Shown: one piece after another, positions 1-45,916 of the stretch
Layout: every line of letters begins with the position of its first letter
Position numbering within the stretch: the stretch's first letter is position 1
NCBI GenBank assembly: GCA_028687425.1
Contig: JAQUAD010000016.1
Location: 1 to 45,916 of the forward strand
DNA length: 45,916 bases
Reading direction: 5' to 3'
DNA from: Sideroxydans sp.
GTDB lineage: Bacteria; Pseudomonadota; Gammaproteobacteria; Burkholderiales; Gallionellaceae
Notes under the pieces: model-generated
Told to the model about the DNA's origin: nothing
Databases searched by the model: none
Seen by the model: only the letters and a program-made list of their open reading frames with translations
Program-made: the position numbers and the translations under genes

Positions 1-2
1 TG

Positions 3-452
3 AAGGGGCTGTCCTGCCCCAAGCCGCTGATCGGCGCCAAGCGCATGGTGGATGAGTTGAATCCCGGACAAGTGTTGCTGCTGATCTCCAACTGCCCCGG
101 CACACCGGACGACCTGTTCTCCTGGGCGGAGCTGACCGGCAATTCGATCATCAAGACCGAGAAGATGGAAGGGGGCAGCACCGGCTACCACATCCAGAAA
201 GGCGGCAAGAGCGCCAAGCATCCGCACGCCCACGTCTCGCTGGATATCCGCGGCGCGGTCTGCCCCGGCCCCATCGTGGAAGCCAAGAAACTGCTGAACG
301 GCATGCAGGCTGGCGAAGTGCTGAAGATGATCAGCGACTGCCCCGGCGTGGCAACGGACATCGAAGGCTGGGCCGCAAGCACCGGCATGACCGTGCTGGA
401 GACCGTCGAAACCTCGGCAGGCGTGCATGAGTTCTACATCCGCAAGGGATAA
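3..452 (+). CDS. Tandem TusA-like sulfur carrier, 5'-truncated
   Basis: The reading frame is open from the window edge, so the N-terminus is missing. Two TusA-fold repeats are visible. The first has a CPKP motif (Cys codon at 15-17) and the second a CPGP motif (Cys codon at 261-263); in TusA proteins this Cys carries persulfide sulfur between cytoplasmic enzymes. Each repeat also has a second Cys in an 'NCPGT' or 'DCPGV' segment followed by a D-[LI]-x-x-W stretch, which ordinary single-domain TusA lacks at that place. A His-containing linker joins the halves. The next gene overlaps the 3' end by 26 bases, suggesting translational coupling. A role in sulfur trafficking is family inference; the partner is unknown. 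Confidence 0.85.
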   Translation, partial: KGLSCPKPLIGAKRMVDELNPGQVLLLISNCPGTPDDLFSWAELTGNSIIKTEKMEGGSTGYHIQKGGKSAKHPHAHVSLDIRGAVCPGPIVEAKKLLNGMQAGEVLKMISDCPGVATDIEGWAASTGMTVLETVETSAGVHEFYIRKG

Positions 453-1062
453 GGCGCACGTCGCGATCCGCATCAAGAGCCGCTGGTTCAAGGAAGGTCG
501 CGAACGCACGCCGCAGGAGATATCGGACGCGCTCGCCTTTTCCCTGTGGCGCATCGCCGATGGTGCACTGCGCAACACGCGCAAGTACGACTTCGAGATC
601 GCCGTCGGTCCGCAGTATCTGGATTTCCTCGCCGAGTATCTGGTGTTCCTCATCCTCGCGGCGGACCGCATCGCCTACCGTCAACTGTCGGCCGAGGATC
701 GCGCGATCTTCACCGGCAACCTGGCCAACCGCAGCGGCGAGACCTATGCCGAGAACCGCAGCCGACTGCTGGAGAGCGACCTTGCGACCTGCAAACAGGA
801 CTTCATCGATCTGGTGAACCGGCGTGCCGGTGAATATGCCGACTACGACTACACCGAACAGGGCCCGGACTACGGCTTCTACCGCTTGCTTGCCTACAAC
901 ATCGGCCAGGTGCTGAACGAGGAAGATGCAAAGTGGATCATCGATCCGATGATCAGCTTCGAGGCACCCTATTCCATAGAGCAACTGGAAAAGACGCTGC
1001 GCGGCCTGTGGGAACAGGAACCGCGCCCGACCCGCACCCGCAAGAGCACGAGCGGAGACTGA
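427..1062 (+). CDS. Conserved hypothetical protein, 211 aa
   Basis: I do not recognise a named family. The protein is soluble-looking, rich in aromatic and acidic residues ('YADYDYTEQGPDYGFYR' near residue 140) and has no signal peptide or clear membrane segment. It ends in a basic tail. The ATG at 427 is the only possible start for a long way downstream, because no in-frame ATG, GTG or TTG follows in the first 40 codons. It therefore overlaps the TusA-like gene by 26 bases. Its stop overlaps the start of the next gene (TGATG). The three genes probably form one transcription unit, which hints at a shared role with the sulfur carrier, but no function can be stated. Confidence 0.75.
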   Translation: MSSTSARDKAHVAIRIKSRWFKEGRERTPQEISDALAFSLWRIADGALRNTRKYDFEIAVGPQYLDFLAEYLVFLILAADRIAYRQLSAEDRAIFTGNLANRSGETYAENRSRLLESDLATCKQDFIDLVNRRAGEYADYDYTEQGPDYGFYRLLAYNIGQVLNEEDAKWIIDPMISFEAPYSIEQLEKTLRGLWEQEPRPTRTRKSTSGD

Positions 1063-1934
1063 TGAACAACCCGTTCGACCTTGATGACGATGCTGCCTGG
1101 CAGCGCTGGCGCGATGCCAAACTCGCGAGCGCCCCGCGCACGATGGAAGACCTCATCGTCGAGGTGCGCGACCCCCGCGCCCTCACTCCCGCCGAGCATG
1201 GCGCACTGGCCGACCGCATCCGCCGTTGCAACATGGCCATCTACGCCAGCCCCATGCTGGAAGAAGACAGCAACATCCTGCGCAAACTCGGTGAGCAGTT
1301 CGGCCTGAACCATCTGGATGCCAACTGGCTGGCCGGAGAAGACGGCGTGTCATCCATCCGCGTGTTCGACGGCGGCACCCGCCAGCACTACATCCCCTAC
1401 ACCGACAAGCCCATCAAGTGGCATACCGACGGCTACTACAACCCGCCGGAACGGCAGATACGCGCCATGGTGCTGCACTGCGTGCGCGCCGCCGCCAGCG
1501 GCGGCCACAACCGCCTGATGGACCATGAACTGGCCTACCTCATGCTACGTGAGCAGGATCCCGCGCACATCACCGCGCTGATGCAGCCCGACGCCATGAC
1601 CATCCCCGAACGTGTCGATGAGAACGACGGCGTGCGTCCTGCACAGGGTGGCCCCGTATTTTCAGTGGATGCCGAAGGCAAGCTGCACATGCGCTACACC
1701 GCCCGCACACGCAGCATCGAATGGAAGAAAGATGAGGCCACCCAGATTGCCGTCGCCGCACTGGAAGCCCTGCTCGCCGCCGATCTGCCGCTGGTCTTCC
1801 ACGGCACGCTGCAACCCGGCATGGGCCTGCTCTGCAACAACGTGCTGCATGACCGCAGCGCCTTCACCGACGATCCGCAGCAGCCCCGGCTGCTGTACCG
1901 CGCGCGTTACCTCGACCGCATTGCGCTCAGCTGA
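1062..1934 (+). CDS. TauD/TfdA-type Fe(II)/2-oxoglutarate dioxygenase
   Basis: The 290-aa cytoplasmic protein has the double-stranded beta-helix metal triad: H121 and D123 in 'KWHTDGYY', the distal H263 in 'NNVLHDRSAF', and a basic 'LLYRARYLDR' tail (Arg 280/282) that would bind the 2-oxoglutarate carboxylate. The family hydroxylates small substrates, classically taurine and other sulfonates, with O2 and 2-oxoglutarate. The ATG at 1062 overlaps the previous stop and no better start is needed; longer readings begin inside the upstream gene. Being last in a unit with a TusA-like sulfur carrier suggests an organosulfur substrate, which is inference only. Substrate cannot be read from the sequence. 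Confidence 0.85.
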   Translation: MNNPFDLDDDAAWQRWRDAKLASAPRTMEDLIVEVRDPRALTPAEHGALADRIRRCNMAIYASPMLEEDSNILRKLGEQFGLNHLDANWLAGEDGVSSIRVFDGGTRQHYIPYTDKPIKWHTDGYYNPPERQIRAMVLHCVRAAASGGHNRLMDHELAYLMLREQDPAHITALMQPDAMTIPERVDENDGVRPAQGGPVFSVDAEGKLHMRYTARTRSIEWKKDEATQIAVAALEALLAADLPLVFHGTLQPGMGLLCNNVLHDRSAFTDDPQQPRLLYRARYLDRIALS

Positions 1935-2053
1935 AAAAGACCCCGTCGCGCATTAGAAAAGCTTTGTTTCGAAATCAGCAATGGCTGTTTCTCGGCCTTG
2001 GCAGACCTTTCGACCAGTTCAGAATTTTGTCCGCTACTACTTCAACACCAGAC
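1935..2053. other. Gene-free junction between dioxygenase gene and cassette island
   Basis: No credible gene. This is the boundary between the coupled plus-strand sulfur genes and the minus-strand cassette island. I see no strong terminator after the dioxygenase gene. Confidence 0.4.
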
Positions 2054-2114
2054 GATCAACGTTTAAGCTCAGCGGCGGCCCGTCAGGGCCGTCCGCTGGA
2101 GCGAATGGTTATGC
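2054..2114 (-). repeat. attC-like recombination site (integron cassette 3' end)
   Basis: Read on the minus strand, a GCATAAC core (R'') is followed by a GC-rich imperfect palindrome and a GTTGATC core (R'). The stem AGCGG(A)CGGCCC / GGGCCGCCGCT pairs perfectly except for one extrahelical A. Flanking GCTC(C)/GAGC pairs form L-box-like arms, again with one unpaired base. Conserved outer AAC/GTT cores plus unpaired bases are the hallmarks of attC sites. The site starts two bases after the stop of the CPBP gene, as expected for a cassette. GTTGATC departs from GTTRRRY at one position. Confidence 0.75.
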
Positions 2115-2116
2115 CC

Positions 2117-2848
2117 CTACCCACGAATGACAAAGGCCAAAATATGCGCAGATACATGGGCAATTACTGCGGCCTCAAGACCGTAGCGCCAGAATAGGTG
2201 GCCGGCAATCAACCCGAACAGTGCATTTCCAATGGTGACGTAGGCCGCAAAGTATGGCGTAACCGCAGGCAGAGACTGCGCAACTGAGGGTAGGTGAGAT
2301 AAGCCAAAGACAAGCGCGCTTATTGCGATAGCGCCCCAAATGATTCCAGCAGATGGCTCCTGCAAATCCCTCCTCAGTGCTCTCCAGCCCACCCAGACCA
2401 AAACCGTCATTAGGCCCCACCGGACAAGCACCTCTTCCGTAATTCCACCGTAGAGCACGCGAACAACCAAGGGCAACGGGGTGTCCGGCTGTATGGCCTT
2501 AAGGGATTCTGGCGCGAATACGTAGAAGCCCAGGATCACAATTGCACCGATGGCTCCCCCGACCAATCCCGGTACGACCTGCGGTCTAAGGGCATTGAGC
2601 ACACTGCCGCGGCTTGCAACGGCAGACACAGCGGGGGCGGCGAGGCCAACTCGTGGCGCAAGCGAGGCCCCGACTAGTGCTGCAATCAGGACAAAGACTG
2701 CGCCCTGAACCGCTGAAGCTACCTGCAAGGTCTCGAGTGGAACCGGGGTCTTGGATACGTCAACGAGAAGCGGAAGAGCAATCCACGAGGTCACGATCAC
2801 GCCAGGAAGCGCCATCAGAAGGAGCAGTGCGGCGATCTTAAATTTCAT
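2117..2848 (-). CDS. CPBP family intramembrane metalloprotease (Abi/CAAX-like)
   Basis: The 243-aa membrane protein has an N-terminal hydrophobic helix and several more membrane segments. The three CPBP motifs are in order: 'GGITEEVLVRWG' (EExxxR) near residue 137, 'FGLSHLP' near 182, and 'HVSAH' near the C-terminus, which supply the Glu and His zinc ligands. Family members process prenylated or membrane peptides or give bacteriocin self-immunity; here the substrate is unknown. The gene sits alone between two recombination-core sequences that form a 12-base inverted match (2108-2119 and 2868-2879), so it is best read as a mobile gene cassette. A cassette gene normally depends on an external promoter. 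Confidence 0.85.
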   Translation of the reverse strand: MKFKIAALLLLMALPGVIVTSWIALPLLVDVSKTPVPLETLQVASAVQGAVFVLIAALVGASLAPRVGLAAPAVSAVASRGSVLNALRPQVVPGLVGGAIGAIVILGFYVFAPESLKAIQPDTPLPLVVRVLYGGITEEVLVRWGLMTVLVWVGWRALRRDLQEPSAGIIWGAIAISALVFGLSHLPSVAQSLPAVTPYFAAYVTIGNALFGLIAGHLFWRYGLEAAVIAHVSAHILAFVIRG

Positions 2849-2872
2849 GGGTGAGGCTCATTTGGCATAGGG

Positions 2873-2923
2873 GCATAACGTAAAGTAGATGGCAAAAACG
2901 CCATATATTCTGGAGCGATATGC
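2873..2923 (-). repeat. Degenerate attC-like site upstream of the CPBP cassette
   Basis: On the minus strand the segment ends in GTTATGC (complement of 2873-2879), the expected core at the left edge of the CPBP cassette, 25 bases before its ATG. A small ATGGC/GCCAT hairpin and a TGGAGCGATATGCC stretch resemble the 3' arm of the site at 2054-2114. The other core, GATATGC, has one mismatch. The right core is convincing; the rest is weak. Confidence 0.4.
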
Positions 2924-3302
2924 CGCATAGGCTGGAAAGAATTGGCAAATAGCTTGATTCTATTAGTTTGGAAACTTTCAAACACGGCACTTCCTCTAGC
3001 AAACGCGGCATTATTCGAGACACCGCAACGGACGGCACCGTAGCAGCAAATGCTCATTTAGCATATATGCCGAAATATCTATATCTAGCCTAGATATCTG
3101 ACAGTCTGCTTTCCATCTCATTGCAGCCTGATAGACGCAGGATAGCTATTGGCAGTTTCGGCGGAGATTCGGCCATAGCGGATCTCATAAGTGAGTCAAA
3201 TTCAGTTCCGCTTCTATGCAACACCGGACCTTACGTAGGAGGTAAGAGGCCGCCTAGAGGCGGTACGCCAGAAGATGAGCCCGCTTGACCTAAAGGTTAT
3301 TC
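2924..3302. other. Gene-free part of the cassette island
   Basis: No credible gene in about 380 bases. It holds one copy of an AT-rich repeat (3066-3097), a CGGCCATAGCGG 12-mer (3170-3181), and two small hairpins at about 3230-3270 (CTTAC/GTAAG and CCGCC/GGCGG). A GAATAAC stretch, one mismatch from a GCATAAC core, lies one base past the stop of the 149-aa gene (complement of 3296-3302). It could be the start of a decayed attC, but no matching second core was found. Confidence 0.4.
3066..3097. repeat. AT-rich repeat, copy A
   Basis: This 32-base element matches 4891-4922 at 29 of 32 positions in the same orientation. It contains an inverted pair ATATCTA/TAGATAT. Weaker similarity continues about 50 bases to the right. 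The two copies bracket the 149-aa and ClpP-like genes and each lies 5' of a minus-strand gene. Confidence 0.75.
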
Positions 3303-3752
3303 CTAGATGCCATCCACATAACCATAAAACCAGTTATTGAGTTCTTCAAAGCGCTCAATTTCGATGTCGAGCCTTCTAGCGTTATCGCAAGCGCGTACAA
3401 GCATCCACAAGGAGACGTCTTGAAGGTCACATGTGATCTCTGGTTCATCTGTTCGGTCAAAGTGTTTTAGAGCATCCCTAACATGGTTTTCTTCAGCGAT
3501 AAATTTTTTACGAGGAAGTTCTTCTCCATGGATTCTTCGATGAATTTCTGAAACTTGCTCGTACTTCCAATCGAGGGTGCGTTTCTTTCCCTTTCGTTTC
3601 AGTTCACATCCGATCACTTCTTCGGCAGCGCCTGCAAGGGTGAGCGCTGACGCATAACTACGGTGATCGAGAAATAGAAAGATCGCAACCTCGATCTGCT
3701 CCTTCGCAAGCTCTAGGCGAGAGTACGTCTCCTGGTACGTGTAGTTAGGCAT
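3303..3752 (-). CDS. Cassette-encoded hypothetical protein, 149 aa
   Basis: The N-terminal helix pattern 'LELAKEQIEVAIFLFLDH' followed by 'SYASALTLAGAAEEVIG' resembles a family of small helical proteins of unknown function that I have seen associated with gene cassettes. A HEPN-like fold is possible but unproven. The reading frame stays open upstream to 3896, but that extension would run through an attC-like site and into the neighbouring gene. I therefore place the start at the ATG embedded in the GTTATGC core (3752), giving 'MPNYTYQETY'. No Shine-Dalgarno sequence precedes it. Its DNA is poorer in GC than that of the flanking housekeeping genes. Confidence 0.7.
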   Translation of the reverse strand: MPNYTYQETYSRLELAKEQIEVAIFLFLDHRSYASALTLAGAAEEVIGCELKRKGKKRTLDWKYEQVSEIHRRIHGEELPRKKFIAEENHVRDALKHFDRTDEPEITCDLQDVSLWMLVRACDNARRLDIEIERFEELNNWFYGYVDGI

Positions 3753-3812
3753 AACGTGAAAGTGAGTGGCGAATGCGGCTTCGCTGAGAAAAGGCACTCT
3801 CGTTTGTTGGGT
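3749..3812 (-). repeat. attC-like recombination site between two cassettes
   Basis: On the minus strand a perfect RYYYAAC core (ACCCAAC, complement of 3806-3812) is followed by GAGTG, a nested GCGAA/TTCGC hairpin, CACTC and the core GTTATGC (complement of 3749-3755). Length (64 bases), paired arms and unpaired bases fit attC. It lies 32 bases past the stop of the ClpP-like gene, and the next gene's ATG is inside the GTTATGC core. The arms are less regular than those at 2054-2114. Confidence 0.6.
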
Positions 3813-3843
3813 TGACCATTGATCCACTCCAACACTGCCAGTT

Positions 3844-4791
3844 CTACTTAGCTCCCATTTTCTTCTTCTCGTCGCATTCCATAGATGCCTTTCCATATTC
3901 CGGAAATTTTTTGTTAGCTATATCAAAGCAAGTGTTCAATTTGGAACTCGATTCATCTGCGTCCTGATTACTACTACAGGCTGCAATTAGCGAATAAAAA
4001 TTACGCTCCATCTCATGGAAATCCTGCCCGCACACCTGAATCGTTTTCGCCTTCATAAACTCTCTTGCTGCAACACTTTGGAATCCCAAACCGAATGATT
4101 CCATTTCTGATGTTGATAATATTCGGATTTCATCCGATGGAACGATATTCATCGCATCGACAATTGCTGGAGAAACTCCAAACTTTGATAGGTAATTCTT
4201 TAGAACCGGCGTAAGGGCGTCATATTTACTCAGGTAATCCGCATAACTGAGTGAGAGCGTGGAAATTTCGTTTGAGAATGGGCGATGTATTCCTACCTCC
4301 CCAATTCCTACACGAATGCTAGCTGCAGCAAATATAAGTACACAAGAGCTATAACAGTTCGATCCTGGAGTCACTCTAGCCTCCATATCATGCCGCGCAA
4401 TGAGATCCCCAATCTTCAGCGCTTCAGAAATCAGCCCACCAGGACTATCCAGCCACAAAATATGAGTACTCATTGCTTGTGGATTTTTTTTTGCCTCTAG
4501 CAATTTCACTGCAAGACGAACTTGAGGAAAAGTTACCGAGGATATTCTCCCTTTAATCAAGAGCCCGTTCAGCTTACATCCCTTACCAAAGTCCATGTTC
4601 AACATCTGCATCATGGACTTAAAATTCGCAGACTCACTGCCTACAACCGGCAATGGCAATAAATGACCTTGGCTACCCTTGCACAGCTCTTTATCAGGTG
4701 CTACAGCAACCATAGCATCATCAGAGTCCTCAGCATGAGCTGTGCTCGCAAGAATTACAGAGATAAATATCCAATAGAAAATAATCTTCAT
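3844..4791 (-). CDS. Secreted ClpP/crotonase-fold (COG3904-like) putative serine protease
   Basis: The 315-aa protein starts with a signal peptide ('MKIIFYWIFISVILASTAHA', cut before ED), so it acts outside the cytoplasm. The central part has the ClpP-like 'LDSPGG' motif near residue 114 and 'NCYSSCVLIFAAA' near residue 144, where the Ser of the SSC segment would be the nucleophile. A following 'VGIHRPF' segment supplies a His. The Cys-rich C-terminal third ('CGQDFHEM', 'CSSNQ', 'CFDI', 'MEC') is family-variable. The gene is AT-rich compared with its surroundings and is followed by an attC-like site, so acquisition as a cassette is likely. Activity and substrate are unknown. Confidence 0.75.
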   Translation of the reverse strand: MKIIFYWIFISVILASTAHAEDSDDAMVAVAPDKELCKGSQGHLLPLPVVGSESANFKSMMQMLNMDFGKGCKLNGLLIKGRISSVTFPQVRLAVKLLEAKKNPQAMSTHILWLDSPGGLISEALKIGDLIARHDMEARVTPGSNCYSSCVLIFAAASIRVGIGEVGIHRPFSNEISTLSLSYADYLSKYDALTPVLKNYLSKFGVSPAIVDAMNIVPSDEIRILSTSEMESFGLGFQSVAAREFMKAKTIQVCGQDFHEMERNFYSLIAACSSNQDADESSSKLNTCFDIANKKFPEYGKASMECDEKKKMGAK

Positions 4792-5063
4792 AGTAGCTTT
4801 CGCATTCCTCTCCGCATTCTCGTTAATCCCGCAGCTTTCGCCTCAGACCTAGGACCTTTGAACCGTAACATTTCCCCCCTAATTTAACCATATGTCGAAA
4901 TATCTATATCCGGCCTAGATATTGGATGTCCGCTTGCCGTTGCATTGCCGACTAGCATAGGAAGGATATATGACGCCCGCTATGGCCGAAAAATGGCCCC
5001 CTCAGGGGCCCGTTCTCATTAATTCCCACAACCTCGGCCTGCTCTGCACAGAAGCACGCCGGG
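4792..5063. other. Gene-free right edge of the cassette island
   Basis: No credible gene. It contains copy B of the AT-rich repeat (4891-4922) and CCGCTATGGCCG (4977-4988), which is the reverse complement of the 12-mer at 3170-3181. A possible GTTAAAT core (complement of 4883-4889) could mark the cassette edge, with low confidence. The promoter of the ClpP-like gene must lie here but is not clear. Confidence 0.4.
4891..4922. repeat. AT-rich repeat, copy B
   Basis: Direct repeat of 3066-3097 with three mismatches in 32 bases and the same ATATCTA/TAGATAT inverted pair. It lies about 100 bases upstream of the ClpP-like gene start. Confidence 0.75.
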
Positions 5064-5732
5064 TCAATACGCAGATAACCCCAGCCCATAGAAGGGCGGC
5101 CGGCGCCGATGCAGCCACTCCAGCATGATGAGCTCGGCGTCGGTGTGGTTGGCGACCGTGGTGTTGGCCATCGAGGGCATGCCTTGGTCGTGGTGGATGA
5201 AGATGGGATGGTCGTGGTGTTCGGTGACGATGCGCTCCACCCTGCCCGGCTCCGCATTCGGTTCCACCAGGGCGGCGCCGTAGCAGAGGCAGAAATACAC
5301 CTGCTTCGGTTCGGCCTCGATGTAGCACGCAGTGCCGCGGATGCCGATGGCGGCGGTGGGCACCACCAGCCGTTTCTCGCCATGCTCGAACACCGACAGG
5401 ATCTTCCCGCTGACCACGCGCATGAACTCTTTGGCCGCATCCTTGCTGAAACTCACTGTGCTGTTACTGCGTTGCAGGAAGGCATTTCGGTCGATGACGT
5501 AGATGGCCTCACTGTCCGCACCGGTGGTGACCTTGTCGCCCGGCAGCACGGGCTGCCCCTCCTTCGCCGCTTTGCCGTTGATGCGCACGTCGCCTTTGAT
5601 CTTGTGCATGCCTTGCACGGATGGATAGTTGCCCGCCGCGAGCGCATCGCGTATCAGGCCGGGGATGCCAGCCCCGGACAGCAGCCCCAGTGCGGCCAGT
5701 TGTTGCAGCAGACGACGGCGTGATCTGTTCAT
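5064..5732 (-). CDS. FecR-domain protein with Tat-type signal
   Basis: The N-terminus 'MNRSRRRLLQQLAALGLL' combines an Arg-rich stretch with a hydrophobic segment ending at 'ALAAG', resembling a twin-arginine export signal. The middle (about residues 40-140) is a FecR-type domain: 'GDVRINGKAA', 'LPGDKVTTGADSEAIYVI', and 'VVPTAAIGIRGTACYIE'. Such domains are beta-rich and extracytoplasmic; most do not regulate sigma factors unless partnered with one, and none is seen here. The C-terminal part is unusually rich in His and Asp ('EHHDHPIFIHHD'), which could bind metal. A TTG start two codons upstream is possible. It is not in an obvious operon with htpG. Confidence 0.75.
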   Translation of the reverse strand: MNRSRRRLLQQLAALGLLSGAGIPGLIRDALAAGNYPSVQGMHKIKGDVRINGKAAKEGQPVLPGDKVTTGADSEAIYVIDRNAFLQRSNSTVSFSKDAAKEFMRVVSGKILSVFEHGEKRLVVPTAAIGIRGTACYIEAEPKQVYFCLCYGAALVEPNAEPGRVERIVTEHHDHPIFIHHDQGMPSMANTTVANHTDAELIMLEWLHRRRPPFYGLGLSAY

Positions 5733-5836
5733 TCTCAATCCTCCCGTTCATAGCCCACAGGGCCGTTATCAGCGATGTTAGAGCAAAATCGAGGCAGCTT
5801 CGCAATTCATTTAAGGATATCGCCGATCATTCGTCA

Positions 5837-5932
5837 CACCGGCGAAATCCGGTGCCCAGTAATGATTAACGCACTGACGTAACTGCATTGTTAACTAAAA
5901 CCACTGGATTCCGGCCTTCGCCGGAATGACGG
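5837..5932. repeat. Dispersed palindromic repeats (REP-like)
   Basis: Two related palindromes lie in the htpG-fecR gap: CACCGG-6-CCGGTG at 5837-5854 and ATTCCGGC-4-GCCGGAAT at 5908-5927, the latter in the wider CTGGATTCCGGC...GAATGACGG context. That context is a very common intergenic repeat in Proteobacteria; when read through it yields the familiar spurious peptide 'HSGEGRNP'. Confidence 0.7.
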
Positions 5933-5960
5933 TATTGGAATCTTTCCGATTCCCTTAAAC

Positions 5961-5990
5961 GAAAAAAACGGGCATCCGAAGATGCCCGTT
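5961..5990 (-). terminator. Rho-independent terminator of htpG
   Basis: A perfect 9-bp stem ACGGGCATC/GATGCCCGT with a 4-base loop at 5968-5989 is followed, in the minus direction, by seven T residues (A's at 5962-5968 on the plus strand). It lies about 30 bases past the htpG stop. Confidence 0.9.
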
Positions 5991-6017
5991 CTTGTTTGAA
6001 ACATAACGACCGGTTGC

Positions 6018-7919
<1,902 letters not shown>

Positions 7920-7962
7920 AACTTCTCCGTTGATTGGTTGTACAAAAATGGGACATCACGGC

Positions 7963-7990
7963 ACGTGGGGGCGCGCCGGTGAATTTCAAG
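7963..7990 (-). promoter_or_regulatory. Sigma32-type heat-shock promoter of htpG
   Basis: On the minus strand CTTGAAA (complement of 7984-7990) is separated by 13 bases from CCCCACGT (complement of 7963-7970). The sigma32 consensus is CTTGAAA and CCCCATNT at 11-15 bases. The -35 element overlaps the stop codon of the upstream diguanylate cyclase gene. The expected transcript starts about 37 bases before the htpG ATG. Confidence 0.75.
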
Positions 7991-9710
7991 GGCCTGGACG
8001 TTTGAGCGGGCGTGATTCCAGAAAGCGTACCTGGTTGCGCCCCCCTTCTTTGGCCTGATACATGGCGTCATCCGCGATCCGCAACAGCTCCTCGCTTGAA
8101 GAACAGTGCTGATCGAACAAGACCACGCCTATGCTGGCCGTGCAGTGATGTTCGACAAACTGCGGCGAGGCATCCCCCTTACTCTCGATCTGCAGCTTGT
8201 AGGGTTTTCCCAGAGAACGGCGAATCTTCTCCGCGATCTCCGAGGCGCGACGTGTGGATACTTCCCGATCCGTACTGAGCTCATGCAACATCACGACGAA
8301 TTCGTCGCCGCCGAAACGCGACACGGTATCCATCTCGCGCACGCATGCAGTGATGCGGTGTGCCACCTCCACCAGTAACAGGTCGCCTACATCATGACCA
8401 TGTTCATCGTTGAGCGGTTTGAAGTTGTCCAGATCGATGAACATCAGGGCGGAGTAACGCTTGCTACGTTTGCTCGCCGCGATGGTGAGCCCGAAACGAT
8501 CCAGCAACAAACGCCGGTTGGGCAGTTGCGTCAACAGATCATAAAAGGCCAGATTGCGGATCTGCTCTTCGGCTTTCTTGCGTTCGCCGATGTCGCGTGA
8601 CACGCCTAGCACGACCAGTTCGTTCTTCTCGTTGCGCGCAATATGGGTGGTGATCTCAGTCCAGACGATGGCGCCATCCTTGCGCAGCTGTTCGACCTCG
8701 TCGGTGTAGGCGGCATCCCCGCTCTCGCCCTGCAGATAACTCCTGGTGCGCTCCGCCAGCAAGCGCGAGACCTTGTCGCGCGAGTCGGCCGTCAAGGTCT
8801 GCAGGTACGATTGCTGCATGACTTCTTCGGCACTGTATCCGAGCAGCTTCTGTACAGAGGGACTGACATATGCCCAGCGGTCGGTGGTGAGATTCATGAC
8901 CCAGATCACGTCGGAGATGTTGTCCGCCAGGAAACGGTATTTGGCTTCGCTTTGGCTGAGCAAGTCCTTTTGCTGCTCGATCGCGTCCAGCATGCGATCG
9001 AGATATCGGGAAAGCTTGCCGATCTCGTCGTGACGCCCGACATCCGCACGCCGCTTGCTCCACCCATGTTCCACAGCAGAAGCGACCGTCATCAGGTGCT
9101 GCAAGCCCTTGGTCATGCGTCGCGCCAGCAGTATCGCCACCAGCGATACGAGCACCACCGAGATGAGCCCGAAACCCATCCAGTTCCAGGTCAAGGCAGC
9201 CAGATTCGCGTTCACCGCGTCGCGCGTCATCTCGACGCGTATCCATCCCAGATTGCGTCCCCCCAGTAATACCGGATGGGCGACCACCACGAGATTGCGC
9301 TGGTCGATCAGCACCAGCTGGTCGCGTGCATCCGTCGCCAACATGTCCCGGCTCAACGTATCCGTGACGAAGAAACCCACCTCCTCCGCATTGGTCGAGG
9401 CCAGCACCTCACCCTGCGGACTGACGAAGAATGCTCGCCGCAGGTCGCTCGTGCGCGCGAAGCCCTGCACCAGTTCCTGCAAGCCGACCAGGTCATTGGC
9501 CAGCGCCCATGAGGTGCTGCTGATGGACAAGGCATGTGCCAACGAGACTGCACGCCCCGTGGAAGAGGCGTACTGCGCCTTGCGTTGTTGCTCCAGCACC
9601 GCCACGCCGAACACCGTCATCAGCACCAACGAAGCCAGTGCGAAACCCACTACCAGTTGCCTGCGGATGGAACTGCGCCAGAATGCCCTGATGTAATTTT
9701 GGTTGTTCAT
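7986..9710 (-). CDS. Membrane diguanylate cyclase (HAMP-PAS-GGDEF)
   Basis: The 574-aa protein has membrane helices at about residues 19-39 and 177-197 enclosing a periplasmic sensor region of roughly 135 residues. A HAMP linker (198-250), a PAS domain (255-378) and a GGDEF domain (385-560) follow. The active site is 'RFGGDEF' (GGDEF at 467-471) and an RxxD product-inhibition site ('REMD') lies five residues upstream, so it should make cyclic-di-GMP under feedback control. It starts 5 bases after the stop of a PhnD-like lipoprotein gene, suggesting that the lipoprotein supplies the periplasmic ligand signal. There is no EAL domain. Its stop codon overlaps the htpG -35 element. Confidence 0.92.
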   Translation of the reverse strand: MNNQNYIRAFWRSSIRRQLVVGFALASLVLMTVFGVAVLEQQRKAQYASSTGRAVSLAHALSISSTSWALANDLVGLQELVQGFARTSDLRRAFFVSPQGEVLASTNAEEVGFFVTDTLSRDMLATDARDQLVLIDQRNLVVVAHPVLLGGRNLGWIRVEMTRDAVNANLAALTWNWMGFGLISVVLVSLVAILLARRMTKGLQHLMTVASAVEHGWSKRRADVGRHDEIGKLSRYLDRMLDAIEQQKDLLSQSEAKYRFLADNISDVIWVMNLTTDRWAYVSPSVQKLLGYSAEEVMQQSYLQTLTADSRDKVSRLLAERTRSYLQGESGDAAYTDEVEQLRKDGAIVWTEITTHIARNEKNELVVLGVSRDIGERKKAEEQIRNLAFYDLLTQLPNRRLLLDRFGLTIAASKRSKRYSALMFIDLDNFKPLNDEHGHDVGDLLLVEVAHRITACVREMDTVSRFGGDEFVVMLHELSTDREVSTRRASEIAEKIRRSLGKPYKLQIESKGDASPQFVEHHCTASIGVVLFDQHCSSSEELLRIADDAMYQAKEGGRNQVRFLESRPLKRPGP

Positions 9711-9715
9711 TGCGC

Positions 9716-10612
9716 TCAGAATTCGATATGTCGCACGGTTGCAGAGAATTTTTCAAGATAGCGCCGCACTTGAGCGTACATCTCATCGTTCGCAATCTCA
9801 AAGCGCGTGATGCCCAGCCTTTTCACCATGGCGCGCCCTTCCGCCGTATCGTTCAGGCCAACCAGTGCCGCGCCTACCGCCTGTGCCAGTTCCGGTGAAA
9901 CATCCTTGCGTACCACCCAGCCGTTGTTGGGCAAGGTCTCGGTCTGCCATTTCACTTCCAGTTGCGCCGCCATCTCCGGGCGATCCTGCTGGAAGGTGAT
10001 CCACGGCACCGGCCAGGTCGCCCCGGCCGCCACATGGCCACGCAGCACGTTCATGATGGAAGATTCCTGCGAACCGACATACAGGTTCTCGATGTCGCGG
10101 TTCACATCCACGCCGTGCGTCTGCAGGTAGTACTGCGGCATCATGGTGGCCGCCAGTGCGGTGAGCGCAGGATAGGAAACTTTCCTGCCCTTGAGGTCGC
10201 TCAACTTATTGATGCCGCTGTCGCGGCGCACCAGGATGATGCCGCGAAACAGCTGGTCATCGCCCATCTTGCCGAACACGCGATAACCCTTATCAAGGGA
10301 ACGTACGGTCTGATAGGGGTTGGGCATGGCGAAGTCGAAATAGCCGCTGAACAGTTTCTTGTCGAACTCTTCGTAGTTGCGCGAGGCTTCGAGGCGGAAA
10401 TGCACCTGCGGGATGCTGCTGTTCAGATGATCGACGATGGGGCCGTAGACTTCGATCAAGCGCTTGGGATTGTGCAGGGGATGGATGCCGACCACATATT
10501 CCTTTTGCACAGCAACAGCGGCGTGAGAACTGAAAACGGGTTCGTATGTGGCTTCCTGCTTTCCGCAAGCCACGAATAGCAACGCCACCAACAGCATCAC
10601 GATCCGCGTCAT
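9716..10612 (-). CDS. PhnD-like phosphate/phosphonate-type periplasmic binding lipoprotein
   Basis: The 298-aa protein starts at the ATG at 10612, which has a GGGGGATTGACG ribosome site; longer readings add 21 residues without signal character. The N-terminus is a lipoprotein signal, with the hydrophobic stretch ending in 'LLFVAC' (lipobox Cys). The rest matches the PhnD-type substrate-binding fold: 'VVGIHPLHNPKRL', 'FDFAMPNPYQTVRS', 'LSDLKGRKVSYP', 'VLRGHVAAGATWP'. No ABC permease or ATPase gene is nearby; instead a diguanylate cyclase follows 5 bases downstream. It is more likely a ligand-binding sensor partner than part of a transporter. The ligand is unknown. Confidence 0.85.
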   Translation of the reverse strand: MTRIVMLLVALLFVACGKQEATYEPVFSSHAAVAVQKEYVVGIHPLHNPKRLIEVYGPIVDHLNSSIPQVHFRLEASRNYEEFDKKLFSGYFDFAMPNPYQTVRSLDKGYRVFGKMGDDQLFRGIILVRRDSGINKLSDLKGRKVSYPALTALAATMMPQYYLQTHGVDVNRDIENLYVGSQESSIMNVLRGHVAAGATWPVPWITFQQDRPEMAAQLEVKWQTETLPNNGWVVRKDVSPELAQAVGAALVGLNDTAEGRAMVKRLGITRFEIANDEMYAQVRRYLEKFSATVRHIEF

Positions 10613-10941
10613 CGTCAATCCCCCTTTATGAAAAAGCGCTTTTGCTTTCTGTACCTTACTGAATACTACCCGCACAAACTGCCACTGTGTTGGACCGACT
10701 CAAATTTCGCTGGCTATTCCGGCTTGCATCCGTATAATGCGCGCCTTGCTGCCCATCGGGCGGTATTGAGTTCATCGTTTCCTGACCCTCTGCATCCCGT
10801 ATTTTTCGGATGCGCCTAGCTTCACCGGTTAGCGACGATGTTTGTTTGCGCCGGTAGAGGTCTGTAGTACCCCTTACTGATTTCCATTGTGTGGCCTGTG
10901 GTCACGCATGCGCTGTGTCTTATAAAAATCAAGGAACAACC
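10613..10941. promoter_or_regulatory. Divergent intergenic region with helicase promoter and long leader
   Basis: No gene in 329 bases. A perfect TATAAT (10733-10738) about 205 bases before the helicase ATG is the likely -10 element, with a poor -35 (CTGGCT, 10710-10715). This implies a leader of nearly 200 bases. The leader holds a GCATCC/GGATGC hairpin (about 10792-10812) and a CACCGG/CCGGT pairing. Long structured leaders are common for cold-induced RNA helicases, which is inference here. Confidence 0.5.
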
Positions 10942-12468
10942 ATGTCTGAAAATATTATTGCAAACGCCACCGCAGAAACTGCTGCGACCCCGATCACATT
11001 CGATTCGCTGGGTCTGGCTCCGTCCATCCTGAAGGCTGTTCAGGACGCCGGCTACACCGTCCCCTCGCCGATCCAGGCACAGGCAATCCCCGAAGTGCTG
11101 GCCGGCCACGACCTGATGGCATCCGCACAGACCGGCACCGGCAAGACCGCCGCGTTCATCCTGCCCGCCCTGCAAAAACTGTCCGTCGAATCCAGCGTGC
11201 GCAGCAAGGGCCCGCGCGTGCTGGTGCTGACCCCGACCCGCGAACTGGCACAACAAGTGTCCGACGCGGCTGCCAAGTACGGCAAGAACATGCGCCTGAA
11301 GACCGTGAGCATCCTCGGTGGCATGCCCTATCCGCTGCAGAACAAACTGTTGTCCGGTTTCGTGGACATCCTGGTGGCGACACCGGGCCGCCTGATCGAC
11401 CACATCGAGCGCGGCCGCATCGACTTCTCGCGTCTGGAGATGCTGGTGCTGGACGAAGCCGACCGCATGCTGGACATGGGTTTCATCGATGACGTGGAGC
11501 GCATCGCCGCAGCCACCCCCAAGACACGCCAGACCCTGCTGTTCTCCGCCACGCTGGAAGGCGTGGTCGGCGGCCTCGCCAGCCGTCTGCTGAAGGAGCC
11601 GAAGCGCATCTCCATCGCCGCCACGAAAGCCAAGCACGAGAACATCGAACAGCGCCTGATGTATGTGGACGACCTTGGCCACAAGAATCGCCTGCTCGAC
11701 CACCTGCTGCGTGACGTGGAACTGAACCAGGCCGTGGTGTTCACCGCCACCAAGCGCGACGCGGACCAGATCGCCGACGAGCTGTTGGCCGCTGGCCATG
11801 CCGCCGCTGCCCTGCACGGCGACATGAACCAGCGTGAACGCAACCGTACCCTGCTCAACCTGCGCCGCGGCAATATCCGCGTGCTGGTTGCGACCGACGT
11901 CGCGGCACGCGGCATCGACGTCTCCGGCATCACGCACGTGATCAACTTCGACCTGCCCAAATTCGCCGAGGACTATGTGCACCGCATCGGCCGTACCGGC
12001 CGCGGCGGCGCTTCCGGCATCGCCGTGTCGTTCGCCGGCAGCCGCGACCTGATGCACCTGAAGAAGATCGAGCGCTACACCGGTCAGTCCATCAACCCGC
12101 ACACCATCGAAGGTCTGGAGCCGAAGTTCAAGCCGCGCCCGGCAGCACCTGGCGGTCGCGGCGGTCCTCGCGGCGGCAATGGCGGTCAGCGCTTCAACAA
12201 CGGCCCGCGCTCCGGCGCACCACGCAACGCAAACGGTGCACCGCGCCATCACGCACCTGACAGCCGTCACAGCTTCACACGTGATGAGCACAATGCCCAC
12301 CCTCGCCGCGAAGGGCATTCACATAACCGTTTCGGCAATGACCGTCCGCGTGGCGATGTGAACGGCAACCGCGCGCCGGCACCGTTCAATAGCGGCAACC
12401 GTCGTCCGCAAGGCACCAGCTTCTCGCTGGGACGCGGGCATAACAACGTCAACGGCAACAAGCGTTAA
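10942..12468 (+). CDS. rhlE: DEAD-box RNA helicase, RhlE-like
   Basis: The 508-aa protein has every helicase motif in order: the Q motif region 'ITFDSLGLAPSILKAV', Walker A 'ASAQTGTGKTAAF', 'PTRELAQQ', 'TPGR', 'DEADRMLDMGF', 'SATL', then 'HGDMNQRERNRTL', 'VLVATDVAARGIDV' and 'HRIGRTGRGG'. It unwinds short RNA duplexes in rRNA maturation or mRNA decay. The last 115 residues are a low-complexity Gly/Arg/Asn/His tail typical of RhlE-type RNA-binding extensions. The start at 10942 follows AAGGAAC; a reading from 10891 would add residues without homology to the family. A strong terminator follows. Confidence 0.93.
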   Translation: MSENIIANATAETAATPITFDSLGLAPSILKAVQDAGYTVPSPIQAQAIPEVLAGHDLMASAQTGTGKTAAFILPALQKLSVESSVRSKGPRVLVLTPTRELAQQVSDAAAKYGKNMRLKTVSILGGMPYPLQNKLLSGFVDILVATPGRLIDHIERGRIDFSRLEMLVLDEADRMLDMGFIDDVERIAAATPKTRQTLLFSATLEGVVGGLASRLLKEPKRISIAATKAKHENIEQRLMYVDDLGHKNRLLDHLLRDVELNQAVVFTATKRDADQIADELLAAGHAAAALHGDMNQRERNRTLLNLRRGNIRVLVATDVAARGIDVSGITHVINFDLPKFAEDYVHRIGRTGRGGASGIAVSFAGSRDLMHLKKIERYTGQSINPHTIEGLEPKFKPRPAAPGGRGGPRGGNGGQRFNNGPRSGAPRNANGAPRHHAPDSRHSFTRDEHNAHPRREGHSHNRFGNDRPRGDVNGNRAPAPFNSGNRRPQGTSFSLGRGHNNVNGNKR

Positions 12469-12486
12469 ACCTTACCGGCGAAAGTG

Positions 12487-12514
12487 AAAAGGCACGCTCC
12501 GGCGTGCCTTTTTT
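12487..12514 (+). terminator. Rho-independent terminator of the helicase gene
   Basis: Stem GGCACGC/GCGTGCC with loop TCCG at 12491-12508, followed by six T's, starting about 20 bases past the stop codon. A's precede the stem, so it could also work weakly in reverse. Confidence 0.9.
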
Positions 12515-12584
12515 GTTGTGCTACACAGGGCTATCTAATATCCTCGCAGGCACTTGTCTCTCCAACGCACATAAAGCAATCATC

Positions 12585-13376
12585 ATGTCCATCAGCATCA
12601 AGACTCCGGAAGAAATCGAAAAAATGCGTATCGCAGGCCGGCTGGCCGGTGAAGTGCTGGATTACATCGCCCCCTTCGTGCAGCCCGGCGTCACCACCAA
12701 CGAGTTGGACAAGTTGTGCCACGATTACATGGTCGATGTGCAAGGCTGCATCCCCGCGCCGCTCAACTACGCGCCCGGCGGCCATACGCCGTATCCGAAA
12801 TCCATCTGCACTTCGATCAACCATCAGGTGTGCCACGGCGTGCCCAGCGAGAAGAAACTGAAGAGCGGTGACATCGTCAATCTGGACATCACCACCATCA
12901 AGGACGGCTTCCACGGCGACACCAGCCGTATGTACTACGTGAGCGAACCCTCGATCCAGGCCAAACGCCTGTGCGAGAAGACCTATGAAGCGATGTGGGT
13001 GGGCATCCGCCAGGTGCGCGCCGGCGCGCATCTGGGCGACATCGGCCATGCCATCCAGCAATTCGCCGAAGGACTGGGCTACAGCGTAGTGCGGGAATTC
13101 TGCGGACACGGCATCGGTCGCAAATTCCATGAAGAACCGCAAGTGCTGCATTACGGCAAAGCCGGTACCGGCGTGAAACTGGAAGCGGGCATGATCTTCA
13201 CCATCGAACCGATGATCAATGCCGGCAAGAAGGACATCAAACAGCTGGGCGACGGCTGGAGCATCGTCACCAAGGATCACAGCCTGTCCGCCCAGTGGGA
13301 ACACACCATCCTCGTCACCGAGAGCGGCTTTGAAGTCCTGACTCTTTCCGCCGGATCGCCTGCCATTCCCGCCTGA
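12585..13376 (+). CDS. map: Type I methionine aminopeptidase
   Basis: The 263-aa length is right for type Ia MAP. The 'MSISIKTPEEIEKMRIAGRLAGEVL' region at the N-terminus is typical. Metal ligands are visible: the Asp of 'NLDITTIKDGFHGDTSR', His of 'GHGIGRKFHEEP', Glu of 'TIEPM' and Glu of 'QWEHT'. It removes the initiator Met from nascent proteins and is essential. The ATG at 12585 is chosen because the family begins there; longer readings reach into the terminator region. Its TGA overlaps the ATG of glnD (TGATG), so the two are translationally coupled. Confidence 0.97.
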   Translation: MSISIKTPEEIEKMRIAGRLAGEVLDYIAPFVQPGVTTNELDKLCHDYMVDVQGCIPAPLNYAPGGHTPYPKSICTSINHQVCHGVPSEKKLKSGDIVNLDITTIKDGFHGDTSRMYYVSEPSIQAKRLCEKTYEAMWVGIRQVRAGAHLGDIGHAIQQFAEGLGYSVVREFCGHGIGRKFHEEPQVLHYGKAGTGVKLEAGMIFTIEPMINAGKKDIKQLGDGWSIVTKDHSLSAQWEHTILVTESGFEVLTLSAGSPAIPA

Positions 13377-15910
13377 TGCCCGTTCGAGCCGTCCGCGACA
13401 GTCTGCGTGCCGCGCGTCTCGCGCTCAAGCAGGCATATATAGAATCCCCCCAACCCTCCCGCTTCCTGCGCGACCACACGCAGGTGGTGGACGAGCATCT
13501 GCAACAAGTCTGGCGTGCTTCCGATATTCCGCCCGATCTGGCCCTGGTCGCGGTGGGCGGTTATGGGCGCGGCGAGCTCTATCCCCGCTCCGATATCGAT
13601 CTGTTGATCCTGTTGCCACGCAATGCCGATGAGGCTCTGCAAGGCCGGCTGCAAGCGCTGGTCGGCCTGTGGTGGGATATGGGGCTGGAGATCGGCCACA
13701 GTGTGCGTACGGTGGATGAATGCATAGACGCCAGCAGCGACATCACGGTGCAGACCAACCTGCTGGAAGCGCGCCTGCTGGACGGCAATGCCGCACTGTT
13801 CGATGAACTGCAGCAGCGCCTGCACGAACACATGGACCCGCGCGCCTTCTATCAGGCGAAGAGCCAGGAACAGCAGCAGCGCCACACGCGCTACGTCGAT
13901 ACCGATTTCAATCTGGAACCCAACCTGAAGGAAAGCCCGGGCGGATTGCGCGACCTGCACAATGTATTGTGGATCGCACGTGCGGCCGGCTTCGGCGACA
14001 CCTGGCAGGCGTTGGCACGCAACGAGCTGCTGACCCCCGCCGAAGCGCGCCAGGTGATGCGCCACCAGCATCTGCTGCAGGACATGCGTATCCGCCTGCA
14101 CGAACTGTGCGGTCGCCATGATGACCGGCTGGTGTTCGACTACCAGCAGCCGCTGGCGGAACAGCTCGGCATCGCCGCCACGCCGCAGCTGCGTGCCAGC
14201 GAACGCATGATGCGCCAGTACTACCGCACCAAACGCGCGGTACAGCAATTGAACAGCGTGCTGCTGCAGACCATGCGCGCGCGCCTGTTCCCGTCCAGCG
14301 CAACGCGCCCGCTCAATCCTCGCTTCATCGCGCGCGACAACACGCTGGAAGCATGCGACGACGGCTTGTTCGAGCGCGAGCCGTCCGCCATCCTTGAATG
14401 CTTCCTGCTGCTGCAACAGCATCCTGAGTTGCACGGTTTCTCTGCATCGACGCTGCGTGCCTTGTGGCGCGCGCGTCATCTGGTCGGCCCCGCGTTCAGA
14501 CGCGAGCCGCGCAACCGCGAACTGTTCATGCAGATATTCCGCCAGCCGCAGGGATTGACGCATGCGCTACGCCGCATGAACCAGCAGGACATCCTGGGAC
14601 GCTACCTGCCTGCCTTCGGGCGCGTGGTCGGCCAGATGCAGCACGACCTGTTCCACGTCTACACTGTGGATGAACATATCCTGATGGTACTGCGCAATCT
14701 GCGCCGCGCCACGCTGGACCAGTACGCGCACGAATTTCCCTTGAGCAGCCGCCTGATCCGCGAATTCGAACGCCTCGAAGTGCTATATATCGCCGCGCTG
14801 TTCCATGACATCGCCAAGGGGCGCGGCGGTGACCATTCCTTGCTGGGACGCGCGGATGCGCGGCGCTTCTGCAAAGTCCACGGCATCTCGCCCGAAGATA
14901 CCGAGCTCGTCGAGTGGCTGGTGAAGAACCATCTGCGCATGTCGGCCACGGCGCAGAAACAGGATCTGAGCGATCAGGATGTGATCGCCGCATTTGCGGC
15001 GGACGTGCCGGATGAGCGCCACCTGACGGCCTTGTATCTGCTGACTGTCGCCGATGTGCGCGGTACCAGCCCCAAGGTGTGGAACGCCTGGAAAGGCAAA
15101 CTGCTGGAGGACCTGTATCACGCCACCCTGCATTACCTGAACTACGGCAAGATCGCCGACCAGATCGGCCAGACGCAGCGCGAAGCGGCAGCCACGCTCA
15201 ATCTGTATGCCATTGCACCGGAAAGCTATCTGCCGTTGTGGGCCAAGCTGGACGATGAATACTTCATCCGTCATGAGGCGCATGAGATCGCCTGGCATAC
15301 GCGGGCACTGACGCAGCGCCCCGATATCAAGACGCCCATCATCAAGACGCGTTTGAGCCGTATCGGCGAAGGCATGCAAGTACTGGTATACCAGCACGAC
15401 CAGCCTTACCTGTTTGCGCGCATCTGCAATTTCTTCGCGCGCATGAACTACAACATCATGGAAGCCAAGGTGCACACCACCGAACATGGCTATGCGCTGG
15501 ACAGCTTCCTGGTGATGGATGAGAGCCAGGACAAGACCGCCTACCGCGATGTGATGAACTATGTGGAATACGCGCTGGCCGAAGAGATCGGCAAGGATGC
15601 GACCTCGATCCCCGAACCCGCTTTCGGACGTCGCAGCCGTCAGTTGAAACATTTCCCCATCGCACCACAGGTCGACCTGCGGCGCGATGAGAAGGGGCGC
15701 TACAACCTGTCACTGGTCGCCGGCGACCGCCCTGGTCTGCTGGCACGCATCGCCTACATCCTCACCCGCCATAAGGTGCTGATCCGCAGCGCCAAGATCA
15801 ATACGCTGGGTGCCCGGGCCGAAGATACCTTCTGGATCGACGGCGATGCATTGAACGATGCGCATGCCCGCGACGCGTTGCGCGAGGTACTGATCACGCA
15901 ACTTGCCTGA
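13376..15910 (+). CDS. glnD: Bifunctional PII uridylyltransferase/uridylyl-removing enzyme
   Basis: The 844-aa protein has the GlnD domain order. The nucleotidyltransferase motif 'GGYGRGELYPRSDIDLLIL' lies at about residues 61-79. An HD domain ('LFHDIAKGRGGDHS') near residue 475 removes UMP. Two ACT domains at the C-terminus ('TRLSRIGEGMQVLVYQHD' and 'SLVAGDRPGLLARIAYIL') sense glutamine. It modifies PII proteins and so controls nitrogen assimilation. The start overlaps the map stop. The map-glnD order is common in beta- and gammaproteobacteria. No terminator with a T-run is visible directly after the stop. Confidence 0.97.
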   Translation: MPVRAVRDSLRAARLALKQAYIESPQPSRFLRDHTQVVDEHLQQVWRASDIPPDLALVAVGGYGRGELYPRSDIDLLILLPRNADEALQGRLQALVGLWWDMGLEIGHSVRTVDECIDASSDITVQTNLLEARLLDGNAALFDELQQRLHEHMDPRAFYQAKSQEQQQRHTRYVDTDFNLEPNLKESPGGLRDLHNVLWIARAAGFGDTWQALARNELLTPAEARQVMRHQHLLQDMRIRLHELCGRHDDRLVFDYQQPLAEQLGIAATPQLRASERMMRQYYRTKRAVQQLNSVLLQTMRARLFPSSATRPLNPRFIARDNTLEACDDGLFEREPSAILECFLLLQQHPELHGFSASTLRALWRARHLVGPAFRREPRNRELFMQIFRQPQGLTHALRRMNQQDILGRYLPAFGRVVGQMQHDLFHVYTVDEHILMVLRNLRRATLDQYAHEFPLSSRLIREFERLEVLYIAALFHDIAKGRGGDHSLLGRADARRFCKVHGISPEDTELVEWLVKNHLRMSATAQKQDLSDQDVIAAFAADVPDERHLTALYLLTVADVRGTSPKVWNAWKGKLLEDLYHATLHYLNYGKIADQIGQTQREAAATLNLYAIAPESYLPLWAKLDDEYFIRHEAHEIAWHTRALTQRPDIKTPIIKTRLSRIGEGMQVLVYQHDQPYLFARICNFFARMNYNIMEAKVHTTEHGYALDSFLVMDESQDKTAYRDVMNYVEYALAEEIGKDATSIPEPAFGRRSRQLKHFPIAPQVDLRRDEKGRYNLSLVAGDRPGLLARIAYILTRHKVLIRSAKINTLGARAEDTFWIDGDALNDAHARDALREVLITQLA

Positions 15911-16306
15911 GCGCCCCACCCGCCCGTGTGAAATTTGTGTAAAAAAATGAAAAAATAGGCCAAATGGCATATTGACAAACCCGGATAATCCACACCCGCA
16001 CTGCAAACATTTTCCGCTTGACAAATATCCCTGCCGAAAAAAACAACGACTTATTTTATATTGTTGTTTTTATTGAAGAAATATTGCGTATATTTTTTAC
16101 GCAACAATTCTGCAAAGCCCGAAATGACGGTCTTTAGCGATGTCTGAAAAGCATTCATCCACAAAGTTATCCCCAGCTTTTGTGAATAAAAAATAAATCG
16201 CTTTGCGCTCCGCCAGTTAGCTATAAACGGTCTTCTTGCCTTGCCCTGAACCGGCCTTACAGGCTACAGTTCGCGCCTTGAAATTTTCGCCATTGGGAGT
16301 CGTTGC
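15911..16306. other. AT-rich intergenic region with DnaA-box-like and inverted-repeat motifs
   Basis: No gene in 396 bases. There are two TTGACA-like -35 elements (near 15973 and 16019). Inverted repeats AAAAACAAC/GTTGTTTTT (about 16040-16074) and TTGCGTA/TACGCAA (about 16084-16104) are embedded in very AT-rich DNA. Four nonamers each differ by one base from the DnaA box TTATCCACA: 15986-15994, 16155-16163, 16167-16175 and 16181-16189 (reverse). The promoter of the exbB-adk operon should lie here. Confidence 0.55.
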
Positions 16307-16912
16307 GTGTTCAATCTCATCGAAGCGGCCGGCTGGCCGATCTGGTTGCTGGTCATCTGTTCACTGATTGCAGTCACCCTCATCGTAGAACGTCTGATCT
16401 ATCTGCGCGGCAAGAATGTGATCCCGCCCAATCTGCTGGACGAAGTCGTGAATGAGCTGAAGCAACGCGGCGTCAGCCCCGCCATGCTGGAGCGTTTGAG
16501 TGCCGGATCGCCGCTGGGCAAAGTGTTCGCAGCCGGCCTGAAGAACATCAAGAGTGCGCCTGAAGTCATGAAAGAAGCGATCGAGGAAACCGGCCGCGCT
16601 GCCAGCCACGAGATGGAACGCTTCCTGACCACACTCGGCACCATCGCCTCCATCAGCCCCCTGCTCGGCCTGTTCGGTACGCTGGTCGGCATGATCGAGA
16701 TCTTCGGCGCACAGAATGCGGGCGGTGCCGCACCGGCCGAACTGGCGCACGGCATCTCGGTGGCTTTGTACAACACCGCCTTCGGCCTGATCGTCGCCGT
16801 GCCCAGCATGATCGCCTACCGCCACTTCCGCGCCCAGGTAGACAGCCTGACCATCGAAATGGAACAGCAGGCGATCAAACTGGTCGAGGTCGTACACGGG
16901 GAACGTAAATGA
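16307..16912 (+). CDS. exbB: MotA/TolQ/ExbB family proton channel
   Basis: The 201-aa inner-membrane protein has three membrane segments. The first is at about residues 8-28; the last two surround the family core 'TLGTIASISPLLGLFGTLVGMIEIF' and 'GISVALYNTAFGLIVAVPSMIAY', where a conserved Thr/Ser path conducts protons. With ExbD it energises TonB-dependent outer membrane transport. The start is GTG at 16307 after GGGAG. It overlaps exbD by four bases (ATGA), and the operon continues into lipid A and Kdo genes, the usual betaproteobacterial order. A TonB-dependent receptor is encoded elsewhere in this window, though no tonB gene is seen. Confidence 0.94.
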   Translation: MFNLIEAAGWPIWLLVICSLIAVTLIVERLIYLRGKNVIPPNLLDEVVNELKQRGVSPAMLERLSAGSPLGKVFAAGLKNIKSAPEVMKEAIEETGRAASHEMERFLTTLGTIASISPLLGLFGTLVGMIEIFGAQNAGGAAPAELAHGISVALYNTAFGLIVAVPSMIAYRHFRAQVDSLTIEMEQQAIKLVEVVHGERK

Positions 16913-17331
16913 ATTTCCAGCGCGGCCGCGACCGAGAGACGCCGGAGATCAACCTGATCCCGATGATCGACGTGTTGCTGGTGATCCTGATCTTCCTGAT
17001 GGTCACCACCAGCTACGGCAAGTTCTCCGAGTTGCAGATCAACCTGCCGCAAGCCAGCGGCGAAGACAGCAAGATACCGGTCAGCAAGCCCATCGCCGTG
17101 GCGGTGGATGCTTCCGAGCATTATGCGATCGACGGCAAGCGCACCAGCTTCAAGAATCTGTCCGAATTTGCGCAGGCGCTGCGCAAAGCAGCAGGCAAAC
17201 AGGATGATCCGGTGATCGTGATCAATGCCGATGCCAAGGCGCCCCACCAATCCGTCATCACCATCATGGAAGCGGCACGCGAAGCCGGCTACGGCCGCAT
17301 CACCTTCACCACGCGCAACGCGTCCAAGTAA
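16909..17331 (+). CDS. exbD: ExbD/TolR family biopolymer transport protein
   Basis: The 140-aa protein has a short cytoplasmic N-terminus, one membrane helix with the critical Asp ('INLIPMIDVLLVILIFLMV', Asp near residue 21), and a periplasmic domain ending in 'EAAREAGYGRITF'. It pairs with ExbB to form the proton-driven motor acting on TonB. The ATG overlaps the exbB stop by four bases. Length and order are typical. Confidence 0.95.
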   Translation: MNFQRGRDRETPEINLIPMIDVLLVILIFLMVTTSYGKFSELQINLPQASGEDSKIPVSKPIAVAVDASEHYAIDGKRTSFKNLSEFAQALRKAAGKQDDPVIVINADAKAPHQSVITIMEAAREAGYGRITFTTRNASK

Positions 17332-17339
17332 TCCACTAC

Positions 17340-18326
17340 ATGCAACGCCTGCAGCAGCACTGGTACCGCGTCTCACCGCTCCATCTGCTGCTGTATCCCC
17401 TCAGCCTGCTGTTTCGCCTGCTTGCGGCGCTGCGCCGCGCGATGTTCCGTTACGGTCTGCTCGCGACGGTGAAGCTGCCGGTGCCGGTCATCGTGGTCGG
17501 CAACATCACGGTCGGCGGCACCGGCAAGACACCGCTCACCTTGTGGCTGGCACGACAGCTGATCGATGCCGGCTGGCATCCGGCCATCATCAGTCGCGGC
17601 TACCGTAGCGAAGGTGAGACGCGTGCGCGTGAGGTGCACAAGGATGACAGTGCGCAAACGGTCGGCGACGAGCCTTTGCTGATGACGCGCCGCGCGCTGT
17701 GTCCGGTCTGGATAGGTCGCGACCGCCCTGCCGTTGCGCTCGCCCTGCTGCAAGCCCATCCCGAATGCGACATCATCATCAGCGATGACGGCCTGCAGCA
17801 CTACCGTTTGCAACGCGATGTGGAGATCGCCGTGGTGGATGGTGTACGCCGTTTCGGCAACGGCATGCTGCTCCCTGCGGGGCCGTTGCGCGAGCCGCTG
17901 TCGCGTCTGCATGAAATCGATGCGGTGGTCATCAACGGCGGCACGCCGGATACCGCTGAGGGCATCGCGATGTCGCTGCAGGGCGCGCAATTCCGCAATC
18001 TGCTCGATCCCGCCCAGATACGATCCGCTGCTGATTTTGAAGGGTTGAAGGTGCATGCCCTCGCCGGCATCGGGCATCCGGAACGCTTCTTCAGTCATCT
18101 GCGCCAGCTTGGTCTGCAACCGGAGACACATGCCTTTCCCGACCACCACAGCTACACTGGCGACGAGATCACTGCCAATGATGCCGACGCGATACTCATG
18201 ACGGAAAAAGATGCGGTAAAATGCGCCGCATTCGCCAGCAAGAAACACTGGGTGCTGCAAGTGGATGCGCAAGTCGCCCCGCCGCTGTTCAACCTCATCA
18301 CGGAAAAACTATCTCATGGACGCTAA
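17340..18326 (+). CDS. lpxK: Tetraacyldisaccharide 4'-kinase
   Basis: The 328-aa protein phosphorylates the 4' position of the lipid A disaccharide at the inner membrane. An N-terminal hydrophobic helix ('[19 protein letters not shown]') anchors it, followed by the Walker-type motif '[19 protein letters not shown]' (about residues 52-70), '[10 protein letters not shown]', 'DEPLLM' and '[18 protein letters not shown]', the characteristic LpxK Asp-rich segment. It follows exbD by 8 bases and its 3' end overlaps the next small gene by 11 bases, indicating one operon for envelope biogenesis. Confidence 0.97.
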
Positions 18327-18500
18327 ACTGCTCGACATCCTGGTCTGTCCGCTGTGCAAATCGCCATTGCTGTACCGTAAAGCGGAACAGGAATTGATCT
18401 GCAAGGCCGACCGGCTGGCCTATCCGATCCAGGACGATATTCCGGTGATGCTGGCCGACGAGGCACGCATACTCACCGCCGAGGAAGTCGAAAAGCTCTG

Positions 18501-18501
<1 letters not shown>
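18316..18501 (+). CDS. ycaR: YcaR/Trm112-like small protein (UPF0434)
   Basis: This 61-aa protein begins '[18 protein letters not shown]' and ends 'LTAEEVEKL', the standard pattern of the YcaR/Trm112-like family, a small zinc-ribbon-derived fold. Two Cys remain in 'CPLC'; the second metal pair is absent, as in many bacterial members. Its biochemical role is not established. It overlaps lpxK by 11 bases and its TGA overlaps the ATG of kdsB, a widely conserved lpxK-ycaR-kdsB arrangement. Confidence 0.93.
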
Positions 18502-19938
<1,437 letters not shown>

Positions 19939-19940
19939 AC

Positions 19941-20339
19941 ATGGCGAGCAAACCGGTACTGACATTGCAGGATGCCAAACGCGTGGCTGCAGCTGCGGAA
20001 GGCGAAGCGCTTGCCAACGACTGGAAGGTATCGATCGTGATCGTCGACGATGGCGGTCACATGTTGTACATGCAGCGCAGCCATGAAACACGCTTCGGCA
20101 GTGTCGAGACCGCCACTGCCAAGGCGCATATGGCCGCTGCCTTGCATATGCCATCCAAAGCATCCGAAGACGCTGTCATGGGCGGACGCCTGATCCATCT
20201 GGCTCTGCCCGGCGTGATCCCGGCAGAGGGCGGCGTACCGTTGCTGCGCGACGGTATCGTGGTGGGGGCTATCGGGATCAGCGGTGTACGCTCGGCCCAG
20301 GATGGGCAGATCGCTGCGGCAGGCGCAGCGGCACTCTAG
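19941..20339 (+). CDS. GlcG/HbpS family protein (DUF336)
   Basis: The 132-aa protein has the GlcG/HbpS pattern: 'LTLQDAKRVAAAAEGEA' at the N-terminus, 'VDDGGHMLYMQR', 'TATAKAHMAAAL' and a C-terminal 'GIVVGAIGISG' followed by 'DGQIAAAGA'. Related proteins bind haem or cobalamin or sit beside oxidases; no enzymatic role is certain. It has no signal peptide and is probably cytoplasmic. It follows adk by 2 bases, and a bidirectional terminator ends the unit. Confidence 0.88.
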   Translation: MASKPVLTLQDAKRVAAAAEGEALANDWKVSIVIVDDGGHMLYMQRSHETRFGSVETATAKAHMAAALHMPSKASEDAVMGGRLIHLALPGVIPAEGGVPLLRDGIVVGAIGISGVRSAQDGQIAAAGAAAL

Positions 20340-20342
20340 AAA

Positions 20343-20378
20343 AACAAACAGCGCCGGGGCTCCGGCGCTGTGTTTCTT
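20343..20378. terminator. Bidirectional terminator between convergent genes
   Basis: A strong stem around CAGCGCCGG/CCGGCGCTG, with flanking AAACA/TGTTT, lies between two convergent genes. Read on the minus strand it is followed by GTTTGTTTTTC, a good T-run for the di-iron protein gene. On the plus strand the T-run is poorer. Confidence 0.85.
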
Positions 20379-20397
20379 CATTACATCAGAATCAGGC

Positions 20398-21171
20398 TTA
20401 TTTCGGCTCGCGATAGTGGTCCTGTGTCATCAGGTCGACGCCGCACGGCAATGCCTCGATCCAGTTCAGGAACTCGTTCACCATCTTCTTGCCTTTGAAC
20501 ATGCGCCCGTGTTGCGGCACGATCATTTCCACGTCCATGCTGCGCACCATGTTCACCCAGAAGCGGCAGATCTTGTTGGAGATCATGTAACGCTTGTGGA
20601 AGCCTTCCATGTACTGGATGTGCGACTTGAAATCCTCGACCGGCGTATCAACCGCATTATGCGGCACGATGGATGCGCCCATGTCGCCGGTGAACAGTAT
20701 CTTGCTGACCGGATCGTAGAACTGGAAGTTGCCTTCCGAGTGCATGAAGTGCGCCGGGATCGCCTTGATGGCCGAATTACCCAGCGGCAATACCATGCCT
20801 TCGTCGGGAATGCCTTCCACGCGCCCGGCTGAATTGCCCACGCTGCAAAAGTGCGGCACAAAACGCGCCCACAGCTTGGAGATCATCACCTTGCATTCGG
20901 AGTGGATCATCCATTTGTTGACCGAAGCGATGATGTCCGGATCGGCGTGCGACGCCAGGATGTAATCCAGATTCTTCGGCGCGAAGTAGTTGTGCATCTC
21001 CATCAACAGACCGTTGTAGGTCATGTTGCCGCCCGGATCGAGCAAGGCACCGTGCCCGTTGTCGATGATCAAAAACTGGTTGGCCTGAATTGCCTCACCC
21101 ATGGAATCATCCACCAGGTCATCAAAGATCAGGCAAAGATGTTTGCCGTTATTGAACAGTTCGATCGCCAT
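20398..21171 (-). CDS. Oxygen-binding di-iron (ODP/FprA-type) metallo-beta-lactamase-fold protein
   Basis: The 257-aa protein has the di-iron metallo-beta-lactamase fold of FprA flavodi-iron proteins but no flavodoxin domain. Ligand motifs are 'SHADPDI' near residue 83, 'AHFMHSEGNFQFYD' near 147, 'LFTGDMGAS' near 167 and 'VPQHGRMF' near 224. Free-standing versions (ODP) are reported as O2-binding sensors; FprA enzymes reduce O2 or NO. It is cytoplasmic. It is transcribed divergently from the phosphofructokinase gene, and a perfect FNR-type box lies 71 bases upstream of its ATG with a possible -10 (TAATAT, complement of 21214-21219) placed as for a class II FNR promoter. Confidence 0.85.
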   Translation of the reverse strand: MAIELFNNGKHLCLIFDDLVDDSMGEAIQANQFLIIDNGHGALLDPGGNMTYNGLLMEMHNYFAPKNLDYILASHADPDIIASVNKWMIHSECKVMISKLWARFVPHFCSVGNSAGRVEGIPDEGMVLPLGNSAIKAIPAHFMHSEGNFQFYDPVSKILFTGDMGASIVPHNAVDTPVEDFKSHIQYMEGFHKRYMISNKICRFWVNMVRSMDVEMIVPQHGRMFKGKKMVNEFLNWIEALPCGVDLMTQDHYREPK

Positions 21172-21241
21172 TTCACTCTCCAGAAATAATTATTGTCTTA
21201 CATTTAGTCGTGCATATTAACCAAACGCGGCCTGTGTATTT

Positions 21242-21255
21242 TTGATGATAATCAA
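21242..21255. promoter_or_regulatory. FNR/Anr-type box
   Basis: TTGAT-GATA-ATCAA is a perfect match to the FNR consensus TTGAT-N4-ATCAA. It lies 71 bases from the ODP gene start and 80 bases from the phosphofructokinase start. A TAAAAT (21281-21286) could be the -10 of the plus-strand gene, putting the box about 44 bases before its start site. In the other direction TAATAT sits where a class II -10 would. Either or both genes could be controlled. Confidence 0.75.
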
Positions 21256-21334
21256 TTCCGCCCAACCTCGACCACTGAAATAAAATCGGCGTAAGATGGG
21301 CATGGTCATTATCAACTTGCGAGGAAAGCATAAC

Positions 21335-22588
21335 ATGGCAAAAAAGAACGCGTTCTATGCTCAGTCCGGCGGTGTCACCGCCGTCATCAACGCCTCAGCC
21401 TGCGGTGTCATCGAAACAGCGCGCAAGCATAAAGACAAGATCGGCAAGGTGTATGCAGGACGCAACGGCATCATCGGCGCGCTCACCGAAGATCTGATCG
21501 ACACCTCCAAGGAATCCGCCAAAGCCATCGCCGCACTGCGCAGCACCCCTTCCGGCGCATTCGGCTCCTGCCGCTTCAAACTCAAGGGACTGGAAGAGAA
21601 CAAGCGCGAGTACGAACGACTGATCGAAGTATTCAAGGCGCACAACATCGGTTACTTCTTCTACAACGGCGGCGGCGATTCCGCTGATACCTGCTACAAG
21701 GTCTCGCAGCTTTCCGAAAAGATGGGCTATCCCGTGCAGGCCATCCATGTGCCCAAGACCGTGGACAACGACCTGCCCATCACCGACTGCTGCCCCGGCT
21801 TCGGCTCAGTCGCCAAATACATCGCCGTCTCCACGCTGGAAGCCAGCTTCGATGTGCGCTCCATGGCCAAGACCTCGACCAAGGTGTTCGTGCTGGAAGT
21901 CATGGGCCGCCACGCGGGCTGGATCGCTGCGGCGGGCGGACTGGTCGAGGAGCAAGGCATCCCGGTGGTCATCCTATTCCCGGAGATCCCGTTCGACCAG
22001 AAGAAATTCCTGTCCAAGGTGGACAGCATGGTGAAGAAACACGGTTATTGCACCGTGGTCGTCTCCGAAGGCTGCCATTACCCAGACGGGAGATTCCTTG
22101 CCGAACAAGGAACGAAGGACGCCTTCGGCCATGCGCAACTGGGTGGGGCCGCACCGGTCGTCGCCAACATGGTGAAGGAAGCCTTTGGCTACAAATTCCA
22201 CTGGGCCGTGGCCGACTACCTGCAACGTGCTGCGCGCCACGTCGCCTCCAAAACCGACGTCGAACAGGCGTATGCACTGGGCAAGGCCGCAGTCGAACTG
22301 GCGATCAAGGGCGAGAACTCGGTGATGCCCGCCATCATGCGCACTGCCGACAAACCGTATAAATGGAAGATCGGCGTCGCCCCGCTGTCCAAGGTGGCGA
22401 ACGTGGAGAAGTTCATGCCACGCAACTTCATCACTAAGGACGGTTTCGGCATCACCGACAAGTGCCGCGCCTACCTGACACCACTGATCAAGGGTGAAGA
22501 CTATCCGGCCTACAAGGATGGCTTGCCACAGTATGTGCAACTGAAAAACGCAGCAGTCCCGACCAAACTTGCCGCATTCAAAATCTGA
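21335..22588 (+). CDS. pfp: Pyrophosphate-dependent 6-phosphofructokinase
   Basis: The 417-aa enzyme interconverts fructose-6-phosphate and fructose-1,6-bisphosphate with PPi instead of ATP, so it works reversibly in glycolysis and gluconeogenesis. The phosphate-donor loop reads 'NGGGDSADT' (residues 111-119), with Asp where ATP enzymes have Gly, and the second PPi signature is 'PKTVDND' (140-146, Lys replacing the ATP-type residue). 'EVMGRHAGW' is the sugar-phosphate site. The ATG at 21335 starts '[13 protein letters not shown]'; the 13-codon longer reading has no family support. It lies 44 bases before the H+-pyrophosphatase gene. Confidence 0.93.
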
Positions 22589-22594
22589 TCGACA

Positions 22595-22616
22595 CCGCTC
22601 CGCAAGGGGCGGTTTT
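22595..22616 (+). terminator. Weak terminator or attenuator between pfp and hppA
   Basis: CCGCTCC-GCAA-GGGGCGG (one G-T pair) followed by TTTT lies 6 bases past the pfp stop and 17 bases before the hppA start. The short T-run suggests partial read-through. Confidence 0.55.
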
Positions 22617-22632
22617 ACTTGGGGAGGTAACA

Positions 22633-24669
22633 ATGTCATCTGCACTCGGTTTTGCATTGTTGTGCGCCATCGCCGCACTGCTCTATGGCGGCGCTTCGAT
22701 CAAATGGATACTGGGATTGCCGACCGGCAACGACCGCATGCGCGAGATCGCTGCTGCGGTGCAGGAAGGGGCGCAGGCGTATCTGAACCGTCAGTACACC
22801 ACCATCGCCTTCGTCGGCGCGCTCCTGCTGGTAGCGATCTTCGTCGCGCTGGGATGGCAGACCGCGGTCGGCTTCCTGCTCGGCGCAACACTCTCCGGCC
22901 TGACCGGTTTCATCGGCATGAACGTTTCCGTGCGCGCCAACATCCGCACTGCGCAGGCAGCCAATGACGGGCTGAATGCTGCGCTGAACGTCGCCTTCAA
23001 GGGCGGCGCGATCACCGGCCTGCTAGTGGTCGGCCTGGGTCTGCTGGGCGTTGCCGGTTACTACGCCTTCCTCACACTGGTGACTGGCGCCACTACCAGC
23101 GAAGCGACCCACGCCTTGGTCGGGCTGGCGTTTGGCGGCTCCCTGATCTCCATCTTTGCGCGACTCGGTGGCGGCATCTTCACCAAAGGTGCGGACGTCG
23201 GTGCTGATCTGGTCGGCAAGGTCGAAGCAGGCATCCCCGAGGACGATCCGCGCAATCCGGCCGTGATCGCGGACAACGTGGGCGACAATGTGGGGGATTG
23301 CGCCGGCATGGCGGCCGACCTGTTCGAGACCTATGCGGTGACCATCATCGCCACCATGGTGCTGGGTGGTCTGCTCATCACCGGCTCGCCCGAAGCGGTG
23401 ATCTACCCGCTGGTGCTGGGCGGCGTGTCCATCATCGCTTCCATCATCGGCACTTTCTTCGTCAAGGCGCATGAAGGCGGCAAGATCATGAACGCCTTGT
23501 ATCGCGGCCTGCTGGTATCTGGTGTTCTGGCAGTGATTGCGTTCTACCCGGTCACCACATGGATTCTGGGCAAAGGCGTGATGATTGATGGTCGCCTCGT
23601 AACTTCGATGGATTTGTATCTGGCTTCGCTGATCGGCCTCGCGCTGACCGCAGCCATGGTGTGGATCACCGAGTACTACACCGCAACCGAGTTCAGTCCG
23701 GTACAACACATCGCACATGCATCGACCACCGGCCACGGCACCAACATCATCGCCGGTCTGGGAGTATCGATGAAGTCCACCGCCCTGCCGGTGATCGCCG
23801 TGTGCATGTCGATCTGGGGCGCATTCGAACTGGGCGGCTTATACGCCATCGCGGTCGCGGCGACCTCGATGCTGTCCATGGCTGGCATCATCGTCGCGCT
23901 GGATGCCTACGGCCCGATCACCGACAACGCCGGTGGCATCGCCGAGATGGCAGGACTGGATGAAAAGATACGCAACATCACCGATCCGCTGGATGCAGTG
24001 GGCAACACCACCAAGGCAGTGACCAAAGGATATGCGATCGGCTCTGCTGGCCTGGCAGCACTGGTGCTGTTCGCCGACTACACCCATGCACTGACAACAC
24101 ACGGCGGCACGGCCCTGACTTTCGATCTGTCCAACCACATGGTGATCATCGGCCTGTTCATCGGCGGCATGGTGCCTTATCTGTTCGCGGCGATGGGTAT
24201 GGAAGCGGTGGGCCGCGCAGCCGGTTCAGTAGTGATCGAAGTGCGCCGCCAGTTCAAGCACATCCCCGGCATCATGGCAGGCACGGCCAAACCGGAATAT
24301 GGCACCTGCGTGGACATGCTGACCAAAGCGGCGATCAAGGAGATGATCGTTCCGTCGCTGCTGCCGGTCGCGGTACCGCTGATCGTCGGCCTGTTGCTCG
24401 GCCCGCAAGCGCTGGGCGGTGTGTTGGTGGGTACCATCATCACCGGCATCTTCGTCGCCATCTCCATGACCACTGGCGGCGGCGCATGGGACAACGCGAA
24501 GAAATACATCGAAGAAGGCCACGACGGCGGCAAGGGCTCGGAAGCGCACAAAGCTGCCGTCACAGGCGATACGGTGGGCGACCCTTACAAGGATACGGCC
24601 GGCCCGGCAGTGAACCCGCTGATCAAGATCATCAATATCGTGGCGCTGATGATCGTACCCCTGCTGTAA
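22633..24669 (+). CDS. hppA: Membrane-bound H+-translocating pyrophosphatase
   Basis: The 678-aa polytopic inner-membrane protein couples PPi hydrolysis to ion pumping. The PPi-site signature '[11 protein letters not shown]' is near residue 190, followed by '[20 protein letters not shown]' and, towards the C-terminus, '[10 protein letters not shown]' and '[11 protein letters not shown]'. The '[10 protein letters not shown]' segment near residue 460 carries Lys where K+-dependent enzymes carry Ala, so this is a K+-independent, proton-pumping type. A GGGGAGG ribosome site precedes the ATG. Adjacent to PPi-dependent phosphofructokinase, it can buffer or exploit PPi. Confidence 0.96.
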
Positions 24670-24690
24670 CAGACGCCATCCCCGCCATGC

Positions 24691-24719
24691 AAAAAGGCCG
24701 ACTCTATGTCGGCCTTTTT
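24691..24719 (+). terminator. Terminator of hppA
   Basis: AAAAAGGCCGAC-TCTAT-GTCGGCCTTTTT: a 12-bp stem with five A's and five T's. It lies 22 bases past the hppA stop and 28 bases before the stop of the convergent hemerythrin gene, so it probably serves both. Confidence 0.9.
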
Positions 24720-24747
24720 ATCAATGGCATGCAAGGTAATTTACACC

Positions 24748-25251
24748 TCATGCTGTCTTCCAGACCTCCCACCAGCGCTTGGTATCGGACATGAGTGCGA
24801 ATTCAGCCGTGGCTTCGCGCTCCCATGCCGTCACAGAGAAACCGGACTGCTGCAAGGCGGCACTGTACTTGGTATCCACGCCCTGGATATGTTCCCTGAG
24901 CCAGGATTTCAAAAAGCTCAGCATCTCGAAGTAGATCGGTTTCTCTTTCAGCAAGTGTTTGTTGGATAGCTCCTCCAGCTTTGCCATCAACTTGCGGTGC
25001 TCTTCCATGTGCGGAAGCAAGTCCTTGTATTTGGCCTCGCGCATCAATTTCTCTTCCAGCGCGAAATGTGTCCTGGTATAGCTGGTCAAGGCATCCAGTA
25101 TCCCCGCGATGGCCTTATTCCCTTCCCGCTTGGATACCGCAACGAAAAGACGATTCAGAATATTGACCAGTTCCTGATGTTGGTTATCGATGGTTTTGAT
25201 TTTGACGCTGTATTCGGGCAACCACTTGAAGAAAACCTCATCGCTATTCAT
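24748..25251 (-). CDS. Bacteriohemerythrin
   Basis: The 167-aa protein carries the hemerythrin di-iron ligands: His in 'IDNQHQELV' (about residue 25), 'HFALEE' (His and Glu, about 62-66), the HxxxH of 'HMEEHRKLM', and 'LREHIQGVD' (His and Asp). It binds O2 reversibly and may store, deliver or sense oxygen. The ATG at 25251 has a strong GGAGGTG site; a longer reading into the leader is rejected because it crosses regulatory RNA. The last 35 residues are an extension after the helix bundle. Its leader contains a c-di-GMP-I riboswitch. Confidence 0.93.
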   Translation of the reverse strand: MNSDEVFFKWLPEYSVKIKTIDNQHQELVNILNRLFVAVSKREGNKAIAGILDALTSYTRTHFALEEKLMREAKYKDLLPHMEEHRKLMAKLEELSNKHLLKEKPIYFEMLSFLKSWLREHIQGVDTKYSAALQQSGFSVTAWEREATAEFALMSDTKRWWEVWKTA

Positions 25252-25640
25252 TAAGCACCTCCACTGAATGATCAAAATGTTCAACAACATCCTCGAACAC
25301 GCACTGGTGGCATGCAAGATGGAAGTGTGCAGCAGCACCAGGAAGAAATAGCTATTGGATCAGTCACAGGACAGAGACATCTCTGCGGCAGTCCCGCTAC
25401 CATAGTTTCCCTTAGGCCGGAGACTTTGCGCCCATACCTTTCAGCATGTTTGCCAAGTGGGCGGATAATACTGCCCATTAGCTGTATGGACAATGCTTTA
25501 TTTCACTCCCCTGCCCAACTGGAATGTTCAAGCCGACTACGGCCAGTCTGCCAGTTAAAATCCTGGCTGCAATCCGGACTATTTGGTTTATCCTTGTCGA
25601 CACTAAATATCACCTTGATGATATCTACCAACTTTTGTAA
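25252..25640. other. Divergent intergenic region between hemerythrin and GGDEF-EAL genes
   Basis: No credible protein gene in 389 bases. On the minus strand it forms the riboswitch leader of the hemerythrin gene, with about 130 bases between aptamer and ATG that include a CAGAG/CTCTG hairpin. The promoters of both divergent genes should lie between about 25470 and 25630; none is obvious. Confidence 0.6.
25381..25460 (-). ncRNA. Cyclic-di-GMP-I (GEMM-I) riboswitch
   Basis: On the minus strand the conserved aptamer elements occur in order: GGCAAAC; a CATGC/GTATG hairpin capped by a GAAA tetraloop; GGGCGCAAAG; CTCCGGCCTAAGG, containing the tetraloop-receptor CCUAAG; GGTAGCGGGACTGCCG. AGTCTC pairs with GGGACT and GGCA with TGCC, closing the fold. 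These match the GEMM-I consensus closely. The aptamer sits about 130 bases upstream of the bacteriohemerythrin start on the same strand, so c-di-GMP probably controls hemerythrin expression. The expression platform is not clear; no T-run terminator is seen. Confidence 0.9.
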
Positions 25641-26939
25641 ATGAATAGCGTTGATTCTCTTACAGGTTTTCTGAATCGCTTCGGCTGCTTCCACACCGCA
25701 ATGCGGTTGGCAGCCGAAGCGACAGTCAATCACCAGACATTCGCTGTGATCTGGCTGGACCTGGACCGCTTCAAACAGATCAACGAATCGTTCGGACATC
25801 TGATCGGCGATGAAGTGATCGAGAACATTGCCACCCGCCTTCGCCCTTGCGTATTTGGTCGTGCTGAGATTTCCCGCGTCGGGGGAGATGAATTCGTGCT
25901 GCTGGCGCCGGGCTGCAACCGCGAGCGAGCCTTTGAGTTCGCTGCCGAATTGGCGCGCATCGTGCAGGAACCGCTCAATATCGGCAGACTGACGCTGCGC
26001 CCTACCGCCAGCATTGGTGTCGCTATCCACGAGCCCAATGAAGATCCGCTCACGCTGCTGGAGCGGGCCGACCACGCCATGTTTGCGGCAAAATCCCAAG
26101 GCGGCAACACCATCGTCTGCTCCGGCGATGAACCGATCCCGGGGCGTCTTGGCATCAGCCTTGCCCGTGAAGAGCTCTCAATCGAAAGTACTTTGCATGA
26201 AGCACTGGAGTCAGGCGGATTCTGCCTGCATTACCAACCGATCATCCGGGCGAATGGACAGGTCGAGGCAGTGGAAGCACTTATGCGCTGCAAGTTTGAA
26301 GGAGAGACCATCTCCCCGATGAAATTCATCCCGGTTGCCGAGAAAACCGGGCTCATCATCCGCCTGGGAGAGTTCAGCCTGTTACAGGGCGCGATGCATG
26401 CCCGCGCGCTGCAGGATGCCGGGCACGAAACCAAGGTCGCCATCAATGTATCGCGTGCGCAATTGATCTCACCCGAATTCACCCGGGCTTTGCATGCTGC
26501 GCTGGTATGTTCGAACGTCAGTCCCAAACTGATAGAACTGGAATTGACGGAATCGCTGTTCATGGATATATCCGATACTGTGCAGCAGAACCTGAAAGAG
26601 ATCATCGCCACCGGGGTGAGCCTGTCCATCGATGACTTCGGCACCGGCTATTCCTGTCTGGCAAGTCTGAAGGATATTCCGGCCGGCAAACTCAAGCTGG
26701 ATCGCGCCTTCGTGACCGTGCTGCCCGAAGACCGACGCGCATTGTCGGTCGTCAACGCCGTCACCCAACTGGGACATGAATTGGGCATGACCATCGTGGC
26801 CGAAGGCTGCGAGAACCAACAACAGATCGACGTCCTGCTCGAAGCAGGCGTGGATGCCATTCAAGGATTTTTCTATGCCAAGCCGATGCCGGATTCGGAG
26901 CTATTGCCATGGCTGAAAGCAAGGAGTAACAACAATTGA
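25641..26939 (+). CDS. Cytoplasmic GGDEF-EAL protein
   Basis: The 432-aa protein has no membrane segment or N-terminal sensor: the GGDEF domain starts at residue 1 ('MNSVDSLTGFLNRFG'). 'RVGGDEF' (81-85) is intact but the RxxD inhibitory site is absent ('FGRA'). The EAL domain keeps 'EALMRC' (212-217), 'INVSRAQ', 'ELTES', 'DDFGTGYS', 'KLDRAFV' and 'VAEGCEN', all the metal-binding and catalytic residues, so phosphodiesterase activity is plausible and cyclase activity possible. It overlaps the next gene by three bases. It is divergent from the hemerythrin gene whose leader senses its product or substrate. Confidence 0.93.
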   Translation: MNSVDSLTGFLNRFGCFHTAMRLAAEATVNHQTFAVIWLDLDRFKQINESFGHLIGDEVIENIATRLRPCVFGRAEISRVGGDEFVLLAPGCNRERAFEFAAELARIVQEPLNIGRLTLRPTASIGVAIHEPNEDPLTLLERADHAMFAAKSQGGNTIVCSGDEPIPGRLGISLAREELSIESTLHEALESGGFCLHYQPIIRANGQVEAVEALMRCKFEGETISPMKFIPVAEKTGLIIRLGEFSLLQGAMHARALQDAGHETKVAINVSRAQLISPEFTRALHAALVCSNVSPKLIELELTESLFMDISDTVQQNLKEIIATGVSLSIDDFGTGYSCLASLKDIPAGKLKLDRAFVTVLPEDRRALSVVNAVTQLGHELGMTIVAEGCENQQQIDVLLEAGVDAIQGFFYAKPMPDSELLPWLKARSNNN

Positions 26940-27808
26940 ACCAACACACCAGCAGTCCCACGCCTGTCGATCAAATGGTTGAAAAGGCGGTGCTCGACCT
27001 TGGCATCCCCCCTTGTCCCGCAATTCTTGATCGATTCATGGTGGAAGCGCGCAAAGACGAGCCGGACTATCATCGTTTAGCCAGCATCATCTGTTCAGAT
27101 GTCAGCCTCTCTGCCAGCCTGATCAAAACCGCCAACTCCCCTTATTTCGGCGCACGGCAACGCGTGCGTTCCGTAAACGAAGCATTGGTGATACTCGGCC
27201 TGAACACCGCCAGCCGTGCCGTCGCAGGCATCATCCTGCGCAAATCTTTCCCCACAGTGCCGAATATGGAACGCTTCTGGGACGCATCGTCCCGCTTCGC
27301 GCGTCTTTCCGGTTGGCTGGCGCAACAGCTCGATACACTCGCGTTGCCCCCCGAAGATGCCTACACCTTTGGATTGTTCCGTGATTGCGGCATCCCGGTC
27401 CTGCTCCGGCGCTTGCCCAGTTATGAATCGGTTCTCCAGTCCGCCAACAAGGAAGTCGAGCTCGACTTCACTCAAGTTGAAGACGCCGTGCTTCCTACCA
27501 ACCATGCCATGGTTGGCTGCGTACTGGCGCAAAGCTGGTGGCTACCCGAGGAACTCTGTCTGGCCATCCGCCATCACCACAACCATGGTGTACTGGCGAC
27601 CACCACTTCGCCGCCGCCCTTACTCAGTCGCAAACTCATCGCGACCACCCAGCTTGCAGAACATCTCGTGCAACAACAACTCGGCCTCAGCCTCACCCAG
27701 GAATGGGGCAAGTTGGGCGAAACCTGCCTGAACCTGCTGGATCTGGATGAGGAGAGACTGGGAGCATTGGCGGTCGAGGCAGCCCCGATCATCTCAGCCA
27801 ACGAGTAG
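26936..27808 (+). CDS. HDOD domain signalling protein
   Basis: The 290-aa protein has an HDOD domain over most of its length: 'LGIPPCPAILDRFM', 'ICSDVSLSASLIKTANSPYFG', 'VRSVNEALVILGLNT', and a degenerate HD-type 'AIRHHHNHG' near residue 209. HDOD proteins are non-enzymatic signalling modules tied to c-di-GMP or two-component pathways. The start is TTG at 26936, inside the stop of the GGDEF-EAL gene (TTGA), with AAGGAG upstream; an ATG 13 codons later is an alternative. Coupling to the GGDEF-EAL gene implies joint function. Confidence 0.88.
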   Translation: MNQHTSSPTPVDQMVEKAVLDLGIPPCPAILDRFMVEARKDEPDYHRLASIICSDVSLSASLIKTANSPYFGARQRVRSVNEALVILGLNTASRAVAGIILRKSFPTVPNMERFWDASSRFARLSGWLAQQLDTLALPPEDAYTFGLFRDCGIPVLLRRLPSYESVLQSANKEVELDFTQVEDAVLPTNHAMVGCVLAQSWWLPEELCLAIRHHHNHGVLATTTSPPPLLSRKLIATTQLAEHLVQQQLGLSLTQEWGKLGETCLNLLDLDEERLGALAVEAAPIISANE

Positions 27809-27812
27809 TGTA

Positions 27813-27841
27813 TTGGGCATAACACCGCCCGGTGGTACAAT
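27813..27841 (+). promoter_or_regulatory. Probable promoter of ppa
   Basis: TTGGGC (27813-27818) and TACAAT (27836-27841) are 17 bases apart, about 36 bases upstream of the ppa start. The -35 is poor and the -10 good. Confidence 0.4.
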
Positions 27842-27877
27842 CCGCGCCTTCATTTTTTATGGCAAAGGCAGAGCATC

Positions 27878-28426
27878 ATGGGTTTGAACAAAGTACCTTC
27901 CGGCAACGGTCTTCCCGACGATTTCAACGTCATCATCGAGATCCCCCAACACGGTGAGCCGGTCAAGTATGAAGTGGACAAGGATTCCGGCGCGATCTTC
28001 GTGGACCGTTTCATGAACACCGCGATGCACTACCCATGCAACTACGGCTACATCCCGCACACCCTGTCCGACGACGGCGACCCTGTCGATGTGCTGGTGA
28101 TCACCCCCGTGCCGTTGAACAGCGGCGTGGTCGTGCGTTGCCGCCCGCTGGCAGTGCTGAAGATGGAAGACGAGTCCGGTTTCGACGCCAAAGTGCTGGC
28201 TGTGCCGGTAGACAAGCTCTCCACCTTGTACCGCGGCCTGAAGAGCCACACCGAACTGCCCGAAATCATCCTCAAGCAGATCGAACACTTCTTCGCCCAC
28301 TACAAGGATCTGGAACCCAACAAGTGGGTCAAGATCGGCGGCTGGGAAGGCATCGACGAAGCCCGCAAGGAAATCATGGCTGGTGTTGAAAATTACAACA
28401 ACGCCAAAGTCAAACCCGAGTTCTGA
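27878..28426 (+). CDS. ppa: Soluble inorganic pyrophosphatase (family I)
   Basis: The 182-aa length and motifs fit family I: '[16 protein letters not shown]', '[13 protein letters not shown]', the signature '[10 protein letters not shown]' near residue 66, and a C-terminal '[16 protein letters not shown]'. It hydrolyses PPi to phosphate in the cytoplasm using Mg2+. Together with PPi-dependent phosphofructokinase and the H+-pyrophosphatase 3-6 kb away, the cell has three PPi-handling enzymes clustered; a soluble PPase would compete for PPi, so some regulation is expected. folD follows by 14 bases. Confidence 0.97.
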
Positions 28427-28440
28427 TCAGGAGCACAGAG

Positions 28441-29292
28441 ATGACCGCACGCATCATTGACGGAAAAGCCATCGCGCAGGAAGTGCGCGCCGAATGGAAG
28501 GTACGCGCTGACGCGTTGAAGGCGCGGGGCATCACGCCCGGTCTGGCGGTCATCATTGTCGGCGAGGATCCAGCGTCCAAGGTCTATGTAGCCAACAAGG
28601 TGAAAGCCTGTGCTGAACTGGGCCTGCATTCCGAGCATATCGCACTGCCGGCCGAGACCTCCGAAGCCGACCTGCTGGCCCGCATTGATGCGCTGAACAA
28701 TGACCCCAAGATACACGGCGTGCTGGTGCAATTGCCGGTGCCCAAACATATCGACGGCGACAAGGTGCTCAATGCCATCGCACCCGAGAAGGATGTGGAC
28801 GGATTCCATCCGGTGAACGTGGGTGCACTGGCCACCGGCAACATGCGCTTCGCCCCCTGCACGCCTTACGGCTCGCTGGTGCTATTGCAGAAGAGCGGCG
28901 TATCCATCGAAGGCAAACATGCCGTGGTGGTCGGTCGCAGCAACATCGTGGGCAAGCCGATGGCGCTGTTGCTGTTGCAGCACAATGCCACGGTCACCAT
29001 CTGTACTTCAAAAACGCAGGACCTTGCCAAGCACACGCGCGATGCCGACATTCTGGTAGTCGCAACCGGACGCCCGAAGATGATCACCGGCGACATGATC
29101 AAGCCGGGCGCTGCGGTGATCGACGTGGGTATCAATCGCATGCCGGACGGCAAGCTGTGCGGTGATGTGGATTTCGAATCTGCCAAAGAAGTGGCCGGTT
29201 GCATCACGCCCGTGCCCGGCGGTGTCGGCCCGATGACCATCACCATGCTGGTGGCGAATACCGTACAGTCCGCAGAACGCACTGCAAAATAA
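28441..29292 (+). CDS. folD: Methylenetetrahydrofolate dehydrogenase/cyclohydrolase
   Basis: The 283-aa bifunctional enzyme oxidises 5,10-methylene-THF and hydrolyses methenyl-THF, linking one-carbon pools. Motifs: '[15 protein letters not shown]' with the catalytic Lys, '[10 protein letters not shown]', '[16 protein letters not shown]' (dinucleotide site, near residue 162) and '[16 protein letters not shown]'. A CAGGAGCACAG ribosome site precedes the ATG. It is probably co-transcribed with ppa and ends at the hairpin at 29319. Confidence 0.97.
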
Positions 29293-29318
29293 GCCTCTGA
29301 CAATCTTCTGCCTGAAGC

Positions 29319-29345
29319 AACGGACGGTACGACCGTCCGTTTCTT
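29319..29345 (+). terminator. Terminator of folD
   Basis: Perfect 10-bp stem AACGGACGGT/ACCGTCCGTT with a 3-base loop, followed by TCTT. It lies 27 bases past the folD stop and abuts the stop of the convergent gene. The T-run is weak. Confidence 0.65.
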
Positions 29346-31782
29346 ACAAGTCGAACTTCTTCTTGAACTCAGCCAGCGGTAGCGGCTTGCCGAACAGGTA
29401 TCCCTGATACAGCGTGCATCCGTTCCACTCCAGGAAGTCGCGCTGCTCCTGCGTCTCCACCCCTTCCGCAATCACTTCCATGCCCAGATTGTTCGCCATA
29501 CCGATGATGGTCTGAATAATCGCGGCATCGGACGACTTGCTGCCGATGTGCTGCACAAAGGACTGGTCGATCTTGAGCTGGTCCAATGGCAATTGGGTCA
29601 AATAGGCCAGCGAAGAATAGCCTGTACCAAAATCATCCATGGCAAAGCTGATGCCGAGCGCTTTCAGGGAATGCATCTTGGCGATACTGTCACCGATATC
29701 ATCCAGCAAGATACTCTCGGTCAATTCCAGCTTGAGCCGGCTCGGATCGATAGCGGTATATTCCAGTATCTCGTGCATCTCCTGCACGAAATTCGCCTGC
29801 CGGAACTGCCGCGCACTGACATTGACGGCAAGCTGCAGATCACGGGTCTGTTCGTCTTGCGCCCAGACGCTGATCTGGCGACAAGCCGTTTCCAGCACCC
29901 ACCTGCCGATAGGTAGGATCAAACCGTTCTCTTCCGCCAATGGGATGAACTGGAGCGGCGGGATCAGGCCGCGCTCGGGATGTATCCAGCGCAACAGGAC
30001 CTCGGCCCCGACCACACGTCCCAGCTGGTCGACCTGAGACTGGTAATACAACTCAAACTCGTGCAGACGCAATGCCTCACGCAGGCCGACTTCCGTCTGC
30101 GCGCGTAATTCCAGCTCTTGCTGCATGGCGGGATCGAAGAAACGCAGTGCGTTGCGTCCCGACTTCTTGGCTTCGTACATCGCGGTATCCGCCTGCTTGA
30201 GCAATTCATCCATCGAATCTTTGTAATTGATCAACAGCGTGATACCCATGCTGGATGAGCTATGGAATTCGGAACCTTCAAGCTGATAAGGCTCGCTGAG
30301 CGAATGCAATACTTTTTCGCCCACTGCACGCGCCTGCACGGCGGCATGCGCGCTGTCTTCACTCAAGCCTTCCAGCAAGAGTACAAACTCATCACCGCCA
30401 AAACGTGACACGGTATCGCCTTCTCGTACGCAGGCTTGCAATCGTCGCGAGACCTCGATCAGCAACATGTCGCCGATAGCATGTCCCTTGGTATCGTTCA
30501 GCGTCTTGAAGTTGTCCAGATCGATGAACATGAGCGCGCCGCCCGTATGATTGCGTGCTCCCGCAGCGATCCCCTGACGCAAACGATCCAGCAGCAAGCG
30601 ACGATTGGGCAGCTGGCTGAGCGGATCATAAAACGCCAGATGATGGATCTCGTTCTCGGCTTTCTTGCGCTCGGTGAAGTCAACATAGGCACCGACGTAA
30701 TTGGTCACGTTGCCTTCCTTGTCCACCACGGCCGTGATACTCAACCAGGCAGGGAATATCTCGCCGTTCTTGCGGCGGTTCCATATTTCGCCCTGCCAAC
30801 TGCGTTCACGCTGCAAGCTGGCCCACATTCGCTCGAAGAAGACACCGCTCTGGCGGTCAGATTTCAGCACGGAGGGCCTTTTGCCGATGACATCGTCGGC
30901 AACATAGCCGGTCAGATCGGTGAATGCCTGATTGATCTGAATGATGATCGCATTCGCATCGGTGACGATCATCCCTTCTTCCGCTTCGAATGCGGTCGCC
31001 GCGATTCGCAACGCAGCTTCGCGCTCTTCCAGTTCGCTCATCATGCGATTGAACGCATGTGCCATGCGGGCGATATCGCTCGGGCCGCCCGGCTCCGCTC
31101 TCACCCCGATCTCTCCACGCTGCGCACGTGCCATGCTCTCCGACAGATGATCCAGCGGCCGCGACAGGTTGCGCGTCAGTTTGCCGATCAGGAACAGGAA
31201 CAGCAGTGCGAAAGAAAATGAGGTCAGCAGGTTGGTGATGAAAATATTGGTGGTCGTCTGGCTAAGGGAAGCCTTGCTCATCACCACCGAGACATACCCC
31301 AGCAATTCCGGTTTGCTCGCGTCACCAAAAGGCGATTCTTCCATCGGCTGTGAAAATACCGGTGCGGAAAAGTGCCATGCCTTTTTGCTTTCCGCATTGA
31401 GCATCGAATCGGCGTGCAATCCGCCCCATTCCTGTTGCTGCATGAATTGCGCCAGATCGTTATCGCCCTGCGCCAGCAACAGTTTGCCGTTGGCATGCCT
31501 GATCTCCATGCCGATCACGCCTGGAAACGACATGGTGGCATGCATCACTTCTGTGGCGTTATCCGCAGAGGAATAGATCAGCGCCAGCGTGCTTTGTCGC
31601 GCCAGATTGTCTGTGATGCGCCTTCCCTGTGAGATCAGATCCTCGCGTACCCGCTCGTTCACCTGCCAGGAGCCGGCGATCGAAGCAAACAGCGCCAGGA
31701 AAAGAATCCCCAATGTAATGGAAATACGGATCTGCCGTTTGAATGTGAATCTCTGAAAGAAAGCGCTGAACTGTCGTCTCAT
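29344..31782 (-). CDS. Membrane HAMP-PAS-GGDEF-EAL protein
   Basis: The 812-aa protein has membrane helices at about residues 20-38 and 183-200 enclosing a periplasmic sensor region. HAMP (201-255), PAS (260-372), GGDEF (382-548) and EAL (560-805) follow. The GGDEF motif is intact ('RFGGDEF', 462-466) with an RxxD site ('REGD') upstream. The EAL signature reads EVL (594-596), a tolerated change since the Glu is kept, and 'NVSARQF', 'ELTES', 'DDFGTGYS', 'KIDQSFV' and 'IAEGVET' are present. It could both make and break c-di-GMP. It starts 9 bases after a periplasmic binding-protein gene. Confidence 0.92.
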   Translation of the reverse strand: MRRQFSAFFQRFTFKRQIRISITLGILFLALFASIAGSWQVNERVREDLISQGRRITDNLARQSTLALIYSSADNATEVMHATMSFPGVIGMEIRHANGKLLLAQGDNDLAQFMQQQEWGGLHADSMLNAESKKAWHFSAPVFSQPMEESPFGDASKPELLGYVSVVMSKASLSQTTTNIFITNLLTSFSFALLFLFLIGKLTRNLSRPLDHLSESMARAQRGEIGVRAEPGGPSDIARMAHAFNRMMSELEEREAALRIAATAFEAEEGMIVTDANAIIIQINQAFTDLTGYVADDVIGKRPSVLKSDRQSGVFFERMWASLQRERSWQGEIWNRRKNGEIFPAWLSITAVVDKEGNVTNYVGAYVDFTERKKAENEIHHLAFYDPLSQLPNRRLLLDRLRQGIAAGARNHTGGALMFIDLDNFKTLNDTKGHAIGDMLLIEVSRRLQACVREGDTVSRFGGDEFVLLLEGLSEDSAHAAVQARAVGEKVLHSLSEPYQLEGSEFHSSSSMGITLLINYKDSMDELLKQADTAMYEAKKSGRNALRFFDPAMQQELELRAQTEVGLREALRLHEFELYYQSQVDQLGRVVGAEVLLRWIHPERGLIPPLQFIPLAEENGLILPIGRWVLETACRQISVWAQDEQTRDLQLAVNVSARQFRQANFVQEMHEILEYTAIDPSRLKLELTESILLDDIGDSIAKMHSLKALGISFAMDDFGTGYSSLAYLTQLPLDQLKIDQSFVQHIGSKSSDAAIIQTIIGMANNLGMEVIAEGVETQEQRDFLEWNGCTLYQGYLFGKPLPLAEFKKKFDL

Positions 31783-31791
31783 TTGCGCGCC

Positions 31792-32901
31792 TTACTGCTC
31801 AGGGAAGGCCATGTCGAAACTCTGCAAGCGGCTGGTATTGACCCCCAGATGGCGGGCAGTACGCAGGTTGATGGCCATCAACACTTCACGCAACGGCACC
31901 AGTCCCGAGCCATTCCCGCCCGACGCCATCAGGTTCATCGCCGATCCGGCCAGACTGCGCCCGAGATCGACGTTGTCAGGATAGAGCGAGAACAGCACAC
32001 CGCGCCGCACATGGCTGAAACTGCTGGAGAACAACGTCAGATTCCGTCCCCAGGATTCCTGCAACAGCATGGGCATCACCGTGCTGTCCTCGACCGTGGT
32101 TGAATCCTGCGGCAGCCACAGCGCGTCTTTCTCGACGTCCACTTTGGCAAGTATCTCCTGATAGGCCCGCATCGCACCGCGCAGATCCTGGGCCTGATAG
32201 GTCACAAGCTCCAGTCCCTGATGATGCGCAGCGTCTTTGGCCAGACTGATGAGCCAATCGTTTTGCCTGGGATCGTAAACCGTAAAGATGCGTCGTACTT
32301 TGGGCATCATGCTTTTCAGGCGGGAAAACAGCAGCGCCGGATCAGGAGACAGGCTGTTCACCTGTGCGGATTGAACTTCTTCTTCAGAAGCGGACAGCAC
32401 TCCACCGACCACCAGCCCCAGTTCACTTTCCAGTGAACGGGCGACCCTCATGCCCTGCCGCCCGAGGGCTATGACGACCTTCGCCTCCTGGCGGCGCAGT
32501 GTCTCTTTCAACTGGCCGACATCCACATCTTTGCCAACCGGAAAATTACTGACCCGGCCTTTGGCCTTGTCTTCTATGCCATCGATGATCTGCGTGAACA
32601 CGCTGCGATACGGCTCGCCGATATCGGGATAGATCACTGCGATCCCGCCTGCCTCGCTGGCATCCGCCAATTTATTGGCAACCTTGCGTTTCACGGCAAC
32701 GTTCACCAGCCCGGCTACCCGAACCGGGACGATCAACACTTCCTGAAAATCATCGAGACGGTCGACACCAAACAGTGAATCATCCATCCATGCCGGCTGT
32801 CCGTGAAATACAACGTCCGAATCCTTCGTGCTTGCCTGTGCCGCAAAAGAAATACCCATGCAGACCATAGCCACCAAAAAACCGACTTCCACGCTGAGCA
32901 T
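31792..32901 (-). CDS. ABC-type periplasmic substrate-binding-like protein
   Basis: The 369-aa protein starts with a signal peptide 'MLSVEVGFLVAMVCMGISFA' cut near 'AQA'. The body resembles the TrpX/YtrF-like substrate-binding family (Pfam ABC_sub_bind type): 'GGIAVIYPDIGEPYRSVFTQ', 'VVIALGRQGMRVARSL', 'RRIFTVYDPRQNDWLI' and 'LWLPQDSTTVEDSTV'. I chose the ATG at 32901 because GGAAAG precedes it; a GTG at 32949 would add 16 basic residues and has no ribosome site. No permease or ATPase is nearby. It is 9 bases upstream of a membrane GGDEF-EAL gene, so it is probably a sensory partner. Ligand unknown. Confidence 0.78.
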   Translation of the reverse strand: MLSVEVGFLVAMVCMGISFAAQASTKDSDVVFHGQPAWMDDSLFGVDRLDDFQEVLIVPVRVAGLVNVAVKRKVANKLADASEAGGIAVIYPDIGEPYRSVFTQIIDGIEDKAKGRVSNFPVGKDVDVGQLKETLRRQEAKVVIALGRQGMRVARSLESELGLVVGGVLSASEEEVQSAQVNSLSPDPALLFSRLKSMMPKVRRIFTVYDPRQNDWLISLAKDAAHHQGLELVTYQAQDLRGAMRAYQEILAKVDVEKDALWLPQDSTTVEDSTVMPMLLQESWGRNLTLFSSSFSHVRRGVLFSLYPDNVDLGRSLAGSAMNLMASGGNGSGLVPLREVLMAINLRTARHLGVNTSRLQSFDMAFPEQ

Positions 32902-33258
32902 GGAATTTGCTTTCCGGATTGATCGAATTGGAGTGTCGGGCCTGATCACGATGGAGAGAAGTGTCGTTCAAAGAACACGACTGTACAAGTGAAAACTCCA
33001 AACACGGTTGCTCTGAAAATCTTGCATATCTCCTCACCGGGTAACGCGTGACTGCACCTGCTGTAATTCCGGGAAACCGCTTACTCCAGAATCACCTGAA
33101 TATTTCGGCCGATCATTTTGAACAGTGTCGGCTTGCGACCGATATTAGCAGGCTTTACACTCCCCATGCATAAGACATGGTTATTATCCATCACCAGCCG
33201 ACCACAAGAACAACAGCAACGGCCAGCTGCATATGCCCTCTGGAGGAAAAAAACAATA
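32902..33258. other. Divergent intergenic region upstream of the ThDP-enzyme operon
   Basis: No convincing gene in about 357 bases. A near-palindrome ATGGTTATTATCCAT (33177-33191, one mismatched pair) lies 68 bases before the ThDP-enzyme start and could be an operator. A TTTACA (near 33153) may be a -35 element, but no well-spaced -10 is seen. Confidence 0.45.
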
Positions 33259-35106
33259 ATGTCCGCATCACGATTTTCAGGCACGACCAAAGATAGAACC
33301 GACCACTTCCACGCTCACCCGATTGATGTTGCCGATCTGCTCGTTGCCTATCTCGAGCAGATCGGCATCGAATATGTATTCGGCATTCCCGGGGGGGCGA
33401 TCGAGCCGCTATACAACGCCCTGGCCCGAAGTGAACGCCGGGGGGGCATCCGACACATTCTTGCAAGGCACGAATCCGGAGCAGCTTTCATGGCGGATGG
33501 ATATGCACGCGAAAGCGGCAAGATCGGTGTGTGTTGCGCCACTTCCGGCCCTGGTGCAACCAACCTCATTACTGGCGTTGCTTGCGCCTACGACAACGAC
33601 GTCCCTATGCTGGTCATCACCGGCCAACCCGCGCTTCCCTCGTTTGGCAAAAACCCGCTGCAGGACTCCAGTTGCACAGGCATCAACACATTAAGCATGT
33701 TCCGACATTGCACCCGCTACAACTCTCTGGTTTCACACCCCAAGCAACTGGAAGCAAAGTTGATTTCAGCGCTGCAAAGTGCTGTTCGCGCCCCCAGAGG
33801 TCCATCACACCTTACCTTTCCAGTCGATGTCTTCAGGAGCCCCAGTCCCACTGCCGCACCTTCCTACGACTTGCGCGGCCTGCTCGCCCCTTCTTCTTTG
33901 GTTGATGAGCAATCCATCGCCACCTTGCAAGAGGCTTTGGATCAGGCCATGCATGTCGTCATCCTGATCGGGGGCAGTTGCGGCGAAGCGATAGGCTCGA
34001 TATTACAGTTCGCTTCGATGAAAGGGACGGAGTTTGTTACCACCCCCGATGGCAAGGGCCTGGTCAATCCCAGGCATCCATTGTTTCGAGGAGTATTCGG
34101 CTTCGGCGGCCATGCTTCGGCCGTCGCCGCCTTACGCGCTCCTTCGGTCGATCTGGTGCTAGCTATCGGCACCAGTATGGGCGAATGGAATAGCGGAGGA
34201 TGGTGTGAAAGCGTGCTGAATGAAAAGCTGATACACATCGACGAATCCGAGGAGCACCTCTCTCATACCCCCATGGCACGTCAACATGTGCGGGGACGGA
34301 TCCTGTCGATCTTCAACCGCATTGTGGAACAGTTGCAAGCCAGGCAATGCAATACGACATTCGATCGGCAACATGTTGTTCGGGACGCCGAGAATAACAA
34401 ATGGACACCGTTGCATATGCTGGATGAACCTGAAAAATATGCAGGCAACACGGCACTTTTCAATCCGCAAAGACTGATGCGGGAGCTTGGCACACGCTTC
34501 CCGCCCACCACCCGTTTCCTGTCAGACACGGGAAACAGCACCGCCTGGTCTGTCCATTACCTGCATCCACATTCCGACCAGCGCTTTACCGAACGACGCC
34601 TGGGCGGGAATAACCGCAAAATCATGCAAAGGCAACGTCGAACGCACGGAGGCTGGCTGCGTGTCACCATGAACTTCGCCGCCATGGGTTGGGCGATCGG
34701 CGGCGCGATCGGTACCGCCAAAGGCGCCCCGAACGCTCCGGTGGTATGTATCACCGGGGACGGCAGCATGCTCATGAATGGGCAGGAACTCTCCGTTGCT
34801 GTCGCCGAAGGCTTGAACATCATCTTCGTGGTACTCAACGATCAGTCATTAGGCATGGTCAAGCATGGTCAGCGACTAGCTGGCGCGGAAGCTATCGGCT
34901 GCACACTCCCGCCCACCGACTTTGTCATGCTGGCACGTGCGCTGGGCGCCCAAGGCTTCACGCTTCGCCGCCCGGAAGACATGGATGCATTGGACATCAA
35001 TGCCTTGTGTTCCCGCAACGGGCCTACGCTGCTCGATGTCCATATCGATCCCGAAGCCGTACCTCCGATGAATGTGCGCATGCGCGTGCTGGCCAATGCG
35101 CTTTAA
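33259..35106 (+). CDS. Thiamine diphosphate-dependent enzyme, acetolactate synthase-like
   Basis: The 615-aa protein has the three-domain layout of acetolactate synthase/oxalyl-CoA decarboxylase relatives. The N-terminal Pyr domain has 'GIEYVFGIPGGAIEPLY' and the cofactor-activating Glu in 'ARHESGAAFMADGYARESG'. The central domain includes 'PDGKGLVNPRHPLFRGVFG'. The C-terminal PP domain has the ThDP motif 'GDGSMLMNGQELSV' ending in 'VVLNDQ'. Such enzymes join or split 2-oxo acids, so product cannot be named. A GGAGG precedes the ATG at 33259; longer readings lack a site. A 30-residue insertion rich in Arg ('KIMQRQRRTHGG') precedes the PP domain. It leads an operon with two citrate-synthase-like genes, not with ilvN. 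Confidence 0.85.
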   Translation: MSASRFSGTTKDRTDHFHAHPIDVADLLVAYLEQIGIEYVFGIPGGAIEPLYNALARSERRGGIRHILARHESGAAFMADGYARESGKIGVCCATSGPGATNLITGVACAYDNDVPMLVITGQPALPSFGKNPLQDSSCTGINTLSMFRHCTRYNSLVSHPKQLEAKLISALQSAVRAPRGPSHLTFPVDVFRSPSPTAAPSYDLRGLLAPSSLVDEQSIATLQEALDQAMHVVILIGGSCGEAIGSILQFASMKGTEFVTTPDGKGLVNPRHPLFRGVFGFGGHASAVAALRAPSVDLVLAIGTSMGEWNSGGWCESVLNEKLIHIDESEEHLSHTPMARQHVRGRILSIFNRIVEQLQARQCNTTFDRQHVVRDAENNKWTPLHMLDEPEKYAGNTALFNPQRLMRELGTRFPPTTRFLSDTGNSTAWSVHYLHPHSDQRFTERRLGGNNRKIMQRQRRTHGGWLRVTMNFAAMGWAIGGAIGTAKGAPNAPVVCITGDGSMLMNGQELSVAVAEGLNIIFVVLNDQSLGMVKHGQRLAGAEAIGCTLPPTDFVMLARALGAQGFTLRRPEDMDALDINALCSRNGPTLLDVHIDPEAVPPMNVRMRVLANAL

Positions 35107-35118
35107 CCAAGGAAACAC

Positions 35119-35925
35119 ATGACCGATAAAATCAAACCCCACTCGATCCGAACACGCATCTGGCGCGAAGAGCCGGAAGCCGACAACCCCTTCGTTGCAC
35201 GTGCTGCGTATTGCCATGGCTACGACGTATATGGCGAGATGCTGGGCAATGCGCGATGGGTCGAAATGCTATATCTGCTATTCCGCCAAGAGGCTCCCTC
35301 TTCGTCACAGGCGGACATGCTGGAAACATTGGCGGTCGCCTTGTCCAACCCGGGCCCCCGCGATGCCTCGGTACATGCTGCGATGTGCGGCGGCGTCTGT
35401 GGTTCAACTGCTGCATCCTCGCTCATGGCCGCCCTGGCCGTCGGCGCAGGTCAATATACCGGAGCGCATGAAGTGTTTAGCGCAATGCAGGCTTGGGCAA
35501 CCTGCGGTACCGATGTCGAAGCATGGCGGCGTCAAAGTACTCAAACTCAAGAAACATCGGGCAGCATCTGGCCTGCATCCGAACATTTCCCGGGCTTCGA
35601 TCCGCATGGCGTCAGCACGGCCACCACCGTGAAGCAAACACTGGCCTGTCTGGCTGGACATGGATGCGGGGAACATCTGCGCTGGTTGCAGCAGAACTTG
35701 TCTGCAATGGAAGAAATGGCAGGCAGTCCGCTCGCATTGTCCGGCGTGACTGCCGCTGCCTTGTTCGACCTGGGTTTCACGCCCGATCAGGGCGAGATGC
35801 TGTATCTGCTGCTCCGCCTTCCCGGCGCTGCAGCGCATGCATTGGAGCAACGTCCGCTCGGCTACAAGAAATTCCCCTTCGGCACAGTGGAACTGGAAGA
35901 TGCAGCAACACAGGAGGCTGTATGA
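35119..35925 (+). CDS. Citrate synthase-fold protein A (citryl-CoA lyase-like), catalytic residues altered
   Basis: The 268-aa protein is about the size of stand-alone citryl-CoA lyase. Similarity to the citrate synthase fold is seen in 'YCHGYDVYGEML', 'VGAGQYTGAHEVFSAM', 'FPGFDPHGVSTAT' and 'LFDLGFTPDQGEMLYLLLRLPGAAAHALEQ'. By my alignment the catalytic His of 'G-P-L-H-G-G-A' is replaced (QYTGA), the His of 'GFGHP' falls in 'GFDPH', and the Asp of 'PNVD' is Ser ('LALS'). If right, it is not an ordinary synthase. It follows the ThDP gene by 12 bases and overlaps the next gene by four (ATGA), so a complex of the two CS-like proteins is plausible. Function unknown. Confidence 0.7.
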   Translation: MTDKIKPHSIRTRIWREEPEADNPFVARAAYCHGYDVYGEMLGNARWVEMLYLLFRQEAPSSSQADMLETLAVALSNPGPRDASVHAAMCGGVCGSTAASSLMAALAVGAGQYTGAHEVFSAMQAWATCGTDVEAWRRQSTQTQETSGSIWPASEHFPGFDPHGVSTATTVKQTLACLAGHGCGEHLRWLQQNLSAMEEMAGSPLALSGVTAAALFDLGFTPDQGEMLYLLLRLPGAAAHALEQRPLGYKKFPFGTVELEDAATQEAV

Positions 35926-36770
35926 CTACGCACAGCAAAGGACCTGGATTGCTGCAAGCGAACGTGGGCATTTTGAAAAGTCATATGGGAACTTTCTATC
36001 CCGGCAGCCATGTGATCTTCCGAGGGCATGACTTGCACACTGAGTTGCAGGACATGGATTGGGTGGAACTGTATGTGTTCGGTATTACCAACCGTCGGTT
36101 CAGCAAAGAACAGTTGCGCCTGATGCATTCAATCTGGACTTACACCAGCTATCCCGATGTCCGTCTTTGGAACAACCGCGTGGCGGCACTGGCCGGCAGT
36201 TCGCGCAGTACGGGAAATCTGGGCGTGTCAGCCGCACTGGCCGTATCGGAAGCTTCCATCTATGGTCGAGGGATCGATATGCGCGCCATAGACTTCTTGA
36301 TACGCACACGTCAGCAGCTTGCCGATGGCTGCCTACTGACAGACTGCATCAAGCAGGAGCTGGATGCTCACCGCAGCATCGCAGGCTATGGCCGCCCCTT
36401 GGTCAACGGCGACGAGCGGAATCAGCACATACTGACTCTGGCTCACAGCCTGGGTCTGGATCAGGGCCCGTATCTGCGCCTCGCCATGTCAGTCGAGCAG
36501 ACACTTTATAGCGGTCGCTGGCGCATGAAAATGAACTATGCAGGTGTCGTTGCTGCCTTGGTAGCCGATCTGGGATTTTCGCCTCGCGAGTATTACCTGT
36601 TCTTGTTCCCCGCCTTTCTTGCCGGCATGCAGCCCTGTTATATAGAGGCAGCAGATCGTCCTGAGGGTACTTTGTATCCAATTCCTTGTATTGATGTCAC
36701 GTATGAAGGAGAATCTCATAGACCTTGGAAGCTCAAGGATAATAACGATTGCCACAATACCCGCTCATAA
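35922..36770 (+). CDS. Citrate synthase-fold protein B, catalytic residues altered
   Basis: The 282-aa protein shows citrate-synthase-like helices: 'FRGHDLHTELQDMDWVELY', 'FSKEQLRLMHSIWTYTSYPD', 'VAALAGSSRSTGNLGVSAAL' and 'IAGYGRPLVNGDERNQHIL'. The last corresponds to 'PGFGHPLxxxGDPR', but the catalytic His is Arg here, and the later catalytic Asp segment reads 'KMNYAG', so Asp looks replaced by Asn. It overlaps gene A by four bases and has a closely related topology, so the pair may form a heteromer. Both start and frame are fixed by the ATGA overlap. A TonB-dependent receptor follows 31 bases downstream. Function unknown. Confidence 0.7.
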   Translation: MTTHSKGPGLLQANVGILKSHMGTFYPGSHVIFRGHDLHTELQDMDWVELYVFGITNRRFSKEQLRLMHSIWTYTSYPDVRLWNNRVAALAGSSRSTGNLGVSAALAVSEASIYGRGIDMRAIDFLIRTRQQLADGCLLTDCIKQELDAHRSIAGYGRPLVNGDERNQHILTLAHSLGLDQGPYLRLAMSVEQTLYSGRWRMKMNYAGVVAALVADLGFSPREYYLFLFPAFLAGMQPCYIEAADRPEGTLYPIPCIDVTYEGESHRPWKLKDNNDCHNTRS

Positions 36771-36801
36771 AGGCAACCTGAAACACCGGGAGGAGTCTGA
36801 A

Positions 36802-38862
36802 ATGTCCATGTTAAACCACCGCGCACTCTGGATGCTGGTGACCACGATCTGGCTCGGCCCGGTCGTAGCAGAAACATTTGAAGAAGAAGACCTCGCGCTG
36901 GCTTATGGCGACAAGTCCACCATCAGCATCGCTACTGGCAACCAGCAACCCATCACTCGGGCTCCTGCGGTTTCCAGTGTGATCACCGCCGGCGACATCG
37001 AAGCGATGGGAGCAACCGATCTGGAGCAAGCCCTGGAAAGTGTGCCCGGCCTTCATGTCTCCATGGTACATACCGCCCTGAACCCGATCTACAGTTTCCG
37101 CGGCATCCACACCCGCTATAACCCGCAAGTGCTGATGCTGGTGAACGGCATCCCGATCACCAACGTATTCTGGGGCGATCGCAGCCAGCTCTGGGGCGGT
37201 ATGCCACTGGAAAACGTGGCACGCATCGAAGTGATCCGCGGCCCCGGATCCGCCCTGTACGGCGCCGATGCCTTTTCCGGCGTCATCAATGTCATCACCA
37301 AGGTTGCCGATGACATAAAGGGCACCTCTGCCGGCATGCGCGTGGGGAGCTTCAATGCACGCGATGCATGGCTCCAGCACGGCGGTAAGCTGGGTCCCCT
37401 GGATACGGCGCTTTATCTGCGTGCCGGCAACTCGGATGGCTATCAAGGCCTTATCCAGCAAGATGCCCAATCTGCGTATGACAGCATATTCAACACCAAC
37501 GCTTCACTCGCTCCCGGAGCGATGAGCACAAGCCGGAAGGCATTCGACGCACAGACCGATTTCTCCAAGGACGCCTGGCGCTTACGCACAGCCTATCAAC
37601 AACGTGAGCTAGGAACCGGTGTCGGGGTGGCAGGCAGTCTGGATCCTGCTTCCCGCGGCCATTCATCCAGGCTATTTGTCGACCTGAGCTATGAGCGGGC
37701 CGGCTGGGTACCGGATTGGGATGTCTCCGGTGTGATTGGCTATTACGATAACAAGGAAAAGGGAGATCCGGCCTATACCTTATTCCCCGCCGGCGCATTC
37801 GGCGGTGCATTCCCCAATGGCATGATCGGCAACCCCGGCCATTCTGAACGGCATACGCATGCCAGCATTTCTTCGGTATACACCGGCCTCTACCAGCATC
37901 GAATCCGTCTGGGAACGGGCTATCGGATCGAAGACCTGTACGAGTCGAACGAACTGAAGAATTTCGACGCGAATTTCGTTCCCTTGGGCAGCTTGGTGCA
38001 GGCGGCAGGGAATCCTTCCCTGATTTATATACTGCCACACAAACGCAACCTGACCTATGCCTTCGCACAGGACGAATGGAGCCTCGCCCAAGACTGGACG
38101 CTCACGGCCGGTGTACGGCACGACAGCTACTCCGATTTCGGAGGTACAACCAACCCGCGCCTTGCCCTGGTATGGGATGCCGCCTACAACATGGTTGTCA
38201 AAGCCATGCATGGTACGGCCTTCCGCGCACCATCCTTCGCTGAGTTGTACTCCATTAACAATCCAGTGGTGATTGGAAGCCCCGTAATCAAACCTGAAAC
38301 CATGACTACGGATGAACTGGCGGTCTCATGGCAATACGGCCCAAGGTTGCAAAACAGCATGAATTTTTTTCGCTACCGCATGCGCAACATCATCCTTCCG
38401 GTTGGTTCGGTCTATCAGAATTCAGGAGATCAAGCTGGCAAGGGGGTAGAGTTTGAAACAACCTACGATGCAACCAGCAACCTGCGTCTGACTGGCAACT
38501 ATTCGTTACAGCATTCAATCGACTCAATCACCGGACAGGATGCCGGCATGGCACCGCACCGCCGCTTGTTTGCGCGTGCCGAGTGGCGCTTCGCTCCGCG
38601 CTGGCACCTGAATACCAAGGTCAATTATGTGGCGGGACGCATGCGCGAACCGGGCGACACGCGTGCCGCGGTCCCCGATTACACACTGATCGATTTGACC
38701 TTGCGTCGGGAGAAGATCGCTGGCGATTGGGAATTCAGCGCGCTGGTATTCAACCTGTTCGACCGCAAGGCATGGGAGCCAACCTTCAAGTCGGTCGGCA
38801 TGACTTCCGACTTGCCGCTACCAGGCCGCTCGCTCTACCTGCAACTCCAGTACAACTACTAA
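36802..38862 (+). CDS. TonB-dependent outer-membrane receptor
   Basis: The 686-aa protein has a signal peptide (cut after 'WLGPVVA'), a plug domain ('VSSVITAGDIEAMGATDLEQ', 'IEVIRGPGSALYGADAFSGVINVIT' split over residues 60-170) and a beta-barrel ending in an aromatic residue ('LQLQYNY'). It would import a metal chelate, vitamin or similar ligand using TonB-ExbB-ExbD energy; exbB and exbD are in this window. GGGAGGAG precedes the ATG at 36802. No sigma-factor-interacting N-terminal extension is seen. It follows the ThDP/citrate-synthase-like genes closely and may take up the compound they make. Confidence 0.9.
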   Translation: MSMLNHRALWMLVTTIWLGPVVAETFEEEDLALAYGDKSTISIATGNQQPITRAPAVSSVITAGDIEAMGATDLEQALESVPGLHVSMVHTALNPIYSFRGIHTRYNPQVLMLVNGIPITNVFWGDRSQLWGGMPLENVARIEVIRGPGSALYGADAFSGVINVITKVADDIKGTSAGMRVGSFNARDAWLQHGGKLGPLDTALYLRAGNSDGYQGLIQQDAQSAYDSIFNTNASLAPGAMSTSRKAFDAQTDFSKDAWRLRTAYQQRELGTGVGVAGSLDPASRGHSSRLFVDLSYERAGWVPDWDVSGVIGYYDNKEKGDPAYTLFPAGAFGGAFPNGMIGNPGHSERHTHASISSVYTGLYQHRIRLGTGYRIEDLYESNELKNFDANFVPLGSLVQAAGNPSLIYILPHKRNLTYAFAQDEWSLAQDWTLTAGVRHDSYSDFGGTTNPRLALVWDAAYNMVVKAMHGTAFRAPSFAELYSINNPVVIGSPVIKPETMTTDELAVSWQYGPRLQNSMNFFRYRMRNIILPVGSVYQNSGDQAGKGVEFETTYDATSNLRLTGNYSLQHSIDSITGQDAGMAPHRRLFARAEWRFAPRWHLNTKVNYVAGRMREPGDTRAAVPDYTLIDLTLRREKIAGDWEFSALVFNLFDRKAWEPTFKSVGMTSDLPLPGRSLYLQLQYNY

Positions 38863-38980
38863 TCTGCCCGGCTGAGCGGGACTGATCGCCTGCAGCGATG
38901 AAATATCACTCCTGGCACAGCTTGTCGTGCCCCAACTCTGGAAACAATCACGCCGCCATGAGCAGCTGTGTTTTACGAAT
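38863..38980. other. Gap between receptor gene and convergent gloA
   Basis: No gene. A short ATCGC-CTGCA-GCGAT hairpin (near 38885-38900) lies past the receptor stop but lacks a T-run. Confidence 0.35.
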
Positions 38981-39367
38981 TCAGCCGGCCTTGCCGATTA
39001 GTTCGATCATATAGCCGTCCGGATCGCTCACGAACGCGATCACCTTGTTGCCCCCCTTCATCACGCCGGCCTCGCGAACCACCTTGCCGCCCAACTGGCG
39101 GATCTTCTCGCACGCGGCGTATGCATCGTCCACTTCGATGGCGATATGACCGTAGCCGCTACCCTGCTCGTATCGATCGACACCCCAGTTGTAAGTCAGT
39201 TCCAGCACTGCCTCTTCGCTTTCCTTGCCGTAGCCGAGAAAAGCCAGCGTGAATTTGCCTTCAGGATAGTCGTGCTGCCGCAGCAGCGTCATGCCCATCA
39301 CCCCGGTGTAGAAATCGATGGAGCGTGACAGATCGCCGCTCCGTATCATCGTATGCAGTATTCGCAT
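38981..39367 (-). CDS. gloA: Lactoylglutathione lyase (glyoxalase I)
   Basis: The 128-aa vicinal-oxygen-chelate enzyme converts the methylglyoxal-glutathione hemithioacetal to lactoylglutathione. The metal ligands are in place: His in 'MRILHTMIR', Glu in 'EAVLELTYN', His in 'GYGHIAIEV' and Glu in '[11 protein letters not shown]'. The length is that of the Ni-dependent E. coli type. The start ATG at 39367 is preceded by GGAGAG. It may be co-transcribed with the small secreted-protein gene upstream (24 bases). Confidence 0.96.
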
Positions 39368-39391
39368 CGCTACTCTCCTGTCATTAACCCA

Positions 39392-39658
39392 TCAGCGGCA
39401 CACTTTGTTACCGAAGGGATCGATACCGCAACGCAACTTTTCGCGGATCTCTTCGCGCCGATTCTTCTCTGCATCAGACATCCCTGAGGCACTCTGCTCC
39501 GCATCCTCTTTCTCAAAATCCAGCGGCACATAGCTCTGGACACCATCCTTGTCCATGCAGATGATGTTGCCGAACTGATCCTTTCCGCAACGACTCCTGT
39601 CGACGGCATAGGCATCGGCAGCGATCACCAGCGCAAGCAGCAGCATGAATATTTTCAT
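39392..39658 (-). CDS. Small secreted protein with two CGxDxFGNxxC repeats
   Basis: The 88-aa precursor has a signal peptide 'MKIFMLLLALVIAADAYA' and a mature part of about 70 residues. The sequence 'RCGKDQFGNIIC' just after the signal is repeated at the C-terminus as 'RCGIDPFGNKVC', with an acidic helical linker between. The four Cys could form two intra-repeat disulfides. I recognise no named family. GGGTGAGG upstream supports the start. Neighbours (gloA, EamA transporter) give no functional clue. Confidence 0.75.
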   Translation of the reverse strand: MKIFMLLLALVIAADAYAVDRSRCGKDQFGNIICMDKDGVQSYVPLDFEKEDAEQSASGMSDAEKNRREEIREKLRCGIDPFGNKVCR

Positions 39659-39695
39659 TCCTCACCCCTTCCAGCGGCCCAATCCAGATAGCGCA

Positions 39696-40625
39696 TTATG
39701 CCCGCACTTTCTTGCTGTTCAGACTGATGATCAGCACACCCGTCAACACCAGCGCGGAACCGGCGATCTGCAACAACGAGACCGTCTCACCCAGAAACAG
39801 GTACGCCATATAGATCGTACTGACCGGCCCCACCGTACCGATCAAGGAAGTGCTGCCGGAGCCGATGCGATGGATGGCGAACGACAACAGGAACACCGGT
39901 AACACCGTGGAGAACACCGCCATCGCGATTGCGCACTCATACACCTGTATGGGCAGCTGCAATGCACTCAACGGGCGCATCACCAGGAATTGCAACACAC
40001 AGGCCGCACTGGCGACCAATGAGGCGTAGGCCGTGAAGCGCAACGCACCGATGCGCGCAATGGCATGCCCTGCCCCCACCAGATAGATGGAGTACGACAG
40101 TGTGCTGGCAAACACCAGCGCCGCGCCGATCAGCACAGCATCACCTTGGCTCACGCCCACATCATGCAGGAACACCAGCGCGATGCCTGCGTAACTCAAG
40201 GCCATCGCCGCCAGCAGCTTGCGCGTGATGCGCTGCTTGAAGATCACCGCCGCGAGAATCACCGTCATGGTCGGATAAAGGAACAGGATCAGCCGCTCCA
40301 GACCCGCCGTGATGTATTGCAAGCCAAGGAAGTCGAGATAACTGGACAGGTAATACCCCACCAAGCCCAGCCCCACCACCAACAGTCGGTCATGTGTATT
40401 CATCGGCGCCGCATGATGCCGCTGCGCCCACACCGCCACACCGATGAAGAACGGCGCCGCGAACACCATGCGCAAGGCCAGCAGCGTCACCGCATCCACA
40501 CTGCCCAGATAGGCCAGCTTCACCAGGATGGCCTTGGCCGAGAAACCGACCGCCGCCAGCAAGGCGAAGACCACACCGAGATACACATCCCGTTGGCTGA
40601 AGGTGTTGCGAGTGTAACTTGGCAT
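39696..40625 (-). CDS. EamA/DMT family transporter
   Basis: The 309-aa inner-membrane protein has ten hydrophobic segments in two EamA halves. The first starts 'VFALLAAVGFSAKAILVKLAY' (shown in part) and the second includes 'GAALVFASTLSYSIYLVGAG'. Typical features are 'GLERLILFLYPTMTVIL' ending the first half and 'LIGTVGPVSTIYMAYLFLGE' near the end. The family exports amino acids, nucleosides or other metabolites; the substrate is unknown. It stands apart from its neighbours and is probably monocistronic. Confidence 0.9.
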   Translation of the reverse strand: MPSYTRNTFSQRDVYLGVVFALLAAVGFSAKAILVKLAYLGSVDAVTLLALRMVFAAPFFIGVAVWAQRHHAAPMNTHDRLLVVGLGLVGYYLSSYLDFLGLQYITAGLERLILFLYPTMTVILAAVIFKQRITRKLLAAMALSYAGIALVFLHDVGVSQGDAVLIGAALVFASTLSYSIYLVGAGHAIARIGALRFTAYASLVASAACVLQFLVMRPLSALQLPIQVYECAIAMAVFSTVLPVFLLSFAIHRIGSGSTSLIGTVGPVSTIYMAYLFLGETVSLLQIAGSALVLTGVLIISLNSKKVRA

Positions 40626-40725
40626 GATGTAAGACCCTTGAGTATCGGCTAAACGGGTCTTGGATCAGGCAACGACGGAAGACCCGCTGTTGCCCGTTGA
40701 AAAATCGTTAGAACAGGAACGCGCG

Positions 40726-40759
40726 GCGGCTGTGGGCTAGCATGGCTAGCCACAGTCGC
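40726..40759. repeat. Long inverted repeat between EamA and yebC-family genes
   Basis: A hairpin of about 15 bp with one bulged G: left arm 40726-40741 (core CTGTGGGCTAGC), 3-base loop, right arm 40745-40759 (core GCTAGCCACAG). No T-run on either strand, so it is not a normal intrinsic terminator. It lies 73 bases past the stop of the YebC-family gene on the minus strand. The rest of the 40626-40831 gap holds no gene. Confidence 0.6.
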
Positions 40760-40831
40760 TTGGCGGTAATGGATTTTGCGAAGGTCGATTGCATGGGCTG
40801 GAATATACGTTGCCGACTTCGAGCGAGTCAA

Positions 40832-41536
40832 CTAGCCCGCCAGACCGACGTATACATTCTGCACATCGTCGTCTCCGTCCATCGCTTCCAGGAAGGCCTC
40901 CACCTCTTCGCGCGCTTCATCGCTGTCGAGCGTGACAGGATTCTTCGGACGATAGCCGAGTTGGGCCGAGACGACGGTGAAGCCTTGTGCAGGCAATGCC
41001 TTGCACACTGCGTCCAGATCGGTGGTATCAGTGATGAACAGCGTCGCGCCTTCTTCGGAAGGTTCGAGGTCTTGCGCACCGGCTTCGATGGCGGCGGCTT
41101 CGGGATCGGCATCCGCGCCATTCGGCGTCGCTTCGATCATGCCGACATAGTCGAAATCCCATGACACAGAACCTTCCGCGCCGAGCTGGCCTTTGCGGAA
41201 CAGCACGTTCATGCTGGACTTGGTGCGGTTGATGTTGTCGGACAGGCATTCGACGATGACCGGCACGCGGTGCGGCGCGAAGCCTTCGTACACCAGTCGT
41301 TCCAGTTGTGCGCCGCCGTCCAGCAAACCCGCGCCCTTCTTGATCGCACGTTCCAGTGTGTCCTTGGGCATGGAGGCCTTCTTGGCTTGCTCGACCACCA
41401 GACGCAGACGCGAGTTGCTGTCCGGGTCGGCGCCGCCGCGCGCGGCGACCATGATCTCTTTTGCCAGTTTGCCGAAGATCTTGCCCTTGGCATTGGCTGC
41501 GATCTCTTTATGTTTGGATTTCCACTGTGCGCCCAT
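40832..41536 (-). CDS. YebC/PmpR family protein
   Basis: The 234-aa protein begins '[28 protein letters not shown]', with '[14 protein letters not shown]', '[13 protein letters not shown]' and '[19 protein letters not shown]', all diagnostic of YebC/TACO1. Members bind DNA as regulators (PmpR, YebC) and YebC-type proteins are also reported to help ribosomes through proline stretches. In many proteobacteria yebC is next to ruvC; here it is next to recQ, another recombination gene, on the same strand. AGAGAACAG precedes the ATG. Confidence 0.95.
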
Positions 41537-41619
41537 GTCTGTTCTCTTTGCTTGATTGATACGTTTACGTCAGGGGGCGCATCTTGCCCTATCTATGGAT
41601 GGGGTTCAATGCACCCGGC

Positions 41620-43458
41620 TCAGTTGCCGTTGGCGGCATCCTCCAGCACCTTCAGGAAATCGTCGCCGTATTTCGCCAGCTTGGATTGTCCGATGCCGCT
41701 GATACGCCCCATCTCATCCAGCGTCTGCGGCTTCTGGTTGAGCATTTCCAGCAGGGTGCTGTCGTGGAAGATGACGTAAGGCGGCACGCCCTGCTCGCGC
41801 GCGATTTCCATGCGCTTGGCCTTGAGTGCCAGCCACAACGGATCTTCGTTGGCGCCCGCAAAAGCTTCGCGCAGGCGTGAGCCGCGTTCGGCCTTGCTGT
41901 TCCTGCGCTTGGCGGGCTCGGCATCGCGGCGCAGCCAGACTTCCTGTTCGCCGCGCAATACGGGACGTGCCGCTTCGGTCAGGTGCAGACCGCCATATCC
42001 TTCGATATCCACTTCAATAAAACCGCCTGCCGTGAGCTGGCGGTAGACGCTGCTCCATTGCTGCTGCGCCAACTCCTTGCCGATGCCGAACACGGAAAGT
42101 TGCTGATGATTGAACTGCTCCACCTTCGGGGTGGTCTTGCCCAGCAGGACATCGATCAGATGCACCACGCCGAAACGCTGCCCGGTGCGATAGATGCAGG
42201 ACAGCGCCATCTGCGCGGCTTTGCTGGCATCCCAGGTATCGACAGGCGTCAAACAGTTGTCGCACTGGCCGCAGTTGCCGGGATGTTCTTCGCCAAAATA
42301 GCGCAGGATGATCTGGTGGCGGCATTCGGTGGATTCGCAGAAGCCGAGCAAAGCATCGAGCTTTTGCAACTCGACGCGCTTGCGCTCTTCCGGCGCATCG
42401 CCGGACAACAGCATCTGCCGCATCGACACCACGTCGCCCAGACCATATGCCATCCACGCATTGGCCGGCAAACCGTCGCGGCCTGCACGGCCGGTTTCCT
42501 GATAGTAGCCTTCCATGCTCTTGGGCAGATCGAGGTGAGCGACGAAGCGCACATTGGGTTTGTCTATGCCCATGCCGAACGCAACAGTAGCGACCATGAT
42601 GATGCCCTCCTCGCGCAGGAAACGGCTCTGGTGCTTGTTGCGCACAGACGCATCCAACCCGGCGTGATACGGCAAAGCATCCCAGCCCTGTTCTTTCAGC
42701 CAGGCAGCGGTTTCTTCCACCTTCTTGCGCGACAGGCAATACACGATGCCCGCGTCATCCGGGTGCTCGCTTTCCAGGAACTGCAGCAACTGCTGGCGCG
42801 CATTGTTCTTCAGCGCGACGCGGTAGCGAATGTTGGGACGGTCAAAGCTGGAAACGAATTGCTGTGCCTGTTCCAGCGACAGACGCTCGACGATCTCGCG
42901 CCGCGTCGGCGCATCGGCAGTGGCAGTGAGCGCAATGCGCGGCACATTCGGGAAACGTTCATGCAGGATGGTGAGCTGGCGGTATTCGGGGCGGAAATCA
43001 TGCCCCCATTGCGACACACAGTGCGCTTCGTCGATGGCGAACAGCGCGATCTTGTCTTCCTGCCGGAGTCGATCCAGCAGTTCCAGAAAGCCTTCCGTCA
43101 TCAAACGTTCCGGTGCGACGTAGAGCAGCTTCAGTTCACCGCGTAGCAATTGCCGCCACACGTCGCGCGCCGCATCGGCATCCAGACTGGAATTCAGAAA
43201 AGCGGCAGACACCCCGAGCTGCTTGAGTGCATCCACCTGGTCCTGCATCAAGGCGATCAGCGGTGATACCACGATACCTACGCCATCGCGCAGCAAAGCC
43301 GGAATCTGGTAACACAAGGACTTGCCACCGCCGGTCGGCATCAGCACCAGCGCATCGCCGCCCTCGCCCACATGCTCGACGATGGCCTGCTGCGCACCGC
43401 GGAAGGTGCTGTATCCGAAGGTATCGTTAAGTATCTGATGGGCGCTGGCGGCTGACAT
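41620..43458 (-). CDS. recQ: ATP-dependent DNA helicase RecQ
   Basis: The 612-aa protein has the full RecQ layout. Helicase motifs: '[16 protein letters not shown]' (Walker A, about residue 40), '[17 protein letters not shown]', 'TATA', '[17 protein letters not shown]', 'MGIDKPNVR' and '[10 protein letters not shown]'. The zinc site has four Cys ('[10 protein letters not shown]' and 'CGQCDNC'), followed by the winged helix and an HRDC domain ('[20 protein letters not shown]'). It unwinds DNA 3' to 5' in recombination repair. It starts 126 bases from the divergent pgm gene. Confidence 0.97.

Positions 43459-45916
<2,458 letters not shown>

Follow-up and report, generated by a model that had tools for sequence, protein, structure and literature searches.

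A compact c-di-GMP-I riboswitch candidate in the leader of a bacteriohemerythrin gene in Gallionellaceae

Is the amount of a stand-alone bacteriohemerythrin set by the second messenger c-di-GMP? The question is raised by the leader of a hemerythrin gene in Sideroxydans sp., a member of the Gallionellaceae, which are freshwater microaerophilic Fe(II) oxidisers. The window considered here is the whole stretch of DNA analysed, 45,916 nucleotides from a genome of 2.79 Mb (119 contigs, 99% complete). A first-pass annotation had read the leader as a c-di-GMP-I riboswitch and had proposed a circuit in which the second-messenger level sets an O2-binding protein, with a divergent GGDEF-EAL/HDOD pair as part of it. 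Comparison of the sequences makes it likely, in our view, that this gene's mRNA has a c-di-GMP-I riboswitch for its 5' UTR, transcribed from a cassette promoter; the riboswitch would control ribosome access, perhaps as an OFF switch.

The only Rfam match in the whole window is to RF01051 (c-di-GMP-I), with 66.4 bits against a gathering cut-off of 35 and an E-value of 6.2e-11 (cmscan, gathering threshold). The match spans model positions 1-87 and is not cut off. The covariance-model search was the check that the first-pass annotation had suggested, and the score is above the RF01051 cut-off. Its GEMM-I motifs were recovered in the order given on the minus strand, both in the sequence and in the Rfam alignment. 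Its placement at 25381-25460 is in the right place but 3-4 nt off the model match. The parts of the aptamer are as follows.

25384-25464, minus strand: c-di-GMP-I (GEMM-I) aptamer, compact 81-nt form (RF01051 match)
25433-25448, minus strand: GAAA-capped aptamer hairpin (Rfam alignment)
25390-25425, minus strand: second helix of the aptamer, with a shortened terminal stem (Rfam alignment and pair mapping)

The window aptamer retains 19 of the 22 Rfam consensus pairs, all 19 of them standard; the terminal stem of the second helix lacks three of its four pairs.

The next gene on the same strand begins 132 nt past the aptamer match and encodes a bacteriohemerythrin, and its start codon is at 25251-25249 on the minus strand. 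ORF positions and profile matches thus bear out the earlier claim that aptamer and hemerythrin gene lie on one strand.

24748-25251, minus strand: bacteriohemerythrin, 167 aa (PF01814, NF033749)
25258-25262, minus strand: Shine-Dalgarno sequence GGAGG, 6 nt from the ATG (from the sequence)

The 167-aa ORF scores 130.8 bits with the bacteriohemerythrin model NF033749 (cut-off 84) and 56.4 bits with PF01814 (cut-off 25.3). Judged by eye, the diiron-ligand positions H25, H62, E66, H81, H85, H121 and D126 align to those of DcrH-Hr (2avk; E 9.6e-16). This is the ligand set of five histidines, one glutamate and one aspartate given for hemerythrins in the accessible text of PMC9388753. About 4 kb from the hemerythrin gene, the ORF at 20398-21171 (minus strand) belongs to the ODP family with a beta-lactamase fold (PF19583, 257.7 bits). 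We take this fold to be a diiron one related to O2 or NO.

The pairing of aptamer and gene was followed through three genome sets: relatives (149 genomes, the window's own included), the family (158) and a class-wide sample (370). In the relatives set, c-di-GMP-I is found above cut-off in 84 of the 149 genomes, and a hemerythrin matching the query protein in 86. A protein match at E <= 1e-35 occurs in 23 of the 158 family genomes, one of which (G061) has a protein only 45% identical. Twelve of these 23 have the aptamer on the same strand, 101-140 nt upstream of the orthologue, and the other 11 have none at that place; a 13th contig that carries the cassette (L065) ends just inside the hemerythrin gene. 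All 12 pairings but one (G058, from another genus-level group) are in the genus-level group of the window. Searching 33 hemerythrin loci with R1, which was built from the window row and 11 others, returned the aptamer in 12, the very rows that built R1. Its score of 127.7 bits against the window aptamer holds by construction, because the window row went into R1. Among 20 hemerythrin loci without the aptamer there was no c-di-GMP-I match with cmscan at E <= 0.1.

A tree of 30 hemerythrins, of which 12 are labelled for the aptamer, requires three changes, compared with a mean of 9.7 when the labels are shuffled (0 of 500 shuffles as low). At least two of the three are forced by well-supported branches, and the aptamer has therefore been gained or lost more than once. 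Hemerythrin paralogues without the aptamer are also present in some genomes, and one genome with the pairing (G028) has 14 hemerythrin matches. The ten loci found with the window protein in the named collection are on MAG contigs assigned to Sideroxydans, Sideroxyarcus, Gallionella or higher taxa.

Conservation of the pairs bears on whether the aptamer is a decaying relic that is carried along with a promoter and has no effect on hemerythrin. In favour of a relic, the gene has no aptamer in roughly half of the genomes that have the orthologue, 6 of the 12 rows have A-C as the final pair of the second helix, and one row (L037) has a UAAA loop. Against it, every other retained pair is standard in all 12 rows, including six pairs of the GAAA-capped hairpin that vary in sequence, and the cassette persists where leader and neighbours are different. 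We consider a relic quite improbable.

A second question is the ligand. At the base that we provisionally assign to G20 in the reference numbering, 12 of 12 hemerythrin-linked aptamers have G. According to a review (PMC10333796), G20 favours c-di-GMP over cAMP-GMP. An aptamer that senses 3',3'-cAMP-GMP in place of c-di-GMP would have the same fold family, and GEMM-I variants of this kind exist (PMC7266159, accessible text), but the G at the mapped position in every row makes such specificity extremely improbable here.

Two further loci hint at repeated recruitment of hemerythrins by c-di-GMP-I aptamers. One hemerythrin-like ORF (L220) begins 127 nt past a c-di-GMP-I aptamer and scores 59.4 with TIGR02481 (cut-off 51.75), but it is below the cut-off with PF01814 (24.3 against 25.3) and NF033749 (58.5 against 84). 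The other (L141), 273 nt past its aptamer, scores 31.6 with PF01814 (cut-off 25.3) and 65.8 with NF033749, below 84. Within the class-wide sample, c-di-GMP-I matches occur in 65 of 370 genomes. Our own HMM found a hemerythrin at 0 of 89 of these loci, within about 1.5-2 kb downstream or to the contig end; the 125 matches listed, of which the 89 form a part, include two from the window's own genome. Hemerythrin as a general target of c-di-GMP-I riboswitches was rejected on this count.

The other side of the intergenic region carries the two genes that the first-pass annotation had drawn into its circuit.

25641-26939, plus strand: GGDEF-EAL ORF, divergent from hemerythrin
26936-27808, plus strand: HDOD ORF, divergent from hemerythrin

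Both are on the plus strand and divergent, as it had said. However, within loci that reach 1.5 kb upstream of hemerythrin, a close relative of the GGDEF-EAL protein (87-100% identity) is present at only 4 of the 12, namely the window and its three nearest. Two other loci have a weaker GGDEF match (34% and 32%) in the same direction as hemerythrin, not divergent. As the pair is kept at only 4 of 12 loci, it is neighbourhood and not a core part of the circuit, and we rejected it as such. It is the hemerythrin gene, not the GGDEF-EAL/HDOD pair, that the riboswitch accompanies. Of the circuit, then, the aptamer leading a bacteriohemerythrin gene stands, but GGDEF-EAL as a core part falls away. A second GGDEF-EAL protein (HAMP/PAS/GGDEF/EAL, 812 aa) is encoded at 29344-31782 on the minus strand, about 4 kb from the riboswitch.

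The aptamer sits in a same-strand gene leader downstream of a predicted sigma-70-like promoter and is followed by a hairpin.

25488-25493, minus strand: promoter -35 element TTGTCC (consensus scan)
25465-25470, minus strand: promoter -10 element TATTAT, 17-nt spacer (consensus scan and conservation)
25365-25387, minus strand: post-aptamer hairpin CGCAG...CUGUG, overlapping the 3' edge of the aptamer match (MFE folding, pair covariation)

Taken by itself the promoter consensus scan is not significant, with one promoter found where 1.3 are expected. The pattern TTG[AT]C-N17-TAnnnT, with its -10 element starting 16 or 17 nt before GGCAAAC, is present at 12 of 12 hemerythrin loci. At a spacing of 16-19 it is present at 46 of 66 compact loci, compared with a mean of 0.2 and a maximum of 2 in mononucleotide shuffles. 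As R1 contains the -10 element, the set of loci that it finds is biased towards those with one; the -35 element is outside R1.

When the 30 nt that directly follow the aptamer are folded, the minimum free energy structure has a hairpin at this place in 12 of 12 hemerythrin leaders. By themselves, only 2 of these leaders are better than dinucleotide shuffles at 5% (window leader, 0.173). Across 64 distinct compact leaders, energies average -10.35, compared with -5.04 in mononucleotide shuffles, and 72% of the hairpins are within the best 5% of their own shuffles. The stem shows compensatory changes; standard pairs fill 531 of 640 cells in the 64 leaders, against 481 (sd 5.4, max 500) when the 3' letters are redealt, a control that ignores the relatedness of the leaders. 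The aptamer, the gene, the promoter-like element at a fixed distance and the hairpin, together with their conservation, are established by sequence comparison.

The cassette is not confined to hemerythrin. R1 finds it at 74 places with at least 78 bits in the 158 family genomes, the 12 hemerythrin ones included. A pattern located 66 of these 74 as compact loci (8 were dropped), and 51 of the 66 were sorted by similar downstream ORFs using BLAST; the remaining 15 are outside the grouping. One member per named group was tested against Pfam. Lipoproteins account for 13 of the 51 grouped loci (the one tested matches IgGFc_binding, PF17517, with 220.6 bits) and hemerythrins for 12. Another 11 precede a Cys-rich protein of 60-65 aa with a CxxC...C...C pattern, for which the one tested has no Pfam match; these include L083, L064, L066, L080, L086 and L193. 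L066 also has a hemerythrin hit on the strand opposite to its aptamer, which was not counted with L220 and L141. Short exported proteins follow at 6 of the 51, with nothing above the Pfam cut-off for the one tested. The smaller groups include one that holds a PilZ protein (L225, 32.5 bits, cut-off 22.5), and a TPS-domain adhesin is also found behind a compact cassette (L067). As the same cassette precedes unrelated gene groups, hemerythrin is one of several targets.

How the aptamer would act on the gene was examined in the downstream leader. We found no terminator-like site in 25000-25900, and no U-tract follows the post-aptamer hairpin. An intrinsic terminator was rejected as the expression platform on this ground, which leaves translational or Rho-dependent control. 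Single-sequence folding of the leaders gave no convincing two-state switch, and this candidate was also set aside. Downstream pairing of the aptamer 3' strand is better than shuffles at 5% in only 1 of 12 leaders (L041, 0.020). Inspection by eye shows a CCG[CT]T motif in leaders, with complementarity to the 3' strand of the aptamer.

A signal appears when leaders are taken together. For folding, 47 of the 66 compact leaders were chosen by hand, leaving out loci with an unclear start codon or gene. In these 47, mean accessibility of the Shine-Dalgarno sequence falls from 0.392 to 0.275 when the aptamer pairs are forced. The drop of 0.117 compares with 0.046 (sd 0.016) in leaders shuffled between hairpin and Shine-Dalgarno sequence, where 0 of 100 sets are as large; in a separate shuffle run on the 47, 0 of 40 sets reached the observed drop. 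With 21 dereplicated leaders from all groups, 3 of 100 shuffled sets have as large a drop. Cognate anti-Shine-Dalgarno/Shine-Dalgarno duplexes are slightly better than permuted ones over the 47 leaders (554 of 20000).

Control is most likely at translation. The alternative of Rho-dependent or pause-based transcription control in place of ribosome access would suit the missing intrinsic terminator and the hairpin without a U-tract, and by eye the leader between hairpin and Shine-Dalgarno sequence looks C/U-rich. However, the hiding of the Shine-Dalgarno sequence over the 47 leaders points to translation, and we regard transcription control of this kind as unlikely.

The direction of the switch is the less certain part. 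If c-di-GMP raised hemerythrin together with sessile-state surface proteins that bear the same cassette, this would agree with the lipoproteins, the TPS-domain adhesin and the PilZ-type proteins behind it, which we would expect at high c-di-GMP. The folding is opposite: of the 47 leaders, 18 lose more than 0.1 in accessibility and one gains more than 0.1, and for the lipoprotein and the exported groups 0 of 100 shuffled sets each have as large a drop (3 of 100 for the mixed group). An ON switch is therefore a possibility that we hold to be somewhat doubtful.

The hemerythrin leaders contribute little to this signal. For the 12 alone the drop is 0.059 compared with 0.020 (sd 0.026), with 6 of 100 shuffled sets as large, which is not significant. 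In the six dereplicated ones it is 0.015 compared with 0.021 in shuffles (49 of 100 sets as large), and the duplexes show no excess over permuted ones in the hemerythrin group (fraction 0.33). The Cys group likewise shows no drop signal, with 49 of 100 shuffled sets as large. In the 12 hemerythrin leaders the forced aptamer lies 3.3-9.5 kcal/mol above the free ensemble. In the window's own leader Shine-Dalgarno accessibility is 0.24 both free and with the aptamer forced, and the fold of the leader as a whole does not exceed shuffles in stability (z 0.06). An OFF switch, in which high c-di-GMP lowers hemerythrin, is weakly favoured by the modelled folding over an ON switch, with a chance that we put at about even.

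We infer the following course for an OFF switch acting on translation. The sigma-70-type promoter conserved with the aptamer would start transcription a few nucleotides before the aptamer core, and c-di-GMP would bind the aptamer. The downstream leader, with its hairpin, pyrimidine-rich spacer and Shine-Dalgarno sequence, would relay binding as changed ribosome access and not as intrinsic termination: folding of the aptamer would free the spacer, which could then pair with the Shine-Dalgarno sequence, and less hemerythrin would be made at high c-di-GMP. The level of c-di-GMP, an attach-or-swim signal, would thus probably set the amount of bacteriohemerythrin made. Beyond this, we tentatively suggest that the promoter, compact aptamer and hairpin form a cassette specific to the Gallionellaceae lineage, a ready-made translational OFF switch for unrelated families, which might tie O2 storage or buffering by hemerythrin to the motile-sessile decision in these microaerophilic Fe(II) oxidisers. 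If so, an OFF cassette on bacteriohemerythrin would help to explain the many hemerythrins in these organisms. Cultured Sideroxydans lithotrophicus ES-1 has a genome of 3.00 Mb with 14 hemerythrin genes, according to the accessible text of PMC3770913. The question of c-di-GMP and hemerythrin could presumably be put to a cultured strain.

The genome carries a second c-di-GMP-I element (C75:11049-11151, minus strand, 103 nt, 60.1 bits), which precedes a MotB-like gene (L003 2067-2978); 7 such loci, its own included, are among the 123 examined. A MotB-like stator gene is a typical c-di-GMP target. A separate observation is that 17 of the 123 c-di-GMP-I loci of the relatives precede one membrane protein family (for example L017 1688-3028), and in the one member tested (L017) a class III adenylate/guanylate cyclase domain (PF00211, 66.7 bits) is combined with ankyrin repeats. 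A link from c-di-GMP to cAMP at the RNA level is possible through such cyclase-family targets.

We found no report of a link between a riboswitch, or GEMM RNA in particular, and hemerythrin in one library of open-access full texts, a scope outside which the gene lists of two founding GEMM papers fall. The earlier remark that no such control was known to the annotator in this group holds for those texts, but does not extend to print beyond them. In their accessible parts, PMC9549626 concerns other riboswitches in Magnetospirillum, the joint mentions of riboswitch and hemerythrin in PMC8576532 and PMC10101095 are unrelated, and PMC2996986 places GEMM before fibronectin-type genes in Geobacter and mentions hemerythrins separately. 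The window element would thus belong to a known riboswitch class, as a conserved member whose target is apparently undescribed.

Compared with other RF01051 c-di-GMP-I riboswitches, the window aptamer has the conserved core, the GAAA-capped hairpin, the second helix and the location in a leader, together with a G at the mapped specificity position and a score well above the curated cut-off. It differs in its compact 81 nt with a nearly absent terminal stem, in the promoter-like element 5' and the hairpin 3' that are conserved alongside it, and in its target, bacteriohemerythrin, which was not found near the 89 c-di-GMP-I loci read from the class-wide sample. The protein resembles DcrH-Hr (2avk) and the bacteriohemerythrin 4xpx in its single hemerythrin domain and aligned diiron-ligand positions. 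Unlike NF033749 bacteriohemerythrins, it extends about 30 residues past the domain match (7-133 of 167 aa) and has an aptamer in the mRNA leader of its gene. In Bhr-DGC of Vibrio cholerae and Bhr-HD-GYP of Ferrovum, as described in the accessible text of PMC9388753, hemerythrin is likewise linked to c-di-GMP, with a hemerythrin domain controlling a c-di-GMP enzyme within one protein. In the window the direction would be the reverse, with c-di-GMP controlling the mRNA of a stand-alone hemerythrin, so that the second messenger would set the amount of an O2-binding protein.
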